From contig NZ_FOTQ01000001.1 in the NCBI RefSeq assembly GCF_900114635.1, forward strand, positions 496,001-560,000: a DNA stretch of 64,000 nt, read 5' to 3'. Shown here in pieces: positions 1-64,000 of this stretch. The stretch is from Shimia aestuarii. GTDB lineage: Bacteria; Pseudomonadota; Alphaproteobacteria; Rhodobacterales; Rhodobacteraceae. Positions within the stretch are counted from its first letter, which is position 1; the number at the start of each line of letters is the position of its first letter. The notes below the pieces were generated by a model, which did no database searches, was not told the DNA's origin, and saw nothing but the letters and a program-made list of their open reading frames with translations. Position numbers and translations under genes: made by a program.

Positions 1-2
1 TT

Positions 3-617
3 GCCCACCGCGCCGACACATGGCTGGCGGATCAGCCCGACTACATGCATCGCGGCCTCATCGCCTCGGCCGAAGAATTCGCAGGCCACATGCCCGGACG
101 CGAAGGCCTCGACGATTATGGCGCCGCGCTGGACCTTCTCCCGGAACTCGTTGCCGCCTTTCATCGCCGCTACACCGCGCCCGACCTGCATGTGGTCTTC
201 ACCACCCGCAACGCAGAAAGCTGGCTCACCAGTGCCTATTGGGAGCACGTGAAATCCTCTTCCATGACGATGGACCTTCCCGAGTTCCAGACCCGCTATG
301 CCAAGGCCGCCCATTTCACACCGCTGCTTGATCAGCTGGCGGAAAAAATCGCCCCGGTCCCGCTGCACCGCATCGCGCTTGAGGACTGGCGCTATCATCC
401 GCTCGGCCTCGCCGCACCGCTTTTGTCCCTTGTCGGCATGGACGGCGAAACCCAGGCCGCGCTCACCCAGATTCCCCCGGTAAACACTCGGCTACCGGAC
501 GCGCTTTTGCAGGAATTGCTGGACCTCAACCGCAATATCAGCGACAGGGAGACCCGCAAGACGGCCAAGCAGCGCTTGATTGCAGCCTACGAACAGCAAA
601 CCGGACAGACCCCGTGA
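3..617 (+). CDS. Sulfotransferase-like protein, N-terminus outside window
   Basis: The reading frame is open from the window edge to a stop at 617, so only about 204 C-terminal residues are visible. The stretch HVVFTTRNAESWLTSAYW resembles the PAPS 3'-phosphate-binding Arg/Ser segment of sulfotransferase-fold proteins. The N-terminal P-loop that would confirm the family is missing. The stop codon overlaps the GTG start of trmD (GTGA), so the two genes look translationally coupled. The tail is charged (DRETRKTAKQR). The family assignment is moderate and the substrate unknown. A different P-loop protein is possible. Confidence 0.5.
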   Translation, partial: AHRADTWLADQPDYMHRGLIASAEEFAGHMPGREGLDDYGAALDLLPELVAAFHRRYTAPDLHVVFTTRNAESWLTSAYWEHVKSSSMTMDLPEFQTRYAKAAHFTPLLDQLAEKIAPVPLHRIALEDWRYHPLGLAAPLLSLVGMDGETQAALTQIPPVNTRLPDALLQELLDLNRNISDRETRKTAKQRLIAAYEQQTGQTP

Positions 618-1420
618 GCGATACGCCCAAAACTCCCAAGTCGCATGGCCGCAAGGCCATTTCCGTTTCGCTGAAACCACGCGAATTGATGACCCACAAT
701 CCCCGCCTCGCCGGGATCTGGACCGCGCGGATCATCACCCTCTTTCCTGATGCCTTCCCCGGCGTGCTGGGCGAAAGCCTGACCGGCAAGGCGCTCAAGG
801 ACGGCAAGTGGCAGCTTGAAACGACCGACCTGCGCCATTTCGGCGTTGGCAAGCACCGCAATGTCGACGACACGCCCGCGGGTGGCGGCGCGGGCATGGT
901 GCTGCGCCCGGACGTACTGGGCAACGCCATTGAACACGCCATGCAGGGCGCGCGCGGTGTGTGGCCGCTCGTGTATCTCTCGCCCCGTGGTCGCCGCTTC
1001 GATCAGAAAATGGCCCGCGCCTGGAGCGAAGCGGACGGAGTGACAATGCTTTGCGGACGGTTCGAAGGGGTCGATCAACGGGTGCTGGATCACTATGGCA
1101 TCATGGAAGTGTCGCTCGGGGACTTCGTGCTGACGGGGGGTGAAATCGCCGCACAGGCCATGATCGACGCCACGGTGCGGCTTTTGCCTTCGGTGCTTGG
1201 CAATGCCGAAAGCATCGAGGATGAAAGCCATTCCAACGGCCTTCTGGAACACCCGCAATACACCCGCCCTGCGGAATGGAAGGGCCGCGCCATACCCGAT
1301 GTGCTGATGTCTGGGCATCACGGCAACATCGAAAAATGGCGGCGCGAGATGGCCGAAGCGTTGACCCGCGACCGCCGCCCCGACATGTGGCGGGCCTATC
1401 GCAAAGACGGCAAAGATTGA
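614..1420 (+). CDS. trmD: tRNA (guanine-37-N1)-methyltransferase TrmD
   Basis: TrmD methylates N1 of G37 next to the anticodon of tRNAs reading CNN codons, using S-adenosylmethionine, and so prevents +1 frameshifting. The 268 residues show the family landmarks in order: ITLFPDAFPGVLGESL near residue 40, a glycine-rich PAGGGAGMV segment, YLSPRGRRFDQ, CGRFEGVDQRVLDHY and the trefoil-knot SAM site GDFVLTGGE. An extension of about 35 residues precedes the core, which I recall as common in Rhodobacterales TrmD. The GTG start lies inside the stop of the upstream gene. rplS, the usual neighbour, is about 3.9 kb downstream. Confidence 0.96.
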   Translation: MSDTPKTPKSHGRKAISVSLKPRELMTHNPRLAGIWTARIITLFPDAFPGVLGESLTGKALKDGKWQLETTDLRHFGVGKHRNVDDTPAGGGAGMVLRPDVLGNAIEHAMQGARGVWPLVYLSPRGRRFDQKMARAWSEADGVTMLCGRFEGVDQRVLDHYGIMEVSLGDFVLTGGEIAAQAMIDATVRLLPSVLGNAESIEDESHSNGLLEHPQYTRPAEWKGRAIPDVLMSGHHGNIEKWRREMAEALTRDRRPDMWRAYRKDGKD

Positions 1421-1500
1421 CAGGCCAGACATGAGTTGCAGAATTGCGGGGCTCGCTGCGCGCATCCTGTGCGTAGCCGCGCCTCGAAAGGAAGCATCCC

Positions 1501-2256
1501 ATGTTCTATGGCAACTTCGAAGGCGAGAACAAAGCCCGTTTTCAAGAGGCTCTGAAAACTCTCGGCGAACTCTGCGGGCCGATGTTTGCCGGCGACAACC
1601 TGATCGGCCTGCAACGCGCCGCCGGATTTCGCGAGGACAAACGGTTCCTCGACGCTCTCCGCCGCAACGCGGAATCGAACCAGGACCTCTCGATTGCGTG
1701 GCGTATTCACACCCTGGTCTGGGCCGCACGCCGTGCGCTGCACCTGCCCGGGGATTTCGTCGAATGTGGTGTCTGGAAAGGGTTCAGCTCTTCGGTGATT
1801 GCCGACTACCTCGCGTTCGAAACGGTCGACAAACAACTGTACCTCTATGACACGTTTTCGGGGATCCCTTCGGAACTGAACTCCGAAAACCGTTCGAACG
1901 AAATCTATGAAAAAGAAACCGGGAACGACCCCGATGCCCTTTACAAACACGTCATCCGCCGGTTTTCCAGATACCCGAACGTCCGCGTCGTGCGGGGCAT
2001 CGTCCCCGACACCTTCAAGACCGAATGCCCGGATCAGATTTCCCTGCTGCTGATCGACATGAACTCCGCCGCCTCGGAAATCGCGGCGCTTGATGCGCTT
2101 TTTGACAAGGTGGTTTCCGGGGGACTGATCATATTCGACGACTACGGATGGACCGGATACGCGGCTCAGCGCCATGCCGAAAACGCATTCATGGAAGCGC
2201 GCCAACACAGCATTCTCGAAATCCCGACGGGCCAGGGTCTTGTGATCAAACAATAG
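1501..2256 (+). CDS. TylF/MycF-like SAM-dependent methyltransferase
   Basis: This 251-residue protein resembles the TylF/MycF family of O-methyltransferases. FVECGVWKGFSS near residue 84 matches the SAM-binding loop of that family, and LLLIDMNSA plus IIFDDYGW match the later metal-binding and catalytic acid segments. Family members methylate sugar hydroxyls of macrolides or act on glycans. The true substrate cannot be read here. The ATG follows AAAGGAAGC at a normal distance. It stands 80 bp after trmD and on the same strand, so read-through is possible but no shared function is implied. Confidence 0.75.
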   Translation: MFYGNFEGENKARFQEALKTLGELCGPMFAGDNLIGLQRAAGFREDKRFLDALRRNAESNQDLSIAWRIHTLVWAARRALHLPGDFVECGVWKGFSSSVIADYLAFETVDKQLYLYDTFSGIPSELNSENRSNEIYEKETGNDPDALYKHVIRRFSRYPNVRVVRGIVPDTFKTECPDQISLLLIDMNSAASEIAALDALFDKVVSGGLIIFDDYGWTGYAAQRHAENAFMEARQHSILEIPTGQGLVIKQ

Positions 2257-2338
2257 GCGCTGCCAATTTCCTTTTGCAGTCACCCGTGCTTTGGTGGTTT
2301 ACTCCGCCCAAGCACACGTAACTAGGGAGATTTGGGCA

Positions 2339-2671
2339 GTGGCTGGAAAATTTGAACTCTACACCGACAAGGCGGGTGAATTCCGCTTCCGCCTCAAGGC
2401 AGGCAACGGCGAAATCATCCTCGCCAGCGAAGGCTACAAACAGAAAGCCAGCGCCGAGAACGGCATCGCGTCGGTCCAGAAGAACGCCCCCGAGGACGCG
2501 CGCTATGAGCGCAAGGAAACCAAGTCGGGCAAGCATATGTTCAACCTCAAGGCCACCAACGGCCAGGTGATCGGCACCTCGGAAAGCTACGAAAGCACTT
2601 CGGGCCGTGACAATGGCATCGAGTCCGTCAAGAAAAACGCGCCCGATGCGCGCATCGAAGACCTGACCTGA
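2339..2671 (+). CDS. YegP-like DUF1508 (UPF0339) protein
   Basis: This is a 110-residue protein made of two tandem DUF1508 repeats of about 48 residues. The first runs FELYTDKAGEFRF to ENGIASVQKNA and the second runs from KSGKHMFNLKATNG to DNGIESVKKNA. Total length equals that of E. coli YegP. The GTG at 2339 is chosen because AGGGAG at 2324-2329 sits nine bases upstream and because translation from there starts directly with the first repeat. A longer reading from 2291 has no such support. The function of the family is unknown; it is usually a small, soluble cytoplasmic protein. Confidence 0.85.
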   Translation: MAGKFELYTDKAGEFRFRLKAGNGEIILASEGYKQKASAENGIASVQKNAPEDARYERKETKSGKHMFNLKATNGQVIGTSESYESTSGRDNGIESVKKNAPDARIEDLT

Positions 2672-2727
2672 TCAGAAGACAGGATGCCGGGCCACTTCCA
2701 AAGCGGTCCGGCGTCCCCTTGAATGAC

Positions 2728-4026
2728 CTAAAGCGCGGCGCCTCCAATCCCGCGCACGCCTTGCGCCTGCAGATCGGCGACAAGCTTCACGCGATCCACC
2801 TCCTGCACCGACAGCCCGTCCCGCAAGGCCAGCGCCGCCGCCGTGCCCGTGGCCTGCCCCATGGCCATGCATTGCGGCATCCCCCGCACGGAGGCAAAGG
2901 CGACCGGGTCCGCGCAGATGATCCGCCCCGCAAACATCAGGTTCCCTATGTCGCGCGGCACCAGCGACCGGAACGGGATGGTGTAATAGGCCCCCTGCCC
3001 GACGATCGCGTCATGGGTCATCCGCGCCCCCCGCATGACATCGTCCACCGGGTTATCGCAGCAGACAATCCCGTCCTCGAACTGCGTAGCCGCCGCAAGG
3101 TCTGCTCCGGTGACGCGGTACATCCCCTCCAGTCGGCGCGTCTCGCGCACACCGACAGTGGGACCAAGATACATCATCCGCGCAGCCTCGAACCCCGGCA
3201 AATCCGCGCGTAGGAATTCCGCCAGTTGCCTGCAGCGCCGCCGCCCTTCCTGCGTCGCCGCCGCCACGGCGCGCGCATCGGTCCCGTCCACGCCCCGGAT
3301 CACCACCGAATTGCAAAACACCGTGTCACGATGGAAACCTTTCATCATGTAGAGCTGTGCGAGGTCCGGGTGCAGGCGCCCTTGCGCAATGCCCATGGCC
3401 GCGTAGCGCGTGAAATAGGGATCGTCCTCGGCAAACACCCGGTCCCAGTCGGCCCCCACCATATGAAAACTCAGCGTCACCCCCATCAGGTTGCCGCTGT
3501 CATCTCCCAGCGTATAGGGCACCCCGGCCCGCGCCGACAGATCACCATCCCCGGAACAGTCGATGACAACGCCAACCTCGATCAGATGTGCCCCGTGCCT
3601 ATCGAATACCTCGACGGCCTCCACCCGGTTGCCCGCCATACGCGGGGCCAGCGCGGTGGTATTGAGATGCACCCGCACCCCCGCCTCTTCGAGCATTTCA
3701 AACATGGTCAGGGTGGCCAGATCGTGATCGTAGAGGATTTCCGGCCCGAAATTCGCCAGGGTACAAGCCCGCTTTTCCGCCGCTGCCGGCGTCATCGCAA
3801 ACAGCCGCCCGGCAAGTTCCTCCATGAGGCCGCCAATGATCCTGTCGTTGGGATAGGCCGCGCCCCACGGCATCCCCGGACAAAAGGCCATCACCCCGCC
3901 CACCTTGCCCGAGGCTTCGATCAGGCAGACATCCAGCCCCTGCCGCGCGGCCGCCACCGCCGCACCGAACCCGGCGGTGCCACCGCCCACGACCAGCACA
4001 TCCGCTGTCCACGCGCGTTCAGACAT
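2728..4026 (-). CDS. FAD-dependent oxidoreductase (FAD_oxidored family)
   Basis: This 432-residue flavoprotein begins with a dinucleotide-binding motif VVGGGTAGFGAA near residue 11 and the following acidic LIEASGKVGG, the Rossmann signature of FAD-binding oxidoreductases. The conserved VIDCSGDGDLSARAG segment near residue 155 and the C-terminal FAGRIICAD and MGQATGTAAALA segments are typical of the FAD_oxidored (PF12831) group. The substrate is unknown. The start is supported by AGGAGGGAG six bases upstream of the ATG. The gene is antiparallel to trmD and rplS, is followed by the convergent yegP-like gene, and sits in a block inserted between those translation genes. Confidence 0.85.
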   Translation of the reverse strand: MSERAWTADVLVVGGGTAGFGAAVAAARQGLDVCLIEASGKVGGVMAFCPGMPWGAAYPNDRIIGGLMEELAGRLFAMTPAAAEKRACTLANFGPEILYDHDLATLTMFEMLEEAGVRVHLNTTALAPRMAGNRVEAVEVFDRHGAHLIEVGVVIDCSGDGDLSARAGVPYTLGDDSGNLMGVTLSFHMVGADWDRVFAEDDPYFTRYAAMGIAQGRLHPDLAQLYMMKGFHRDTVFCNSVVIRGVDGTDARAVAAATQEGRRRCRQLAEFLRADLPGFEAARMMYLGPTVGVRETRRLEGMYRVTGADLAAATQFEDGIVCCDNPVDDVMRGARMTHDAIVGQGAYYTIPFRSLVPRDIGNLMFAGRIICADPVAFASVRGMPQCMAMGQATGTAAALALRDGLSVQEVDRVKLVADLQAQGVRGIGGAAL

Positions 4027-4123
4027 GCGGCTCCCTCCTGTTCACCCCATTTCGCAATGGATATTTGAAACCATTGAGAAACAGGATGCACGTCTGTCCT
4101 GCGTGGTCCAGAAAAACCGCGTC

Positions 4124-4933
4124 TCAGGAGGCGCCTACGATCCACTGTCCGAAGCCTTCCGGCGAGCCACGGAACACGTTGATGTCCACCTCGCCCTCGA
4201 TCCCGGGAATGAGGCCGGTGCCGGTATATTGCCAGAACGTCCAGTAGGCGCCGGGATAGACCTTTTGCGGGTGCCCTGCCACCGAGCGCAACCAGAACTC
4301 GGTCCGACTCAATTTGCCGATATTCGTGTCGCGCCAGAAATCCACCGTCGTGTAGAGAACCGGACGTCGTCCGTAATGCGCCTCTAGCATATTGAGAAAC
4401 ACCCGCGCCTCCGACCAGACCTCACGTTCCGAGGGGCGCCGTTTGCAGGTGCGCGAGCGTGGGTTCCATTCCATGTCGAGCACATGCGGCAGATCGGCAC
4501 CCTTTGGAACGTGTTTGATGAACCAGCGCGCCTGCTCCTCGGGTTTTCGGCAGAAATAGTAGTAGTGATACGCGCCCCAGGGCACCCCGGCGGCCTTGGC
4601 CCCGCGCATGTGTTCACGGAATTTCGGGTCAGCGACGTCGCCGCCCTCGGTGGCCTTGATAAAGGCAAAACTCACCCCTGATCTCTTGGCCTTCTTCCAG
4701 TCGATCGCCCCCTGCCAGCGCGAAATGTCGATGCCGTGGATCGGATAGCTGGTCGGCGCGCGCCCGTCCCATTCATGCGGATCGACATCCGCGAATCGGG
4801 GATAGGTGCGGAATTGTTCGACCGGGTAAGAGGCCACCACGGGCGTGGCCTTGTGCGGCGGCGGTTCCGGTGCCCGGCGTCCACACGCCGTCAGGGTCAC
4901 AGCCAGAAAACACAGAAACAAACCAATACGCAT
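4124..4933 (-). CDS. GH25 family lysozyme-like lipoprotein
   Basis: This is a predicted outer-membrane or periplasmic muramidase of 269 residues. The N-terminus MRIGLFLCFLAVTLTACG is a lipoprotein signal peptide with lipobox LTAC, which decides the start; a longer reading from 5074 would bury it. The mature part shows the GH25 landmarks GIDISRWQG, FAFIKATEG, WGAYHYYYF and the DxE pair in HVLDMEWN, then a final FWQYTGTG segment. GH25 enzymes hydrolyse the MurNAc-GlcNAc bond of peptidoglycan. It lies upstream of and divergent from rplS. Confidence 0.9.
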   Translation of the reverse strand: MRIGLFLCFLAVTLTACGRRAPEPPPHKATPVVASYPVEQFRTYPRFADVDPHEWDGRAPTSYPIHGIDISRWQGAIDWKKAKRSGVSFAFIKATEGGDVADPKFREHMRGAKAAGVPWGAYHYYYFCRKPEEQARWFIKHVPKGADLPHVLDMEWNPRSRTCKRRPSEREVWSEARVFLNMLEAHYGRRPVLYTTVDFWRDTNIGKLSRTEFWLRSVAGHPQKVYPGAYWTFWQYTGTGLIPGIEGEVDINVFRGSPEGFGQWIVGAS

Positions 4934-5356
4934 GAAAACTCTCTTGTGCCAAACACCCGAAAACAAGCCCGCGCAATCCCGGACCCTGCCCTCCATAGAC
5001 TCCTTCACCCCCCTATTTTGCAACCACCGGATGTCCGCCTCGCGGAAAATTGCGCGGAATCCGGCGCGTGGCATGAATTTCGCCGCCCAAACCGACTCCG
5101 CCCTTGATCGCAGGGCGCAAACTGCTTAAACGACCCCCTGTTCGGAATCGCTTTCGCGGCTCCGGGCGTTTTGGCTATTGCAGGCATCGCCTTTCGGGCT
5201 TCTTCGTCCGATCCCGGCGTGCAGGATGCCAGGCGAACAAGAAAAGACGACCTGACCTCTGGCGGGCGCATCCATGCGGACCCGGAAGAAGACCAAGAGC
5301 TCTGAGGCGCATACATCTTCGTGGACCAAACCACGAGCAAGTTAGGAGAAGGTCAG
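4934..5356. promoter_or_regulatory. Divergent intergenic region and rplS leader
   Basis: These 423 bases separate the GH25 lipoprotein gene (minus) from rplS (plus). No coding region is credible here. Both promoters must lie in it, but I cannot place a convincing -35/-10 pair. The last 150 bases are probably the rplS untranslated leader, ending in TTAGGAGAAGG, the ribosome-binding site of rplS. Short palindromic stretches are present, but none is long enough to claim a riboswitch or ribosomal-protein operator. Confidence 0.5.
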
Positions 5357-5731
5357 ATGGATCTGATCGCACAAATCGAGGCGGAACAAATTGCCGCCTT
5401 GGGGAAAGACATCCCCGATTTCAAAGCTGGCGACACCATTCGCGTCGGCTTCAAGGTGACCGAAGGTACGCGCACCCGTGTGCAGAACTACGAAGGCGTC
5501 TGCATCAGCCGTAAAAACGGTTCAGGCATTGCCGGTTCGTTCACCGTTCGCAAGATTTCCTTTGGCGAAGGCGTGGAGCGTGTGTTCCCGCTGCACTCGA
5601 CCAACATCGACAGCATCACCGTCGTGCGTCGTGGCCGTGTCCGTCGCGCCAAGCTGTACTACCTGCGCGCGCGTCGTGGTAAATCGGCCCGTATCGCGGA
5701 AGATACCAACTACAAGCCCAAGCAAGCGTAA
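5357..5731 (+). CDS. rplS: 50S ribosomal protein L19
   Basis: L19 sits at the 30S-50S interface and forms an intersubunit bridge. The 124-residue product starts [11 protein letters not shown] and carries the conserved cores [41 protein letters not shown] and [14 protein letters not shown]. The start at 5357 follows AGGAGAAGG at the right spacing; an upstream ATG-like reading adds 12 non-homologous residues. The tail [13 protein letters not shown] is longer than in E. coli L19 (115 residues). rpmE follows after 11 bases and the pair ends at a strong terminator. Confidence 0.98.
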
Positions 5732-5742
5732 GGAGTGGTCTC

Positions 5743-5964
5743 ATGAAAAAAGACACCCATCCCGACTACCACTTCATCGACGTCAAAATGACCGACGGCA
5801 CCATCATCAAGATGCGCTCGACCTACGGCAACGAAGGCGACACGCTGGCTCTGGACGTTGACCCCTCCGTGCACCCCGCATGGAACGGCGGCAGCACCCG
5901 CCTGATGGACGCCGGCGGCCGCGTTTCGAAGTTCAAAAAGAAATACGAAGGTCTGGGCTTCTAA
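5743..5964 (+). CDS. rpmE: 50S ribosomal protein L31, zinc-free form
   Basis: A 73-residue L31. [15 protein letters not shown] near the N-terminus and the HPAWNGG segment identify the family. There is no cysteine at all, so it is the C-minus form that cannot bind zinc, unlike E. coli RpmE with its CxxC pairs. Organisms with C-minus forms do not use L31 as a mobilisable zinc store. The start is preceded by AAGGAGTGG. It is co-transcribed with rplS and ends before the hairpin at 5988. Confidence 0.97.
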
Positions 5965-5987
5965 GCTTACGCCAGTTTCGATTTCGC

Positions 5988-6018
5988 AAACGCCGCTCCC
6001 TCGGGGGCGGCGTTTTTC
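5988..6018 (+). terminator. Rho-independent terminator of rplS-rpmE
   Basis: AAACGCCGC pairs with GCGGCGTTT around a short C/G-rich loop, and the descending arm runs into TTTTTCTTT. It stands 23 bases after the rpmE stop. Confidence 0.92.
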
Positions 6019-6113
6019 TTTCCCCCAAAGCCCCGCGCGTTGTCCCTGCATTCTCCTTTGCGATTCCACCAACCCGTGCCACTCTGGCCGGACACAATTT
6101 TGGGACCCGCAAA

Positions 6114-7850
6114 ATGCAGCGCAGACTCGCCGCCATTCTCGCCATCGACGTCGTCGGGTTTTCCCGGCTGATGGCGCGCGACGAAGACGCCACCGTCGCC
6201 GCTCTTGGCCGGAACCTGCGCAGCGTGTTCAAACCGGCGGTGAAGGCCAATGGCGGGCGGATCGTTAAACTCCTCGGCGACGGCGCACTGGTTGAGTTTC
6301 CCAGTATTACCAACGCCACCGAATGCGCCCTCGCACTTCAGAGCACCCCACCAGAAACCGTCCCCGGCCTCGATGCCCCCCTGACCTTCCGCATCGGCCT
6401 CAATATCGGGGATATCATCCAACAGGGCGAAGACATCTTCGGGGACGGCGTCAACATCGCTGCACGTCTCGAAGCGCTGGCCCCCGAAGGCGGCATCGCA
6501 TTATCCGCCAGCGCCCATGCCCACCTCGCCCCCCATCTGGCAGAACGCTTTGACGACATCGGCCCGCAAACGCTCAAAAACTTCCCTGCCCCAGTCACCG
6601 TTTTGACATGGACCCCCGAACATCGCAGCCCGCGCCCTACGCAAGACCCCGAGAAATTCAAGAAAGCCTCCATCGTGGTGCTCGCCTTTGACAACATGTC
6701 GGGCGACCCGGATCAGGAGTTCTTTTCCGACGGCATCTCCGAGGACATCATCACCGAGCTGTCGCATTTTCGCGAATTCTTCGTCATCGCCCGCAACACC
6801 AGCTTTACCTACAAAGGCACACCTGTCCGGGCCGAGGATGTCTGCGCCGAGCTTGGCGTGCGCTATCTGCTCGAGGGGTCAGTCCGCAAGGCTGGTAACC
6901 GGATACGTGTCACCGCGCAGCTCATCGAAGGCGCCACCGGTGCCCATCTCTGGGCCGGGCGGTTTGACCGCGACCTTGACGACATTTTCGCGGTTCAGGA
7001 CGAAATCACCCAAGCCATCGTCGCCTCCGTCGCGCCCGAGGCGCTCAACGCCGAAACGCATCGCTCGCGCCGCAAGGCGGAAACCGAGACAAACGCCTGG
7101 GAAAAAATCCTGCTCGGACGCTGGTATATCGGGCATCTGAGCGAAGAGAGCATCGCCAGGGCGCAGGCCTTTGCCACGGACGCCATCGCGCTCGATCCGC
7201 GCCTTTCGGACGCCCACGCCATCCTTGCGCTGGCCAAGATGCACGCCATGCTGCACCTGTGGCGGCGCGACACCAAGGTCGCAATTGCCGAAGCGATCCG
7301 CCATGGGCAGGACGCCGTGAAGGCCGATGAATCCGACGCCACGGCCCACAGCATCCTTGGCATGGCCTACATGTTCGGGCGCGACTATGACAAGGCGCCG
7401 CTGCACCTCAACCGGGCGCTGCAGCTCAACCCGAACCTCTCCAACGCCCACGGCGTTCTGGCCGCCTTCCATGGTGTCAGCCGCGAGTACGCCGCCGCCC
7501 GCGCAAGTGCGGAACGCGCCACGACCCTCAGCCCGCGCGATCCCTATCGCGCCTTCTGGTATGGTGGCCACGGCATCGCAGCCTATCTCGACGAGAATTA
7601 CGAACGCTGCATAGAGGTCTGCAACGAGGTACTGGCGGAATTTCCCAATTATGCCTCCGCCTTGCGCCAACTGGCCGCAGCACAGGCCATGATCGGTCAG
7701 AGCGAAGCCGCGCAAGCCACCATGCAACGCCTGCTGGCGCTCATGCCCGGCCTGACCGTGTCCATGGTGCGCGACATCGTCCCGATCCGCTACCCGGACG
7801 ATCACGAACGCTGGCTCGAAGGGCTGCGCCGCGCCGGGATGCCCGAGTAG
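6114..7850 (+). CDS. Class III adenylate cyclase with TolB-like and TPR domains
   Basis: This 578-residue protein appears cytoplasmic (no membrane segment) and has a cyclase domain at about 5-165, a TolB-like segment at about 190-310 and TPR repeats to the end. The catalytic set looks intact: the metal-binding Asp in AIDVVGFSR, the Asp in LLGDGALVEF, an adenine-contacting Lys in GGRIVKLLGDG, and Asn/Arg of the transition-state loop in GDGVNIAARLE. It probably makes cAMP under control of its C-terminal protein-interaction repeats. The ATG at 6114 gives MQRRLAAILAIDV directly; readings from further upstream overlap rpmE and lack homology. It is transcribed after the rpmE terminator, so it needs its own promoter. 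Confidence 0.88.
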   Translation: MQRRLAAILAIDVVGFSRLMARDEDATVAALGRNLRSVFKPAVKANGGRIVKLLGDGALVEFPSITNATECALALQSTPPETVPGLDAPLTFRIGLNIGDIIQQGEDIFGDGVNIAARLEALAPEGGIALSASAHAHLAPHLAERFDDIGPQTLKNFPAPVTVLTWTPEHRSPRPTQDPEKFKKASIVVLAFDNMSGDPDQEFFSDGISEDIITELSHFREFFVIARNTSFTYKGTPVRAEDVCAELGVRYLLEGSVRKAGNRIRVTAQLIEGATGAHLWAGRFDRDLDDIFAVQDEITQAIVASVAPEALNAETHRSRRKAETETNAWEKILLGRWYIGHLSEESIARAQAFATDAIALDPRLSDAHAILALAKMHAMLHLWRRDTKVAIAEAIRHGQDAVKADESDATAHSILGMAYMFGRDYDKAPLHLNRALQLNPNLSNAHGVLAAFHGVSREYAAARASAERATTLSPRDPYRAFWYGGHGIAAYLDENYERCIEVCNEVLAEFPNYASALRQLAAAQAMIGQSEAAQATMQRLLALMPGLTVSMVRDIVPIRYPDDHERWLEGLRRAGMPE

Positions 7851-7857
7851 GCACCTT

Positions 7858-8082
7858 TCAAACAATGGGCTTGGGCTGCACGCTCTTCGGCGCCGGGTCG
7901 TTACGCACCAGCGCGATCACCCTTACTAGGACAGCCCACACTGCACCGCGACGCGCCACCCTTCGGACCAGAGCCAATTCTCGCGCGGCCTCATCAGCCC
8001 GCCGATCATGGCTGATCCGAAGCCGGCCGGCTGCATCGAATGCTGAAACATGAAACAACATCTTTTCGTCCTGAATGAGCAT
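7858..8082 (-). CDS. Small hypothetical protein (74 residues)
   Basis: I do not recognise this product. It is a basic 74-residue protein with an Arg/Ala-rich middle (DEAARELALVRRVARRG), a short hydrophobic stretch AVWAVLVRVIALV and a Pro-rich tail. The ATG at 8082 follows GGGAGAAG at good spacing. The ORF is divergent from the LysR gene at 8184, with a TTCAA-N7-TTGAA palindrome between the two starts, and convergent with the cyclase gene, with seven bases between their stops. The divergent arrangement is typical of a target gene of the LysR protein. A spurious ORF remains possible. Confidence 0.45.
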   Translation of the reverse strand: MLIQDEKMLFHVSAFDAAGRLRISHDRRADEAARELALVRRVARRGAVWAVLVRVIALVRNDPAPKSVQPKPIV

Positions 8083-8106
8083 GGTTCTTCTCCCACAAGC
8101 GCAACT

Positions 8107-8123
8107 TTCAAGTGAATATTGAA
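8107..8123. promoter_or_regulatory. Putative LysR-type operator TTCAA-N7-TTGAA
   Basis: A perfect five-base inverted repeat spaced by seven bases lies between the divergent starts at 8082 and 8184. LysR proteins commonly bind interrupted palindromes in such gaps to control themselves and the divergent gene. This is inferred from position and symmetry only. Confidence 0.4.
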
Positions 8124-8183
8124 TGAAACTGCAGTAGATTTCGAACCAGCATTTCTGAAACCCTGTAAGCTGAACTTTCATCC

Positions 8184-9080
8184 ATGACCATTGACTGGAC
8201 CAAACTCCCATCGCTTACGGCCTTGCGCGCTTTTGATGCCACCGTTCAGTCCGGCAGCTTCAGCGCTGCGGCAAGGTCGCTCAATGTCACCCACGCCGCC
8301 GTCGCCCAGCAGGTCAAAGCGTTGGAGACGCATCTGGGCCTGCCCTTGCTCGTTCGCTCCCCACGCGGCATCACGCCAACTCCGGAAGGCCAGCGTCTGG
8401 CCCAAAGCCTTCAGTCGGGCTTCACCGCGATAAACGACGGTGTCCTGTCCGCTATGGAACAGGGCGGGCAGCAACCCGTCCGTGTCACCACGACGGCCTA
8501 TTTCGCCGAATCCGTCATTTTCCCGCGCATCGCCGATTTCTGGCTGCAACACCCTGATACAGAAATCGCATTCACCCCCACGGACCGGGCGGTCGATCTC
8601 GTCGCAGAGGGCTTTGATCTCGCCGTGCGGGCGGGCGAAGGCGGCTGGCCGGATCTTGACGCCCGTCGCCTCCTGCAAAGTCCAACCCTTGCCTTGGCAT
8701 CGCCAAGGCTCGTGGATGACCCGGCAACCAATTGGCAAGACATGCCGTGGCTCATCCCGCATGAAGACACCTGGGAGCGCGACGTGCTCCGGCAATCGGG
8801 CATCGACCCGGCGCAAATACGCACCATCGACGTAGGCAACCCCGCACTCGAAATCCGCGCGGCGGAACAGGGCATGGGCCTGTTGCTTGAATCTCAGGTC
8901 GACGTGGCGCGTCAGCTGGATCAGGGCTCACTAAAAGTCGCGCCGGTACAAATCCAGCACGTCTCGTCATACTTCATCGTGACGCCACCGTGGCCGCCGC
9001 GCAGGAACGTTCAGACATTCATCAAGTGGCTACTGCGCGCAATTTCGGAGGACGTCCCCGCATCAGGATCACGATCATGA
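8184..9080 (+). CDS. LysR family transcriptional regulator, GcvA-like
   Basis: This 298-residue LysR regulator has an N-terminal winged helix-turn-helix (SLTALRAFDATVQSGSFSAAA, residues 10-30; HAAVAQQVKALE as recognition helix) followed by a ligand-binding domain from about residue 95. The opening PSLTALRAFDA is typical of the GcvA/AmpR-like subgroup, whose members often bind amino acids or cell-wall products. The inducer is unknown. Its 3' end overlaps the convergent MFS gene by 59 bases. The likely target is the divergent small gene at 7858-8082 or itself. Confidence 0.88.
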   Translation: MTIDWTKLPSLTALRAFDATVQSGSFSAAARSLNVTHAAVAQQVKALETHLGLPLLVRSPRGITPTPEGQRLAQSLQSGFTAINDGVLSAMEQGGQQPVRVTTTAYFAESVIFPRIADFWLQHPDTEIAFTPTDRAVDLVAEGFDLAVRAGEGGWPDLDARRLLQSPTLALASPRLVDDPATNWQDMPWLIPHEDTWERDVLRQSGIDPAQIRTIDVGNPALEIRAAEQGMGLLLESQVDVARQLDQGSLKVAPVQIQHVSSYFIVTPPWPPRRNVQTFIKWLLRAISEDVPASGSRS

Positions 9081-10242
9081 TCGCGATGTTTAGGAAGTTC
9101 CACGCGATCCCGTTGAGGAACGCCCATTCGTAATTGCCGCTCATGTCGTAGATCCAGCCCGACATCCACCCGCCCAGCGCCATGCCCATGATCGTCGCCA
9201 TCATCACGAAGCCAACCCGCGCCCCGGCTTCCTTGGCGGGCATGTATTCCCGCACGACAATGGCATAGGCCGGAACGATGCCGCCCTGCGACAGGCCAAA
9301 GACAAGGCTGACGAGATAAAGCGGCACCAACCCGTCAAACGGCAGGAACAGGAACAGCGCCGCGCATTGCAAGGCAGACCCGATCAACAGGGTCAGCACC
9401 CCGCCCAACCGATCGGCCAAAGCCCCCGACACCAGCCGCGACACCACACCGCCCAACAGCATCAGCGACAGCATTTCCGCCCCCACCGCCGGCCCATAGC
9501 CAAGGTCGACACAGAAGGACACGATATGCACCTGTGGCATCGACATCGCCACACAACAGCCAATCCCGGCAATCCCGAGCATCCATTGCAGCACCACCGG
9601 ACGGAACGGCACCCGCCCCTGTCGTGCAGTGGCCGCCATGGCCTGCGCCGTCATCGCCTCCATCGGCACCCGTCGCCTGAGCAGCATCGACAGCGGCACC
9701 ACCACGGCCAGCGTCAGCACGGCCAGCACCGCAAACACCACCCGCCAGCCATAGCCGCTGAGCACCCCGCTTAGCACCATCGGCCAAAGCGCCCCCGACA
9801 GGTAATTGCCGCTCGCTGCAATCGCCACCGCGATGCCGCGCCGCTTCTGGAACCACAACGAGATATCGGCAATCAACGGCCCGAAACTCGCCGCCGTGCC
9901 AAAGCCCAGAAAGAAATGCGCCAGTGACAGCAACATGACTGTCGGGCTGAGGGCAGCGGCGGCAAAGCTCACCGCAATAAGACCCGCGGCCCCCGACAGC
10001 GCCAGCGTGATGCCCCAGCGATCCACCGCCCGACCAATCCCGAAATTGCCGAGCGCAAAACCGATCATCGTGAGCGTATACGGCAAGGAGGCATCGGCCC
10101 GGTCAATCGCGAACTCGGCCTGCACCGCCGGCATCACCACGATCACCGCCCACATCCCGACATTGCCCACCAGCGCAATGGCGAGCGTCACCAAAAGGCG
10201 GGTCCAGCTATAGCGGCTGTCAAGGATATCGGTGTCAGTCAT
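9022..10242 (-). CDS. MFS transporter
   Basis: A 406-residue major facilitator with about twelve hydrophobic segments. GIGRAVDRWGITLALSGAAG near residue 70 is the loop 2-3 signature (G-x-x-x-D-R-x-G). ALADRLGGVLTLLIG is its pseudo-repeat in the second half. The charged cytoplasmic loop MLLRRRVPMEAM falls mid-protein. Substrate is unknown; the shape fits organic-acid or drug transporters of the oxalate/formate-like type. ATG at 10242 is used rather than a TTG one codon earlier. No clear Shine-Dalgarno is seen. Just upstream lies the 11-bp repeat array at 10320. Confidence 0.85.
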   Translation of the reverse strand: MTDTDILDSRYSWTRLLVTLAIALVGNVGMWAVIVVMPAVQAEFAIDRADASLPYTLTMIGFALGNFGIGRAVDRWGITLALSGAAGLIAVSFAAAALSPTVMLLSLAHFFLGFGTAASFGPLIADISLWFQKRRGIAVAIAASGNYLSGALWPMVLSGVLSGYGWRVVFAVLAVLTLAVVVPLSMLLRRRVPMEAMTAQAMAATARQGRVPFRPVVLQWMLGIAGIGCCVAMSMPQVHIVSFCVDLGYGPAVGAEMLSLMLLGGVVSRLVSGALADRLGGVLTLLIGSALQCAALFLFLPFDGLVPLYLVSLVFGLSQGGIVPAYAIVVREYMPAKEAGARVGFVMMATIMGMALGGWMSGWIYDMSGNYEWAFLNGIAWNFLNIAIMIVILMRGRPPKLRAVAT

Positions 10243-10319
10243 CAAATCACGCTAGGTCGCCAAAGGTTTCGCTGCAATAGGCCCATTATCCCGGAGACGG
10301 TGCTGGGCGCGCCGCCATT

Positions 10320-10363
10320 ACCGACGCGATACCGACACAATACCGACGTGATACCGATGCCCG
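10320..10363. repeat. 11-bp tandem repeat array, copy A
   Basis: Four consecutive 11-base units read ACCGACGCGAT, ACCGACACAAT, ACCGACGTGAT and ACCGATGCCCG, the last being degenerate. The array lies in the gap between the PLP-enzyme stop (10373, minus) and the MFS start (10242, minus). A sister array with the same unit occurs at 44263. The period is close to one DNA helical turn. Confidence 0.85.
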
Positions 10364-10372
10364 TTTTGCGCG

Positions 10373-11515
10373 CTATTGCCCCAGCGCCTGCCCCAGATCC
10401 GCGATCAAATCGTCGGCTTTTTCGGTCCCCACCGAAATCCGCAACAGTGTTTCGGGAATGCCGGTATGCGGCTCGATCGTGTGGCGATGTTCCACAAGGC
10501 TCTCGACCCCACCAAGCGACGTGGCCCGATGAAACAGCCCGAGGCGCCCCGCCACTTTCAACGCCGTGTCCCGGTCGCCTTTGACCAGAAAAGACATAAG
10601 GAATCCAAAGCCTTGCGGCATCTGGCGCTTGGCAAGCTCATGCCCCGGATGGCTCTCCAGCCCCGGATACCAGACCGCCTCGACAGCCGGATGATCCTCC
10701 AGGAACCGCGCCACCTTCATCGCGTTTTCGCACATCCGCTCAACCCGCAAAGGCAGCGTCCGCATCCCCCGCAGCAGCAGCCAAGCCTCAAATGGCCCCA
10801 TGACAGCCCCCGCGCTCGCCCGGTCATTGGCGATCTCGTCCCAGACCGCGCCCGGATCGCGCGCCACCAGCACCCCGCCCAGCACATCCGAATGCCCGTT
10901 GATCACCTTGGTGGTCGAATGCATCACCACATCCGCCCCAAGCTTCAGCGGGTTGGTCAGGATCGGCGACGCCGCCGTACTGTCCACCGCCAAAAGCGCA
11001 CCACAGGACCGCGCGGCCTTCTTGGCCACGGCGATATCCACGATCTTCAGCCACGGGTTCGACGGCGTTTCGATCCACACCAGATGCGCCGCCCCCGTCG
11101 CACAAGCCGCCATCAAAGCGGCCGCATCGCTGGCATCCACCTCATCCATAACCACCTGACGGCGCTCACAGAATTCGCGGATCCACTTGGTCGTACCCCA
11201 GTAGATCCCCGACTGCACAATAACACGCCCACCGGTTGGCACCGTGCGAAACAACGCCGCGATTGCCGCCATGCCCGAAGGAAACAGCAGCGCTGCATCG
11301 CCCCCTTCCAGTTGCGTCAGAACCGCTTCGGCCTGCCGCACCGCGTCATTGTGGTCGCGCGCATAGGTGTTGGCTGGGTTGAGCGGCGCATAATCCGCAT
11401 CACGCACAAAGGTCGTGGAGGGCTGGATCGGCGGCACCACCCCGCCACTGGCCAGATCAATCGCGCCGCCCGCCTGGGCCAGCAACGTGTCGGGGTGCAT
11501 CTCTTTGAGGTCCAT
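10373..11515 (-). CDS. Cys/Met-metabolism PLP-dependent enzyme (trans-sulfuration family)
   Basis: This 380-residue fold-type I PLP enzyme belongs to the cystathionine gamma-synthase / beta-lyase / methionine gamma-lyase family. Visible landmarks are YARDHNDAVRQAE, FPSGMAA, the PLP phosphate and ring segment WIETPSNPWLKIVD, LLAVDSTAASPILTNP and the Schiff-base lysine in MHSTTKVINGHSD near residue 204. It ends in the family's ISVGTEKADDLIADL. The reaction (gamma-synthase versus lyase) cannot be set from sequence alone. The ATG at 11515 is preferred over GTG at 11518 because AAGGAG is six bases from the ATG. The gene stands alone, with rluE divergent. Confidence 0.9.
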   Translation of the reverse strand: MDLKEMHPDTLLAQAGGAIDLASGGVVPPIQPSTTFVRDADYAPLNPANTYARDHNDAVRQAEAVLTQLEGGDAALLFPSGMAAIAALFRTVPTGGRVIVQSGIYWGTTKWIREFCERRQVVMDEVDASDAAALMAACATGAAHLVWIETPSNPWLKIVDIAVAKKAARSCGALLAVDSTAASPILTNPLKLGADVVMHSTTKVINGHSDVLGGVLVARDPGAVWDEIANDRASAGAVMGPFEAWLLLRGMRTLPLRVERMCENAMKVARFLEDHPAVEAVWYPGLESHPGHELAKRQMPQGFGFLMSFLVKGDRDTALKVAGRLGLFHRATSLGGVESLVEHRHTIEPHTGIPETLLRISVGTEKADDLIADLGQALGQ

Positions 11516-11610
11516 CACGCGCTCCTTCTAGTCTCGCCCCATCTGCCGCCACATGCGGCGAACATGCAAGCCCCCTCGCGCCGCGTTCTTTCAGATGCTA
11601 GGGAGACGCC

Positions 11611-12159
11611 ATGGCCCGTACGATCCTCTTCAACAAACCCTATGATGTCCTGTCGCAATTCACCGACAAGGGCACCGAAGGCAGCCCGCGCCCGACCCTG
11701 TCGGCCTTCATCGACGTGCCCGGTGTCTATCCCGCGGGGCGGCTCGACCGGGACAGCGAAGGATTGATGGTACTGACCGATGACGGTCAGTTGCAGGCCC
11801 GCATCTCCAATCCACGCCACAAGATGTCCAAAACCTACTGGGTTCAGGTCGAGGGCCTGCCCGATGCCGCCGCGCTGGACGCCTTGCGCAAAGGCGTGGA
11901 CCTCAAGGATGGCCGCACCAAACCCGCCGAAGCCCGCCGCATCGACGCGCCCGAAGACCTCTGGCCGCGCACGCCTCCGGTCCGCTTTCGCAAGTCGGTG
12001 CCGGATTGCTGGATCGAACTCACCATCCGCGAGGGGCGTAACCGGCAAGTCCGCCGCATGACCGCCGCTGTCGGCCACCCCACACTGCGCCTGATCCGGG
12101 CGCGGATCGGGCATTGGACTTTGGATGGGCTGCAACCGGGCAAATGGCGTGATGCGTAA
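11611..12159 (+). CDS. rluE: 23S rRNA pseudouridine synthase, RluE-like
   Basis: This 182-residue RsuA/RluB/E/F-family pseudouridine synthase has the catalytic Asp in [17 protein letters not shown] near residue 50 and the family segments KTYWVQVEG and [19 protein letters not shown]. It lacks the N-terminal S4 domain of RsuA/RluB and opens straight into [13 protein letters not shown], as RluE does, which isomerises U2457 of 23S rRNA in E. coli. Target-site identity is inferred from that architecture. The start follows GCTAGGGAGACGCC. The next gene, mipZ, begins 105 bases downstream. Confidence 0.88.
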
Positions 12160-12181
12160 ACAGCAGACTGGCCACTTTTCC

Positions 12182-12190
12182 TGTGGATAA
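12182..12190 (-). promoter_or_regulatory. Perfect DnaA box upstream of mipZ
   Basis: TGTGGATAA is the exact complement of the consensus DnaA box TTATCCACA. It lies 75 bases before the mipZ ATG. A single nine-base match can occur by chance, but its placement before a chromosome-segregation/division gene is suggestive. Confidence 0.5.
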
Positions 12191-12264
12191 ACACAACATA
12201 TAGTGGACAGGAACGGGTGCGCGCCGTATTCCGGCGCGAAACACGAACCGGCAGGGGCAGGCAC

Positions 12265-13074
12265 ATGGCACATATTATCGTGGTCGGTAACGAAAAGGGC
12301 GGCGCGGGAAAATCCACGCTGTCAATGCACATCGCCACCGCCCTGACCCGCATGGGCCACAAGGTCGGCGGGCTTGACCTCGACCTGCGCCAGAAAAGCT
12401 TTGGCCGCTATGTCGACAACCGCCGCAAGTTCATGGAGCAATCCGGCCTCGACCTGCCCGGTCCCTCCTATCAGGACCTGCCCGAGATCGACCCGGCGAC
12501 GCTCAAGCCCGGTGAAAACATCTATGACCACCGTCTGTCTGCCGCCGTGGCCGCGCTTGAGCCGGGCAATGACTTCATCCTGATCGACTGTCCCGGCTCG
12601 CACACCCGCCTGTCACAGGTTGCCCATTCTCTCGCCGACACGCTGGTCACGCCCTTGAATGACAGCTTTGTCGATTTCGACCTTCTGGCCCATATCGATG
12701 GCGACGGCGAAAAAATCCTTGGCCCCTCGGTCTATTCCGAAATGGTCTGGAACGCCCGCCAGCTGCGTGCCCAGGCGGGCCTGAAGCCGATCGACTGGAT
12801 CGTGATGCGCAACCGCATGGGCGCACAACAGATGGTCAACAAGGAAAAGATGGGCCGGGCGCTGGAACGTCTGGCCAAGCGGATCGGCTTCCGCGTGGCC
12901 CCCGGTTTCAACGAACGAGTGATCTTCCGAGAGCTGTTCCCGCGTGGCCTGACCCTGCTCGATCTGCGCGATATCGGGGTCAAGCAACTCAACATCTCGA
13001 ACGTCGCCGCCCGTCAGGAATTGCGCGACCTGATCAAGGCGCTGAACCTTCCGGGCGTGTCGGTCGACTTCTGA
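12265..13074 (+). CDS. mipZ: Division-plane positioning ATPase MipZ
   Basis: MipZ is a ParA/MinD-family ATPase. In alphaproteobacteria it binds polar ParB-parS complexes and inhibits FtsZ, placing the ring at mid-cell. The 269-residue product starts MAHIIVVGNEKGGAGKST, a deviant Walker A (KGGxGKST) with the signature Lys. DLDLRQKSFGRYVDNRR near residue 40 and FILIDCPGSH (Walker B, residue 110) are hallmark MipZ segments, as is WIVMRNRMG. The ATG at 12265 is chosen; 16 extra residues from 12217 are arginine-rich and not conserved. It is monocistronic and parB is not nearby, as usual for mipZ. Confidence 0.94.
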   Translation: MAHIIVVGNEKGGAGKSTLSMHIATALTRMGHKVGGLDLDLRQKSFGRYVDNRRKFMEQSGLDLPGPSYQDLPEIDPATLKPGENIYDHRLSAAVAALEPGNDFILIDCPGSHTRLSQVAHSLADTLVTPLNDSFVDFDLLAHIDGDGEKILGPSVYSEMVWNARQLRAQAGLKPIDWIVMRNRMGAQQMVNKEKMGRALERLAKRIGFRVAPGFNERVIFRELFPRGLTLLDLRDIGVKQLNISNVAARQELRDLIKALNLPGVSVDF

Positions 13075-13083
13075 TCGGGCGAA

Positions 13084-13530
13084 TCACTCCGCTGATTCCA
13101 ACCCCGCCAGCCGCTTGAGCATCATCCGCAAAAGCGCCACTTCACCGCTGGTGAATTGCGCCCGCAGCTTGGCATCATACTCCTCTGCCACCGCCCTCAG
13201 ATCGCGATAGGCGGTGTCCCCGGCGGGCGTGAGTTTGAGCTTTTCCACCCGCCGATCTTCATCGCTGCGCGCCCGTACAACAAAGCGTCGCTCAACCAGC
13301 TTTTGCACCGCGCGGCTGATTTTTGTCTTATGAATCCGTGCCTTGGTGCAAATGTCGGTGGCGGTCATTTCGCCATAGGTGCCCAGGTGGAACAGCACCC
13401 GCCATTCCGTTCTCAGCATCCCGTAGCGATTCTTGTATACTCGCTGAAACGCAAGGCTGCTTTCTTCCGCCGCCTGGTTGAGCAGGTAGGGCGTAAAGTC
13501 CTGCAGCGAAAAATCATCTTTTTGTGGCAT
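13084..13530 (-). CDS. MarR family regulator, divergent from hmgA
   Basis: This 148-residue MarR-type winged-helix repressor has the DNA-reading region TATDICTKARIHKTKISRAV (residues about 57-76) and the wing DEDRRVEKLKLTPAG. The start at 13530 is chosen because AGGAGG is nine bases upstream; the ATG at 13539 abuts that same ribosome-binding site and cannot use it. The gene diverges from hmgA, so its natural target is the homogentisate operon and its inducer probably a pathway aromatic. A TAGTT-N8-AACTA palindrome lies in the shared gap. mipZ is convergent with a nine-base gap. Confidence 0.88.
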   Translation of the reverse strand: MPQKDDFSLQDFTPYLLNQAAEESSLAFQRVYKNRYGMLRTEWRVLFHLGTYGEMTATDICTKARIHKTKISRAVQKLVERRFVVRARSDEDRRVEKLKLTPAGDTAYRDLRAVAEEYDAKLRAQFTSGEVALLRMMLKRLAGLESAE

Positions 13531-13551
13531 GAGGTCCATCCTCCTGCTTGT

Positions 13552-13569
13552 TAGTTACAAAAACAACTA
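13552..13569. promoter_or_regulatory. Putative MarR operator TAGTT-N8-AACTA
   Basis: An interrupted palindrome (13552-13556 and 13565-13569) lies in the AT-rich 77-base gap between the MarR gene and hmgA, where both promoters must lie. MarR dimers bind inverted repeats of about this span. The site is inferred from symmetry and position only. Confidence 0.4.
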
Positions 13570-13607
13570 TTACCAAAGCAACCAAATTCGAAACAGGAGC
13601 GCGCGAC

Positions 13608-14969
13608 ATGACTAAACATACTGTTCCGACCCGCATGCAGATGGCCCCGTCCCTGCCCGGCCCACACGAAGGCTACATGCCGGGTTTTGGCAATGACTAT
13701 GAAACCGAGGCCCTGCCCGGTGCCCTGCCGCAGGGCATGAACTCTCCGCAGACATGCAACTACGGGCTTTACGGCGAACAGCTTTCGGGCACCGCCTTCA
13801 CCGCCCCCAGCCACCAGAACGAACGCACGTGGTGCTATCGCATCCGCCCGTCAGTCAAGCATTCCCACCGCTATGAAAAGATCGACGTGCCGTTCTGGAA
13901 GTCGGCCCCCAATGTCGATCCCGATGTCACCAGCCTCGGCCAGTATCGCTGGGATCCGGTGCCGCACACCGACGAGAAGCTGACATGGGTCACGGGCATG
14001 CGCACCATGACTACTGCAGGCGATGTGAATACGCAGGTCGGCATGGCTTCGCATATCTACCTCGTCACCGAATCCATGGAGGATGACTATTTCTTCTCCG
14101 CCGATTCCGAACTGCTGGTTGTCCCGCAAGAGGGCGTGCTGCGCTTCTCGACCGAGCTGGGCATCATCGACCTTGAGCCCAAGGAAATCGCCATCATTCC
14201 GCGCGGTCTTCTCTATCGCGTCGAAGTGCTCGAAGGCCCGGCCCGCGGCTTTGTCTGCGAGAATTACGGCCAGAAATTCGAGCTTCCGGGCCGCGGCCCG
14301 ATCGGTGCCAACTGCATGGCCAACCCGCGCGACTTCAAGGCGCCTGTTGCGGCCTATGAAGACCGCGAAGTGCCCTCGACCGTCACCGTGAAATGGTGCG
14401 GTCAGTTCCACAAGACCAATATCGGCCAGTCACCGCTCGACGTGGTCGCATGGCACGGCAACTATGCCCCTGTGAAATACGACCTGCGCACCTATTGCCC
14501 GGTCGGCGCGATCCTGTTCGACCATCCCGACCCGTCGATCTTCACCGTGCTCACCGCCCCCTCAGGCCAGCCCGGCACCGCCAATATCGACTTCGTGCTG
14601 TTCCGCGAACGCTGGATGGTGGCCGAGGACACCTTCCGCCCGCCATGGTATCACAAGAACATCATGTCCGAGCTGATGGGCAACATCTATGGCCAGTATG
14701 ACGCCAAGCCCAAGGGCTTCATCCCCGGCGGCATGTCCCTGCACAACATGATGCTGCCCCACGGTCCGGACAAGAACGCCTTTGAGGGCGCTTCCAACGC
14801 CGATCTCAAGGCGGAAAAGCTGGACAACACCATGTCCTTCATGTTCGAAACCCGCTTCCCGCAGCATCTGACCACATTTGCCGCAGATGAAGCCCCGCTT
14901 CAGGACGATTACATTGATTGCTGGTCCGACATCGAAAAGAAATTCGATGGCACCCCGGGCAAGAAATAA
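13608..14969 (+). CDS. hmgA: Homogentisate 1,2-dioxygenase
   Basis: HmgA is an Fe(II) dioxygenase that opens the ring of homogentisate to maleylacetoacetate in tyrosine and phenylalanine catabolism. The 453-residue product has the conserved [19 protein letters not shown] start and [15 protein letters not shown]. The iron-site region follows ([15 protein letters not shown] with its His and Glu), then [15 protein letters not shown] with two further conserved His. AGGAG at 13595-13599 stands eight bases before ATG 13608; a reading from 13548 adds 20 residues from the operator region. It is the first gene of an operon running to at least 19739. Confidence 0.97.
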
Positions 14970-14982
14970 GGAACACGACACG

Positions 14983-16242
14983 ATGCCATTGATGAAAAGC
15001 TGGGTGGCTTCGGCCAATGACGCCAACCACCCCTTCCCGCTCAACAACCTGCCCTACGGCGTGTTCTCGACCGCCGGGACCGAGGAACGCTGCGGTGTCG
15101 CCATCGGTGACATGATCCTCGACATGGCCGCCGCCGAAGAGGCCGGTCTGGTCACGATGTCCGAGATCCCGGTCTTTGACGTGCCGTACTGGAACGACCT
15201 GATGGACATGGGTTCCGAAGCATGGGCCGCCCTGCGCGCCCGCCTCACCGGGCTTCTGGCCGAAGGCAGCGCCGAGCAGTCGGCGGTTGAGCCGCTGCTC
15301 GTGCCGATGGCTGACGCGACCCTGCACATGCCCTTTGCCGTCAGCGAATACACCGACTTCTATGCCGGCCGTCAGCACGCCGCCAACATGGGCGCGATCC
15401 TGCGCGGCTCACCCGATCTGCCCGCCAACTGGCTGCACATCCCGATCGGCTACAACGGGCGCGCTTCGTCTGTCGTGGTCTCGGGCACGCCGATCCACCG
15501 CCCCAACGGTCAGCGCAAGGCCCCCGACGCCGAGATGCCCAGCTTTGGCCCCTCGATGCGACTGGATATCGAGCTGGAAATGGGCGCCATCGTCGGCACC
15601 CCTAGCGAATTCGGTCAGCCGATCACCGTGGATCAAGCCGACGACATGATCTTTGGCTACGTGCTGCTGAACGACTGGTCCGCGCGCGACATTCAGGGCT
15701 GGGAATACCAGCCGCTTGGCCCGTTCCAGGGCAAGGCGTTTGGCACCTCGATCTCCCCGTGGATCGTGACCGCTGCGGCATTGGAAGAGTTCCGCGCGCC
15801 CACGCCGGACCGCGAAAAAGAGCTGCTGCCCTATCTCGACAGCACCAAGGACGGCCTCTTTGACATCGACCTCGAAGTGCTGATGCAGCCCGAAGGTGCC
15901 GAGACCGCTTCGGTCGTCGCCAAGACCAACTACAACCGCATGTATTACTCGGCTGCCGAACAGCTTTGCCATCACGCCATTGGCGGGTGTGGCATGAATG
16001 TCGGCGACCTCCTTGGGTCGGGCACGATCTCTGGCCCCAACAAGGGCGAATACGGCTCTCTGATGGAAGTCAGCTGGGCAGGTCGCGAACCCTTCACCCT
16101 CGACACCGGCGAAACCCGCAGCTTCATCGAAGACGGTGACACCCTGACCCTGCGCGGCAACGCCCGTGGAGACGGTTTCACCATCGGTTTCGGCGACTGT
16201 ACCGGAAAAATCCTGCCCGCCGTGGCATGGCCCGCAAAATAA
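14983..16242 (+). CDS. fahA: Fumarylacetoacetase
   Basis: This enzyme hydrolyses fumarylacetoacetate to fumarate and acetoacetate, the last step of homogentisate breakdown. It has 419 residues, with an N-terminal SH3-like domain (to about 110) and a catalytic FAH barrel. The catalytic and metal segments visible are DFYAGRQHAANMG, RPNGQRKAP, the acidic pair in MRLDIELEMGAIVG, and NDWSARDIQGWEYQPLGPF. GSGTISGPNKGEYGSLMEVSW near the C-terminus is typical of the family. Start 14983 follows AAGGAA at about ten bases; ATG 14992 three codons on is an alternative. The gap to hmgA is 13 bases. Confidence 0.96.
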   Translation: MPLMKSWVASANDANHPFPLNNLPYGVFSTAGTEERCGVAIGDMILDMAAAEEAGLVTMSEIPVFDVPYWNDLMDMGSEAWAALRARLTGLLAEGSAEQSAVEPLLVPMADATLHMPFAVSEYTDFYAGRQHAANMGAILRGSPDLPANWLHIPIGYNGRASSVVVSGTPIHRPNGQRKAPDAEMPSFGPSMRLDIELEMGAIVGTPSEFGQPITVDQADDMIFGYVLLNDWSARDIQGWEYQPLGPFQGKAFGTSISPWIVTAAALEEFRAPTPDREKELLPYLDSTKDGLFDIDLEVLMQPEGAETASVVAKTNYNRMYYSAAEQLCHHAIGGCGMNVGDLLGSGTISGPNKGEYGSLMEVSWAGREPFTLDTGETRSFIEDGDTLTLRGNARGDGFTIGFGDCTGKILPAVAWPAK

Positions 16243-16253
16243 GGAAGAACCCA

Positions 16254-17204
16254 ATGGCAAAAGCATTCGCGTCCCAAGGGGACATGACCGAAAAGAAAAT
16301 TACCTTTGATGAGATCGGCGAAGGCCTCTACGCCTTCACCGCCGAGGGCGACCCGAACTCAGGCGTCATCATCGGCGACGACAGCGTCATGATCGTCGAG
16401 GCACAGGCCACCCCGCGTCTGGCCAACAAGGTGATCGACTGCGTGCGCACTGTCACCGACAAACCGATCACCCATGTGGTTCTGACCCATTATCACGCCG
16501 TGCGCGTTCTGGGGGCCTCTGCCTTCAACGCCCAGCAGGTCATCATGTCCAACACCGCCTACAATATGGTGCTGGAACGCGGTCAGGAAGACTGGGACAG
16601 CGAATTCCAGCGCTTCCCGCGCCTGTTCGAAGGCCACGAGTCGATCCCTGGCCTGACCTTCCCGACCACCACCTTCACCGACGAAATGACCGTGTTCCTC
16701 GGCAAGCGCCGCGTGAACATCAAGCAGATCGGCCGCGCCCACACCGCCGGCGACGCCGTGATCCACGTGCCGGACCAGAACGTCATGTTCACCGGCGACA
16801 TCGTCGAAGACCACTCGGCCTGCTACTGCGGCGACGGTCACTTTGCCGATTGGGGCAACACGCTGGACAATATCAAAGCCTATGACGTCGACGCCATCGC
16901 GCCGGGTCGGGGCGGCGCACTGGTCGGCAAAGAAGCCGTGGACCGCGCCATCGAAAGCACCCGCGACTTCGTTCAGAGCACCTATCTGCCCGCAGCCCGT
17001 GTGGCGGCGCGCGGTGGCTCGCTGAAAGAAGCCTGGGACGCCGTGCGCGCCGAATGCGATCCGAAATTCGCAGACTATGCGATCTACGAGCACTGCCTGC
17101 CCTTCAACGTGGCGCGCGCCTATGACGAAGCCCGCGGCATCGCGCATCCCCGCATCTGGACTGCTCAACGCGATCTGGAAATGTGGGAGGCCCTTCAGGG
17201 CTAA
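16254..17204 (+). CDS. Metallo-beta-lactamase-fold protein with a degenerate second metal site
   Basis: This 316-residue MBL-fold protein is encoded in the hmg operon, 11 bases after fahA with AAGGAAG as ribosome-binding site. The canonical HxHxDH motif reads LTHYHAVRVLG: both first His remain but Asp and the third His are Val and Arg. AHTAGD keeps the next His, MFTGDIVE keeps the bridging Asp, but the final PGHG motif reads APGRGG. So ligands of metal site 1 are kept and those specific to site 2 are all replaced. A mononuclear hydrolase or a non-catalytic role follows as inference. Function in the pathway is unknown; a thioesterase or lactonase repair role is possible. Confidence 0.8.
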   Translation: MAKAFASQGDMTEKKITFDEIGEGLYAFTAEGDPNSGVIIGDDSVMIVEAQATPRLANKVIDCVRTVTDKPITHVVLTHYHAVRVLGASAFNAQQVIMSNTAYNMVLERGQEDWDSEFQRFPRLFEGHESIPGLTFPTTTFTDEMTVFLGKRRVNIKQIGRAHTAGDAVIHVPDQNVMFTGDIVEDHSACYCGDGHFADWGNTLDNIKAYDVDAIAPGRGGALVGKEAVDRAIESTRDFVQSTYLPAARVAARGGSLKEAWDAVRAECDPKFADYAIYEHCLPFNVARAYDEARGIAHPRIWTAQRDLEMWEALQG

Positions 17205-17211
17205 TCCGACC

Positions 17212-17240
17212 GCTCCTCCCCCTTTTGCGGGCGGAGGAGC
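17212..17240 (+). other. Intercistronic hairpin in the hmg operon
   Basis: GCTCCTCC (17212-17219) pairs with GGAGGAGC (17233-17240) around a 13-base loop. There is no U-tract. It stands in the 167-base gap between the MBL-fold gene and the FAD hydroxylase and may be an attenuator or mRNA stabiliser. No gene is present in the gap. Confidence 0.55.
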
Positions 17241-17371
17241 CTACCCCGCAAACCACGATTTGATCCAGATCGTGTGACACATCCGGGGAACATGAGACAC
17301 TAAATGCAATCGCCCCGGCGCAGCCCCGCGCCGGAGCTTGGGAGAGATTTGCCCATCATCGGGAGGAGACC

Positions 17372-18985
17372 ATGAACAAAATCTTCGAAATTCCGCTCTA
17401 CGCTTACGAGCGCAGCCCGGATCAGGACGCCCAGACGCCGGTTCGGCGCAAGGTCGTCATCATCGGCGCCGGCCCCATCGGTCTTGGCGCGGCCATCGAC
17501 CTCGCCCAGCAGGGCGTCGAAGTTGTCATTCTCGACGACAACGACAAGGTCAGCTTCGGAAGCCGCGCGGTCTGCTACGCCAAACGCCCGCTAGAAATAC
17601 TTGATCGTCTGGGCTGTGGTCAGCCGATGGTCGACAAGGGTGTTGAATGGAACATCGGCAAGGTCTTCTTTGACGACCGCCAGGTCTATGACTTCAACCT
17701 GCTGCCCGAAGACGGCCACCAGCGCCCGGCCTTCATCAACCTTCAGCAGTATTACTTCGAAGAATACATGGTGAACCGCGTCCGCGAACTGCAGGCCGCT
17801 GGCGCACCGATCGAAATCCGTGGCCGCAACAAGGTCGAGGCGATTGGCACCCATGACGATCACGTAACCCTCGAAGTGGACACGCCCGAAGGCGCCTACA
17901 CGCTCGAAGCCGAATGGCTGATCGCCTGTGATGGCGCCAATTCCCCGGCCCGCCGCATGCTCGGCCTCGACTTTGTGGGCCGCGTTTTTGAGGACAACTT
18001 CCTGATTGCCGACGTTATCATGGAAGCGGAATTCCCGACCGAGCGCTGGTTCTGGTTCGATCCGCCCTTCAACAAGGGTCAATCCGCGCTGCTCCACAAA
18101 CAGCCCGACAATGTCTGGCGCATCGACCTGCAACTGGGCTGGGACATCGACAAGGAACGCGAAAAGCGCCCCGAGAACGTGATCCCGCGTCTCAAGCAGA
18201 TGCTGGGCGACGATGTCGAGTTCGAACTCGAATGGGTGTCGATCTACACCTTCCAGTGCCGCCGCATGGAACAGTTCCGCCATGGCCGCGTGCTCTTTGC
18301 CGGCGATGCCGCGCACCAGGTGTCGCCATTCGGCGCCCGTGGCGCAAACTCGGGCCTTCAGGACACCGATAACCTGTGCTGGAAGCTCAAGCTTGTCATG
18401 GACGGCAAGGCGCCCGAATCGCTGCTCGACAGCTACGACATGGAGCGTATCCACGGCGCGGATGAGAACATTCTCAACTCCTCGCGCTCGACCGATTTCA
18501 TCACGCCCAAGTCCGACATGAGCCGCATCCTGCGCGACGCTGTTCTGGACCTGTCCGAACATTATTCCTTTGCCCGCCCGCTGGTGAACTCGGGCCGCCT
18601 TTCGGTGCCCTGCACCTATGACGGTTCGCCGCTCAACTCGGCCGATGCGCTGCTTGACGGCCCGGCCCGCACCCGGCCCGGCTCGCCCTGCCCGGATGCG
18701 CCGCTGGGGGATGATTTCCTGCTTCCCAAGCTGGGCGACAAGTTCATCCTGCTCACCATTGATGCCGATGCCCCCGACAGCTTCGAGGAAGACGGGGTCG
18801 AAGTCACCCGGCTGGCCCTCTCGGTCAAGGATGACGCCTCGCTCGAACTCAAGCGCCGCTACCTTGGCGAAAATGACAGCGCCGTCTACCTGATACGCCC
18901 GGATCAGCACGTCGCCGCCCGTCGCGCCAGCTTTGACGAAGCCCAGTTCCGCACCGCGCTGCGCCGCGCAACCGGCAAGGAGTAA
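17372..18985 (+). CDS. FAD-dependent aromatic hydroxylase (MhpA/PheA-like group A monooxygenase)
   Basis: This 537-residue group A flavoprotein monooxygenase has an FAD-binding GxGxxG motif VVIIGAGPIGLGAAIDLAQ near residue 29, the family DG segment LIACDGANSPARRMLGL near residue 185, and GRVLFAGDAAHQVSPFGARG near residue 306. A C-terminal thioredoxin-like extension follows, as in MhpA and phenol hydroxylases. Such enzymes add one oxygen to a hydroxylated ring using NAD(P)H and O2. In the hmg operon a plausible job is making homogentisate from a hydroxyphenylacetate, but substrate identity is inference. It is preceded by GGGAGGAGACC and followed within five bases by the DUF2783 gene, whose ribosome-binding site lies in its 3' end. 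Confidence 0.87.
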   Translation: MNKIFEIPLYAYERSPDQDAQTPVRRKVVIIGAGPIGLGAAIDLAQQGVEVVILDDNDKVSFGSRAVCYAKRPLEILDRLGCGQPMVDKGVEWNIGKVFFDDRQVYDFNLLPEDGHQRPAFINLQQYYFEEYMVNRVRELQAAGAPIEIRGRNKVEAIGTHDDHVTLEVDTPEGAYTLEAEWLIACDGANSPARRMLGLDFVGRVFEDNFLIADVIMEAEFPTERWFWFDPPFNKGQSALLHKQPDNVWRIDLQLGWDIDKEREKRPENVIPRLKQMLGDDVEFELEWVSIYTFQCRRMEQFRHGRVLFAGDAAHQVSPFGARGANSGLQDTDNLCWKLKLVMDGKAPESLLDSYDMERIHGADENILNSSRSTDFITPKSDMSRILRDAVLDLSEHYSFARPLVNSGRLSVPCTYDGSPLNSADALLDGPARTRPGSPCPDAPLGDDFLLPKLGDKFILLTIDADAPDSFEEDGVEVTRLALSVKDDASLELKRRYLGENDSAVYLIRPDQHVAARRASFDEAQFRTALRRATGKE

Positions 18986-18990
18986 CAGAC

Positions 18991-19188
18991 ATGTCCGATC
19001 AACTGACACTGACCCCCAACATCGATGGCGCGGATGATTTCTACGCCGAACTGCTGGCCGCCCACGAGGGCCTTGCGAAAGACCAGAGCGATGCGCTCAA
19101 CGCACGCCTTGTTCTCGTGCTCGCCAACCACATCGGCAACCGCGCCGTTCTCTCGCAGGCGCTCGAAGCCGCCGCACTGAAGGAGTAA
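18991..19188 (+). CDS. DUF2783 small protein
   Basis: A 65-residue acidic protein of the DUF2783 (PF10932) type, with the conserved LAAHEGLAKDQSDALNARLVL and LANHIGN segments. The family is typically found beside FAD-dependent aromatic monooxygenases in alpha- and betaproteobacteria, as here; an accessory role to that enzyme is inference. The ribosome-binding site AAGGAG is within the last codons of the upstream gene, and its own last codons carry AAGGAG for the next gene, so three genes are tightly coupled. Confidence 0.85.
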   Translation: MSDQLTLTPNIDGADDFYAELLAAHEGLAKDQSDALNARLVLVLANHIGNRAVLSQALEAAALKE

Positions 19189-19193
19189 CCCCC

Positions 19194-19739
19194 ATGAAAA
19201 TCGAACAAATCCACCACGTCGCCTATCGCTGCAAAGACGCCAAGGAAACCGTCGAGTGGTATGGCAAGATGCTCAACATGGACTTCATCCTCGCCATTGC
19301 CGAGGATCACGTCCCGTCGACCCACGAGCCCGATCCCTACATGCACCTGTTCCTTGATGCCGGGAATGGCAATGTTCTGGCCTTCTTCGAACTGCCGACC
19401 AAGCCGGAAATGGGCCGCGATCCCAACACCCCGATCTGGGTGCAGCACATCGCCTTCAAGGTGAAGGACCGCGCCACCCTGATCGAGTTCAAAGAGCATC
19501 TCGAAGCCAACGGTGTCGAGGTTCTGGGTGTGACCGACCACTCGATCTTCCACTCGATCTATTTCTTCGATCCCAACGGCCACCGCGTCGAACTGGCCTG
19601 CCCCGATCCCGAAGAAGAAGCCATGCTCAAGCGTATGGACGAAGTGAAGTGGGACATGCTCAACGAATGGTCCGTGACCAAGAAGGCGCCCAAACACGCT
19701 GATTGGCTGCACGCCAAGGAACTGAACAAAGACATTTAA
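19194..19739 (+). CDS. VOC family (glyoxalase/extradiol-dioxygenase fold) protein
   Basis: This 181-residue vicinal-oxygen-chelate protein has two beta-alpha-beta-beta-beta modules. Candidate metal ligands are His in IHHVAYRC (residues 7-8), His in VQHIAFKV (about 83) and Glu in GHRVELACP (about 129), the 2-His-1-carboxylate set of the fold. Lactoylglutathione lyase, extradiol dioxygenase and epimerase activities all occur in this fold. Placement after the FAD hydroxylase and DUF2783 suggests an aromatic-ring step, but it is far too short to be 4-hydroxyphenylpyruvate dioxygenase. The C-terminal 45 residues are an extension rich in Lys and Glu. Confidence 0.82.
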   Translation: MKIEQIHHVAYRCKDAKETVEWYGKMLNMDFILAIAEDHVPSTHEPDPYMHLFLDAGNGNVLAFFELPTKPEMGRDPNTPIWVQHIAFKVKDRATLIEFKEHLEANGVEVLGVTDHSIFHSIYFFDPNGHRVELACPDPEEEAMLKRMDEVKWDMLNEWSVTKKAPKHADWLHAKELNKDI

Positions 19740-19769
19740 CAACGCAATCAAAATCGCGTAAACAAGAGA

Positions 19770-19797
19770 CAACCGGCCCCAATCGGGCCGGTTGTTG
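19770..19797 (+). terminator. Strong hairpin between VOC gene and maiA
   Basis: CAACCGGCCC (19770-19779) pairs perfectly with GGGCCGGTTG (19785-19794), loop CAATC, followed by TTGCAT. The weak T-run suggests partial termination or an intercistronic processing signal, so maiA may be made at a different level from hmgA-VOC. Confidence 0.6.
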
Positions 19798-19818
19798 CAT
19801 ACTCAGGGGACAGCCTTC

Positions 19819-20460
19819 ATGACCGACACCATTCTCTTTGACTACTGGCGCTCCTCTGCCAGCTACCGCCTGCGCATCGCGCTCAACCTTGCGGGCATCG
19901 ACTATACGGCCATTCCAGTCGACCTGGTCAAAGGCGAACACAAGACGCCCGACCATGTCGCCCGTAATCCGCAGGGCCTGGTTCCGGTGCTGGACATCGA
20001 CGGTCATCGCTTTACCCAGTCGCTGGCCATCCTCGATTACCTTAACGAAACCCGCAATCTGGGCCTTCTACCCAAGGAACCAGCCGAGGCCGCGCAGGTC
20101 CGCGCCCTCGCCCATTCGGTCGCCGTGGACGTGCATCCAGTCTGCAACGTATCCGTTGCCGGGTTTGCGGCCGGGTACATTTCGGATGACAAGATGACCG
20201 GCATGACCACGTGGATGCAGCGCTTTATCCCACCCGGTCTCGCCGCCTTCGAAGCGCTGCTCGAAGGCTTTGAGCAGGCCCCTTACTGCACTGGCGACAC
20301 GCCGTCGCTGGCCGACATCTGCCTGATGCCCCAGCTCTACAATGCCCGCCGCTGGAACGCTGATTTCTCAGGGTGTGAGCGGATCAAATCCGTTGAAGCG
20401 GCCTGTAGTGCGCATCCCGCCTTTGCAGCGGCGCATCCTGACGAAGTGAACCCCGGCTGA
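19819..20460 (+). CDS. maiA: Maleylacetoacetate isomerase (zeta-class GST)
   Basis: MaiA uses glutathione to isomerise maleylacetoacetate to fumarylacetoacetate, the step between hmgA and fahA. The 213-residue product has the zeta-class active-site motif YWRSSASYRLRIALN near residue 8 with the catalytic Ser/Ser/Cys-position triad as SSAS, the glutathione segment NPQGLVPVLDIDGHRFTQSLAI and a C-terminal helical domain with PSLADICLMPQ. The ATG at 19819 follows CAGGGGACAG; the longer reading starts inside the upstream hairpin. It completes the homogentisate pathway in this cluster. Confidence 0.94.
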   Translation: MTDTILFDYWRSSASYRLRIALNLAGIDYTAIPVDLVKGEHKTPDHVARNPQGLVPVLDIDGHRFTQSLAILDYLNETRNLGLLPKEPAEAAQVRALAHSVAVDVHPVCNVSVAGFAAGYISDDKMTGMTTWMQRFIPPGLAAFEALLEGFEQAPYCTGDTPSLADICLMPQLYNARRWNADFSGCERIKSVEAACSAHPAFAAAHPDEVNPG

Positions 20461-20462
20461 TC

Positions 20463-20903
20463 TCAGAGATCGAGCTGGTTCAGATCATCCAACAGGGCCA
20501 ACAGGCCCTGGTACTTTTCGTCACCCAACTCCTCGCGCAACCGCGCCATCTGTCGCTGGCTGGCGGGCATGTTCTGCGCAATCAGCGCATGGCCCGCCTC
20601 GGTCACCGTGATCACCTGACGGCGACGGTCATTGTCATCGCGCGTGCGCGTGACAAGGCCCTTCTCTTCTAGCTTCTGCAGAATCCGGGTCAGGCTTGGC
20701 AGCAAAAGAACCGCACGCTCGGCAATCGAGGTCGGGTCCAGCGGCCCTTCTTCCATCAAGACCCGCAAAACGCGCCATTGTTGTTCGGTTACACCGGCAT
20801 CGGCCAGCATATTGCGGATCGGCCCCATCACCTTTTCCCGTGCCCGAAGCAAGGCAATGGGCAGAGATTGAGAAGTGGCCGGAATATTCGTCTCGATAGT
20901 CAT
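20463..20903 (-). CDS. MarR family regulator, HpaR-like
   Basis: This 146-residue MarR protein resembles HpaR/HpcR, repressors of homoprotocatechuate and hydroxyphenylacetate pathways. SQSLPIALLRARE at the N-terminus and VTEQQWRVLRVL are characteristic, with a winged-helix core LDPTSIAERAVLLLPSLTRILQ and wing DDNDRRRQVITVTEAG. An alternative ATG at 20918 would add five residues; neither start has a strong Shine-Dalgarno. It is convergent with maiA (two-base gap) and divergent from the decarboxylase at 21003, its likely target. Confidence 0.85.
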   Translation of the reverse strand: MTIETNIPATSQSLPIALLRAREKVMGPIRNMLADAGVTEQQWRVLRVLMEEGPLDPTSIAERAVLLLPSLTRILQKLEEKGLVTRTRDDNDRRRQVITVTEAGHALIAQNMPASQRQMARLREELGDEKYQGLLALLDDLNQLDL

Positions 20904-20970
20904 GAAAACTACATGCACCCAAGGGCGAAAAAAGGCAAATTCATTATCTTGCTAAGCGGACATCACTTGA

Positions 20971-20982
20971 TTAACCTGTTAA
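20971..20982. promoter_or_regulatory. Putative HpaR operator TTAACCTGTTAA
   Basis: A TTAA-N4-TTAA palindrome is centred in the 99-base AT-rich gap between the HpaR-like gene and the decarboxylase, 20 bases upstream of the decarboxylase ATG and ahead of its GGAGGGG ribosome-binding site. Its position would block transcription of the decarboxylase. Spacing (N4) excludes a CtrA site (TTAA-N7-TTAA). Confidence 0.4.
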
Positions 20983-21002
20983 CATTATTGGAGGGGTAAA
21001 TT

Positions 21003-22415
21003 ATGCAATGGTCAGAGTTTTCTCGTTGGGGCGCAAAGATTTCCGACTGGGCGCGCGGGTATCACGAAACCCTGCGTGAACGCCCGGTGCGCGCACAGGT
21101 CGCGCCCGGTGATGTGCTGAATGCCCTGCCCGCCACGCCCCCGACGGTGGGCGAGGACATGGACGCGATCTTTGCCGATTTCGAGAAAACCGTGATGCCC
21201 GGCATCACCCATTGGCAGCATCCGCGCTTCTTTGCCTATTTCCCGGCCAATGCCACACCGCCCTCGATGCTGGCCGATTACCTGACATCCGTGATCGCCC
21301 CGCAATGCATGTTGTGGCAGACCTCCCCCGCCGCCACCGAAATGGAAACCCGCATGATCGACTGGCTACGCCAGTCCATCGGCCTGCCCGACGGGTTTTC
21401 CGGCGTCATTCAGGACAGCGCCTCTTCGGCCACCCTTGCCGCCGTGCTGACCATGCGCGAACGGGCGCTGAACTGGCAGGGCAATGAAAAGGGCCTCGCC
21501 GGATTGTCGACCTTGCGCATCTACTGCTCTGCCGAGGTCCACACCTCGGTTGACCGCGCCATCTGGGTCTCTGGCATTGGTCAGGACAACTTAGTGCGCA
21601 TCCCGACCCAGGGCCCCACCCGCGCCATGGACCCCGCCGCGCTTGATGCTGCGATCAAGGCCGACATCGCGGCCGGTCTCACCCCGGCGGGCATCATCGC
21701 CTGCACAGGGGGCACCGGCACCGGTGCCTGTGACGACATTACCGCCACCTGCGACGTTGCCGAGGCACATGGGCTGTACCTGCATGTCGATGCTGCATGG
21801 GCCGGGGCGGCGATGATCTGCCCCGAATACCGAACCCTCTGGACAGGCGTCGAGCGCGCCGACAGCGTTGTGTTCAACCCGCACAAATGGCTCGGAGTGC
21901 AGTTCGACTGCTCTGCGCATTTCCTGCGCAACCCGGATGATCTCGTGCGCACGCTGGCGATCCAGCCCGAATACCTCAAGACCCATGGCAAAGACGGGAT
22001 CATCAACTATTCTGAATGGTCAGTCCCCCTGGGGCGCCGCTTCCGCGCGCTCAAGATCTGGTTTGTCCTGCGCAGTTATGGGCTCAATGGTCTGCAAGAG
22101 ATGATCCGCAACCACGTGACATGGGCCGAAGAGCTTTGCACCGCCATCCGCGCCCTCCCGGACTTCGAGATCATCACCGACCCCGTGCTCTCGCTCTTTA
22201 CCTTCCGCTATGTGCCGGACGGGACCACCGATCCTGACAGGCTCAACCAAACCCTGGTGGACCGGATCAACGATGACGGGCGCATCTACCTCACCCAGAC
22301 CCGCGTGAACGGCAATCTCGTGATCCGTTTTCAGGCCGGACAGGTCAACGCCACACGCGAAGACATCCTCTTTGCCCTTGAAGTCATTCAGGAAATTTCG
22401 GCCGAACTTACGTAG
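21003..22415 (+). CDS. PLP-dependent aromatic-L-amino-acid decarboxylase family protein
   Basis: This 470-residue group II pyridoxal decarboxylase has ITHWQHPRFFAYFPANATPPS near residue 65, typical of DOPA/tryptophan/tyrosine decarboxylases. LHVDAAWAGAAMICPE near residue 260 carries the PLP-nitrogen Asp, and VVFNPHKWLGVQFDCSA near residue 295 carries the Schiff-base Lys. It probably turns an aromatic amino acid into its amine. GGAGGGG precedes the ATG. Control by the divergent HpaR-like protein links it to hydroxyphenyl compounds. A terminator-like palindrome overlaps its stop codon, separating it from the transporter genes. Confidence 0.9.
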   Translation: MQWSEFSRWGAKISDWARGYHETLRERPVRAQVAPGDVLNALPATPPTVGEDMDAIFADFEKTVMPGITHWQHPRFFAYFPANATPPSMLADYLTSVIAPQCMLWQTSPAATEMETRMIDWLRQSIGLPDGFSGVIQDSASSATLAAVLTMRERALNWQGNEKGLAGLSTLRIYCSAEVHTSVDRAIWVSGIGQDNLVRIPTQGPTRAMDPAALDAAIKADIAAGLTPAGIIACTGGTGTGACDDITATCDVAEAHGLYLHVDAAWAGAAMICPEYRTLWTGVERADSVVFNPHKWLGVQFDCSAHFLRNPDDLVRTLAIQPEYLKTHGKDGIINYSEWSVPLGRRFRALKIWFVLRSYGLNGLQEMIRNHVTWAEELCTAIRALPDFEIITDPVLSLFTFRYVPDGTTDPDRLNQTLVDRINDDGRIYLTQTRVNGNLVIRFQAGQVNATREDILFALEVIQEISAELT

Positions 22416-22434
22416 TTTTACGACTACGTATTTT
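22409..22434 (+). terminator. Terminator overlapping the decarboxylase stop codon
   Basis: TACGTAGT (22409-22416) pairs with ACTACGTA (22423-22430), loop TTTACG, then TTTT. The stop codon lies inside the ascending arm, so translation and termination are physically linked. Confidence 0.7.
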
Positions 22435-22441
22435 CCCCGAA

Positions 22442-22510
22442 TTGACCCAATTCACTCCCTCCCCCTACCATGAGATCAATGCTTCCGGCCAAAATCCGGA
22501 CGTGATCTCA
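22442..22510 (+). promoter_or_regulatory. Promoter and structured operator region of the ABC importer
   Basis: TTGACC (22442-22447) and TACCAT (22466-22471), 18 bases apart, form a plausible housekeeping promoter. Overlapping the expected start point is the inverted repeat TGAGATCA (22471-22478) / TGATCTCA (22503-22510) with an inner TCCGG/CCGGA stem. The AGGGAGG ribosome-binding site follows at once. The repeat could be a repressor operator or a 5'UTR hairpin occluding translation. Confidence 0.5.
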
Positions 22511-22523
22511 GGGAGGAAAACTC

Positions 22524-23702
22524 ATGAAGAAACTACTGCTTTCGGGCATGGTCTCGGCCTTGGCGCTGGCAAGTGCCGCCGCTGCCGACATCAAGATCGC
22601 CCACGTATACGGCAAAACCGGCCCGTTCGAGGCCTATGCCAAACAATCCCATGACGGCCTGATGCTGGGCATCGAATATGCCACCGGCGGCACCATGGAA
22701 GTGAATGGCGAAAAGATCGTCATCATCGAAAAAGACACCCAGCTGAAGCCCGACAACGGCAAGGCGCTTCTGGAAGAAGCCTATGGCGACGATGAAGTCG
22801 ACCTCGCCATTGGTCCGGTCTCCTCGGGCGTTGCGCTGGCCATGCTGCCGGTTGCCGAGGAATTCGAGAAACTGCTGATCGTGCACCCCGCCGTTGCCGA
22901 CTCCATCACCGGCGCCAACTGGAACCGCTACATCTTCCGCACCGGCCGCAACTCCTCGCAGGACGCCGTGGCACAGGCCATCGCCATGGCAGGCCCGGAC
23001 GTGAAAATCGCCACGCTGGCACAGGACTACGCCTTTGGCCGCGACGGCGTTTCGGCCTTCAAGGAAGCGCTCGAAGGCACCGGTACCGAGGTCGTACACG
23101 AAGAATACGCCCCCACCGACACCACCGATTTCACCGCAGCTGCAGAACGTATCTTCAACGCCATGAAAGACCTTGATGGCGAAAAGAAAGTGTTCATCCT
23201 CTGGGCTGGCGGCGGCAACCCGCTGGGCAAGATCCAGGCCATGGACCCCAGCCGCTTTGGCATTGAACTGGCCACTGGCGGCAACATCCTCGCGGCTCTG
23301 AAGGGCTACAAGGACTTCCCCGGTATGGAAGGCGCGATCTACTACTACTACGAGCTTCCCGACAACGAAGTGAATGACTGGCTCGTTGCCACCCATCAGG
23401 AACGCTACAACAGCCCGCCCGACTTCTTCACCGCTGGCGGCATGGCCACCGGCATGGCCGTGGTCGAAGCGCTCAAGAAAACCGGCGGCGACACCGACAC
23501 GGAAACCCTCATCGCCGCCATGGAAGGCATGGAATGGATGACGCCCAAGGGCATGATGAAATTCCGCGCCGAAGACCATCAGGCGATGCAGTCCATGTAT
23601 CACTTCAAAATCCGCGTGGATGACAACGTGGAATGGGCGATCCCCGATCTGGTCAAGGAACTGACCATCGAGGATCTGCCGATCCCGATCCGCAACAAGT
23701 AA
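22524..23702 (+). CDS. ABC transporter substrate-binding protein, branched-chain amino acid type
   Basis: This 392-residue periplasmic binding protein of the LivJ/LivK-like type I fold begins with a Sec signal peptide MKKLLLSGMVSALALASAAAA, with cleavage expected near residue 21. The mature protein begins DIKIAHVYGKTGPFEAYAKQ. Segments AYGDDEVDLAIGPVSSGVA and TLAQDYAFGRDGVSAFKEAL are typical of the HAAT family. The ligand is not readable; relatives bind branched-chain amino acids, amides or aromatic acids. It starts a five-gene importer operon and is followed by a stable hairpin that would let it be made in excess. Confidence 0.92.
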   Translation: MKKLLLSGMVSALALASAAAADIKIAHVYGKTGPFEAYAKQSHDGLMLGIEYATGGTMEVNGEKIVIIEKDTQLKPDNGKALLEEAYGDDEVDLAIGPVSSGVALAMLPVAEEFEKLLIVHPAVADSITGANWNRYIFRTGRNSSQDAVAQAIAMAGPDVKIATLAQDYAFGRDGVSAFKEALEGTGTEVVHEEYAPTDTTDFTAAAERIFNAMKDLDGEKKVFILWAGGGNPLGKIQAMDPSRFGIELATGGNILAALKGYKDFPGMEGAIYYYYELPDNEVNDWLVATHQERYNSPPDFFTAGGMATGMAVVEALKKTGGDTDTETLIAAMEGMEWMTPKGMMKFRAEDHQAMQSMYHFKIRVDDNVEWAIPDLVKELTIEDLPIPIRNK

Positions 23703-23719
23703 ACCGAACCGCAGATCCG

Positions 23720-23748
23720 AGGCCCGGCGGTTCCCCTGCCGGGCCTCA
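23720..23748 (+). other. Intercistronic hairpin after the binding-protein gene
   Basis: GAGGCCCGGC (23720-23729) pairs perfectly with GCCGGGCCTC (23739-23748), loop GGTTCCCCT, with no U-tract. Such hairpins after binding-protein genes protect that part of the mRNA and lower expression of the downstream ABC subunits. Confidence 0.75.
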
Positions 23749-23777
23749 TGCTTTCCCACCCAAGGGAACTTCCCCAA

Positions 23778-24542
23778 ATGTCTCATCCTATTCTTCAGAC
23801 CACTGACCTGACGGTCCGTTTCGGCGGCCATGTGGCGGTCGATCACATCTCCTGCACCTTCAACACGGGCGAACTTACGGCCATCGTGGGCCCCAATGGC
23901 GCGGGCAAGACCACCTATTTCAACCTCATCTCCGGGCAGATCCCGTCGAGCGAGGGCAAGGTGGTGCTCAATGACCGCGACATCACCCGCATGTCCGTGG
24001 CCCAGCGCACCCATCTTGGCATCGGGCGCGCCTTTCAGTTGACCAACCTGTTTCCCAACCTCAACGTGCTGGAAAACGTCCGCCTCGTGATCCAGTCAAA
24101 GTCGGGGCGCGGCTTCAACATGTTCTCCATGGCCTCGAGCCATGACGACCTGACCACCCCGGCGATGGAAATCGTCGAACGTGTGCGACTTGCCGATCAG
24201 GCTTTGCAGCCCGTCACCGAACTCTCCCACGGCGACCAGCGCAAGCTTGAAGTCGCCCTGCTGATTGCACTCGATCCGCTGGTCTACATGTTCGACGAAC
24301 CCACCGCAGGCATGTCGGTCGACGAAGCGCCCGTGGTGCTTGATCTCATTGCCGAGCTGAAACATCGCAAGGATCGCTCGATCCTGCTCGTGGAACACAA
24401 GATGGACGTGATCGCCAAGCTCGCCGATCGCATCATCGTGCTGCACAACGGCGCGCTGGCCGCAGATGGCGAACCCACTGAAGTGATCGCCTCGGACGTG
24501 GTTCAGGAAGCCTATATGGGCAAGGAGCTGGAAGATGTCTGA
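23778..24542 (+). CDS. ABC transporter ATP-binding protein, LivG-like
   Basis: A 254-residue ATPase subunit with Walker A GPNGAGKTT near residue 38, signature variant LSHGDQRKLEVAL near residue 150 (the LivG/UrtD form of LSGGQ), Walker B VYMFDEPTAGMS and the switch His in LLVEHKMDV. It energises the importer together with the LivF-like subunit. Start 23778 follows AAGGGAACTTCCCCAA; a reading from 23748 lies within the hairpin. The gene overlaps the next by eight bases, implying coupled synthesis of the two ATPases. Confidence 0.94.
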   Translation: MSHPILQTTDLTVRFGGHVAVDHISCTFNTGELTAIVGPNGAGKTTYFNLISGQIPSSEGKVVLNDRDITRMSVAQRTHLGIGRAFQLTNLFPNLNVLENVRLVIQSKSGRGFNMFSMASSHDDLTTPAMEIVERVRLADQALQPVTELSHGDQRKLEVALLIALDPLVYMFDEPTAGMSVDEAPVVLDLIAELKHRKDRSILLVEHKMDVIAKLADRIIVLHNGALAADGEPTEVIASDVVQEAYMGKELEDV

Positions 24543-25257
24543 TCCCATTCTTTCCCTCAAGGGCGTGCGCACCAACATCGCGCAGTATCACATCCTGCAA
24601 GGGGTGGACCTTGATGTGCCGCGCGGCGCTGTGACGATGCTTCTGGGGCGCAATGGTGTGGGCAAAACCACCACGCTGCGCACGATCATTGGCCACTGGC
24701 GCGCCCATGAAGGCCAGGTGCTGTTCGACGGACAGGACATCGCCCGCCTGCCCACCCCCGCCATCGCACGTCTGGGCATCGGGTTCGTCCCCGAGGACAT
24801 GGGCATCTTCTCGGACCTTTCGGTCGAGGAAAACATGACCCTTGCCGCAGTGTCCGGCCCGATCGATTCCACCCGGCTGGAATGGCTGTTCTCGGTCTTC
24901 CCCGCATTGGGAACCTTCTGGAAGAAAGACGCCGGCACGCTCTCGGGCGGGCAGAAACAGATGCTTTCGATTGCCCGCGCCATGATTGAAGAGCGTCGCC
25001 TCTATCTGATCGACGAACCGACCAAGGGCCTTGCCCCGGCCATCATCTCGACCATGGCGCGTGCGCTGCGCGAGTTGAAGGAACAGGGCGCGTCGATCCT
25101 TCTGGTCGAACAGAACTTCTCGGTCGCCCGCGCCCTGGGAGACAGCGCCAACGTGATGGATGACGGGCGCATGGTCTGGTCCGGCGAGATGAAACAGCTC
25201 GCCACCGACGCCGAGTTGCAGGAACGGCTGATGGGCCTGAGCATGGAGAACCACTGA
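24535..25257 (+). CDS. ABC transporter ATP-binding protein, LivF-like
   Basis: A 240-residue ATPase with Walker A GRNGVGKTT near residue 36, Q-loop region EDMGIFSDLSVEENM, canonical signature LSGGQKQML near residue 137 and Walker B LYLIDEPTKGLAP. It belongs to the LivF subfamily and pairs with the LivG-like subunit encoded just upstream. The start lies within the end of that gene. The permease genes follow after 60 bases. Confidence 0.94.
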   Translation: MSDPILSLKGVRTNIAQYHILQGVDLDVPRGAVTMLLGRNGVGKTTTLRTIIGHWRAHEGQVLFDGQDIARLPTPAIARLGIGFVPEDMGIFSDLSVEENMTLAAVSGPIDSTRLEWLFSVFPALGTFWKKDAGTLSGGQKQMLSIARAMIEERRLYLIDEPTKGLAPAIISTMARALRELKEQGASILLVEQNFSVARALGDSANVMDDGRMVWSGEMKQLATDAELQERLMGLSMENH

Positions 25258-25317
25258 TGCGACAGATGCACCGTCGGATTTTGAGTATTTTTGGCAAAAT
25301 GAAGCAGGGGGGTCGCG

Positions 25318-26349
25318 ATGAGTGCCGCACCGGAACATAATCCCACCATGGCGCGCATGTCGCTGGCCGAACGACTAGAGCCACATGCGCCCGTGTTGTT
25401 GATCATCGCATTGATGATCCTTGGCCTGATCGCCATTCCCTCGACCTCAAGCTGGCTGACGCTCACAGTGTCAGGGCTGGCCATGGGCATGATGATCTTC
25501 ATCATGGCCTCCGGCCTGACGCTGGTTTTTGGCCTGATGGACGTGATCAACTTTGGACATGGCGCCTTTGTCTCGGTCGGCGCCTTTGTCGGCATCTCTT
25601 TTCTGTTGATGCTGGAACACATGACCGGCGCGCCGTCGCTCTGGCTCAACCTCACCGCGATGATGGTCGCCATTGTCGGGGCCATGGCCGCCACGGGCCT
25701 CATGGGCTGGGCTTTTGAAAAGGTCATCGTCAAGCCTGTCTATGGCCACCACCTGAAGCAGATCCTTGTCACCATGGGCGGGTTGATCGTGGTGGAACAG
25801 CTGATCATCGTGCTCTGGGGACCGGAAGAGATCTTTATCAACCGCCCCGAGGCGCTCAAGGGCGCGATCACCTTTGCCGGGGCCGCGCTTGAGAAATACC
25901 GGCTTGTCGCCGTAGGGATCGGCCTTGTCGTGTTCCTCGCGATGCGCTGGGTGCTGCGGCGGACCAAGATCGGCCTGATCGTGCGCGCAGGCGTCGAGAA
26001 CGGCGAGATGGTCGAAGCGCTGGGATATCGTTTGCGACTGGTCTTTGTCGGTGTCTTCATCGCAGGCTCTGCGCTGGCGGGTCTGGGCGGCGTGCTCTGG
26101 GGGCTCTACCAGGAAGTCATCACCGCCCATATGGGCAACCAGACCATGATCCTGATCTTCATCGTGGTGATCATCGGCGGGCTGGGCTCGGTCGAGGGCT
26201 GCTTCATCGGCGCCCTGATGGTGGGGCTGATGCAGAACTATGTCGCCTTTCTCGAACCCAAGCTGGCGCTGATTTCCAACATTGGCCTGATGGTGGCGAT
26301 CCTAATGTGGCGCCCGATGGGCATGATCCCGGTTGTGAAGGCGAAATGA
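25318..26349 (+). CDS. ABC transporter permease, LivH-like
   Basis: This 343-residue inner-membrane permease of the branched-chain amino acid family has about eight to nine hydrophobic segments. The LivH landmarks are LTLVFGLMDVINFGHGAFVSVGA near residues 62-85 and ALAGLGGVLWG. The EAA-like loop IVRAGVENGEMVEALGYRL contacts the ATPase. The start follows GCAGGGGGGTCGCG. A GAGTATTTTTGGCAAAATGAAG motif lies just upstream, similar to one at 37982. Confidence 0.92.
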   Translation: MSAAPEHNPTMARMSLAERLEPHAPVLLIIALMILGLIAIPSTSSWLTLTVSGLAMGMMIFIMASGLTLVFGLMDVINFGHGAFVSVGAFVGISFLLMLEHMTGAPSLWLNLTAMMVAIVGAMAATGLMGWAFEKVIVKPVYGHHLKQILVTMGGLIVVEQLIIVLWGPEEIFINRPEALKGAITFAGAALEKYRLVAVGIGLVVFLAMRWVLRRTKIGLIVRAGVENGEMVEALGYRLRLVFVGVFIAGSALAGLGGVLWGLYQEVITAHMGNQTMILIFIVVIIGGLGSVEGCFIGALMVGLMQNYVAFLEPKLALISNIGLMVAILMWRPMGMIPVVKAK

Positions 26350-26350
26350 C

Positions 26351-27409
26351 ATGCTGAACAAACTGCTTTCGGGCGACATGCCCCGCTCTACCGTGCTGGC
26401 CATTCTTCTGGCCGTCATCCTGATCTGTCTAGCGCTTGCGCCCTTCATCTTCCCGGGGGTACGCTCCGTCGATACGGCTGCACGCATTTGCATCTTCATC
26501 GTTCTGGTGGCCTCGTATGATCTGATGCTGGGCTATGGCGGCATCGTCAGCTTTGCCCACACCATGTTCTTCGGATTGGGCGCCTATGGCGTGGCGCTGG
26601 CCAGCACCCATATGGGGCGCGGCTTTGATGCGCTCCTTGTCGGCTCGCTCTCCGGCGCGTTGATTGCGGCCCTTCTGGCACTCTTGATTGGTCTGTTTTC
26701 CCTGCGGGTGCGCGCAATCTTCTTCGCCATGATCACGCTGGCTGTGGCTTCGGCCGTCGCCGTGCTGGTCTCGCAGCTTTCCGGACTCACCGGGGGCGAA
26801 GACGGTCTTTCCTACAAGATCCCGCGCGAACTGGGCCCGGCCTTCAAATTCGCCGACGGAGAGCTGTTCGGCGTCAAGATGAACGGCAAGCTTCTGAAGT
26901 ACTATCTTGTCTTCTTCTCCTGCCTGATCCTGTTCCTGCTGATGCTGCGCATGGTGCATTCGCCCTTTGGCCGCGTGCTGCTGGCGATCCGCGAAAACGA
27001 TTTCCGCGCCGAAGCGATCGGTTATCGCGTGGTGCATTACCGTGTTGTGGCAACCTGCATTTCGGCGGCCATCGCAGCCCTTGCAGGGTCGCTCTATGCG
27101 ATCTGGCTGCGCTATGTCGGGCCGGACACATCGCTTTCGATGGAGATCATGATCGACATCCTCCTGATGGTGGTGATCGGCGGCATGGGCACGATGTATG
27201 GCGCGGTGATCGGGGCCACGCTCTTTGTGCTGGCGCAGAACTACCTGCAGAACCTGATGGACGTCGCATCGCACGCCGTAAGCGGTATTCCGATCCTGCC
27301 GGATCTGCTGAATGCCGACCGCTGGCTGCTCTGGCTGGGCGTGCTCTTTATCCTGTCGGTCTATTTCTTCCCCACCGGCATCGTCGGACGCCTGCGACAA
27401 GGGAAATAG
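26351..27409 (+). CDS. ABC transporter permease, LivM-like
   Basis: A 352-residue inner-membrane permease, partner of the LivH-like protein, with about ten hydrophobic segments. LMLGYGGIVSFAHTMFFGLGAYG near residue 58 and the cytoplasmic EAA-like loop LLAIRENDFRAEAIGYRV match LivM. The ATG begins two bases after the stop of the upstream permease gene. It closes the importer operon; the next gene is convergent with a three-base gap and no clear terminator. Confidence 0.92.
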   Translation: MLNKLLSGDMPRSTVLAILLAVILICLALAPFIFPGVRSVDTAARICIFIVLVASYDLMLGYGGIVSFAHTMFFGLGAYGVALASTHMGRGFDALLVGSLSGALIAALLALLIGLFSLRVRAIFFAMITLAVASAVAVLVSQLSGLTGGEDGLSYKIPRELGPAFKFADGELFGVKMNGKLLKYYLVFFSCLILFLLMLRMVHSPFGRVLLAIRENDFRAEAIGYRVVHYRVVATCISAAIAALAGSLYAIWLRYVGPDTSLSMEIMIDILLMVVIGGMGTMYGAVIGATLFVLAQNYLQNLMDVASHAVSGIPILPDLLNADRWLLWLGVLFILSVYFFPTGIVGRLRQGK

Positions 27410-27412
27410 GCG

Positions 27413-28564
27413 TCAGCCAAGCAACTGGGCCGCGGCGCGGGCATAGCCCCCCGCCGCGCCATCCACGAAATGCATATGGGTATTTTCGCTCGCTGAGGGC
27501 ACCAGGCAGGTCATCAAAGCCTCGTCCTGCGCATGCAGACCATAGCGGATTACGCCCCGCTCTTCCGCCCGCCGCAAGACACGCTCGATCCGGGCCTGCG
27601 TTTCCCCGTCACAATCCAGCGTCATCTTCAAACCGTCGTCGAACTTGCGGAAATCGGCGTTCGGGCCAACCTCCGCGCGATAGCGTTCCGGGCTGAAATT
27701 CCCAAGGCGCATATTGCTGCGAAACAGCGCCCAGATCATGAAATTGCCCCCCAAGAGCACAAGTTTTTGCATCCAGAGCGGGCGTTTGCCGTGGCTCACA
27801 TGCGCCTCCAGCGTCAATCCGACCGGCGGGAAGCGGAAATCCGGCCCCTTGCTTGGCACGGGATGACCTCCCCGCCCCGCGCCGTCAGCGGCTTTGAGGA
27901 CGCTGCGCGCCACCTTGGAAAAGGCGCGCTCGGACACGCCGTCCCGGGGCTCCATCACCAAGGACAGGATCGCGCCATTTTCGGCGCCAAGGTTGGACCA
28001 ACGGCAGGACAGCCCGGTCAAGTCCGGATCGTCGCCCGTGCCTGCGTCGTCGGGCAGCCCAATAGCACCCGCCTTCATCTGCGCCTCGGCCCAGGCCACG
28101 CCGCCCCCCGAGAACATGGCGTAATCGACACCTTCGGAGGGCGCGAACCGGGCCACGCGGATATCATGCCCGGCGGCGCGAATGTCACCCACCGTGACCG
28201 TGGCCACCCGCAGAGATATGTCAAATTCCCGCCGCGCCCAGCGCCGCACCGCATCCAACGCCTTTTCCGCCGCGCCGCGCTGTTCTGGCCACACGGCAAA
28301 TCCCGCGCCATCCCCGCCAAACACATAAGGCAGACGCGCCAGACCTGCCGCGTTGAGCTGCGCCGAAATCACCGCCGCGCCGACCATGTTGACGGTCTTG
28401 TAACGCCCGCGCTCAATCTCGCGCGTGGACCCGACAATGTCCGCCACCCCGACGATCCAGTCATCGGGCAACGGCACATAGCCCGCCGGTTCGGCCAACC
28501 GATTGAAATCGGCGACACGCGGCAGGTTTTCATAATACTTCTGATCAGACTGTTTCAAATACAC
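27413..28564 (-). CDS. DUF3095 (adenylate-cyclase-like) protein
   Basis: A 383-residue DUF3095 protein. Its N-terminal half has a nucleotidyl-cyclase-like layout: WIVGVADIVGSTREIERGRY near residue 36, then YVFGGDGAGFAVWPE near residue 82, positions matching the metal-binding Asp and the GDG/GDE turn of class III cyclases. The Asn/Arg transition-state loop is not recognisable, so cyclase activity is doubtful. The start is GTG. Function is unknown and no partner gene is evident; the MFS gene at 28721 is divergent. Confidence 0.8.
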   Translation of the reverse strand: MYLKQSDQKYYENLPRVADFNRLAEPAGYVPLPDDWIVGVADIVGSTREIERGRYKTVNMVGAAVISAQLNAAGLARLPYVFGGDGAGFAVWPEQRGAAEKALDAVRRWARREFDISLRVATVTVGDIRAAGHDIRVARFAPSEGVDYAMFSGGGVAWAEAQMKAGAIGLPDDAGTGDDPDLTGLSCRWSNLGAENGAILSLVMEPRDGVSERAFSKVARSVLKAADGAGRGGHPVPSKGPDFRFPPVGLTLEAHVSHGKRPLWMQKLVLLGGNFMIWALFRSNMRLGNFSPERYRAEVGPNADFRKFDDGLKMTLDCDGETQARIERVLRRAEERGVIRYGLHAQDEALMTCLVPSASENTHMHFVDGAAGGYARAAAQLLG

Positions 28565-28720
28565 GACCCACGACCCCTCGCCGGTTCCTTTACGGTTACG
28601 AAGATGGGAGTCATCAGGATCACTTCAACGCACATCGGCGCACATCCATGTGAACCGCCCCCTTGCCTTTTTCATCCCGGTCGGATGAAGTCCACGCTTC
28701 ATGAGGAAGGAGACCCCCAC

Positions 28721-29893
28721 ATGCGCGCCGATCTGATCCTGCTGTGCCTTGCCTATGTGCTCAGTCAATTCTTCCGCGCCTTCCTCGCTGTCCTGACACA
28801 GGTGCTCGATGCCGACATCGGAGCGACCCCGGCCGATCTCGCCAACGCCTCGGGCCTGTGGTTCCTTGTCTTTGCCGCCATGCAGATCCCCGTGGGCGCC
28901 GCGTTGGACCGTTTTGGCCCACGCCGCACCTCGGGTCTGCTTCTCCTGATCGGGGGCGGCGGTGGGGCCGCGCTCTTTGCGCTGGCCACAACGCCCCTGC
29001 ATATTTCGCTTGCCATGGGGCTGATCGGGGTTGGCTGTTCACCCGTCCTGATGGCCAGCTACTACATCTTCGCCCGCTCCTATCCCCCGGCACGCTTTGC
29101 GACCCTTGCTGCGCTCATGCTGGGCGTCGGCTCGGTGGGCAACCTTGTCGCCGCCTACCCGATGGCATGGGCCGCCGAAACCATCGGCTGGCGGGCCTCG
29201 CTCTGGGCGCTCGCCGGGATCAGCAGCATCACCGCACTGGGCCTCTGGGTCATGGTGCAGGATCCGCCCCATGTCGAACATGACGAAAAAGGCTCGGTGC
29301 TCGACCTGCTCAGGATCCCGGCCCTGTGGCTGATCATCCCGCTGATGTTCGTCAACTACATGCCCGCCGCAGGCATCCGCGGCCTCTGGATCGGCCCCTA
29401 TCTCTCGGACGTGTTCGCGCTTGATACAGGGGGCATCGGTCAGGCAACGCTGGTGATGGGCATCGCCATGATCCTCGGCACGCTGGTCTATGGGCCGATC
29501 GACCGCATCCTCGGGACCCGCAAATGGGTGGTGTTTGTCGGCTCGGGCCTCGGTGCGCTGGCTCTCTTTGCCCTTGCCTTCTGGATCGACTCGAATGCAT
29601 GGGGCGCTATCGCCCTCATGGCGGCTATCGGTTTTTTCGGAGCGGCTTTCCCGGTCATTATCGCCCACGCCCGCAGCTTCTTTCCTGCCCATCTCACCGG
29701 GCGCGGTGTGACCTTGCTGAACCTCTTTGGCATTGGCGGGGTCGGCGTGACCCAATTCGGATCGGGCCGCCTGCATGGCGCGGTTTCGGCATCCGACCCG
29801 CTGCTGGCCTACCAGATCCTGTTCGCCGGGTTCGGTGTCCTCGTCACAATCGGTCTCGTGATCTACCTGTTCTCCGAGGACCGCACCGACTGA
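28721..29893 (+). CDS. MFS transporter
   Basis: A 390-residue major facilitator with about twelve membrane segments. PVGAALDRFGPRRTSG near residue 55 is the loop 2-3 signature; YGPIDRILGTRKWVVF is the second-half equivalent. The start at 28721 follows AGGAAGGAG at good spacing; the frame is open far upstream but that stretch is antisense to the DUF3095 gene. Substrate unknown. It is monocistronic by context, with asd downstream behind its own leader. Confidence 0.87.
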   Translation: MRADLILLCLAYVLSQFFRAFLAVLTQVLDADIGATPADLANASGLWFLVFAAMQIPVGAALDRFGPRRTSGLLLLIGGGGGAALFALATTPLHISLAMGLIGVGCSPVLMASYYIFARSYPPARFATLAALMLGVGSVGNLVAAYPMAWAAETIGWRASLWALAGISSITALGLWVMVQDPPHVEHDEKGSVLDLLRIPALWLIIPLMFVNYMPAAGIRGLWIGPYLSDVFALDTGGIGQATLVMGIAMILGTLVYGPIDRILGTRKWVVFVGSGLGALALFALAFWIDSNAWGAIALMAAIGFFGAAFPVIIAHARSFFPAHLTGRGVTLLNLFGIGGVGVTQFGSGRLHGAVSASDPLLAYQILFAGFGVLVTIGLVIYLFSEDRTD

Positions 29894-30017
29894 CACTGCC
29901 TGCGCGCATCCATCGCATCCCGAAATGCGCCACTTCACGAGAATCCGTTACGAACCCCCTTTTTTCTGAGGGCAAACGACGCTAATAGGGCGCGTCCTAA
30001 TCTTGAGGAGACCTGAA

Positions 30018-31040
30018 ATGGGTTATCGCGTCGTCGTCGCAGGCGCCACGGGCAATGTGGGCCGCGAAATGCTGAATATCCTGGCCGAGCGCCAGTTCCC
30101 GGTTGATGAAATCGCAGCGCTGGCAAGCCGCCGTTCGCTGGGCACCGAGGTCACTTTCGGCGACAAGACCATCAAGACCCAGGACATCGAACAGTTCGAT
30201 TTCTCGGGCTGGGACATGGCGCTGTTTGCCATCGGCTCGGACGCCACCAAGAAATACGCCCCCATCGCGGCCAAGGCGGGCTGTGTGGTGATCGACAACT
30301 CGTCGCTCTACCGCTACGACCCCGACGTGCCGCTGATCGTTCCGGAATGCAACGCCGACGCGATCCATGGGTATTCCAAGAAAAACATCATCGCCAACCC
30401 CAACTGCTCGACCGCGCAGATGGTTGTCGCCCTGAAACCGCTGCATGACCGTGCCACGATCAAGCGCGTTGTCGTCTCGACCTACCAGTCGGTCTCGGGC
30501 TCGGGCAAAGCCGCGATTGACGAACTCTGGGACCAGACCAAGGCCGTCTACAACCCGACCGACGATTACCAGCGCAAGGTCTATACCAAGGACATCGCCT
30601 TCAACGTCATCCCCCATATCGACGTCTTCATGGAAGACGGCTCGACCAAGGAAGAATGGAAGATGGTGGCCGAAACCAAGAAGATCGTCGATCCGGCGAT
30701 CAAGGTCACCGCGACCTGCGTGCGCGTGCCGGTCTTCGTGGGTCACTCGGAATCGATCAACATCGAGTTCGAGGACTTTCTCGATGAAGACGAAGCGCGC
30801 GACATCCTGCGCGAGGCACCGGGCATCATGGTGATCGACAAACGCGAAGACGGCGGCTACGTGACCCCGAAAGAATGCGTCGGCGATTTCGCCACCTTCA
30901 TTTCGCGCATCCGTCAGGACAGCACCGTTGAAAACGGCCTGAACCTGTGGTGCGTCTCGGACAACCTGCGCAAGGGTGCAGCACTGAACGCGGTGCAAAT
31001 CGCCGAAACGCTGGGCCGCGAAGTTCTCAAAAAGGGCTGA
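30018..31040 (+). CDS. asd: Aspartate-semialdehyde dehydrogenase
   Basis: Asd reduces aspartyl phosphate to aspartate semialdehyde, the branch point to lysine/diaminopimelate, threonine and methionine. The 340-residue product has the NADP-binding VVVAGATGNVGREML, the phosphate-binding ASRRSLG, the catalytic Cys in IIANPNCSTAQM near residue 133, and the substrate-binding VTATCVRVPVFVGHSE near residue 236. The ATG at 30018 follows TTGAGGAGACC. It ends at a strong terminator at 31063, so it is a single-gene unit. Confidence 0.97.
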   Translation: MGYRVVVAGATGNVGREMLNILAERQFPVDEIAALASRRSLGTEVTFGDKTIKTQDIEQFDFSGWDMALFAIGSDATKKYAPIAAKAGCVVIDNSSLYRYDPDVPLIVPECNADAIHGYSKKNIIANPNCSTAQMVVALKPLHDRATIKRVVVSTYQSVSGSGKAAIDELWDQTKAVYNPTDDYQRKVYTKDIAFNVIPHIDVFMEDGSTKEEWKMVAETKKIVDPAIKVTATCVRVPVFVGHSESINIEFEDFLDEDEARDILREAPGIMVIDKREDGGYVTPKECVGDFATFISRIRQDSTVENGLNLWCVSDNLRKGAALNAVQIAETLGREVLKKG

Positions 31041-31062
31041 GCCGCGCGACATCTGAATGACC

Positions 31063-31093
31063 GAAAGGGCGTCCCAAGGGGCGCCCTTTTTCA
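31063..31093 (+). terminator. Rho-independent terminator of asd
   Basis: GAAAGGGCG(T)CC pairs with GGGGCGCCCTTTTTC, a GC-rich stem followed by TTTTT, 23 bases after the stop. Confidence 0.93.
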
Positions 31094-31212
31094 TATTGCC
31101 CCGCATGGCACCGCGTCTTCACCGGCCATTTCTCGCCGTTCGAGAACCACGGCCTTGCCTTCCCATCCCCGGCATCCTCATCTTGTCCGAAAGACAGTCA
31201 GACAGGTGCCTT

Positions 31213-32823
31213 ATGACCAAAGCCTTTGCCGCGCTCCTTTTCCTGCCCACCGCGCTCTATGCCGAAACCATTCCCCTTTCCACGCCTGTAACCGAAGCCG
31301 TGATCTACAGCCAGGGCGCCACCGTGACCCGCACGGCGGTCTTCCCGGCACCACAAGGTGACCACGAGCTGCTCATCACCGGCCTGCCGCCGTCGCTTGA
31401 TCCTCATTCGGTGCGTGTTGCCATCGACGGCGTGACCCTTGGTGCTGTCACCGTGCGACAGGGCCGCGTCCTGCCTGTCGACACCATCGACAGCCCCGAA
31501 CTCACCGCCGCCAAGGCCGAGGTCAAACGCCTCGAAGGTGAAATCGAAACAACTCGGGATGCGCGAGAAGACGTGTTGATGCGCGAGACGGCGGCCCAGG
31601 CCCGCATCACCTACCTCGCGACCCTGACCGGCCCGACAGAGACCGCCCCCTCCCCGGAAACCCTGCAGGCCACGCTCGACCTGATCGCGGCCCAGACGCT
31701 GGCTGCCCATCAGGACGCCGCCGCCGCCCAACGCGAGGCGCGCGGCTTTGCCGACACCCTCAAGGAATTGACGGAAACTCTCGCCAAGGCCCAGCAGACC
31801 GTCGACGCCCTGACCCCGCCGCAGAACAACTCCGCCATGCTGGCCGTGACGATCACCGCGCCCGAGGCTACCACCGGCACGCTCACCCTCACCCATCTCG
31901 TACATCAGGCCGGCTGGATGCCTGTCTATGACGTGCACCTCACCCATACCGACACCACGCAGCTTTCCCTGCAACGCGGCGCCTTTGTCGGCCAGAATAC
32001 CGGCGAAGACTGGCGTGACGTCGCTGTCACCCTCTCCACCAGCCGCCCCAACGACCAGACCGTGCCCAGCCCGCTCTACCCGGAACGACGCGCCATATAC
32101 GAAAAACAGGAACGCCGCGCCGGGGCCACCTATGACAGCAAGGCCGCCCCGGCCCCAGAATCCCCGGTTATGGCCGAGGCCATCGCTGCGCCCGATTTCA
32201 GCGACGGAATCAACGCCACCTATGTCTATCCCGCACCGGTTTCGCTGGGATCGGGTGACGACAACCTGCGCCTGTCGCTCGATACGCTCGACACCACCCC
32301 CGGCGTCTTTGCGCTGGCCAACCCGATGCGCGATGAAACCGCCTTCCTGATGGCCACGCTGACCAATGACACCGGCGAAACCATCCTGCCGAGCTATGAA
32401 ACCAGCTATTACCTCAACGGCCAGTTCATCAGCCGGGGGGAAATGCCGCTCGTGGCCGAGGGGGACACGCTCGACCTTTCCTTTGGCCCGATCAACGGCC
32501 TGCGGCTGTCGCAGACCGTGCTCGACCGCGAAGCCGGAGACAGCGGCGTGCTCACGTCGCGCAACGAACTCAAGGAAACCCGCCGCTTCACCATCGAGAA
32601 CCTGAGCAACAGGAGCTGGGACATGCGTATCCTTGGACGCGTGCCGTATTCGGAACAGGAAGACCTGCAAATCACGTGGCAGGCCAAACCCCAACCCGAT
32701 CAGGTCAACCACGACGACGACCGCGGCATCCTCGCCTGGGAACGGGTGGTGCCCGCCGGGGACAGCCTCGATGTCACCCTATCGACTCACCTGAAATGGC
32801 CCGGAGACATGGAGCTTCACTAG
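31213..32823 (+). CDS. DUF4139 domain protein (mucoidy-inhibitor-like), exported
   Basis: A 536-residue protein with a Sec signal peptide MTKAFAALLFLPTALYAE. It has the DUF4140 N-terminal domain (TEAVIYSQGATVTRTAVFP), a coiled coil of about 100 residues (EVKRLEGEIETTRDAREDV and LKELTETLAKAQQ), and the DUF4139 beta domain (GWMPVYDVHL, GAFVGQNTGEDWRDV, DDNLRLSLDTLD). The best-known relative is the A. nidulans-type MuiA mucoidy inhibitor annotation; real function is unknown. ATG 31213 places the signal peptide at the start. No neighbour suggests a pathway. Confidence 0.85.
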   Translation: MTKAFAALLFLPTALYAETIPLSTPVTEAVIYSQGATVTRTAVFPAPQGDHELLITGLPPSLDPHSVRVAIDGVTLGAVTVRQGRVLPVDTIDSPELTAAKAEVKRLEGEIETTRDAREDVLMRETAAQARITYLATLTGPTETAPSPETLQATLDLIAAQTLAAHQDAAAAQREARGFADTLKELTETLAKAQQTVDALTPPQNNSAMLAVTITAPEATTGTLTLTHLVHQAGWMPVYDVHLTHTDTTQLSLQRGAFVGQNTGEDWRDVAVTLSTSRPNDQTVPSPLYPERRAIYEKQERRAGATYDSKAAPAPESPVMAEAIAAPDFSDGINATYVYPAPVSLGSGDDNLRLSLDTLDTTPGVFALANPMRDETAFLMATLTNDTGETILPSYETSYYLNGQFISRGEMPLVAEGDTLDLSFGPINGLRLSQTVLDREAGDSGVLTSRNELKETRRFTIENLSNRSWDMRILGRVPYSEQEDLQITWQAKPQPDQVNHDDDRGILAWERVVPAGDSLDVTLSTHLKWPGDMELH

Positions 32824-33237
32824 ATCCGAACCCCATGACCGGCGCCACAGTCGCGCCGAATCACTCCCCCGAAATGTCAGCCCGCTGCCACATTCGGAAC
32901 AAGAACCGGATTTATCACCATCGACAGTTATCCACAGCATGCCCCTTATGGGAGGTCTCTGGATAACGGGTCCCGGACCTCAGGTTTCGGGCAGTGGGGC
33001 AGTTACTGTCCAGGGTCCGCCGGCGATGTGCCGGGCGGCGAATGGGTGGTCCTGCGACAAATGATATGCGCCTTTTCAGGCCCTCAGCATAGCGTTGCTG
33101 GGCCCGAAACGCTGTGTTTCTAAAATTGACCCTGATTTCCGCCTTTTCGACACATTTCGCGCCACTTCCGCCGCATTCCGGGAGCAGATTGAAGATGTCG
33201 ATAAGACAAGGGCAATAACGTAACACTGGAGGCTCAC
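32824..33237. other. 414-base intergenic region with DnaA-box pair
   Basis: No protein gene is credible here. It contains a perfect DnaA box at 32928, a one-mismatch box in opposite orientation at 32958 and a GAAAC-N5-GTTTC palindrome at 33106-33120. A TTGACC hexamer at 33126 could be a -35 element. The promoter of the 45-residue ORF at 33238 must lie towards its right end. Confidence 0.55.
32928..32966. promoter_or_regulatory. DnaA-box pair
   Basis: TTATCCACA (32928-32936, plus) is a perfect DnaA box. TCTGGATAA (32958-32966) is its complement with one mismatch, in inverted orientation 21 bases further on. Function is unproven. Confidence 0.45.
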
Positions 33238-33375
33238 ATGCCAAAGCGGATCTACAAGGACAACACCATGGAAAATGCAAACATCGAATATCAGTCGCTT
33301 GCAGAAAAGGCCCGTGAACGTCGCCTGCGCGCTCTGATGGCTTCGAACCGCAACCAGTCGAATATCTTCATCTGA
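33238..33375 (+). CDS. 45-residue hypothetical protein
   Basis: A short ORF reading MPKRIYKDNTMENANIEY at the N-terminus, then a charged helix-prone centre EKARERRLRALMAS and the tail RNQSNIFI. The ATG follows CTGGAGGCTCAC, a good Shine-Dalgarno, and a hairpin at 33408 could terminate the message. A second in-frame ATG lies ten codons in. It has no signal peptide or membrane segment and I do not recognise a family. Spacing, ribosome-binding site, codon choice and hairpin argue that it is real; homology cannot be tested here. Confidence 0.55.
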   Translation: MPKRIYKDNTMENANIEYQSLAEKARERRLRALMASNRNQSNIFI

Positions 33376-33407
33376 CCCGACTTACGGGGGCAAACGCATC
33401 AGGATAC

Positions 33408-33437
33408 AGCCCGCCATCAGCGGGCTGCCTCATTTTC
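33408..33437 (+). terminator. Hairpin after the 45-residue ORF
   Basis: CAGCCCGC pairs with GCGGGCTG (loop CATCA), followed by CCTCATTTT. It lies 32 bases after the small ORF stop. The T-run is short, so efficiency is uncertain. Confidence 0.65.
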
Positions 33438-33453
33438 AGAGGGCGCTTCCGCC

Positions 33454-34104
33454 TCAGACCTGCTCGAAGACCCCGGTCTTGGGGTCATAGGCTTCCAGAC
33501 CACCTTCCCCAATATTGTGCCACAGCCCATGCAGGCTCAGATCACCGCTTGCAACGCGGTTCTGGACGAACGGGAAAGTCATCAGGTTGCCAAGCGATAC
33601 CAGAATCGACTGTTTTTCCAGCGCCCGCGCCTGTTCAGGCCCTTCGGCAACATCGGCAACCGCTTCATAACCGGGGCGCAACACGTCCATCCAGCGTCCG
33701 ACAAAGCTTTCCTTGCTCTCCAGTTGCGGCGCGTCGCCCTTGCACATGTCGATACAGCCCTGCACACCGCCACATTGCGAATGTCCCAGAACCACCAGAT
33801 GCGCCACCTTGAGCGCGGTCACGGCATATTCCACCGCCGCCGAGGTGCCGTGCTGATTCCCGTCCGGTTTGTAGGGCGGCACGAGATTCGCGATATTGCG
33901 GTGAATAAAGAACTCGCCCTGATCCGCTCCAAAGATCGACGTGACATGCACGCGGCTGTCACAACAGGAAATGATCATCGCGCGCGGATGCTGCCCTTCA
34001 GCGCCAAGATGCCGATACCAGCTTTCATTCTGCGCATAAGAGGTCGCTTTCCACCCGTGATACCGCTGCACAAGGTAGGAGGGCAAAGGTTTGGCGTGTT
34101 CCAT
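33454..34104 (-). CDS. Beta-class carbonic anhydrase
   Basis: A 216-residue beta carbonic anhydrase interconverting CO2 and bicarbonate with zinc. The zinc ligands and catalytic dyad are visible: MIISCCDSRV (Cys-x-Asp-x-Arg) near residue 43 and VVLGHSQCGGVQG (His-x-x-Cys) near residue 102. FFIHRNIANLVPP is also conserved. The start at 34104 follows AAGGGACATGAC; a longer reading from 34152 adds 16 residues without homology. In this window pyruvate carboxylase is a bicarbonate user, though it lies 17 kb away. Confidence 0.95.
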   Translation of the reverse strand: MEHAKPLPSYLVQRYHGWKATSYAQNESWYRHLGAEGQHPRAMIISCCDSRVHVTSIFGADQGEFFIHRNIANLVPPYKPDGNQHGTSAAVEYAVTALKVAHLVVLGHSQCGGVQGCIDMCKGDAPQLESKESFVGRWMDVLRPGYEAVADVAEGPEQARALEKQSILVSLGNLMTFPFVQNRVASGDLSLHGLWHNIGEGGLEAYDPKTGVFEQV

Positions 34105-34254
34105 GTCATGTCCCTTTTCCAAAATTCTCGTGGAGATATCCCTAATTTGCACAAATTTCGACAGGTAATCTTGCCGCGCATCAACTTTTTGAGAAGGAGT
34201 TCAGCGCATTTTTCGTCTCGGGTGTGGACGAAATGGGAAATATGGGGTGAGACA

Positions 34255-34632
34255 GTGACACAGGTACCAATCCTGCGACCGTCCGAAGATGTTTCGGTCG
34301 ATCAGGACGAGCTTGCACGCATTTACATTCAGATGGACTGCGCCGCCGACGACATGGTGGCCCAGGCGATCGAGGAACTGGCGCTGCGCCTGCCGCATGC
34401 CGAAACCCTCTATCAACAAAGCTTGCCGGGGGATCTCGCAGCCTGCGCTGCCTCGATCTCCACGATTGCGGCCCGTCTTGGCATGACCACGCTGGCACGC
34501 GTCGCCGGGGATGTGACGGCTTGCTGCGCTTCTGGCGACCCGGCGGCGCTGGCAGCCACGCTTTCGCGTATGATACGTCTGGGCGAAGGCAGCTTGCGCG
34601 AAATCTGGGACCTTCAGGACCTGCCGATCTGA
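34255..34632 (+). CDS. Degenerate Hpt-like protein lacking the phosphoacceptor His
   Basis: A 125-residue all-helical protein. LAACAASISTIAARLGMTTL (about 64-83) aligns with the Hpt phosphotransfer helix, whose usual pattern is AHxLKGxAxxLG, but the His and Lys positions are Ala and Ser. VAGDVTACCASGDPAALAATLSRM continues the Hpt-like layout. The protein therefore probably cannot carry phosphate and could act as a response-regulator-binding decoy or scaffold; this is inference. GTG 34255 follows GGGGTGAG; an in-frame GTG at 34222 is an alternative. It is divergent from the carbonic anhydrase gene. Confidence 0.6.
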   Translation: MTQVPILRPSEDVSVDQDELARIYIQMDCAADDMVAQAIEELALRLPHAETLYQQSLPGDLAACAASISTIAARLGMTTLARVAGDVTACCASGDPAALAATLSRMIRLGEGSLREIWDLQDLPI

Positions 34633-34703
34633 TCCGGGCTTGCAGGCGCGCGCGCTTGGGATAACCTGTGCTCTGTCAATCCGACCGACCGCAAGAGGCC
34701 CCC

Positions 34704-36092
34704 ATGTCCCTGACTTTCGCCCCGGCGACCGCCGACGCCCTGCCACTCCACATCGTCGACAAGGACGGATTTGACGGCTGGCTCTCATCCCAATCCCCCG
34801 CGATCCAGCGCTGGGTCGCAGCCAGCGACTTCAAGCCCGTGACCGGAAAAACGCTGTTGGTCCCTGGCACATCCGGCACGCCTTTGCTGGCGGTTGCGGG
34901 CTTTGGCGATGCCACGTCGCGCGGCCGAGTCCGCTTTCCGCTCGCTGCCGCCGCCGCCGCGCTCCCCCCCGGCACTTACCAACTCGCCCTGCCTTTGCCC
35001 GCTGGCGACATTGAAACCGAAACGCTTGGCTGGCTACTGTCCTCCTATGCTTTTGACAAATATAAGAAAAAATCCGGAAGCGCGGCGCGCCTCGTCTGCC
35101 CCCCCGGCATTGATGCGTCGCGTGTCGAGGCTATCGCCGCCGCCGAGGCGCTGACCCGGGACCTGATCAACACCCCCGCCGCCGACATGGGTCCCGCTGC
35201 GCTCGAAACCGCCGCACGAGACCTCGCAGAAACCCATGGCGCCCAAGTCAACGTGACCCGCGGCGATGATCTGCTGCACCAGAACTTTCCGATGATCCAT
35301 GCGGTTGGGCGCGCCGCCGCGCCCAACCGTGCCCCGCGCCTGATCGACCTGACATGGGGCAACACGGGCTCATCCCTGACCCTCGTCGGCAAGGGTGTCT
35401 GCTTTGACACCGGCGGCCTCAACCTCAAGCCCGGCAACTCCATGGCGCTGATGAAAAAGGACATGGGCGGGGCTGCGACGGTGCTGGGACTGGCGAAGAT
35501 GATCATGTCCCTGAACCTGGGCCTGCGTCTGCGCGTCCTGATCCCGGCGGTGGAAAATGCGGTTTCGGGCGATGCTTTCCGCCCCGGCGACGTACTCACG
35601 TCGCGCAAGGGCCTGACCGTTGAAATCAACAACACAGATGCCGAAGGCCGCCTCGTGCTGGCCGATGCGTTGGCGCTGGCCTCCGAGGAAAACCCCGATC
35701 TCCTGATCTCGATGGCCACCCTTACTGGCGCTGCCCGGGTCGCCGTCGGCCCAGATCTCGCCCCTTATTTCACCGACGATCCCGTCTTTTCGTCCGTTTT
35801 GGAACAGGCCGCGGCGCATGTGGCCGATCCGGTCTGGCGCCTGCCCTTCTGGGAGCCCTACGAAAGGATGATCGAGCCGGACATCGCCGATCTCGACAAC
35901 GCTCCATCCGGTGGCATGGCCGGGTCTATCACCGCCGCCCTTTTCCTGCGCCGCTTCGCTTCGGATCAGCGCTATGCCCATTTCGACATCTACGGTTGGA
36001 ATCCCACCGCCGCCCCCGCCCGTCCCAAGGGCGGAGTCGGCATGGGCGCACGCGCGATCCTTGCGGCCCTGCCCAAGCTGCTGCCGCTCTGA
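34704..36092 (+). CDS. Leucyl aminopeptidase (M17 family)
   Basis: A 462-residue cytosolic dizinc aminopeptidase. The M17 signature NNTDAEGRLVLADAL lies near residue 310. The metal and catalytic segments LVGKGVCFDTGGLNLKPG (near 230), MKKDMGGAATVLG and VENAVSGDAFRPGDVL are all present. The N-terminal domain is shorter than in E. coli PepA (503 residues). The ATG at 34704 follows GCAAGAGGCCCCC. Its stop overlaps the next start (TGATG), coupling it to the NlpC/P60 peptidase, which suggests a shared task in peptide or cell-wall turnover. Confidence 0.93.
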   Translation: MSLTFAPATADALPLHIVDKDGFDGWLSSQSPAIQRWVAASDFKPVTGKTLLVPGTSGTPLLAVAGFGDATSRGRVRFPLAAAAAALPPGTYQLALPLPAGDIETETLGWLLSSYAFDKYKKKSGSAARLVCPPGIDASRVEAIAAAEALTRDLINTPAADMGPAALETAARDLAETHGAQVNVTRGDDLLHQNFPMIHAVGRAAAPNRAPRLIDLTWGNTGSSLTLVGKGVCFDTGGLNLKPGNSMALMKKDMGGAATVLGLAKMIMSLNLGLRLRVLIPAVENAVSGDAFRPGDVLTSRKGLTVEINNTDAEGRLVLADALALASEENPDLLISMATLTGAARVAVGPDLAPYFTDDPVFSSVLEQAAAHVADPVWRLPFWEPYERMIEPDIADLDNAPSGGMAGSITAALFLRRFASDQRYAHFDIYGWNPTAAPARPKGGVGMGARAILAALPKLLPL

Positions 36093-36970
36093 TGGACCGC
36101 CGCCTGACCCCGGCCAACGGCTCCGTCGCCCATGCCGCCCTCAAGGGCAAGGTCGAGGCTGCGGCCTTCGTGGCGCCGACCCGCCACATGATCGCCGTCC
36201 CCGTGGCCCCTTTACTCAGCCAACCCGCCATCTCGGCCCCGCGCGACCGCGAACTGGCCTTTGGCGAAGGCTTCGACGTTCTGGAAAAACGCAACGGTTG
36301 GGCCTTTGGACAGGCAACCCGTGACGGTTATGTCGGCTATGTCCCCGAGGACGTGCTGGCAACGGATTTCCTGACCCCCACCCATCGCGTCATCGCACCG
36401 ACCTACTGGCGCTCTGAACCGCGCCTGAAATCGGCCTACGAGCCGATGCCCCTGCCCATTGGCGCCAAGGTGTCCGTGCGCACCTCCCATCACGACCATT
36501 GCGACTGGGCCGAAATCGACTGGCCCGCGACATCCCCGGACAGCACGGGCAGCGCGGTCTATGTCCCGATGCCACAGCTATTGCCGCTGGACCAGATCGC
36601 CACCGACCCTGTGGCCGAGGCTGAACGCTATCTTGGCATCCCCTATCTCTGGGCGGGAAATTCCGGGTTCGGCATCGACTGTTCCGGTCTGGTGCAGGCC
36701 GCCCTGCTGGCCTGCGACATCCCCTGCCCCGGCGACAGCGATCTCCAGGAAGCCGCCTTTGCCGTTGCTTCCGGCGGATACAAGCGCGGCGATCTTCTGT
36801 TCTGGAAGGGCCATGTCGCGTTCGTGGCAGACCCAGACAGGCTGATCCACGCCAATGCCCATCACATGGCCGTGGCCTATGAACCCATTGCCGACACCAT
36901 TTCCAGGATCGCAGCCCAGGACGGCGGTCCGGTCACATCCCACAAGCGCCCATCGCAGGAGGCACCATGA
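36092..36970 (+). CDS. NlpC/P60 family peptidase with SH3-like domains
   Basis: A 292-residue protein with SH3-like repeats in the first 165 residues (SAPRDRELAFGEGFDVLEKR, GYVGYVPEDVL) and a C-terminal NlpC/P60 domain. The catalytic Cys is in GIDCSGLVQAALL near residue 198, the His in FWKGHVAFVADP near 243, and the third polar residue in LIHANAHHM. Such enzymes cut gamma-D-Glu-diaminopimelate bonds in cell-wall peptides. No signal peptide is seen, so it may act on recycled muropeptides in the cytoplasm, fitting its coupling to the aminopeptidase gene. Confidence 0.9.
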   Translation: MDRRLTPANGSVAHAALKGKVEAAAFVAPTRHMIAVPVAPLLSQPAISAPRDRELAFGEGFDVLEKRNGWAFGQATRDGYVGYVPEDVLATDFLTPTHRVIAPTYWRSEPRLKSAYEPMPLPIGAKVSVRTSHHDHCDWAEIDWPATSPDSTGSAVYVPMPQLLPLDQIATDPVAEAERYLGIPYLWAGNSGFGIDCSGLVQAALLACDIPCPGDSDLQEAAFAVASGGYKRGDLLFWKGHVAFVADPDRLIHANAHHMAVAYEPIADTISRIAAQDGGPVTSHKRPSQEAP

Positions 36971-37935
36971 CCGATTCCTTTTTTCACCCCGTCTCTGGCA
37001 TGGACCTACCGCGTTTTGCCGGTATTCCCAGCTTCATGCGACTACCCGTTCTGGGGCTTGATGATGCGCGGCGCAAGGATGTCGATATCGGCCTGATCGG
37101 CGTGCCTTGGGATTCGGGCACGACCAACCGCCCCGGCCCGCGCCACGGACCGCGCCAGCTGCGCGATGCCTCAACCATGATCCGTGCAGAAAACGGCGCC
37201 ACGGGCGTGCGGCCGTTCGAGCTGGTCAACTGCGCCGATCTCGGCGATGTCGGCCCAAACCCGGCGGATATCCAGGACAGCATGGCCCGCATCACCGCCT
37301 TCTATTCCGATGTGCGCGCACAGGGGATTACTCCGCTTACAGCAGGCGGAGACCACCTGACCTCCCTGCCGGTGCTACGCGCGCTGGCGGCAGATGCCCC
37401 CCTGGGCATGGTCCATTTCGACAGCCACACCGATCTCTTTCACAGCTATTTCGGCGGCACGATGTACACCCACGGCACCCCGTTCCGCCGCGCGGTCGAG
37501 GAAGGGCTTCTCGATCCCAAACGCGTGGTCCAGATCGGCATTCGCGGCACACAATATGACAGTGAAGACCAGGATTTCGCCAAGTCGGTCGGCATCCGCG
37601 TGATCAAGATCGAGGAGTATTTTGCCCGCGGCCTCGACGACGTGATGGCCGAAGCCCGAGAAATTGTCGGCACCGCGCCCACCTATCTTTCTTATGATAT
37701 CGACTTTGTGGACCCGACCTTTGCGCCGGGCACCGGCACGCCTGAAGTGGGCGGCCCGAATTCGTTCGAGGCGCTTCAGGTCGTGCGCGCGCTGGAGGGG
37801 GTCAATTTCGTGGGGGCTGATCTGGTCGAAGTGTCACCACCGTTTGACAGCTCGGGCGGAACCGCCTTCCTCGGCGTGTCGATCATGTTCGAAATGCTCT
37901 GCATTATGGCCAATGCGATCTCGGCCAAAACCTGA
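36967..37935 (+). CDS. speB: Ureohydrolase, agmatinase-like
   Basis: A 322-residue dimanganese ureohydrolase. The metal ligands are visible in TAGGDHLTSLP near residue 124, VHFDSHTDLFHSY near 148 and SYDIDFVDPTFAPGTGTPEVGG near 242. Agmatinases split agmatine to putrescine and urea. Guanidinobutyrase or guanidinopropionase activity has the same signature, so the symbol is provisional. Its ATG overlaps the NlpC/P60 stop (ATGA), making a three-gene coupled operon. It ends close to a GC-rich hairpin at 37957. Confidence 0.88.
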   Translation: MTDSFFHPVSGMDLPRFAGIPSFMRLPVLGLDDARRKDVDIGLIGVPWDSGTTNRPGPRHGPRQLRDASTMIRAENGATGVRPFELVNCADLGDVGPNPADIQDSMARITAFYSDVRAQGITPLTAGGDHLTSLPVLRALAADAPLGMVHFDSHTDLFHSYFGGTMYTHGTPFRRAVEEGLLDPKRVVQIGIRGTQYDSEDQDFAKSVGIRVIKIEEYFARGLDDVMAEAREIVGTAPTYLSYDIDFVDPTFAPGTGTPEVGGPNSFEALQVVRALEGVNFVGADLVEVSPPFDSSGGTAFLGVSIMFEMLCIMANAISAKT

Positions 37936-37956
37936 AGGGATTTGGGGCGCCGCCCC

Positions 37957-38005
37957 GTCGCGGGCACGCCCGCGACTCCCCGGGGTATTTCTGGAAAAAG
38001 AAAGT
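37957..38005. repeat. GC hairpin plus GTATTTCTGG-type motif
   Basis: GTCGCGGGC and CCCGCGAC form a hairpin (37957-37976), followed by CGGGGTATTTCTGGAAAAAG and AAGTGAAGG. The second part resembles TGAGTATTTTTGGCAAAATG at 25282. Together they look like copies of a short dispersed intergenic element. It sits in the gap between the convergent ureohydrolase and DUF2794 genes. Confidence 0.4.
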
Positions 38006-38016
38006 GAAGGGGCGTT

Positions 38017-38364
38017 TTAGTCGACGCTGCGGATCAGCTTGCGCTCGAGCACGCGCAAAACGGTCTTGAGGTCATGGCCGCGTTTGAGTACCTGCCCATC
38101 TATCCCGATGACCGCGTACATGCCTTGCCGATTGCGCAGCTTGGGACGCTTTTCGATCCGGTAGAGCGGGTTTTCCGCCGTGCGCCGAAAGACCGAGAAC
38201 ACGGCCGCTTCCTTGAGCAGCGAGATGCCGTAGTCGCGCCATTCGCCCGCAGCCACCATGCGCCCATATAGCGACAGGATCAGGTTCAGTTCGGTGCGGT
38301 GAAACGCCACCTGCGGCGGCGCCTGCGGGCCGGTGTGCAGTGGAATGGGCGGTTGGGCATTCAT
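38017..38364 (-). CDS. DUF2794 protein
   Basis: A 115-residue soluble protein of the DUF2794 (PF10984) family, which is confined largely to alphaproteobacteria. Conserved segments are FHRTELNLILSLYGRMVAAGEW, WRDYGISLLKEAAVFSVFRR and YRIEKRPKLRNRQGMYAVIG. The ATG at 38364 is chosen: the longer frame back to 38487 is not conserved. Function is unknown. Confidence 0.85.
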   Translation of the reverse strand: MNAQPPIPLHTGPQAPPQVAFHRTELNLILSLYGRMVAAGEWRDYGISLLKEAAVFSVFRRTAENPLYRIEKRPKLRNRQGMYAVIGIDGQVLKRGHDLKTVLRVLERKLIRSVD

Positions 38365-38505
38365 ACCCTCAGATTTGCGCCGTTTTTGAGAGAAATCAAG
38401 CCTGCCTCGGTTTTGCCTCAGATTCATCTGCAAATGGCCCTTGAGCGATCCTTTTTCTGCCAAAGCCATGCAGCATCTTACTCTCATAGCGAAACTTGAA
38501 CGCTA

Positions 38506-38566
38506 CCCCCGGCGGCGCGACGTTATTGCCCCCACCCAGTGCGCGCCGCCGGGGGCACTTTTTTCC
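38506..38566 (+). terminator. Strong plus-strand terminator without an obvious gene
   Basis: CCCCCGGCGGCGCG (38506-38519) is perfectly complementary to CGCGCCGCCGGGGG (38542-38555), with CACTTTTTTCC after it. An alternative stem TGCCCCC/GGGGGCA shares the descending arm. Both flanking genes are on the minus strand, so it would end a plus-strand transcript of the 38365-38505 gap, possibly a small RNA. Confidence 0.7.
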
Positions 38567-38572
38567 GGACAA

Positions 38573-40231
38573 TCAGGCAAAGGCCCCGTGGCAGAACCAG
38601 CCCGAGGACATGGCCCCGCCATGTGCGTAGTAGAGCCAGAGCCGCTCACCACTTTCACAGGTCACGCGCCAATAGTCGCGCACCCCCGTCCGCCAGTCCG
38701 GATCATCCAGCCACCATTCCGGTGCGATCCGCTCGGGGCCTTGCGCCGCCACCCAGGCCATGTCGCGCCCGCGCCAGCGGAACGGCCCGGTCAGGCGCGG
38801 GGTATCCGGCGCCATCACCGGTTCGGGATGCCAGAGCAGCAAGGGCCGCGCCACCGGCGGGGTGGGCCAGTCTTCGCGGTAGGGCTCGGACCAGGCCGCA
38901 TGCAGCACCTGCGCGCCTTTTTCCGGGATATGGCTTGAGGCCGGGTGGCGCCGGGTGATCTGTTCCAGCCCGATCCGCGCCCCGATCCGCCCCACAAGGT
39001 CATCAAGCGCATGGCCCGCCGACAGGCGCTCGGCCACCGCCCGCCCTGCTTCGAGATGTCCGACCGCCCGGCGCTGATGCAGCGCTTCGACCCGGACCGC
39101 TTCGATGCGCAGCATGTCGATGCCGAACCCGGCGTCGATCTCGTCAAGCTTCATCCGCAACAAGGGGCGGATGCGCTCCGGCTCGTCGCTCGCCCGCGCA
39201 AGCCCCACATCCACCCATTGCATGCTTTGGTCGGTGCGAAATACCTGCAGCCGCACCACCCGCGCGCCCTTACCCTGATCGCGCAGCTTGTCGCAAAGCG
39301 GCACCAGCAACCGCTGGATCCCCGCCATCAGGTCATCTTCCAGCCCGATCGGATCAGGCAAAGTCATGCGCACAGCAAAGACCGGCGCGGGCGCGGCCGG
39401 GCTCACTGGTTCGGGCACGCTGCCCAGCGCCTGGTCCAGCCGCAGCACCAGCCCCTTGCCAAAGCGCCGCGCTAGGGCCGCGCGGGGTTGCCCGCTCAGA
39501 TCCCCGATCCGGCGCAAACCCAGCCGGGCCAGTTCCGCCTGGGTCTCGGCCTCCAGCCGCAGCCCCGCCACCGGCAAACCGGCCAGCGCGCCATGAGTCT
39601 GGCCCGGCGGGGCGATCCGCGCGCCCTGCACAGCCGTGGCCAGTGTCGTCGGCGGCGTCCCACCCCGGGTCCAATGCCGCCGCCTGACCGCCCGGCTGCG
39701 CGTCGCCCGCGCTTCCTGGCGGATGTCATCCCCGCTGCGGTGACTCTCACCGGCCTGCGCGGCAAACCGGGCCAGCGCCCAGGCCGCGCCCAGCGTATCG
39801 GCCAGCCCGACATGCACCGTCATCCCCAAACGCGCGCATTCCTCGGTCACCTCGGACACCAGCCCCTCTTCCCCGCCAAAAAGATGGGCGCAACCCGTGA
39901 TATCCATCACCAGAGAATCCGGCGGCTGTTCTGCAACCCAGGGCGAGAACTTGCCCGCCCAGCGCCGGATCACGCCAAGGAAAGCGGCCTCGGCCGGCTT
40001 GTTCTGCAGCCGCATGATCACCTCGGGGCACATGGCCTGCGCATCGCGCATGGGCTGGCCCAGCGTCAGCCCCGCCGCTTCAGCCTCTGGGGAAAGCGAC
40101 GAAATCACCTGCATCTGCCCGGTTTCCTGCAACACCACCAGCGGCGCCTCCAAAAGGCCCCGCTCCATACGGATCAGGCGTTCGGCCCCCAGACGCGGGA
40201 ACCACAGGGACAGGATACGGCGGGTTGGCAT
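38573..40231 (-). CDS. imuB: ImuB-like Y-family polymerase homologue
   Basis: This 552-residue inactive Y-family polymerase of the ImuB type connects ImuA and DnaE2 to the sliding clamp in damage-induced mutagenesis. The start MPTRRILSLWFPRLGAERL replaces the catalytic Asp motif of DinB (DMDCFFASVE), as in other ImuB proteins. DSLVMDITGCAHLFGGE, LGLRRIGDLSGQPRAALARRFG and the C-terminal GPFRWRGRDMAWVAAQGPERI with RVTCESGERLWLYY are characteristic. Operon partners imuA and dnaE2 are absent here. A GTTC-N7-GTTC SOS box lies 43 bases upstream. Confidence 0.92.
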   Translation of the reverse strand: MPTRRILSLWFPRLGAERLIRMERGLLEAPLVVLQETGQMQVISSLSPEAEAAGLTLGQPMRDAQAMCPEVIMRLQNKPAEAAFLGVIRRWAGKFSPWVAEQPPDSLVMDITGCAHLFGGEEGLVSEVTEECARLGMTVHVGLADTLGAAWALARFAAQAGESHRSGDDIRQEARATRSRAVRRRHWTRGGTPPTTLATAVQGARIAPPGQTHGALAGLPVAGLRLEAETQAELARLGLRRIGDLSGQPRAALARRFGKGLVLRLDQALGSVPEPVSPAAPAPVFAVRMTLPDPIGLEDDLMAGIQRLLVPLCDKLRDQGKGARVVRLQVFRTDQSMQWVDVGLARASDEPERIRPLLRMKLDEIDAGFGIDMLRIEAVRVEALHQRRAVGHLEAGRAVAERLSAGHALDDLVGRIGARIGLEQITRRHPASSHIPEKGAQVLHAAWSEPYREDWPTPPVARPLLLWHPEPVMAPDTPRLTGPFRWRGRDMAWVAAQGPERIAPEWWLDDPDWRTGVRDYWRVTCESGERLWLYYAHGGAMSSGWFCHGAFA

Positions 40232-40273
40232 GTCAATCTATCAGGCAGCACAAACAGAACATCAGGCGCAAAT

Positions 40274-40288
40274 GTTCTTCTTATGTTC
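40274..40288. promoter_or_regulatory. LexA (SOS) box of imuB
   Basis: GTTC (40274-40277), seven bases, GTTC (40285-40288) is a perfect alphaproteobacterial LexA box. It lies 43 bases ahead of the imuB start, where it would overlap the promoter. Confidence 0.85.
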
Positions 40289-40495
40289 TATTGGTAAATA
40301 CCGCGATTCTCTCCTCCTGTCGAGACTTCAGCACGGCCCGCCCGCCACCGAAGCAACGGCTCACGCGCATCTCACGAAAACGTAATTCATTTAATTTCAG
40401 CACCTTAAAGGATCTTCGCCAGAAATCCGCCATGGGCACTCATCCAACCGCAGAACGTCGCCGTAGACCAGATACAACCAACAAGAGGAAACACC

Positions 40496-40999
40496 ATGCT
40501 CAGACGTTCTTTCATCGCTGCCATTGGCGGCATCGCCCTGTCGATCACCGCCGTGAACGCCACTCTGGCCGGCAGCAGTGCCGCCAAGATGGACATCGTG
40601 GACACCGCCGTTGCCGCAGGATCGTTCAATACGCTCGTTGCCGCCGTTCAGGCCGCCGGGCTGGTCGACACACTCAAGGGCGACGGTCCCTTTACCGTCT
40701 TCGCCCCCACGGACGCAGCGTTTGCCGCCCTGCCCGAAGGCACCGTCGAAAACCTGCTCAAGCCTGAAAACAAGGACCAGCTGGTTGCCATCCTGACCTA
40801 TCACGTGATCCCTTCGAAGGTGATGTCGGGCGACATCGCGGGTAAAACCGCCGAAGTCGCGACAGTTGAGGGCTCCAAGTTGAGCGTGGACGCAATGAAC
40901 GGTGTCAAAGTCGACGCCGCCACTGTCGTGACCGCCGACATCGCCACCAGCAACGGCGTGATCCACGTGATCGACACGGTTCTGATCCCACAGAGCTGA
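40496..40999 (+). CDS. Fasciclin (FAS1) domain protein, exported
   Basis: A 167-residue secreted protein with signal peptide [20 protein letters not shown] (cleavage near residue 25) and one FAS1 domain. The H1 motif [16 protein letters not shown] lies near residue 65, and the YH motif region [16 protein letters not shown] plus the C-terminal [14 protein letters not shown] complete the fold. FAS1 proteins mediate adhesion. AAGAGGAAACACC precedes the ATG. The 264-base gap upstream also contains the imuB SOS box. Confidence 0.93.
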
Positions 41000-41114
41000 T
41001 CTGCCGAATCGGGGGCGCGGGCGCTGCGGCCTGTGCCCCCATTCGCAATGCACAAAATTGTGCCTTTGCCCCCGCGCCTTCCTGCCATTACCCTCTCCCC
41101 AAAAGGAGACAGGC

Positions 41115-41555
41115 ATGAACAGAACCAAACACGCGCTGACCATACTTACCATCTGCGCCGCCACGGCGGCCTTGGCACATGGTGGAGTCAAAGACCCGGA
41201 CGTGAAGGCACGCATGGATGCCATGAGCGCAATCGGCAAGGCCACCCAGACCCTTGGCGACATGGCCCGCGGAAAGATCCCGCTGCATCAGGCCAAGGCG
41301 CGCATGGCGCGCGACACGCTCAGCCTCAACGCCGCCAAGATCCCCGACCTGTTCGAAAACCCCGCCACTGATCCGAAATCCGAAGCGCTCCCCGCGATCT
41401 GGGAGGACTGGTCCGATTTCGCCGGTCGCGCCGAAACGATGGAACAGGCCGCGCTGGCGCTCGATTTCACGGATCGCGGCACACTCAGCACTACGATGCG
41501 CGATCTTGGCGCCACCTGCGGCGGATGCCACAAACGCTATCGGATCGACAAGTAA
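41115..41555 (+). CDS. Cytochrome c' (class II c-type cytochrome)
   Basis: A 146-residue periplasmic cytochrome of the four-helix c' family. It has a signal peptide (MNRTKHALTILTICAATAAL, processed near AHG) and a single C-terminal haem-binding motif CGGCHKRYR at residues about 135-143, the position diagnostic of class II. Cytochromes c' bind NO and may protect against nitrosative stress. AAAAGGAG precedes the ATG at 41115; a reading from 41058 lacks a signal peptide. The convergent inhibitor-like gene starts one base after the stop. Confidence 0.9.
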   Translation: MNRTKHALTILTICAATAALAHGGVKDPDVKARMDAMSAIGKATQTLGDMARGKIPLHQAKARMARDTLSLNAAKIPDLFENPATDPKSEALPAIWEDWSDFAGRAETMEQAALALDFTDRGTLSTTMRDLGATCGGCHKRYRIDK

Positions 41556-41556
41556 C

Positions 41557-41871
41557 TCAGCCGCACCAGACCTTGGTGACGATCTCGCGGTCGTCATGTT
41601 CGACGTTCAGCCGCTGCGGCAGGTATTCCATCGTGATGATCTGCCCCGGCGCAATCACGCGCACCTTTTCAGGCGTCTCGATCGTGTCCAGCACCGATAC
41701 CGGACGCCCCAGCATTGGCCCGAATGCCTCTTCCGAACAGCTTGACGATCCCACCAACGGAAGCTGCGACATCTGCGCAGACGCATTGATTTCCGGCTCC
41801 GGCATGGGGGTAGGTGCGGCACAAGCCACCAGAGCTCCAAGACACAGAATAGCGGGGATCACAGGGCGCAT
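41557..41871 (-). CDS. I78-like peptidase-inhibitor lipoprotein
   Basis: A 104-residue lipoprotein with signal MRPVIPAILCLGALVAC and lipobox LVAC. The mature part contains FGPMLGRPVSVL, VRVIAPGQIITMEYLPQRLNV and the terminal IVTKVWCG, matching I78-family inhibitors of serine peptidases, with one C-terminal Cys and one in SSSCSEE that may form a disulfide. Role: protection of the periplasm, inferred. It is convergent with the cytochrome c' gene and divergent from the formaldehyde dehydrogenase gene. Confidence 0.8.
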   Translation of the reverse strand: MRPVIPAILCLGALVACAAPTPMPEPEINASAQMSQLPLVGSSSCSEEAFGPMLGRPVSVLDTIETPEKVRVIAPGQIITMEYLPQRLNVEHDDREIVTKVWCG

Positions 41872-42012
41872 ATCGCCTCCTCAAAACAGAAACAGGAACT
41901 TCGGTAACAATGCCCGCCCTGTCGTATCTGCGCAACCGCATGTCGCACCCCCCTATTGAAAATCGCCCCCGTTTGCAGCACCCTGCCGCCAACAGATGGA
42001 GGACTTTGAAAA

Positions 42013-43152
42013 ATGATGCGCACACGTGCCGCCGTGGCTTTGGAAGCCGGAAAACCACTTGAAATCATGGAGGTGAACCTCGAAGGCCCCAAGGCAGGCG
42101 AAGTGCTGATCGAGGTCAAGGCCACCGGCATCTGCCATACCGATGAATTCACCCGTTCGGGCGCCGATCCCGAGGGGCTGTTCCCGTCCATTCTTGGCCA
42201 CGAGGGCGCGGGCATCGTCCTGGAAGTGGGCGAAGGCGTCACCACCCTTAAACCCGGCGATCACGTGATCCCGCTCTACACGCCGGAATGCCGCGAATGC
42301 CATTCCTGCCTGTCGGGCAAGACCAACCTCTGCACCGCCATTCGCGGCACCCAAGGTCAGGGCCTCATGCCCGACGGCACCACCCGCTTTTCGATGCTCG
42401 ATGGCACGCCGATCTATCACTACATGGGCTGCTCCACCTTCGCCAACCACACCGTCCTGCCCGAGATTGCGCTGGCCAAGGTGCGCGACGACGCGCCTTT
42501 CGACAAGATCTGCTATATCGGCTGCGGCGTGACCACCGGCATCGGCGCGGTGATCAACACCGCCGGGGTCGAAATCGGCTCGACGGCGGCCGTGTTCGGT
42601 CTGGGGGGCATCGGTCTCAACGTGATCCAGGGCCTGCGCATGGCCGGGGCCGACATGATCATTGGCATCGACCTCAATGACGACAAGGCCGAGATGGCCA
42701 AGAAGTTCGGCATGACCCATTTCGTGAACCCCTCGAAACTGCCCGAGGGCCAATCTGTCACCGAGGCGATCGTCGAACTCACCAAGACCGAGAAAGACGC
42801 TTTCGGTGGCGTGGATTACTCCTTTGACGCCACCGGCAACGTGCAGGTCATGCGCGACGCGCTGGAATGCTCGCACCGAGGCTGGGGCGTGTCGGTTATC
42901 ATCGGCGTGGCGCCGGCGGGGGCCGAAATCTCGACCCGCCCGTTCCAACTTGTGACGGGCCGCGTCTGGAAAGGCACCGCCTTTGGCGGCGCCAAGGGCC
43001 GCACCGATGTGCCCAAATTTGTCGACTGGTACATGGACGGCAAGATCGAAATCGACGACATGATCACGCACAAGCTCACACTGGACCAGATCAACGAAGG
43101 CTTTGATTTGATGCACGAAGGCAAGTCGATCCGCGCCGTGGTCGAGTTCTGA
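42013..43152 (+). CDS. S-(hydroxymethyl)glutathione dehydrogenase (class III ADH)
   Basis: A 379-residue zinc alcohol dehydrogenase that oxidises the glutathione adduct of formaldehyde and also reduces S-nitrosoglutathione. Catalytic zinc ligands are Cys in TGICHTDEF, His in LGHEGAGIV and Cys in IGCGVTTG. The structural zinc site is [16 protein letters not shown]. The Rossmann motif [14 protein letters not shown] lies near residue 196. GGAGG at the right distance serves ATG 42013 or 42016. A terminator follows at 43177. S-formylglutathione hydrolase, often adjacent, is not here. Confidence 0.95.
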
Positions 43153-43176
43153 TCCTACGGGGATATCTTTGGGAAC

Positions 43177-43203
43177 CGGGCCGTAATTCTGCGGCCCGTT
43201 TTC
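43177..43203 (+). terminator. Terminator of the formaldehyde dehydrogenase gene
   Basis: CGGGCCG (43177-43183) pairs with CGGCCCG (43192-43198), loop TAATTCTG, then TTTTCGTTC. Confidence 0.85.
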
Positions 43204-43211
43204 GTTCGGGT

Positions 43212-43357
43212 GCCGCCGGGCAGCGCCCGACCGAGGGTGGGCGCCGCAACGATTGAGGTCGCCACTTTATCCAGCCATTAACATCCAACCTCTGTGCGTG
43301 AGAGTACCCGCGAAAAAGCGCCCGCCCATGGGGCGGTCGGGCGCTGCCCGGCGGCGT
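43212..43357. repeat. 22-bp perfect inverted repeat flanking about 100 bp
   Basis: The 22 bases at 43212-43233, beginning GCCGCCGGGCAGCG, are the exact complement of 43336-43357, ending CTGCCCGGCGGC. The space between is 102 bases and contains no ORF. It could fold as a long stem or represent two inverted copies of a palindromic intergenic repeat. Confidence 0.85.
43313..43346 (-). terminator. Minus-strand terminator-like hairpin
   Basis: GCGCCCG (43320-43326) pairs with CGGGCGC (43340-43346); read on the minus strand the stem is followed by GCTTTTTCG. No minus-strand gene upstream of it is evident, so it may stop antisense transcription from the NYN gene. Confidence 0.55.
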
Positions 43358-43452
43358 GCAAGCACGCCTTGATTCCGGGCGGTTCGAAAACACCGACCGT
43401 TTGCATTCCGCTTCACCCAACGTCATGCTGACTGAAAACAACAGGACCCACC

Positions 43453-44166
43453 ATGCCCAACCGTGACCGCCCCCTCTACGCCGTCCTGATCGACGCCGAC
43501 AACATCCCGGCCAAATATGCAGGCGCCATTCTCAAGGAGATCACCTCTTTCGGCGAACCCGCCCTGCGCCGGGTCTATGGCGACTGGTCTTCGGGACAGC
43601 TCAAGGGCTGGGCCGACACCGTACGTGAACACGGGCTGGTGGCGCATCAGGAAACCGCCAATACAAAGGGCAAGAACGCCTCCGATATCGGCCTTGTGAT
43701 TGACGCCATGGACATCCTGCACACCGGGCGGTTCGACGGTTTTGTCATCGTCTCTTCAGACAGCGATTTCACCGCGCTCGCCAACCGCATCCGCGAACAG
43801 GGTATGGACGTGATCGGCATTGGCGAGGGCAAGGCCCCCGAAAGCCTGCGCAATGTCTGCAACCGCTTTGTCCTGATCGAGAACATCATCGACGAACCCG
43901 CCCCCACCACCAAGGGTACCAGGACCAAGAGCGGCAAGCGCCCGGCCAACGATGCAATCCCGCTGATTCTCTCGGCCATGGAACAGATCGAACAGGATGA
44001 CGACTGGTACCCACTGGGCCCGCTCGGCCAATACATCACCGCCGCCAACCCGGACTTCGACACCCGCACATACGGCCACAAGAAACTCAGCGATCTGGTC
44101 AAGATTCTCAAACGCTTTGAAACCCGCAAGACCGGCAACCAGCTTCAGGTGCGCCGCATAGACTGA
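43453..44166 (+). CDS. NYN domain protein with C-terminal LOTUS/OST-HTH domain
   Basis: A 237-residue protein. The N-terminal NYN (PIN-like) nuclease domain shows the acidic residues in LIDADNIPAKY (residues 12-22), KNASDIGLVIDAMDIL (near 75) and VSSDSDFTALANRI (near 98). The C-terminal part (160-237) has the LOTUS/OST-HTH pattern PLGPLGQYITAANPDFDTRTYGHKKL and an end LVKILKRFETR. Relatives are called LabA-like or DUF88. It is probably an RNA-processing nuclease; its targets are unknown. It is monocistronic. Confidence 0.88.
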   Translation: MPNRDRPLYAVLIDADNIPAKYAGAILKEITSFGEPALRRVYGDWSSGQLKGWADTVREHGLVAHQETANTKGKNASDIGLVIDAMDILHTGRFDGFVIVSSDSDFTALANRIREQGMDVIGIGEGKAPESLRNVCNRFVLIENIIDEPAPTTKGTRTKSGKRPANDAIPLILSAMEQIEQDDDWYPLGPLGQYITAANPDFDTRTYGHKKLSDLVKILKRFETRKTGNQLQVRRID

Positions 44167-44262
44167 GATGACGGGACCGGGACGTGTGGAGCGTTGCTTT
44201 CTCCATAAATGATTAAGCGCGCCACGGTCACAAAGCCGACCGAGCCAGCGACTCAAAACGCG

Positions 44263-44306
44263 ACCGACGTGATACCGACAAAATACCGACGCGATACCGA
44301 CGTCGT
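44263..44306. repeat. 11-bp tandem repeat array, copy B
   Basis: Consecutive units ACCGACGTGAT, ACCGACAAAAT, ACCGACGCGAT and ACCGACGTCGT, the same unit as the array at 10320 with the GTGAT and GCGAT forms in opposite order. It lies between the NYN and EthD-like genes; nothing else is seen in that 245-base gap. Confidence 0.85.
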
Positions 44307-44411
44307 GTTCGCAGCTGTGACCCTCTTTTAACCCTGCACAAAAAGAATCCCCGAAGCGCCCACCTTCGCGTACACTCCCCCAAGCTGTATGCAAACAAGG
44401 AGACACGCGAC

Positions 44412-44720
44412 ATGGCCGTTTCACTGCAAGTCATCTACCCCGTCGCGGACGGATCGACCTTCGACTTCGACTACTATCTTTCGACCCATTTCGACCTCGT
44501 GGGTGAACATATGGGTCCCCACATCGCCAGCACCGTCGTCACCAAAGGCGTGGCCGGTGGCCCGGACACGCCCGCAGGCTATCACGCCATCGCCACCATC
44601 ACCTTCGCGGATCAGAACGCGTTCAAGGCGGCCATGGCCGCCTCTGGCCCAGTGATGGCCGATGTGCCGAACTTCACCAATGTGAAGCCCGACGTGTTGA
44701 TCGGAGAGGTGGTGGCCTGA
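44412..44720 (+). CDS. EthD family protein
   Basis: A 102-residue dimeric alpha-beta-barrel protein of the EthD (PF07110) type, with FDFDYYLSTHFDLVGEHMGPH near the N-terminus, TITFADQNAFKAAM and the C-terminal VPNFTNVKPDVLIGEVV. The family takes its name from the ethyl-tert-butyl-ether locus but most members have no known reaction. AAGGAGACACGCGAC precedes the ATG. The stop is directly adjacent to the stop of convergent mrp. Confidence 0.88.
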   Translation: MAVSLQVIYPVADGSTFDFDYYLSTHFDLVGEHMGPHIASTVVTKGVAGGPDTPAGYHAIATITFADQNAFKAAMAASGPVMADVPNFTNVKPDVLIGEVVA

Positions 44721-45794
44721 TCAGGCCATCCCCCCCTTGACCAGCCCTTCGGCGATCCGCGCATAGGCCTTGGCCATATCGCTGTCGCCAGCGGCGATCG
44801 GCGTGCCCCCATCCCCGGCCAGCCGCGTATCAAGGTCAATCGGCAATGCGCCCAACAGCGGCACACCAATCTTCTCGGCTTCGGCGGCAACCCCGCCCTG
44901 GCCAAAGATATGCGCCTCGTGGCCGCAGTTCGGACAATGGAAAACGCTCATGTTTTCAATAAGTCCCAGCACCGGCGTCTTGAGCTGATCAAACATGCCC
45001 AGCGCCTTGCGCGCATCCAGAAGCGCCACGTCCTGCGGGGTCGACACAACGATCGCCCCGGTCAGTTCCGTCTTTTGGCACAGGGTCAATTGCACATCCC
45101 CTGTGCCCGGCGGCAGGTCCACGATCAGCACGTCCAACTCGCCCCACTGCACCTGCGTGAGCATCTGCTGCAACGCACCCATGAGCATCGGACCTCGCCA
45201 GACCACCGGCTTGTCCTCATCCAACATGAAACCCAGGGACATGATCGTCACACCGTGGCTGTGCAGCGGCAGGATGGTCTTGCCGTCAGGTGACGCGGGG
45301 CGTTTGTTCACACCCATCATGCGTGGCTGGCTTGGGCCGTAAATATCAGCGTCCAGCAGACCGACCTTGCGCCCCTGCCTGGCCAGCGCGACGGCCAGGT
45401 TCGAGGACACGGTGGACTTGCCGACGCCCCCCTTTCCCGATCCGACGGCGAGGATACGCTTCACGCCGGGGACTTGCATCGGGCCGGCTTGCGGCTTGGG
45501 ATGTCCACCGATCTTTAGATTGGGCGCAGGCTTGGCCGCAGGCGCCGCTTCATGGGCCGTCAAGGCAACCTGAACCGACGTCACCCCGTCGATCTTGCCC
45601 ACCAGCTCCTCCGCCGCACGACGCAGCGGCTCCATCTGACGTGCAACCGCCGGAGAAGCCGCCTCGATGACGAAACGCACCGCGCCTTCATCAATCGTCA
45701 ACGCCCTTATCATATCACGAGAGACCAGATCGCCTCCGTCCGGCAACGCCAGACGGCTCAGACCTTCAAGAATCACCGCCTTTTCGACACCCAT
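44721..45794 (-). CDS. Mrp/ApbC-type iron-sulfur carrier ATPase
   Basis: A 357-residue P-loop ATPase that carries and transfers Fe-S clusters. Domains: N-terminal MIP18-like domain (1-85), then the ATPase with deviant Walker [20 protein letters not shown] near residue 120, [14 protein letters not shown], and [14 protein letters not shown]. The cluster-binding CxxC is in [15 protein letters not shown] near residue 290. The start at 45794 follows AAGGAGAGAAAA; a longer reading to 45851 adds a basic non-conserved leader. The gene diverges from the DUF1127-CcsR locus. Confidence 0.94.
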
Positions 45795-45963
45795 TTTTCT
45801 CTCCTTTTTCTGCACATGCAAAATGCATCTCTTTTTTGACCGCCCGGACAATTCACAACTATTTTACCAACTATTACGTCTAGTTGCGTATATTTGCAGC
45901 ATAACGTGAATTGACCCTACGTCCCCATTCCCTCAGTGCATAGCAGCTTTGCGAAGCCGTCCA

Positions 45964-45990
45964 TTGTGCACCTGCAGCATGCCCCTATAT
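45964..45990 (+). promoter_or_regulatory. Heat-shock-type promoter of the DUF1127-CcsR locus
   Basis: A CCCCTATAT element (45982-45990) matches the -10 region of sigma-32 promoters. TTGTGC (45964-45969) about 15-16 bases upstream is a weaker -35. A start near 45997 would give a 40-base leader. In Rhodobacter the homologous locus is driven by RpoH-type sigma factors. Confidence 0.5.
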
Positions 45991-46037
45991 GCTCATCATC
46001 AACGACGAACAGTGACACATCCGAAAGGGTTTTTGAA

Positions 46038-46253
46038 ATGGCATACGCTGCAAACCAAACCGCAGTTGCTTCGGCATCCGGGCGCGGCCTTTCCACCCTC
46101 TTCGCCGATCTGGTCGCACGCTTTGAGCGTCACCGCAAGTTCCGTCAGACCTTTGCCGAGCTGAACGCTCTGTCTGATCGCGAACTGGCTGACCTCGGTA
46201 TGAGCCGGTCGATGCTGCGTCGGGTCGCGATGGAGGCCGCGGCAGAACATTAA
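46038..46253 (+). CDS. DUF1127 small protein heading the CcsR array
   Basis: A 71-residue basic protein whose C-terminal half FRQTFAELNALSDRELADLG is the DUF1127 (YjiS-like) motif. The N-terminal Ala/Thr-rich part and FADLVARFERHRK complete it. In Rhodobacter sphaeroides a DUF1127 protein (CcaF1) encoded just upstream of the CcsR RNAs binds RNA and acts in their maturation; the identical arrangement here argues for the same role. ATG 46038 gives a normal-length protein; the longer frame upstream crosses the promoter. The ribosome-binding site (AAAGGG) is weak. Confidence 0.88.
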   Translation: MAYAANQTAVASASGRGLSTLFADLVARFERHRKFRQTFAELNALSDRELADLGMSRSMLRRVAMEAAAEH

Positions 46254-46260
46254 GGTTTCG

Positions 46261-46329
46261 GAGAGCCCTCTCCTCCCTCGGGCTTTCCACATCTGCGGCG
46301 ATGTCTCCTCCTCCCTGACATTGCCGCAG
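46261..46329 (+). ncRNA. CcsR-like (cuckoo) small RNA, copy 1
   Basis: Two hairpins. Stem GAGAGCCC/GGGCTTTC has an 11-base loop TCTCCTCCCTC. Stem CTGCGGCGATGT/ACATTGCCGCAG (12 bp, one G-U) has loop CTCCTCCTCCCTG. Both loops expose CTCCTCCC, which mimics the 16S anti-Shine-Dalgarno. It starts seven bases after the DUF1127 stop, so it is cut from the same transcript. Spacer hairpin GGACC-CAAC-GGTCC follows at 46338. Confidence 0.85.
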
Positions 46330-46359
46330 CAAAATACGGACCCAACGGTCCACCGGGAT

Positions 46360-46437
46360 CAAGGCAACCCTCTCCTCCTCCCTGGGGTGCCTTGAGACTA
46401 GAGCGGCGGCACCTCTCCTCCTCCCTGGTGTCGCCGC
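46360..46437 (+). ncRNA. CcsR-like small RNA, copy 2
   Basis: Stem CAAGGCAACCC/GGGGTGCCTTG (46360-46370, 46384-46394) and stem GCGGCGGCACC/GGTGTCGCCGC (46403-46413, 46427-46437). Both have the 13-base loop TCTCCTCCTCCCT. It forms the first of two near-identical units of 112 bases. Spacer hairpin GGGCC-AAGC-GGCCC follows at 46449. Confidence 0.9.
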
Positions 46438-46471
46438 GCCAGAATATCGGGCCAAGCGGCCCAAACGGAAT

Positions 46472-46549
46472 CAAGGTGACCCTCTCCTCCTCCCTGGGGC
46501 GCCTTGAGACTAGAGCGGCGGCACCTCTCCTCCTCCCTGGTGTCGCCGC
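46472..46549 (+). ncRNA. CcsR-like small RNA, copy 3
   Basis: Stem CAAGGTGACCC/GGGGCGCCTTG (46472-46482, 46496-46506) and stem GCGGCGGCACC/GGTGTCGCCGC (46515-46525, 46539-46549), both with loop TCTCCTCCTCCCT. Nearly identical to copy 2, with a few changes in the first stem. Spacer hairpin GGGTC-AAAC-GGCCC follows at 46561. Confidence 0.9.
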
Positions 46550-46582
46550 GCCAGAACATCGGGTCAAACGGCCCACCGGAAT

Positions 46583-46664
46583 CAAGGCACCCTTCCTCCT
46601 CCCTGAGTGTCTTGAAAAAAGAAACGGCGACGCGCTCCTCCCTTTGCGTCGCCGTTTTTCTTTT
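46583..46664 (+). ncRNA. CcsR-like small RNA, copy 4, with terminator
   Basis: Stem CAAGGCAC/GTGTCTTG with loop containing TTCCTCCTCCCT, then stem AAACGGCGACGC/GCGTCGCCGTTT (46622-46633, 46646-46657) with loop GCTCCTCCCTTT. The second stem runs into TTTTTCTTTT and is a rho-independent terminator for the whole locus, with the CTCCTCCC motif placed in the terminator loop. Confidence 0.9.
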
Positions 46665-46677
46665 CCGAAGAGACCGC

Positions 46678-47307
46678 TCAAAGCTTGGCGCTTGGCCGCT
46701 CCTGGATGCGCGCGAACCAGTCCCGCGCGGCCGTGTGCTCATCGGGAAGCTTGCGCTTGATGACACGTGCAAAATCGCAAAAGACAAAGGCCGTGATATC
46801 GGCAAAGGTGAACCGCCCCGAGGCAAGGTAAGGACTCTCCTGCAAGCGCTGCTCCAACATATCGAAAAACACTCCCACCCGCGCATGACCGCGCTCGGCA
46901 AGCGCTTGTATTTGCTCATAATTTTCGGGCCCCGGCAGGGCCCGCCCCTTCATCGCAGGATGCGCATTGCGCAGCGCTTCGGCAATTGCCATGCCACCGT
47001 GAAATTCGCTCATCGCGTTCCACATCATGACCGACGCTTTTTCTTCGGCCCCGCCCCCCATCAGGGGCGGGTCGGGGAACACATCTTCGAGATAGGTGGC
47101 AATCGCGATATTCTCTCCCAGAACCTGCCCATCCTTGGTGATAAAGGTTGGCACGGTGGCACGCGGGTTTACGGCAAGGAATTCAGGCGACAACTGCTCC
47201 GCCTTGCTCATGTCGATATTGCGGGTCTCAATCTCGACCCCCTTTTCGGCGATGAACATCCGCGCCCGCCGCGGGCTAGGCGCCGTGCTGCAATCATAGA
47301 AAATCAT
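46678..47307 (-). CDS. Glutathione S-transferase family protein
   Basis: A 209-residue GST with an N-terminal thioredoxin-like domain (MIFYDCSTAPSPRRARMFIA; FLAVNPRATVPTFITKDG; the glutathione-contacting ENIAIATYLED) and an all-helical C-terminal domain with FTFADITAFVFCDFARV. Substrate unknown. GGAGGAGGACCAC gives a strong ribosome-binding site. Its stop lies 13 bases beyond the CcsR terminator run, and the two units converge. Confidence 0.92.
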   Translation of the reverse strand: MIFYDCSTAPSPRRARMFIAEKGVEIETRNIDMSKAEQLSPEFLAVNPRATVPTFITKDGQVLGENIAIATYLEDVFPDPPLMGGGAEEKASVMMWNAMSEFHGGMAIAEALRNAHPAMKGRALPGPENYEQIQALAERGHARVGVFFDMLEQRLQESPYLASGRFTFADITAFVFCDFARVIKRKLPDEHTAARDWFARIQERPSAKL

Positions 47308-47385
47308 GTGGTCCTCCTCCTGCCTTCAACAGGGCGCGGACCGCCCCCCCTTGTCAATCCGGACGCGGGGTCAAAGCTGCGCGCC

Positions 47386-49821
47386 TCAAAACGGGATGTC
47401 ATCCGGTGCGGTCACGAAACGCGCCACCACTTTCTTTTCTCCGGCCTTTTCAAAGGCCACGTTCAGCTTGTCGCCCTCGATATCCGTGATCACGCCATAG
47501 CCAAATTTCTGATGAAACACCCGGTCCCCGACGGTAAAGCTCGACACTGCCTGCAAATCGATCGCGGACTGCTTGCTCTCGCGCGGCTGGCTGGTGCCAT
47601 ACTGACCGGCACGCGCCTGCATCCGCTTCCAGCCGGGCGAATTATACCCATCCGCCCGTGTTGCCCGCTCTTCCAGCGCCGAGGCCACCGGCCGCGCCGA
47701 AGCCGCACCATAGCCCCCACCATAAAGCCCCGGCGGGGTGAGCACTTCGACATGTTCTTCGGGCAACTCATCAATAAAACGCGACGGCATCTGCGACTGC
47801 CATTGCCCAAACACCATCCGATTCCCGGCAAAGGAAATCGTGCAAAGCTCTTCGGCGCGCGTGATCCCGACATAGGCCAGCCGCCGCTCTTCCTCGAGCC
47901 CCTTGAGCCCGGTCTCATCCATGCTGCGCTGCGACGGGAACAGCCCGTCTTCCCAACCGGGAAGGAACACCACCGGAAATTCCAGGCCCTTGGCCGCATG
48001 CAGCGTCATGATGCTCACCTTCTGCTCCGCATCATCGCTTTCATTGTCCATGATCAGGCTGACATGCTCCAGAAATCCCTGAAGGTTCTCAAAGGATTCC
48101 AGGGCCTTGACCAGTTCCTTGAGGTTCTCCAACCGCCCCGGCGCCTCGGGCGTCTTGTCGTTCTGCCACATCGCCGTATAGCCGGATTCGTCCAGAATGA
48201 CCTGCGCCAGTTCCACATGTGACAGCTCGGGCTTGCCCTCCTGCAACCGCGTCGCCGTCACCGTGGCTTCATCATCCACAACCGCGTCATCGTCCAACGG
48301 CACCTCGACCACAGGCGCCATGCCCTGCCGCCGCCAGCGCTCCAACCCGTCCAGAAACAGCGCCAGCTCCTTGGCGCCTTTGCCGCCCAGTCCCTTTTCC
48401 TCAAGCAGGATACGCGCGCCTTCCACAAGGCTCACTCCGTTGGCCCGGGCACAGGTCTGAATCTTCTGCTGCGCAACATTGCCGAGCCCGCGCTTGGGCG
48501 TGTTCACCACCCGCTCAAAGGCCAGATCGTCGTCGGGCGACACCACCAGCCGGAAATAGGCCATGGCATCGCGAATCTCCATCCGCTCATAGAACCGCGG
48601 CCCGCCAATCACCCGATATGGCAGCCCAATCGTCAGGAACCGATCCTCAAACGCGCGCATCTGGTGCGACGCCCGCACGAGGATGGCGATCTCGTCCAGC
48701 CCAACGGGCGACATCCCCCGCGTACCACCTTGCAGCGCCTCGATCTCTTCCCCGATCCAGCGTGCTTCTTCTTCGCCATCCCAATGGCCAATCAGACGGA
48801 CCTTTTCACCGCCCTCGGCCTCGGTCCAAAGCTCCTTGCCCAACCGCCCCTCATTGCCGCGAATGACATTCGACGCCGCCTTCAGGATATGCTCGGTCGA
48901 GCGATAATTCTGCTCCAGCCGCACCACATGCGCGCCGGGAAAATCCTTTTCAAACCGCAGGATATTGCCCACCTCGGCACCCCGCCAGCCATAGATCGAC
49001 TGGTCGTCATCACCGACGCAACAGATATTCTTGTGTCCGCCCGCGAGCAGCCTCAACCACAAATACTGCGCCACGTTGGTATCCTGATACTCGTCCACCA
49101 GCACGTATTTGAACCAGCGCTGATACTGCGCCAATACATCCGGGTGCTTCTGGAAAATCGTCACCACATGCAGCAGCAAATCGCCGAAATCAACCGCGTT
49201 CAGCTCCAGCAAGCGCTGCTGATACTGCGCATACAACTCTCCGCCGCGGTGGTTATAGGCGCCATGATCCGCCGCTGGCAGGGTCTCGGGTGTCAACGCT
49301 CGGTTCTTCCAACTATCGATCAGATGCGCCAACTGCCGCGCAGGCCAGCGCTTGTCGTCAATACCGGCCGCCTGCACCAATTGCTTGAGCAAACGCAGTT
49401 GATCATCCGTGTCCAGAATCGTGAAGTTCGACTTGAGCCCCACCATCTCCGCATGCCGCCGCAGCAGCTTCACACAGATCGCATGGAACGTTCCCAGCCA
49501 CGGCATGCCCTCGATCTGGTGGCCAAGCATGTTGCCGACGCGGTTCTTCATTTCCCGCGCGGCCTTGTTGGTAAAGGTCACCGCCAGAATCTCGTTCGGC
49601 CGCGCCTTCCCGGTGTTTAGCAAATGTACTATCCGTGCGGTCAACGCCTTGGTCTTGCCCGTGCCTGCCCCGGCCAGCATTAACACCGGCCCGTCCAGCT
49701 GCTCCACCGCCTCACGCTGGGCCGGATTCAACTCGTCAAGATAGGGCATCGGCCGCGCCGCCATGGCGCGAGCCGAAAGAGAAGCGCCTTCGAAGGCGTC
49801 GAATTCGTCAAAACTGCTCAT
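47386..49821 (-). CDS. uvrD: UvrD/PcrA-type DNA helicase
   Basis: An 811-residue SF1A 3'-5' helicase for nucleotide-excision and mismatch repair. Motif I is LMLAGAGTGKTKALT near residue 50, motif II VDEYQDTNVAQY near 240, motif III DDDQSIYGWRGA, motif IV LEQNYRSTEHIL, motif V MTLHAAKGLEF and motif VI YVGITRAEE. The C-terminus GDRVFHQKFGYGVITDIEGDKL is the Tudor-like tail that in PcrA/UvrD binds RNA polymerase. ATG 49821 is chosen over an upstream GTG. An SOS box lies 42 bases upstream, so expression should be damage-inducible. Confidence 0.95.
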   Translation of the reverse strand: MSSFDEFDAFEGASLSARAMAARPMPYLDELNPAQREAVEQLDGPVLMLAGAGTGKTKALTARIVHLLNTGKARPNEILAVTFTNKAAREMKNRVGNMLGHQIEGMPWLGTFHAICVKLLRRHAEMVGLKSNFTILDTDDQLRLLKQLVQAAGIDDKRWPARQLAHLIDSWKNRALTPETLPAADHGAYNHRGGELYAQYQQRLLELNAVDFGDLLLHVVTIFQKHPDVLAQYQRWFKYVLVDEYQDTNVAQYLWLRLLAGGHKNICCVGDDDQSIYGWRGAEVGNILRFEKDFPGAHVVRLEQNYRSTEHILKAASNVIRGNEGRLGKELWTEAEGGEKVRLIGHWDGEEEARWIGEEIEALQGGTRGMSPVGLDEIAILVRASHQMRAFEDRFLTIGLPYRVIGGPRFYERMEIRDAMAYFRLVVSPDDDLAFERVVNTPKRGLGNVAQQKIQTCARANGVSLVEGARILLEEKGLGGKGAKELALFLDGLERWRRQGMAPVVEVPLDDDAVVDDEATVTATRLQEGKPELSHVELAQVILDESGYTAMWQNDKTPEAPGRLENLKELVKALESFENLQGFLEHVSLIMDNESDDAEQKVSIMTLHAAKGLEFPVVFLPGWEDGLFPSQRSMDETGLKGLEEERRLAYVGITRAEELCTISFAGNRMVFGQWQSQMPSRFIDELPEEHVEVLTPPGLYGGGYGAASARPVASALEERATRADGYNSPGWKRMQARAGQYGTSQPRESKQSAIDLQAVSSFTVGDRVFHQKFGYGVITDIEGDKLNVAFEKAGEKKVVARFVTAPDDIPF

Positions 49822-49862
49822 GCGCGCCAGAATAGCGCAAAGCGGAACCACGTTAAAGCTTC

Positions 49863-49877
49863 GTTCTCTCTATGTTC
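49863..49877. promoter_or_regulatory. LexA (SOS) box of uvrD
   Basis: GTTC (49863-49866), TCTCTAT, GTTC (49874-49877): a perfect alphaproteobacterial LexA box, 42 bases before uvrD and 77 bases before the divergent dehydrogenase gene. Confidence 0.85.
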
Positions 49878-49953
49878 TGCACACATTTTACGATTCCCCC
49901 CAAACATCTCGCCCCCTCTGGACAAGCCGCCCGCGCAAAGCCAACAAAGAGAT

Positions 49954-51087
49954 ATGGACTTGCACAGCACATATCCCGCGCTCAGCGATCTGCGCACCCG
50001 CGCGCGCACCCGGATTCCCAAGTTTGTCTGGGAGTTCCTCGACAGCGCCACCGGTGACGAGCGGACCAAGGCCCGCAACCGTGCTGCGCTGGATCAAATC
50101 CTGTTTCAGCCGTCGATCCTGCACGGCGAGATCACACCGGATACTTCCGCCTCCCTTCTGGATCAGTCGTTCCCGCTGCCCATCGGCATTGCCCCCGTGG
50201 GCATGTCCGGCCTGATCTGGCCCGATGCCGAACGCCTCTTGGCCGCCGCCGCCAAGCGCCTGAACATTCCCTATTGTCTTTCCACCGTCGCCAGCCAGAC
50301 ACCCGAAGCCATCGCCCCGCATCTCGGTGCGCATGGCTGGTTCCAGATGTACCCGCCTCGCGACACCGAGATTCGCAAGGATATGCTGGCTCGCGCAAAA
50401 CGCGCCGGGTTCACCACCCTGATCCTGACCGTGGATGTTCCCGTCGCCAGCCGGCGCGAACGACAGGTGCGCTCGGGCCTGACCACCCCGCCACGCCTGA
50501 CCCCACGCCTGCTGGCACAGGTCGCAATGCGCCCGGCATGGGCGCTTGGCACCCTGCAACAGGGCATGCCGCGCATGCGGTTGATCGACGAATATGCCGG
50601 GAACCTTACCGGCATGGATTCCACCGCCCACGCCGGATACCTGCTGCGCACCTCGCCCGACTGGGATTATTTGCACTGGCTGCGCGATCACTGGAACGGA
50701 CCCTTTTTGGTCAAGGGCGTGATGCGTCCCGAAGACACACCAAAGTTGCAAGAAGCCGGTGTTGACGCGCTCTGGATTTCAAACCACGCCGGTCGCCAGT
50801 TCGACGCCGCCCCTGCCACAATTGATGTGCTCCCCACGATTCGGGCGGCCACTGATCTGCCCCTGATCGTCGACAGCGGCTTTGAAACCGGCCTCGATAT
50901 CCTGCGCGCCCATGCCTTGGGCGCGGATTTCGTGATGATGGGGCGCGGCTTTCACTATGCCCTCGCCGCGCTTGGCGCCAAAGGCCCGGATCACCTTATC
51001 GACATTCTACAAAAGGACCTGATCGCAAACATGGGGCAGATGGGTCTCGAAACCCTCGACCCCGTCGCGAACTGCCTGATGCCTTAG
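49954..51087 (+). CDS. FMN-dependent alpha-hydroxy-acid (lactate-type) dehydrogenase
   Basis: A 377-residue TIM-barrel flavoprotein of the L-lactate dehydrogenase / glycolate oxidase family. The FMN region PIGIAPVGMSGLIWPD, the substrate-binding FQMYPPRD, LILTVDVPVASRRERQVR, the FMN Lys in FLVKGVMRPED, and the catalytic His-x-x-Arg in ISNHAGRQFDAAP near residue 275 are all visible. The phosphate segment ADFVMMGRGF follows. It likely oxidises L-lactate or a related 2-hydroxy acid at the membrane. The ribosome-binding site AAAGAGAT is weak. The 3' end overlaps the convergent rhodanese gene by four bases. Confidence 0.9.
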   Translation: MDLHSTYPALSDLRTRARTRIPKFVWEFLDSATGDERTKARNRAALDQILFQPSILHGEITPDTSASLLDQSFPLPIGIAPVGMSGLIWPDAERLLAAAAKRLNIPYCLSTVASQTPEAIAPHLGAHGWFQMYPPRDTEIRKDMLARAKRAGFTTLILTVDVPVASRRERQVRSGLTTPPRLTPRLLAQVAMRPAWALGTLQQGMPRMRLIDEYAGNLTGMDSTAHAGYLLRTSPDWDYLHWLRDHWNGPFLVKGVMRPEDTPKLQEAGVDALWISNHAGRQFDAAPATIDVLPTIRAATDLPLIVDSGFETGLDILRAHALGADFVMMGRGFHYALAALGAKGPDHLIDILQKDLIANMGQMGLETLDPVANCLMP

Positions 51088-51542
51088 CCCTTGGTCAGAT
51101 CTTTCGGCATCGCGTCAAGCGCTTCTTCCGCGGATTGCAGCGGCAGCCCGGAAGGGATCCACCCCCTGCCATTTGGCCCGCCAGCCATACCCTCGGACAC
51201 ATCCAACACGCCAGAGATTCCGTTTTCGGCCAAGACCTTCATCAGATACCCGGTTCGGTTCCCGGTTCGGCAGATGATGGCGATCTTGTGGTTCGGGTTG
51301 CGCTCCAGCACGGCCAGGAAACGTGGACCAAACTGCTTGTGCGTCATGTCAAGCAGCCAAGCCCCCTCGGCAACGCCAGTTGATTGCCACTCTTCCGGGC
51401 GGCGCACATCAATCAGGATGAGCTTGTCATCCCGGACCTCCGACAATGCTTCACCGGCGGAAATCTTCAACGGGTTCGCCGATGCAACATGTGGGATCAC
51501 TGGCAGCACAGCCAGCCCAAGGATCATCGTTCTACGATTCAT
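51084..51542 (-). CDS. Rhodanese-like domain protein, exported
   Basis: A 152-residue protein with N-terminal signal MNRRTMILGLAVLPVIPHVASA, whose Arg-Arg suggests Tat or Sec export, and one rhodanese domain. LILIDVRRPEEWQSTGV and the active-site loop IICRTGNRTGYL with catalytic Cys are clear. It could transfer sulfane sulfur in the periplasm. It is divergent from pyruvate carboxylase; the 235-base gap between them shows no further gene. Confidence 0.88.
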   Translation of the reverse strand: MNRRTMILGLAVLPVIPHVASANPLKISAGEALSEVRDDKLILIDVRRPEEWQSTGVAEGAWLLDMTHKQFGPRFLAVLERNPNHKIAIICRTGNRTGYLMKVLAENGISGVLDVSEGMAGGPNGRGWIPSGLPLQSAEEALDAMPKDLTKG

Positions 51543-51777
51543 GGCAACTCACATTCCAAACCAAGCATGTAACAACTGCCACAGGCGTGAATCGTAATCA
51601 ACAGGTCGCAAAGAGCGTGACGTCACTTATTCGTGTGCCATAAGACTGAACGCGGAACGAAACCCTACAGAAATGTAACAAAATACGTAGGACTTGGTAT
51701 TGCGCTGCGCTGCAGCACCCCCTTAGGGTGCGCGCAGCGAACAACCGGACAGACACCGAAGAGGGGGGAGCCTGCCC

Positions 51778-54700
51778 ATGACCGACTTCAACAAGATCCT
51801 GATTGCCAACCGTGGCGAAATTGCCATCCGCGTGATGCGTGCCGCCAATGAAATGGGTAAAAAGACTGTCGCGGTCTTTGCCGAGGAAGACAAGCTTGGC
51901 CTGCACCGTTTCAAGGCGGACGAAGCCTATCGCATTGGCGAAGGCATGGGGCCCGTCGCGGCCTACCTCTCGATTGACGAAATCATCCGTGTCGCCAAGG
52001 AATGCGGTGCCGACGCGATCCACCCCGGCTATGGGCTTTTGTCCGAGAACCCGCAATTCGTGGACGCCTGTGAACAGAACGGCATCACCTTCATCGGCCC
52101 CAAGGCCGCGACCATGCGCGCGCTTGGTGATAAGGCATCCGCCCGCAAGGTCGCGATCCAGGCTGGGGTACCCGTCATCCCCGCGACCGAGGTGCTGGGC
52201 GATGACATGGAGGCCATCCGCAAGGAAGCCGCAGAAATTGGCTATCCGCTGATGCTCAAGGCTTCCTGGGGCGGCGGCGGGCGCGGCATGCGCCCGATCC
52301 ACGGGCCCGACGAGGTCGAGGAAAAAGTGCTCGAAGGCCGTCGCGAGGCCGAAGCCGCCTTTGGCAACGGCGAAGGCTACCTTGAAAAGATGATCACCCG
52401 CGCCCGTCACGTCGAAGTTCAGATCCTCGGCGACAAGATGGGCAATATCTATCACCTCTACGAGCGCGACTGCTCGGTCCAGCGCCGCAACCAGAAGGTC
52501 GTGGAGCGCGCCCCGGCCCCCTATCTTTCCGAAGCGCAGCGCGAAGAACTCTGCGAACTGGGCCGCAAGATCTGCGCCCATGTGAACTATGAATGCGCCG
52601 GCACCGTCGAATTCCTGATGGATATGGAAACCGGCAAATTCTACTTCATCGAGGTCAACCCACGCGTGCAGGTGGAACACACCGTCACCGAGGAAGTCAC
52701 CGGTATCGACATCGTGCAGGCCCAGATCCTGATCGCTGAAGGCAAATCCATCGCCGAAGCCACCGGCAAGGCGTCGCAATACGACATCCGCCTCAATGGA
52801 CATGCCCTTCAGACCCGGATCACCACCGAAGACCCGCAGAACAACTTCATTCCCGATTATGGCCGTATCACCGCCTATCGCTCGGCCACCGGTATGGGCA
52901 TCCGTCTGGATGGCGGCACGGCTTACGCGGGCGGCGTCATCACGCGCTACTATGACTCGCTACTGACCAAGGTCACCGCCTGGGCCCCGACACCGGAAAA
53001 GGCCATCGCCCGCATGGACCGCGCCCTGCGTGAGTTCCGTATTCGCGGCGTCTCGACGAACATCGCCTTTGTCGAGAACCTGCTGAAACACCCGACATTC
53101 CTGACGAACCAATACACCACCAAGTTCATCGACGAGACCCCGGAGCTTTTCCAGTTCAAGAAACGGCGCGACCGCGGCACCAAGGTTCTGACCTATATCG
53201 CCGACATCACGGTGAACGGTCACCCCGAGGTGCAGGGCCGCCCGATGCCCGCCGAAGACCTCAAACCGGCCCGCTGCCCGGAACGCCGCGTGGACACGCC
53301 CCCGGCAGGCACTCGTACCCTTCTTAGCGAGAAGGGTCCCAAGGCTGTTGCCGACTGGATGAAGGCGCAGAAACAGCTTCTGTTTACCGACACAACCATG
53401 CGCGACGGGCACCAGTCGCTTCTGGCTACCCGGATGCGCTCAATCGACATGATCAAGGTGGCCCCGGCCTATGCCGCCAACCTGCCACAGCTCTTCTCGG
53501 TGGAATGCTGGGGCGGTGCGACCTTCGACGTGGCCTATCGCTTTCTTCAGGAATGCCCGTGGCAGCGCCTGCGCGATATCCGCGCAGCCATGCCCAATAT
53601 CCTGACGCAAATGCTGCTGCGCGCCTCCAACGGCGTGGGCTACACCAACTACCCCGACAACGTGGTGCAGGAATTTGTTCGTCAGGCCGCCGAAACTGGT
53701 GTCGACGTTTTCCGCGTCTTCGACTCGCTCAATTGGGTCGAGAACATGCGCGTTGCCATGGATGCGGTGCAGGAAAACGGCAAAATCTGTGAAGGCACCG
53801 TCTGCTATACCGGCGACGCGCTCGACCCGGCCCGCTCCAAGTATGATATCGCCTATTACGTTGATATGGCAAAGCAAATGGAAGCCGCGGGCGCGCATGT
53901 GCTGGGCATCAAGGACATGGCCGGGCTGATGAAAGTGCCCACCGCCGAAGTCCTGTTCCCTGCCCTGAAAGATGCGGTCGACATCCCGATCCACTTCCAC
54001 ACCCACGACACGTCCGGCGCCGCCATTGCCACCGTTCTCGCCGCCGCGCGCGCAGGGGTCGATTGTGTCGACGCCGCCATGGACGCCTTCTCGGGCAACA
54101 CCTCGCAGCCCACGCTTGGCTCCATCCTCGAGGCGCTGCGCTTTACCGATCGCGAAAGCGATCTCGATATTGGGGCCGTGCGCGAAATCTCGAATTACTG
54201 GGAAGCGGTGCGTGGTCAGTATGCGGCCTTTGAAAGCGGCCTGCAGGCCCCGGCCTCCGAAGTCTACCTGCACGAGATGCCCGGTGGCCAGTTCACCAAT
54301 CTCAAGGCACAGGCCCGCAGCCTTGGCCTTGAAGAACGCTGGCACGAGGTCGCTCAGTCCTATGCGGATGTGAACATGATGTTCGGCGATATCGTCAAGG
54401 TGACACCATCTTCCAAGGTCGTGGGTGACATGGCGCTGATGATGGTCTCTCAGGGCCTCACCCGCGCCGACGTCGAAGACCCCAAGACCGACGTCGCTTT
54501 CCCGGACTCGGTCATCGACATGATGCGCGGCAACCTGGGCCAGCCCCCCGGCGGTTTCCCTGACACCATCGTCAAAAAGGTGCTCAAGTCCGAGAAACCC
54601 AACACCGAGCGCCCCGGCAAACATCTAGAGCCAGTCGATCTCGAAGCCACCCGCGCCGCGCTGGTCGAGGAGCTCGAGGGCTTCAAGGTCGATAGCGAAG

Positions 54701-55221
54701 ATCTCAATGGTTATCTGATGTATCCCAAAGTCTTCCTCGACTACATGGGTCGCCACCGCACCTACGGTCCGGTCCGCACCCTGCCGACACGAACTTTCTT
54801 CTATGGCATGGAGCCCGGCGAAGAAATCACGGCCGAAATCGATCCCGGCAAGACGCTGGAAATCCGCCTGCAGGCGCTGGGGGAAACCGACGAGAACGGC
54901 GAAGTGAAGGTCTTCTTCGAACTTAACGGCCAGCCCCGCACCATCCGCGTGCCCAACCGTCTGGTAAAGTCCTCGACCATCCAACGCCCCAAGGCGGAAG
55001 AGGGCAATGCCAACCATGTCGGCGCGCCGATGCCGGGGGTCGTGGCCTCGGTTGCGGTCAGCGCCGGCCAACAGGTCAAGGAAGGCGACCTTCTTCTGAC
55101 CATCGAAGCCATGAAGATGGAAACCGGTATCCACGCCGAACGCGACGCCACAGTCAAGGCGTTGCACGTTCAGGCAGGCGGCCAGATCGACGCCAAGGAC
55201 CTCCTCGTCGAACTGGACTGA
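51778..55221 (+). CDS. pyc: Pyruvate carboxylase
   Basis: A single-chain 1147-residue biotin enzyme making oxaloacetate from pyruvate, bicarbonate and ATP (anaplerosis, gluconeogenesis). Biotin carboxylase spans about 1-460 (KILIANRGEIAIRVMRAA; ATP-grasp KASWGGGGRGMRP; FIEVNPRVQVEHTVTEE). Carboxyltransferase spans about 530-810 (LFTDTTMRDGHQSLLATRM; FHTHDTSGA). The PYC/OADA domain carries LHEMPGGQFTNLKAQA. The biotinyl domain at the end has EAMKMET with the biotinylated Lys near 1113. All domains are complete. GAGGGGGGAGCC precedes the ATG and a terminator follows. Confidence 0.97.
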   Translation: MTDFNKILIANRGEIAIRVMRAANEMGKKTVAVFAEEDKLGLHRFKADEAYRIGEGMGPVAAYLSIDEIIRVAKECGADAIHPGYGLLSENPQFVDACEQNGITFIGPKAATMRALGDKASARKVAIQAGVPVIPATEVLGDDMEAIRKEAAEIGYPLMLKASWGGGGRGMRPIHGPDEVEEKVLEGRREAEAAFGNGEGYLEKMITRARHVEVQILGDKMGNIYHLYERDCSVQRRNQKVVERAPAPYLSEAQREELCELGRKICAHVNYECAGTVEFLMDMETGKFYFIEVNPRVQVEHTVTEEVTGIDIVQAQILIAEGKSIAEATGKASQYDIRLNGHALQTRITTEDPQNNFIPDYGRITAYRSATGMGIRLDGGTAYAGGVITRYYDSLLTKVTAWAPTPEKAIARMDRALREFRIRGVSTNIAFVENLLKHPTFLTNQYTTKFIDETPELFQFKKRRDRGTKVLTYIADITVNGHPEVQGRPMPAEDLKPARCPERRVDTPPAGTRTLLSEKGPKAVADWMKAQKQLLFTDTTMRDGHQSLLATRMRSIDMIKVAPAYAANLPQLFSVECWGGATFDVAYRFLQECPWQRLRDIRAAMPNILTQMLLRASNGVGYTNYPDNVVQEFVRQAAETGVDVFRVFDSLNWVENMRVAMDAVQENGKICEGTVCYTGDALDPARSKYDIAYYVDMAKQMEAAGAHVLGIKDMAGLMKVPTAEVLFPALKDAVDIPIHFHTHDTSGAAIATVLAAARAGVDCVDAAMDAFSGNTSQPTLGSILEALRFTDRESDLDIGAVREISNYWEAVRGQYAAFESGLQAPASEVYLHEMPGGQFTNLKAQARSLGLEERWHEVAQSYADVNMMFGDIVKVTPSSKVVGDMALMMVSQGLTRADVEDPKTDVAFPDSVIDMMRGNLGQPPGGFPDTIVKKVLKSEKPNTERPGKHLEPVDLEATRAALVEELEGFKVDSEDLNGYLMYPKVFLDYMGRHRTYGPVRTLPTRTFFYGMEPGEEITAEIDPGKTLEIRLQALGETDENGEVKVFFELNGQPRTIRVPNRLVKSSTIQRPKAEEGNANHVGAPMPGVVASVAVSAGQQVKEGDLLLTIEAMKMETGIHAERDATVKALHVQAGGQIDAKDLLVELD

Positions 55222-55245
55222 TCCCGGTAGAAAGCCAACCTCGCA

Positions 55246-55271
55246 CGCCCCGCCCAACCCGGCGGGGCGTT
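55246..55271 (+). terminator. Terminator of pyc
   Basis: ACGCCCCGCC pairs with GGCGGGGCGT across a CAACCC loop, then TGTCATTTCC. It sits just before the stop of the convergent gene at 55273. Confidence 0.8.
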
Positions 55272-55272
55272 G

Positions 55273-56112
55273 TCATTTCCAGATACCGTAATGGTCGCGC
55301 ATATAGCGTTCGGCAAACAGGTTTGCCTCATCACGGTCATGCCCGTCGATCACCGCTTCATGCAGCGCATCCGCCTTGTAATGCGGGTGGGAATTCGGAG
55401 ATGGGCGCATTGGAATAACCCACACCGGATGTCCTCCAACCTTGGCCATACCCGACAACCAAAGGTCGTCGACAGCCCAAAGGACTGGGGGGATATCAAA
55501 CACTTGCTCTGGAAAGAAATGCGGGCGCACCATGACCCCGCCAAACCCCTGAAACGTGTCGAGGAATCCCCCGGTCAGGTAAAGCCGCCGCCCCAAATGG
55601 CGCATCGGCCAGCCCAGCCAGCGCTGCCCAAAGGCTTCGATCCCACGCTTGATCCACTGTTCAGGATTCGTGACCTTCCACAGGTCCAGCGGCCTGGGCG
55701 CGACGGCGTCGGTCCGCTCTGCGCGTGGAATATCGGCAATATCTTCACCCACCAGCGCGATACAGGCTTCGGGCTGGCGCTGTCTTTGCCGCAGGAACCA
55801 CGATGCCCAGCGCCGCGGATAGCGCATCTCGTCGTCGCAAAACAGGATATCCACATCCTGACCGGCATAGTCCCTGAGCGCGGGCAGAACCTTGGTGGCT
55901 GGTCCAAAATCTTGGGGACAACGCCGTATCGTCACACCCTCCACAACCTCGGGCAACCGCCCGTCCCAGTCAGGAAACCGGCGATAGGTTTCGGGGATAT
56001 AGACATGGATCGCCAGCGGCGGCACCGATTGGCGTACCAGCCCCTTCAGGGTTTGGTTCAAATGTGCAAACCGCGATGGAATCGAGGTCAGGCTGATCAC
56101 ATAAGGGCGCAC
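55273..56112 (-). CDS. Glycosyltransferase-like protein, paralogue 1
   Basis: A 279-residue protein with a GT-A-like layout: YVISLTSIPSRFAHLNQTL at the start, QSVPPLAIHVYIPETYRRFPD, FGPATKVLPAL and a DxD-like ILFCDDEMRYP near residue 92, the nucleotide-sugar/metal site of GT-A enzymes. VMVRPHFFPEQVFDIP and VDDLWLSGMAKV near 215 could provide the catalytic acid. The start is GTG with AAAGGA eight bases upstream. It is a tandem paralogue of the next gene (56145) and the two probably form an operon. Acceptor unknown, perhaps a surface glycan. Confidence 0.72.
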   Translation of the reverse strand: MRPYVISLTSIPSRFAHLNQTLKGLVRQSVPPLAIHVYIPETYRRFPDWDGRLPEVVEGVTIRRCPQDFGPATKVLPALRDYAGQDVDILFCDDEMRYPRRWASWFLRQRQRQPEACIALVGEDIADIPRAERTDAVAPRPLDLWKVTNPEQWIKRGIEAFGQRWLGWPMRHLGRRLYLTGGFLDTFQGFGGVMVRPHFFPEQVFDIPPVLWAVDDLWLSGMAKVGGHPVWVIPMRPSPNSHPHYKADALHEAVIDGHDRDEANLFAERYMRDHYGIWK

Positions 56113-56144
56113 GGGCTTGGTCCTTTCACCGCATCATGGCGTGA

Positions 56145-57026
56145 TCACGTCCAGAGGCCATAGGTTTCCTGGAAATAACGTACAACTTCCAAGTTGGAAT
56201 CGTCACGATCCGAACCGCCGAACACCGCCCGGTGCAATGCGGTCTCGCCGTTATGCTCCTCGGCGCTCCACGGTTCGAGAATCGGCTCGCCGAACCCGCC
56301 GATGATCCACGGCCAATGTCCCTTGCGGCGGGCATGCCCGGACAGCCAGACATCGTCCACCGGCCATGCAAACTCGGGGATATCAAACACTTCTTCGGCA
56401 AAAAAGTCGGGACGCACCAGAACTCCCATCCAGCCTTCAAACCCGTCCGCGTACCCGGTGCGCAAGATGTTGCGCCGCGCTGGCTGCACATAGGGGCGCT
56501 TCTTCAGCCATGCCCCGATCCGGCACAACTTGTCACGCAGGTGAAACCCGACATTGGTCGCCTTCCAAAGCCGAAGAACATGCGGGTGGCGCTTGTCACT
56601 TCTGCGGGCTTTCCCCACAGGGGCCGGATAATCATCCATCGGGCTGATCGCGATGCAGTCTTCGGGACGTGCTGCCCGCGCCTTCAGCATCCGCTCCAGC
56701 AGATAGGGGCGATACTCCTGGTCGTCGTCACAGAAAAACAGGTCTACATCCTGACCGGCAAAGTCCCGCAAGGCGGGCAGGATCTTGGTCGCCGGGCCCC
56801 AATCCTCGTCCACCCAGCGAATCTCGACCCCCTCGGGAACCTCGGGCGGCGCGCCGTCCCAGTCGGGGAAGCGACGATACCGGCGATTCAGATACAGGAT
56901 CACCCGTTCGGCAGGGACCGTCTGGTTCAGCAGGCTTTCCAGCGTTGGCCGCAACTGGCCAAACCGCGGCGGAATGGAAGACAGGGTAATGATATATCTC
57001 TGGGACACGCGCTCGGGGCTTTGCAA
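56145..57026 (-). CDS. Glycosyltransferase-like protein, paralogue 2
   Basis: A 293-residue paralogue of the 55273-56112 product, aligning over its whole length: RYIITLSSIPPRFGQLRPTL, YRRFPDWDG, WGPATKILPALRDFAGQDV, LFFCDDDQEYRPY (DxD-like) and AWPVDDVWLSGHARRKGHW. The start is uncertain: TTG 57026 has AAGGA nearby, whereas GTG 57008 would align exactly with the start of the paralogue. Only 32 bases separate the two genes. Confidence 0.72.
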   Translation of the reverse strand: MQSPERVSQRYIITLSSIPPRFGQLRPTLESLLNQTVPAERVILYLNRRYRRFPDWDGAPPEVPEGVEIRWVDEDWGPATKILPALRDFAGQDVDLFFCDDDQEYRPYLLERMLKARAARPEDCIAISPMDDYPAPVGKARRSDKRHPHVLRLWKATNVGFHLRDKLCRIGAWLKKRPYVQPARRNILRTGYADGFEGWMGVLVRPDFFAEEVFDIPEFAWPVDDVWLSGHARRKGHWPWIIGGFGEPILEPWSAEEHNGETALHRAVFGGSDRDDSNLEVVRYFQETYGLWT

Positions 57027-57100
57027 TTTTCCTTGCCCATGTCCCTACCACGCCGCGCCAAACGGTCAAGTCACGCACGGGCGGTATTTTTGCAATCGCG

Positions 57101-57241
57101 TCAACCGCTTCCAAGTTGCACTGCAATGCCCTCTCCCGGACACAGGTGGCTGGGGTCGGCCCGCAAATCGCCACTTGCCGCGAAACCCAGCATGATCGCA
57201 AACGCCAGCATGACCACCCGTACATTCTCTGCCTTGAACAT
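57101..57241 (-). CDS. 46-residue secreted peptide, putative
   Basis: A short ORF with start MFKAENVRVVMLAFAIMLGF and an apparent signal peptide ending AASGDLRA, leaving a tiny mature part DPSHLCPGEGIAVQLGSG with a single Cys. It starts 31 bases after the stop of the Tat-signal protein gene at 57272 on the same strand, suggesting an operon. GAGGAC and AGAGGG lie just upstream of the ATG. Not recognised; a chance ORF is possible. Confidence 0.4.
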   Translation of the reverse strand: MFKAENVRVVMLAFAIMLGFAASGDLRADPSHLCPGEGIAVQLGSG

Positions 57242-57271
57242 CCCTCTTGTCCTCTTCAATTCCTTCCCCGG

Positions 57272-57640
57272 TCAGCGAAAGACCGCCACCGGAATCTCTC
57301 CATGCTCCGCAAAATCCAGAACCACCGTGAAAACCGCTGGCACCGCCCCATCAAAGGTCATTGCCAGATCAACCTCCACCAGCGCGCCGGATTTGAGCTC
57401 GACCGCCTGCATGGCTCCCGCGGCACCATCCACCTGCGCGCCAACAAGCTTCACGACCGATTCTCCCCTGTTGAACAGGGTGACAACCAGGCTCGCTGTC
57501 TGGCCGCGCACCCGCCGAAGGGTGACGTCCGCCACGACGAATCCCACTCCATGGCCGGAATGCGCCAGCCCGGCCAAGGGCCATGCCAGTGCACCCAGAA
57601 CAATTCCTCGGCGGCTGAATTTGGAAACCTCTTCTGTCAT
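57272..57640 (-). CDS. Exported protein resembling PCuAC copper chaperones but lacking the copper ligands
   Basis: A 122-residue protein with a twin-arginine-type signal (KFSRRGIVLGALAWPLAGLA). The mature part has a cupredoxin-like beta layout, TASLVVTLFNRGESVVKLVGAQ, resembling the PCuAC/DUF461 fold. The His/Met ligands expected for Cu(I) in that family are not found after the HSGHG near the mature N-terminus. Function is therefore unassigned; a periplasmic beta-sandwich protein is the safest call. It is followed by the 46-residue ORF. Confidence 0.55.
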   Translation of the reverse strand: MTEEVSKFSRRGIVLGALAWPLAGLAHSGHGVGFVVADVTLRRVRGQTASLVVTLFNRGESVVKLVGAQVDGAAGAMQAVELKSGALVEVDLAMTFDGAVPAVFTVVLDFAEHGEIPVAVFR

Positions 57641-57763
57641 ATGACCTCATACGCGCAGCGCGCCCCTTTCCGTCGTCTGTTCAGGCTATTTTTTTTGACG
57701 CCAGACCATTTTACCCCTTGCGGCCTAACCCGACTCTTTATATTCCACGCCTCACCCAAGGAA

Positions 57764-57838
57764 GCGGGCGTAGCTCAGGGGTAGAGCATAACCTTGCCAA
57801 GGTTAGGGTCGGGCGTTCGAATCGCCTCGCCCGCTCCA
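57764..57838 (+). tRNA. tRNA-Gly(GCC), copy 1
   Basis: Acceptor GCGGGCG pairs with CGCCCGC, the D-loop is TAGCTCAGGGGTAGAGCA, anticodon loop TTGCCAA gives anticodon GCC, the T-loop is TTCGAAT, discriminator T, and CCA is encoded. It reads GGC and GGT codons. Confidence 0.98.
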
Positions 57839-57866
57839 ACAAACCTCCAGTCGCGAGGGACAGTGA

Positions 57867-57896
57867 AAAAGGCGCAAGGGCAACCTTGCGCCTTTT
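57867..57896 (+). terminator. Terminator of tRNA-Gly copy 1
   Basis: AAAGGCGCAAGG / CCTTGCGCCTTTT hairpin with a four-base GCAA loop. Confidence 0.9.
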
Positions 57897-57992
57897 CGCT
57901 TTTTCATGCCCTGAATTCGCACTCGAAAAAATCATCATTTTTGCCCTTGAAGTCGCCCGCCGCTGGGGCTATCTCACGCCTCACCTAAGGAT

Positions 57993-58067
57993 GCGGGCGT
58001 AGCTCAGGGGTAGAGCATAACCTTGCCAAGGTTAGGGTCGGGCGTTCGAATCGCCTCGCCCGCTCCA
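57993..58067 (+). tRNA. tRNA-Gly(GCC), copy 2
   Basis: Identical in sequence to the copy at 57764, with the same encoded CCA. The 20 bases upstream (CACGCCTCACCTAAGGATGC) are nearly identical to those before copy 1, so the duplication included the leader. Confidence 0.98.
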
Positions 58068-58080
58068 ATAGGTCTTCGAA

Positions 58081-58108
58081 AAGGCGCAGAGCTTGGCTCT
58101 GCGCCTTT
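58081..58108 (+). terminator. Terminator of tRNA-Gly copy 2
   Basis: GGCGCAGAGC (58083-58092) pairs with GCTCTGCGCC (58096-58105), loop TTG, then TTT. The stem differs from that after copy 1, so the two terminators have diverged while the tRNAs have not. Confidence 0.85.
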
Positions 58109-58114
58109 CGCGTT

Positions 58115-59449
58115 TCAGGAAGCCAGTTTCTGCGCCAGCGCATTCTGCCGCTCGATCACACGCGGTAGGTCGATGGTTGTCACCGTCCCATCCCGCACCA
58201 CCTGACGCCCTTCGACAAACAGATCCCGCACGCGGGTCGGTCCGGCCAGCAAAAGCGCCGCCTTGTCCCAGCTGCCCGCGCTCTCCACGCCCGACACATT
58301 CCAAAGCGCGATATCGGCGCGTTTGCCCACGGCAATCTGCCCGCAATCATGGCGACCCAGAACCTCGGCCCCACCCCGCGTCGCAATCTCCAGCGCCTCG
58401 CGCGCGCTCATCGCGTCCGCGCCGCGCGCCACGCGCTGCAAAAGCATCGCCTGCCGCGCCTCGACGACGAGGTTGCCCGTATCATTGCTGGCTGATCCAT
58501 CTACGCCAAGCCCGACGGGAACACCTGCATCCCGCATCGCGCGCACCGGCGCGATACCGCTGCCAAGGCGGCAATTCGAACAGGGGCAATGCGCCACCCC
58601 GGTCTTAGAACGCGCAAACAAATCGATCTCCTGCCCGTCCAGCTTGACGCAATGCGCATGCCAGACGTCCTCTCCGGTCCACCCCAGTTCCTCGGCATAC
58701 TGACCGGGCCGACACCCGAATTTTTCAAGAGAATACGCAATATCCTCGTCATTCTCAGCCAGGTGGGTGTGCAACATGACCCCTTTTTCCCGCGCCAGAA
58801 TGGCCGCATCCCGCATCAACTCGCGGCTCACCGAGAACGGCGAACAGGGCGCGACACCGATCCGCACCATCGCCCCCTCGCGCGCATCGTGATGAGCGTC
58901 GATCACCCGGATTGCATCGTTGAGAATGTCCGACTCGCGCTCGACCAGCACATCAGGCGGCAAGCCGCCATCGCTTTCGCCAATACTCATCGCGCCGCGC
59001 GTCGGGTGAAATCGCATTCCGATTTCCTGTGCGGCGGCAATCGTGTCATCCAACCGCGTGCCGTTGGGGTAAAGATACAGGTGATCCGACGACAGCGTGC
59101 AGCCCGACAAGGCAAGCTCGGCCAATCCGATCTGCGCCGAAACGAACATTTCTTCCGGCCCGAAACGCGACCAGATCGGATAGAGCGTCTGCAACCACCC
59201 GAACAGCAGCGCGTCTTGCCCCCCCGGCACCGCACGCGTCAGCGTCTGATAAAGGTGATGGTGGGTGTTCACCAATCCGGGCGTCGCCACGCAGCCTTCG
59301 GCCAGAACGATTTCACCGTCGCTTTCCAGCCCTATTCCGATTTCCACGATTATCCCGTCACGAACGCGGATATCGCACGCCGACATCTCGCGGCGCGCAT
59401 CATCCATGGTCAGAACGGTTTCACAAGATTTGATGAGAGTTTCAGCCAT
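58115..59449 (-). CDS. 8-oxoguanine deaminase-like amidohydrolase
   Basis: A 444-residue amidohydrolase of the ATZ/TRZ group. Metal and catalytic segments are TPGLVNTHHHLYQTLTRAVP near residue 62, VMLHTHLAEN near 215, DVWHAHCVKLD and GLGVDGSASNDTGN. The stretch QDALLFGWLQTLYPIWSR is typical of 8-oxoguanine deaminases, which make urate from the oxidised base. Guanine or triazine-type substrates cannot be excluded. The ATG at 59449 follows AAGGGACC; the longer reading adds 29 non-homologous residues. It is encoded convergent with the tRNA genes. Confidence 0.85.
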   Translation of the reverse strand: MAETLIKSCETVLTMDDARREMSACDIRVRDGIIVEIGIGLESDGEIVLAEGCVATPGLVNTHHHLYQTLTRAVPGGQDALLFGWLQTLYPIWSRFGPEEMFVSAQIGLAELALSGCTLSSDHLYLYPNGTRLDDTIAAAQEIGMRFHPTRGAMSIGESDGGLPPDVLVERESDILNDAIRVIDAHHDAREGAMVRIGVAPCSPFSVSRELMRDAAILAREKGVMLHTHLAENDEDIAYSLEKFGCRPGQYAEELGWTGEDVWHAHCVKLDGQEIDLFARSKTGVAHCPCSNCRLGSGIAPVRAMRDAGVPVGLGVDGSASNDTGNLVVEARQAMLLQRVARGADAMSAREALEIATRGGAEVLGRHDCGQIAVGKRADIALWNVSGVESAGSWDKAALLLAGPTRVRDLFVEGRQVVRDGTVTTIDLPRVIERQNALAQKLAS

Positions 59450-59566
59450 AACGGTCCCTTCACACTTCATATGGCCCGCTTCGGTTACGAAGTGTGAATG
59501 GGCACCGACAGAAGACGGGCAAAGGACTCGGTGCATCCCCAGTTTAGCGGCTGCAACTTGCGCAGA

Positions 59567-60361
59567 TCAACCCTTCTGAAGTTTTTCCAGCGCCTTGGCG
59601 TGCAACTCTGGGTTGGCGGCGGCAAGAACCTGTCCACCTTCGTGGACCGGACCGCCCTGCCAATCAGTGACGACACCGCCCGCAGCTTCGATCACGGCAA
59701 TCGGCGCTTGGATATCATACGCATTGAGACCCGCCTCGATCACAAGGTCGACTTGCCCCGCCGCGATCAGGGCATAAGCATAGCAATCCATTCCGTACCG
59801 GGTCAGCCGCACCTGCTGTTCGACAGCCTCGAACCCGCGACGCTCGGCCTCCGTACCGATCTCCGGGAAGGTGGTGAACAGAATGGCATCTTCCAAATTC
59901 TGCGTCGCCCGGGTCCTGAGCGCGTGTTCGCCAGTCGGTCCGTTGACCGTCGCCAACCCGAAGCCACCCACAAACCGCTCCTGCACATACGGCTGGTCGA
60001 CAATACCAAAGATCGGCCCCGTTTCATCGGACAGCGCAATCAACACGCCCCAAGTCGGCGTGCCGCTGATGAAGCCGCGCGTGCCGTCGATCGGATCCAG
60101 AACCCATGTCAGGCCACTGGTCCCCGCCTTGTTGCCAAATTCTTCCCCAAGGATCGCATCCTGCGGCCGCACTTCGGCAAGGATGTCGCGCATCGCCTGC
60201 TCTGCGGCCCGGTCCGCAACCGTCACCGGGTCGAACCCAGCATCCAGCTTGTTCTCCGCCGTCAGGCCCGCGGCCCGAAAATGAGGCAGAATCGCAATTC
60301 GGGCGGCGTCTGCCATCGCATGCGCCACCCGAATGATTTCACTAGTGTCTGACCGGTTCAC
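59567..60361 (-). CDS. Inositol-monophosphatase-family phosphatase, HisN-like
   Basis: A 264-residue magnesium-dependent phosphatase. GEEFGN (metal Glu), WVLDPIDGTRGFISGTPTWG near residue 80 (metal Asp pair) and AYDIQAPIAVIEAAGG near 210 (third metal Asp) are the IMPase signatures. RGFISG in place of NF(V/I)HG resembles histidinol-phosphatases of the HisN type, so a role in histidine synthesis is likely. GTG 60361 follows AAGGAA at six bases; a GTG at 60388 is an alternative. Confidence 0.85.
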   Translation of the reverse strand: MNRSDTSEIIRVAHAMADAARIAILPHFRAAGLTAENKLDAGFDPVTVADRAAEQAMRDILAEVRPQDAILGEEFGNKAGTSGLTWVLDPIDGTRGFISGTPTWGVLIALSDETGPIFGIVDQPYVQERFVGGFGLATVNGPTGEHALRTRATQNLEDAILFTTFPEIGTEAERRGFEAVEQQVRLTRYGMDCYAYALIAAGQVDLVIEAGLNAYDIQAPIAVIEAAGGVVTDWQGGPVHEGGQVLAAANPELHAKALEKLQKG

Positions 60362-60418
60362 TTGATTTTCCTTCGCCCTTGCCAACACTCTCTGCGCTAG
60401 CCCAGGGCGGAAGAAAAC

Positions 60419-60784
60419 TCAAGCTACGTCGCTTAAAACCCGCGCAAGCTCGAACAGGCGGCGGCGCTGGTTCTCTGGGATCGCATAGTAGGAGCGGATC
60501 AGGTCGAGCGCTTCCTTGTCCCCCATCAGGTCGGCTGGCACTTTCTTGGCCAGTTCGCCCTCTTCCGCATCCAGCCCCTCGAAGAAGAAGCTTACCGGAA
60601 CGTCGAGAGCATCCGCGATGTCCCAAAGCCGTGACGCGCTGACGCGGTTTGCGCCGGTCTCGTATTTTTGAATCTGTTGGAACTTGATGCCGACCTGCTC
60701 GGCCAGCTGCTGCTGCGTCATCCCGGTCAACCACCGGCGCTGACGAATGCGTTTCCCAACATGCACATCTACTGGGTGCGTCAT
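60419..60784 (-). CDS. XRE family transcriptional regulator
   Basis: A 121-residue helix-turn-helix protein. The HTH spans about 14-65 (GKRIRQRRWLTGMTQQQLAE; GIKFQQIQKYETGANRVSA), followed by LWDIADALDVPVSFFFEGLD and a helical C-terminal tail ending LFELARVLSDV. The shape is common in alphaproteobacterial orphan regulators. ATG 60784 follows AAGGAG at seven bases. Target unknown; the divergent gap contains an inverted repeat that may be its operator. Confidence 0.9.
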   Translation of the reverse strand: MTHPVDVHVGKRIRQRRWLTGMTQQQLAEQVGIKFQQIQKYETGANRVSASRLWDIADALDVPVSFFFEGLDAEEGELAKKVPADLMGDKEALDLIRSYYAIPENQRRRLFELARVLSDVA

Positions 60785-61093
60785 CACACACGACTCCTTT
60801 ATAACTTTCATACGGCTTTCACCGCATCACGCGTCGGTTCCCATCTCCCTCAACGTGAGACCATCTTGACGTCGCCGCGCATCCCTACAGCGATGCGTCA
60901 CTTTAACATCTTTGACCACGCAATCAAGAATATTGATACAAGCAAGCGGTTAACGAAAAGGCATCACATTCAATCATTGCTTGTTTCAAGCTCGTGACGC
61001 GGTGTCGCGTTTCGGCGCAAATCGGTTTGGCGTTTTGACACGGGTTCGCAAGGCTGTGTAATCAAACAGCATCAGACAGAGGAACATATCACA
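60785..61093. promoter_or_regulatory. Divergent intergenic region between XRE regulator and quinone reductase
   Basis: 309 bases with no gene. It contains TTGATACAAGCAA (60933-60945) and TTGCTTGTTTCAA (60977-60989), an inverted repeat with 12 of 13 matches and a 31-base spacer. Promoters for both flanking genes must lie here. Confidence 0.55.
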
Positions 61094-62056
61094 ATGCGCG
61101 CATATCAGGTCACGTCCCACGAATCGCCCCCAAGCATCGCAGACATTCCCCGCCCCGAGCCTGCCAAGGGTCAGATCCGCATCCGGATCCGCGCCTGCGC
61201 GTTGAATTTTGGCGATCTCCTCATGATCAAGGGCACCTATCAGGACACGCCAGAACTGCCCTTCGTGCTTGGCATGGAAGTTTCGGGCGAGGTAGACGCC
61301 CTGGGTCCGGATACCGAAGGCCCGGCCATTGGTACTCGCGTTGTGGTGTTCGGTGGCGGTGGCGGGCTGGCCGAGTACGGTTGCTACAATGCGAACCAGG
61401 CGGTGCCGCTGCCCGACAGCATGAGCTTTGAACACGCAGCCGCCTTCCCGGTCGCCTACGGCACCAGCCACGTGGCGCTGGATTACCGTGCCCGCCTGCA
61501 ACCCGGAGAAAACCTGCTGGTACTGGGTGCCGCAGGGGGGGTGGGCCTGACCGCTGTCGAGATCGGCAAGCTGATGGGCGCAAACGTGATCGCCTGCGCC
61601 CGCGGGGCCGACAAGCTGGAAGTGGCGCGCAAAATGGGGGCCGATCACCTGATCGACGCCAAAACCGACGATATCCGCACCGCGGTCAAGGCGCTCGGCG
61701 GGGCCGACGTTGTCTATGACCCGGTGGGCGGCGAGCAGTTCAAGGCCGCTTTCCGCGCCTGCCGCCCCGAAGCACGCCTGCTGCCCATCGGCTTCGCCTC
61801 GGGGGACGTGCCGCAAATCCCGGCCAACCACCTTCTGGTCAAGAACCTCACCGTGATGGGTCTATACTGGGGCGGCTACATGGCCTTCAAACCGTCGGTC
61901 ATCACCGACAGCATGACCACCCTGTTCCGCTGGTATTCCGAAGGCAAGATCACGCCGCACATCAGCCACTCCCTGCCGCTTGATCAGGCGGCAGAAGCCT
62001 ACGAACTTTTACGCAGCCGCAAATCAACCGGCAAAGTGGTTGTCACCATCGACTGA
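61094..62056 (+). CDS. NADPH:quinone oxidoreductase-like MDR protein
   Basis: A 320-residue medium-chain dehydrogenase/reductase without the zinc ligands of alcohol dehydrogenases. CALNFGDLLMIKGTYQ near residue 38 and LPFVLGMEVSGEVDALG are quinone-reductase landmarks. NLLVLGAAGGVGLTAVEIGK near residue 145 is the NADPH-binding loop (AAxGGVG). The C-terminal LYWGGYMAFKPSV segment is typical of the NQO-like group. It probably reduces quinones or enones with NADPH. It is divergent from the XRE gene. Confidence 0.92.
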   Translation: MRAYQVTSHESPPSIADIPRPEPAKGQIRIRIRACALNFGDLLMIKGTYQDTPELPFVLGMEVSGEVDALGPDTEGPAIGTRVVVFGGGGGLAEYGCYNANQAVPLPDSMSFEHAAAFPVAYGTSHVALDYRARLQPGENLLVLGAAGGVGLTAVEIGKLMGANVIACARGADKLEVARKMGADHLIDAKTDDIRTAVKALGGADVVYDPVGGEQFKAAFRACRPEARLLPIGFASGDVPQIPANHLLVKNLTVMGLYWGGYMAFKPSVITDSMTTLFRWYSEGKITPHISHSLPLDQAAEAYELLRSRKSTGKVVVTID

Positions 62057-62075
62057 TTCCGGAGCGGGGTGGGGC

Positions 62076-62969
62076 TCAGCGCACTACCCCGAGGCGTACC
62101 GGGTGCTCCTGGCGGGTCGAGATCGGGCGGAACCCCTTACGGACCAAACCGGCGAGATGGGTGATCGCGTCGCCCTTCGCCGCGTCGCCCCCATACATGT
62201 TGATATACTGCTCACCCAGGTCAGGCAGCGCGCCGCCGTGGTCGATCACCTCGAGTTGCTGCGGCTCGGTCCCCTCGATCATGGCCCCAATCCCCAGATC
62301 GGCCGCAATCGTGGCCTCCACCGTCCGGTCGGACTCGGTTTCCAGCGCCGATTCCCATTCGATCCCGGCCTTGTCCAACGATCCAATTGCCCGCGCGCGG
62401 AAAACGCATTGCCGCCCCGAAGCATACTGGATCGGCCGCCGCCGCCAGCTCGCACCCCCCGGCGCCCCGATCCAAACCAGCGGCAGTTGGCATAGCCCTT
62501 CTGCGCTTTCCGGCTTTTCCGCTTCGGTGGTCAGGATCAGGTCCATCTCGCCCTTTTCATACTGCTGCTTGAGCGCACGTGTGAAGGACGACACCAGATG
62601 CACCTTCACACGTGGAAAGGCCGCATTGAACTGTTGCAACACCCGGGGAATAACCGGGTAAACGATGTCATGGGGAACTCCGCGCGAAATTTCCCCCTCG
62701 AAGGTATCGTCGGTCAATCGCCGCATGATCTCGTCATTGAGCGTCACCATGCGCCGCGCGTAGCCCAGCATCTGCTCACCCGCCGGAGTCAGGGCAATTC
62801 CCCGTCCGGAACGGTCAAGCAACGCCACACCGATCAGTTCCTCCAACCGCTTCAACTGCATCGACACCGCCGATTGGGTCAGATGCAGGAACCCTGCGGC
62901 CCGTGTCACACCGCCAAGATCGGCGACCGCCACGAAGCTGCGAAGGGTCGTTACGTCGAGATTTCGCAT
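62076..62969 (-). CDS. LysR family transcriptional regulator
   Basis: A 297-residue LysR protein with HTH RSFVAVADLGGVTRAAGFLH (residues 10-29) and recognition helix QSAVSMQLKRLE, then a periplasmic-binding-protein-like effector domain from about 90. It is divergent from a DUF1127 gene. The gap carries two copies of the palindrome CATCAA-N5-TTGATG, one ending 3 bases upstream of its own start. That predicts autoregulation and control of the DUF1127 gene. Effector unknown. Confidence 0.92.
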   Translation of the reverse strand: MRNLDVTTLRSFVAVADLGGVTRAAGFLHLTQSAVSMQLKRLEELIGVALLDRSGRGIALTPAGEQMLGYARRMVTLNDEIMRRLTDDTFEGEISRGVPHDIVYPVIPRVLQQFNAAFPRVKVHLVSSFTRALKQQYEKGEMDLILTTEAEKPESAEGLCQLPLVWIGAPGGASWRRRPIQYASGRQCVFRARAIGSLDKAGIEWESALETESDRTVEATIAADLGIGAMIEGTEPQQLEVIDHGGALPDLGEQYINMYGGDAAKGDAITHLAGLVRKGFRPISTRQEHPVRLGVVR

Positions 62970-62971
62970 TT

Positions 62972-62988
62972 CATCAACATCCTTGATG
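62972..62988. promoter_or_regulatory. LysR operator copy 1, CATCAA-N5-TTGATG
   Basis: A perfect six-base inverted repeat of the T-N11-A class, immediately upstream of the lysR start codon. Confidence 0.7.
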
Positions 62989-63038
62989 CATCACGTCACA
63001 ACTATTCGTTTTTAAAATAGACCACACTCCTCCATATA

Positions 63039-63055
63039 CATCAAGCAATTTGATG
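63039..63055. promoter_or_regulatory. LysR operator copy 2, CATCAA-N5-TTGATG
   Basis: The same palindrome with a different N5, 67 bases from copy 1 and 42 bases before the DUF1127 start at 63097. Both copies share all twelve symmetric bases. Confidence 0.7.
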
Positions 63056-63096
63056 AAACATGGAAGACTCATCGCAGATCAGGAAAGGAACACGCC

Positions 63097-63303
63097 ATGA
63101 CCCTTCTCAGCACAATCGGCCGTTCGTTCGGCATTTCGTTTGATACCAGCGCCATCACCAAAGCTGCCGCCGTTATGCGCCAGCGTCGTGCGCTGAACCG
63201 GCTTGATGCTGCTGCGCTGAAGGATCTGGGCCTGACCCGTGCGGATGTGGAAGCAGAACTTAAGCGCCCGGTCTGGGATGTCCCGACCAACTGGCGCGGC
63301 TAA
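63097..63303 (+). CDS. DUF1127 small protein
   Basis: A 68-residue basic protein with the DUF1127 core RALNRLDAAALKDLGLTRAD following RQRRALNRL, and a WDVPTNWRG tail. Unlike the copy at 46038 it is not followed by CCTCCTCC hairpins. AGGAAAGGAACACGCC gives the ribosome-binding site. Divergent from LysR with two shared operators, so probably a LysR target. Confidence 0.88.
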   Translation: MTLLSTIGRSFGISFDTSAITKAAAVMRQRRALNRLDAAALKDLGLTRADVEAELKRPVWDVPTNWRG

Positions 63304-63314
63304 ACCAGCCCCGC

Positions 63315-63420
63315 GGCTTTTCAACAATCTATTTCGCGTTTCTCCGGCGTGTAATCCTTGAAAAGCCCCATCATCTCACCGATATTCATCTGTGACGGCT
63401 GCCCGAGGGATCGGGCGGCC
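63315..63420 (+). other. Inverted repeats between DUF1127 and the Bax-inhibitor gene
   Basis: GGCTTTTCAA (63315-63324) is the exact complement of TTGAAAAGCC (63358-63367). A second hairpin GGCTGCCCGA/TCGGGCGGCC lies at 63397-63420. Neither has a U-tract. They may end or process the DUF1127 message; no gene is present here. Confidence 0.55.
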
Positions 63421-63445
63421 CAAAAGTTCAATATCGGAGGCTTGA

Positions 63446-64000
63446 ATGGCTGAATTTGACACAATCCGGAGCGGCGTAGGCGCGCGCGCGGCCCAGATTG
63501 ATGAAGGGCTGCGCGCCCACATGAACAAAGTCTACGGCACGATGTCCGTGGGCATGCTCATTACTTTCGCGGTTGCCTGGGCCGTGGGCACGTCGCCCGC
63601 CCTGCTCGGCATGTTCCGCGATCCCATGACCCTGCAACCCAACATCCTGGGTTGGATCGTCATGTTTGCGCCGCTGATTATGGTCTTTGCATTCGGCGCG
63701 GCCATCAACCGACTGTCGGCGGCTGGCGCGCAACTGTTCTTCTACGCCTTTGCGGCGGTCATGGGCCTGTCCCTGTCGTGGATCTTCGTGGCCTTCACCG
63801 GCTTCTCGATCGCGCAGGTCTTCCTTGTGACCTCGATCGCTTTCGCGGGTCTGTCCCTCTGGGGCTACACGACCAAGAAAGACATCTCGGGCTGGGGCAG
63901 CTTCCTGATCATGGGTGTGATCGGGATCCTCGTGGCGTCGATCATCAACATCTTCCTCGGCTCGCCCGCGATCCATTTCGCGATCACGATCCTCGGCGTG
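63446..64000 (+). CDS. Bax inhibitor-1/YccA family membrane protein, C-terminus outside window
   Basis: 185 residues are visible and the frame runs off the end. After a soluble start (MAEFDTIRSGVGARAAQIDE), at least five hydrophobic segments follow: MSVGMLITFAVAWAVG, ILGWIVMFAPLIMVFAFG, LFFYAFAAVMGLSLSWIFV, VFLVTSIAFAGLSLWGY and FLIMGVIGILVASIINIF. AAGLSLW-type and TTKKDISGWGSFL segments are characteristic of the YccA/TMBIM family. E. coli YccA modulates FtsH; others leak Ca2+. GGAGGCTTGA precedes the ATG. Confidence 0.92.
   Translation, partial: MAEFDTIRSGVGARAAQIDEGLRAHMNKVYGTMSVGMLITFAVAWAVGTSPALLGMFRDPMTLQPNILGWIVMFAPLIMVFAFGAAINRLSAAGAQLFFYAFAAVMGLSLSWIFVAFTGFSIAQVFLVTSIAFAGLSLWGYTTKKDISGWGSFLIMGVIGILVASIINIFLGSPAIHFAITILGV

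Follow-up and report, generated by a model that had tools for sequence, protein, structure and literature searches.

Which kind of system is formed by the eight hairpins that directly follow a small DUF1127 gene in Shimia aestuarii, and how might its expression be controlled? The window, by which we mean the whole stretch of 64,000 nucleotides analysed here, is part of a 4.23-Mb genome in 27 contigs, and our genus comparisons refer to the GTDB genus of the window, which also contains Shimia haliotis. We conclude that the array is of the CcsR/cuckoo (CIN1) kind, even though its units stay below the strict Rfam threshold. Arrays of this kind were known before; what is new, as a lead, is the conserved operator in front of this one. 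The locus as a whole is best explained as a CcsR/cuckoo (CIN1) operon whose single transcript would give four processed anti-Shine-Dalgarno (anti-SD) sRNAs, with LysR-type control suggested (probability roughly 0.88). Its features are as follows.

44721-45851, minus strand: apbC/mrp-type Fe-S carrier P-loop NTPase, the divergent conserved flank, outside the RNA operon
45937-45951, plus strand: upstream operator-like site TGCATAGCAGCTTTG, its reverse complement like the VtlR motif at 12 of 15 letters
45964-45980, plus strand: promoter core TTGTGCACCTGCAGCAT, with a -35 TTG and a TGCA-N6-GCAT box
45985-45990, plus strand: presumed -10 CTATAT (TTG-N18-CTATAT), from the sequence and conserved in the genus
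46038-46253, plus strand: CcaF1-like DUF1127 protein of 71 aa (PF06568, E 1.4e-13)
46260-46288, plus strand: unit 1, hairpin 1, loop motif 46270-46277 (fold, hairpin finder)
46293-46329, plus strand: unit 1, hairpin 2, loop motif 46308-46315 (CcsR1 match 46254-46332)
46338-46351, plus strand: mini-hairpin GGACC-CAAC-GGTCC between units 1 and 2
46359-46395, plus strand: unit 2, hairpin 3, loop motif 46375-46382
46403-46437, plus strand: unit 2, hairpin 4, loop motif 46418-46425 (CcsR1 match 46356-46442)
46449-46462, plus strand: mini-hairpin GGGCC-AAGC-GGCCC between units 2 and 3
46471-46507, plus strand: unit 3, hairpin 5, loop motif 46487-46494
46515-46549, plus strand: unit 3, hairpin 6, loop motif 46530-46537 (CcsR1 match 46468-46554)
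46561-46574, plus strand: mini-hairpin GGGTC-AAAC-GGCCC between units 3 and 4
46582-46615, plus strand: unit 4, hairpin 7, loop motif 46596-46603
46620-46664, plus strand: unit 4, hairpin 8, loop motif 46635-46642, with a terminator-like T run (CcsR1 match 46579-46660)
46678-47307, minus strand: glutathione S-transferase gene, on the other flank of the DUF1127 gene and array

The eight loop motifs are copies of CTCCTCCC that together span 373 bases (46270-46642), the first lying 15 bases past the stop codon of the DUF1127 gene on the same strand (script count). Both strands of the window hold 10 matches to this motif, compared with 2.81 expected, and none of 100 shuffles gave 10 or more. The spacing between consecutive motifs alternates between 35-43 bases within a pair and 67-69 bases between pairs, and the paired motif occurs four times in the genome, each time at this array (reversed-pattern control, 0). 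The original prediction held that eight loop-exposed motifs pair up into four two-hairpin units behind the DUF1127 gene. The exposure was borne out by a fold of 46251-46670, in which each motif is unpaired with a mean probability of at least 0.98, and the units (46260-46329, 46359-46437, 46471-46549 and 46582-46659) by the motif spacing, the fold and matches of the Rfam model RF02791 to all four. The last hairpin had also been read as the terminator, and 46620-46659 with the T's that follow does resemble an intrinsic terminator in its sequence and fold.

Two other claims had to be narrowed. The loops were said to be nearly equal and the stems not: the stems of hairpins 3 and 5 do differ (a compensatory A-T to G-C change plus a C-G to T-G change), but hairpins 4 and 6 share identical stems and the overall identity between units 2 and 3 is 93%, so that the statement about the stems is only partly right. 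The motif was also described as a copy of the 16S anti-SD, whereas only the CCUCC(U) core is common to it and the usual 16S tail; our search found no 16S match in the assembly of the window, the same search giving a match in only 9 of 14 control genomes. That first reading did not include the conserved promoter or the three mini-hairpins that separate the units.

The family assignment rests on the covariance models, the gene order and the conserved neighbourhood. RF02791 (CcsR1) matches each of the four units (E = 1.7e-10, 2.5e-10, 3.6e-9 and 8.5e-6) as the original prediction would have it, at scores of 31.9-47.7 bits that do not reach the gathering score of 65.3. At the gathering threshold, the whole window yields only two tRNAs and no CcsR1 match; these tRNA genes (57764-57835 and 57993-58064) have the same score and the same sequence and lie 157 bases apart. 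The best score of RF02344 (ar14) in the window is 54.2 bits, below its threshold of 58.8. When nine related loci were scanned with Rfam models, two from other genera (L109 and L110) reached the CcsR1 gathering score, at 94.1 and 106.2 bits and for the first unit only, while their further units scored 39-56. Since only these first units pass and the others score like those of the window, RF02791 is a model of one unit type and not of the array. In the array of Paracoccus limosus, two stretches exceed the ar14 threshold (64.1 and 59.9). At E of at most 0.001, RF02791 matched 35 of 60 genomes, including that of the window, and all 24 other genus members searched; the CcsR1 gathering threshold was reached in none of the 60, again including that of the window. 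One of the 14 control genomes, Thermus composti, has a sub-threshold RF02791 match.

The gene order likewise equals that of the CcsR locus of Rhodobacter sphaeroides, as had been proposed. There, an RpoHI/RpoHII promoter is reported to precede ccaF1 (RSP_6037; 71 aa, DUF1127), CcsR1-4 and a terminator, with processing by RNase E (PMC10253847), and the window is alike in its 71-aa DUF1127 protein, four RNAs, one promoter and 3' terminator. The two-hairpin units with CCUCCUCCC loops are shared as well, as judged from the model matches; the units of the window differ in their low RF02791 scores and in the near-identity of units 2 and 3. DUF1127 genes with CcsR-like sRNAs are reported to occur in alphaproteobacteria (PMC10253847). 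The cuckoo/CIN1 family was described with 2-4 hairpins (Reinkensmeier and Giegerich 2015, as cited in later text), whereas relatives here have up to 26 motifs. The ar14/NfeR1 RNA of Sinorhizobium meliloti (RF02344) is reported with the same anti-SD loop motif and a TGCA-N6-GCAT box upstream (PMC10746234), but it is a three-hairpin RNA, unlike the two-hairpin units here. In L109 and L110, the order of divergent apbC, DUF1127 gene and array is that of the window. Every one of the 25 loci from the genus has apbC upstream and divergent, and of 50 further loci with at least four motifs, 41 show this arrangement (duplicates included). Because this divergent neighbour is conserved, we file the array with the known CcsR/cuckoo kind.

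How variable are these arrays among relatives? The paired motif was found in 160 of 198 family genomes, including that of the window (one genome per genus), in a scan in which some genomes show a few reversed-pattern control matches too. Eight motifs are present in 19 of the 25 genus arrays, that of the window included, 10 in two, and 7, 9, 11 and 12 in one each. The largest array in our list, which took clusters of at least four motifs, has 26 (L089, G213:C1:334949-335887); it apparently repeats a three-hairpin unit instead of the usual two. The hairpin finder starts from TCCTCC and looks for pairing, which biases its pairing counts towards pairing and means that its loop counts cannot serve as separate evidence that the loops are conserved: the second hairpins of middle units (21 distinct rows) have standard pairs in 188 of 189 cells, with up to five pair types per position, the first hairpins (38 distinct rows) in 291 of 304 cells, 197 of 211 motif-anchored stems in the genus reach a finder score of 7, and 128 of the 211 loops carry the same 13 letters. 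The variety of stem pair types is not produced by this bias, and the genus stems of both the first and the second hairpins show many double changes. The GC mini-hairpin is found in 75 of 79 inter-unit spacers in the genus, compared with 32 of 395 shuffled spacers, and may mark a processing site. The identity of middle units is 0.82 (n = 38) within an array, slightly above the 0.78 (n = 610) for the same position in different genomes, a gap so small that concerted evolution is clear only in some species (L016, L024, L025 and L031). In Thiosulfatihalobacter marinus (L031/L035), the array has twelve motifs and its middle units are 99-100% identical, a sequence pattern that suggests recent tandem amplification.

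Alignment of the DNA before the DUF1127 gene revealed TTGTGCA-N3-GCAGCAT followed by CCTATAT, near-invariant within the genus. Among 75 array loci of the family, 65 have the core at 13-14 of 14 letters, compared with 1 of 1500 letter-shuffled sequences, while the -10 element is less conserved outside the genus. The TGCA-N6-GCAT box occurs at least once in 61 of these loci, compared with 0.35% of shuffles; 24 loci have two or more boxes, as no shuffle does. A further site upstream of the core commonly reads TGCAT(A/G)GCAGCATTG, and its other strand resembles the motif CAATGCAGCCATGCA quoted for VtlR of Brucella (PMC12595884). The VtlR motif is matched at 12 or more of 15 letters in 55 of the 75 loci (Markov controls, 42 of 1500) and at 11 or more in 69 (288 of 1500); 43 loci reach 13-14, and the site of the window itself 12. 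In 63 of the 69 loci with at least 11 letters, the site is on the same strand and exactly 27-28 bases before the core. When 200 scrambled 15-mers were used instead, a score of 11 was obtained in 6.3 loci on average and in 34 at most.

The two sites also identify such loci when arrays play no part in the choice of genomes. We scanned 198 Rhodobacteraceae genomes, one per genus and not chosen by arrays, for the exact composite of GCATnGCnGCnTTG, 12-13 bases and TTGTGCAnnnGCAGCA, which was present in 100 of them, including that of the window (one copy in 96, two in 4); the reversed-pattern control gave 0. Thirty of the 104 places were fetched: in 28, two or more TCCTCC-type motifs follow within the next 900 bases, 24 have a DUF1127 signature, and the gap is 12 or 13 bases in all (11-14 allowed). 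At the sequence level, the promoter element shows unusually strong conservation and resembles an element known from rhizobia and Brucella.

The core alone is less specific. In the genus, TTGTGCAnnnGCAGCAT (at most one mismatch) also precedes genes that by translation reading are serC-, pntA-, peroxiredoxin-, crotonyl-CoA-reductase- and apbC-like, and those places have only 6 to 9 of the 15 letters of the upstream site. Because it precedes other genes that lack the upstream site, the core by itself is unspecific, and it may be recognised more widely than at CcsR operons. It lies about 80 bases before the serC-like frames (L141, L143, L152, L154, L155 and L162) and about 65 before the pntA-like ones (L137, L151, L159 and L163). 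A second DUF1127 domain in the window (63172-63252, 37.8 bits) is one of four in the genome; the stretch checked for it contains neither a VtlR-like site (8 of 15 letters) nor a promoter core (9 of 14). The three other DUF1127 genes of the genome reach at most 11, 12 and 8 of the 15 letters of the VtlR motif and lack the core, and these scores do not extend the link to them.

Which regulator could such an operator serve? VtlR of Brucella is reported to regulate the sRNA AbcR2 plus three DUF1127 genes (PMC12595884), and LsrB of S. meliloti to activate NfeR1, whose promoter has an LsrB box at -72 to -60; the TGCA-N6-GCAT found here has the form of that box (PMC10746234). The VtlR/LsrB regulon of Brucella, Agrobacterium and Sinorhizobium is alike in that its DUF1127 genes and an sRNA are under the control of a LysR-type regulator (PMC12595884). 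Since VtlR drives DUF1127 genes and AbcR2, and LsrB drives NfeR1, an old circuit may unite a LysR regulator with a DUF1127 protein and an anti-SD sRNA. We give even odds to the proposal that many Rhodobacteraceae DUF1127-CcsR operons are driven via the two-site operator by a VtlR/LsrB-like LysR regulator, in one ancient alphaproteobacterial circuit that would comprise Brucella and Sinorhizobium as well as Rhodobacter and Shimia. This proposal is opposed by the report that LsrB is unique to Rhizobiales, in an operon with trxB (PMC11975290), although VtlR has been called a conserved regulator of Alphaproteobacteria (PMC7486931). An lsrB gene was looked for beside the single trxB match in the genome of the window and not seen there: by translation reading, the neighbours are Lrp-type and adenylate-cyclase-like genes, with no LysR gene among them. 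Literature text searches outside the primary CcsR, CcaF1 and cuckoo papers, few of them aimed at the regulator, returned no report of a two-part operator.

We then consider which mRNAs the loops could meet. The pattern GGGAGGAG-N3-12-ATG occurs 22 times in the genome, compared with 5 for the reversed pattern, and 17 of the 21 distinct sites begin an open frame of at least 86 aa; as GGGAGGAG is also a good plain Shine-Dalgarno sequence, neither this enrichment nor conservation of the sites need mean sRNA targeting. NCBIfam models above cut-off identify paaA and a DctP TRAP binding protein among these frames, sub-cut-off matches a paaE-like gene (just under) and an acsA fragment at a contig end, and translation reading gives a second TRAP binding protein, NhaA, a feruloyl-CoA-synthase-like enzyme and a P450, among others. 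In the window itself, GGGAGGAGACCATG at 17361-17374 contains a perfect 8-base complement of the CcsR loops before an FAD monooxygenase-like frame from 17372 (translation reading), which by this sequence is a possible in-window target.

The most conserved site belongs to a coxS-like [2Fe-2S] subunit, for which no NCBIfam model scores above cut-off. GGGAGGAGCCA-ATG is present in all 20 close orthologs, including that of the window, while the bases further upstream vary; among the 28 loci fetched, two more read GGGAGGAC, and in six more distant ones the start was not found. Upstream conservation is 0.83 for the coxS-like gene and 0.51 and 0.55 for two neighbouring paa gene starts, a rough control because other frames, judged mostly to read through coding DNA, reach 0.91. 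For paaA, 8 of the 24 rows keep the 8-mer, all of them among the 12 rows with a matched start; for acsA, 12 of 28 keep it, 11 of them among the 18 with a matched start. With this partial conservation both were rejected as conserved targets. The site data are consistent with CcsR targeting, short of proof. For R. sphaeroides, flhR is a reported CcsR target (PMC8307010), with effects on C1 metabolism and the glutathione pool via FlhR (PMC10253847, PMC8307010), and for NfeR1 redundant anti-SD loops are reported to block translation at ntrB (PMC10746234). An S-(hydroxymethyl)glutathione dehydrogenase gene (42013-43152; 611 bits, cut-off 544) lies about 3 kb from the array, with no GGGAGGAG just before its start. 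Such a dehydrogenase is also near the array in L035 and L057 and in none of the 25 genus loci, a weak count because these loci mostly extend only 1.5 kb from the RF02791 match.

Based on these findings, we propose the following course of events. One promoter at about 45964-45990 would produce a transcript of the DUF1127 mRNA with the array at its 3' end, and the last hairpin would terminate it. This precursor would then be cut by an endonuclease, in all likelihood RNase E, which does so in R. sphaeroides, to give four RNAs, each about 80-100 bases long and displaying two CUCCUCCC loops. By pairing with the GGGAGGAG-type Shine-Dalgarno of selected mRNAs, the loops would block translation, so that the four sRNAs probably silence mRNAs by masking ribosome-binding sites, many of the targets presumably serving carbon-compound uptake and oxidation. 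The DUF1127 protein may bind RNA and tune maturation and turnover. CcaF1 is reported as RNA-binding in R. sphaeroides, where one promoter, an end terminator and RNase E maturation are described (PMC10253847); RNA binding by DUF1127 proteins is disputed, YjiS being described without evidence for it, and DUF1127 proteins of Agrobacterium are reported to bind PhoR, with CcaF1 complementing their defect (PMC12501420). The two-part operator would bring in a LysR-type regulator of VtlR/LsrB-like DNA specificity in addition to the sigma factor.

Several parts of this proposal have a competitor. The promoter element could be an RpoH-type or housekeeping promoter only, without a separate regulator, its extra conserved bases serving sigma recognition; the -35 TTG is indeed highly conserved in RpoHI/RpoHII promoters (PMC3441632), and CTATAT also belongs to the RpoD signature of alphaproteobacteria (PMC10746234). 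We regard this as unlikely, however, as the conserved block reaches about 27 bases upstream of the -35 with a fixed gap of 12-13 bases, and the GCAGCA part sits in the spacer. To our knowledge, sigma factors have no need for fixed letters in the spacer. The case is closer for the targets, where it is quite conceivable, if a little less than an even bet, that the GGGAGGAG sites act only as strong ribosome-binding sites of the usual sort and are no targets of CcsR: GGGAGGAG fits the Shine-Dalgarno consensus and the sites of paaA and acsA differ among genus members, while the excess over the reversed pattern and the invariant coxS-like 8-mer count for something more, although neither separates selection for a Shine-Dalgarno from selection for sRNA pairing.

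A different role for the array itself would be that of a sponge, its identical loops soaking up an RNA-binding protein (the DUF1127 protein or Hfq) or Shine-Dalgarno sequences generally, with no specific mRNA of importance. The varying copy number, up to 26 motifs when clusters of at least four are counted, and loops that look interchangeable would suit such a role, but named targets have been reported both for CcsR of R. sphaeroides (flhR, PMC8307010) and for NfeR1 (ntrBC, PMC10746234), and together with the coxS-like site, invariant in 20 of 20 close orthologs, they make the sponge improbable as the main function. One could also take the eight hairpins for a repeat with no function, or for an extended 3' UTR structure that yields no processed RNAs, as the array here is known from its sequence alone; against covarying stems, conserved synteny, the Rfam matches and the same gene order with studied sRNAs in R. 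sphaeroides (PMC10253847), we consider this extremely improbable. We therefore retain the reading of the locus as a CcsR/cuckoo operon.

The array extends a known sRNA family to marine relatives of Shimia and documents its variation, from 7 to 12 motifs in the genus and up to 26 in the family. The operator matters more than the array. From it one can predict a transcription factor acting on a well-studied stress sRNA locus, the promoter of which is described only by sigma factors in the source texts available. The operator also links the anti-SD sRNAs of Rhodobacter with those of Rhizobium. If the proposal of LysR control proves true, the circuit would be common to Brucella and Sinorhizobium and to Rhodobacter and Shimia.
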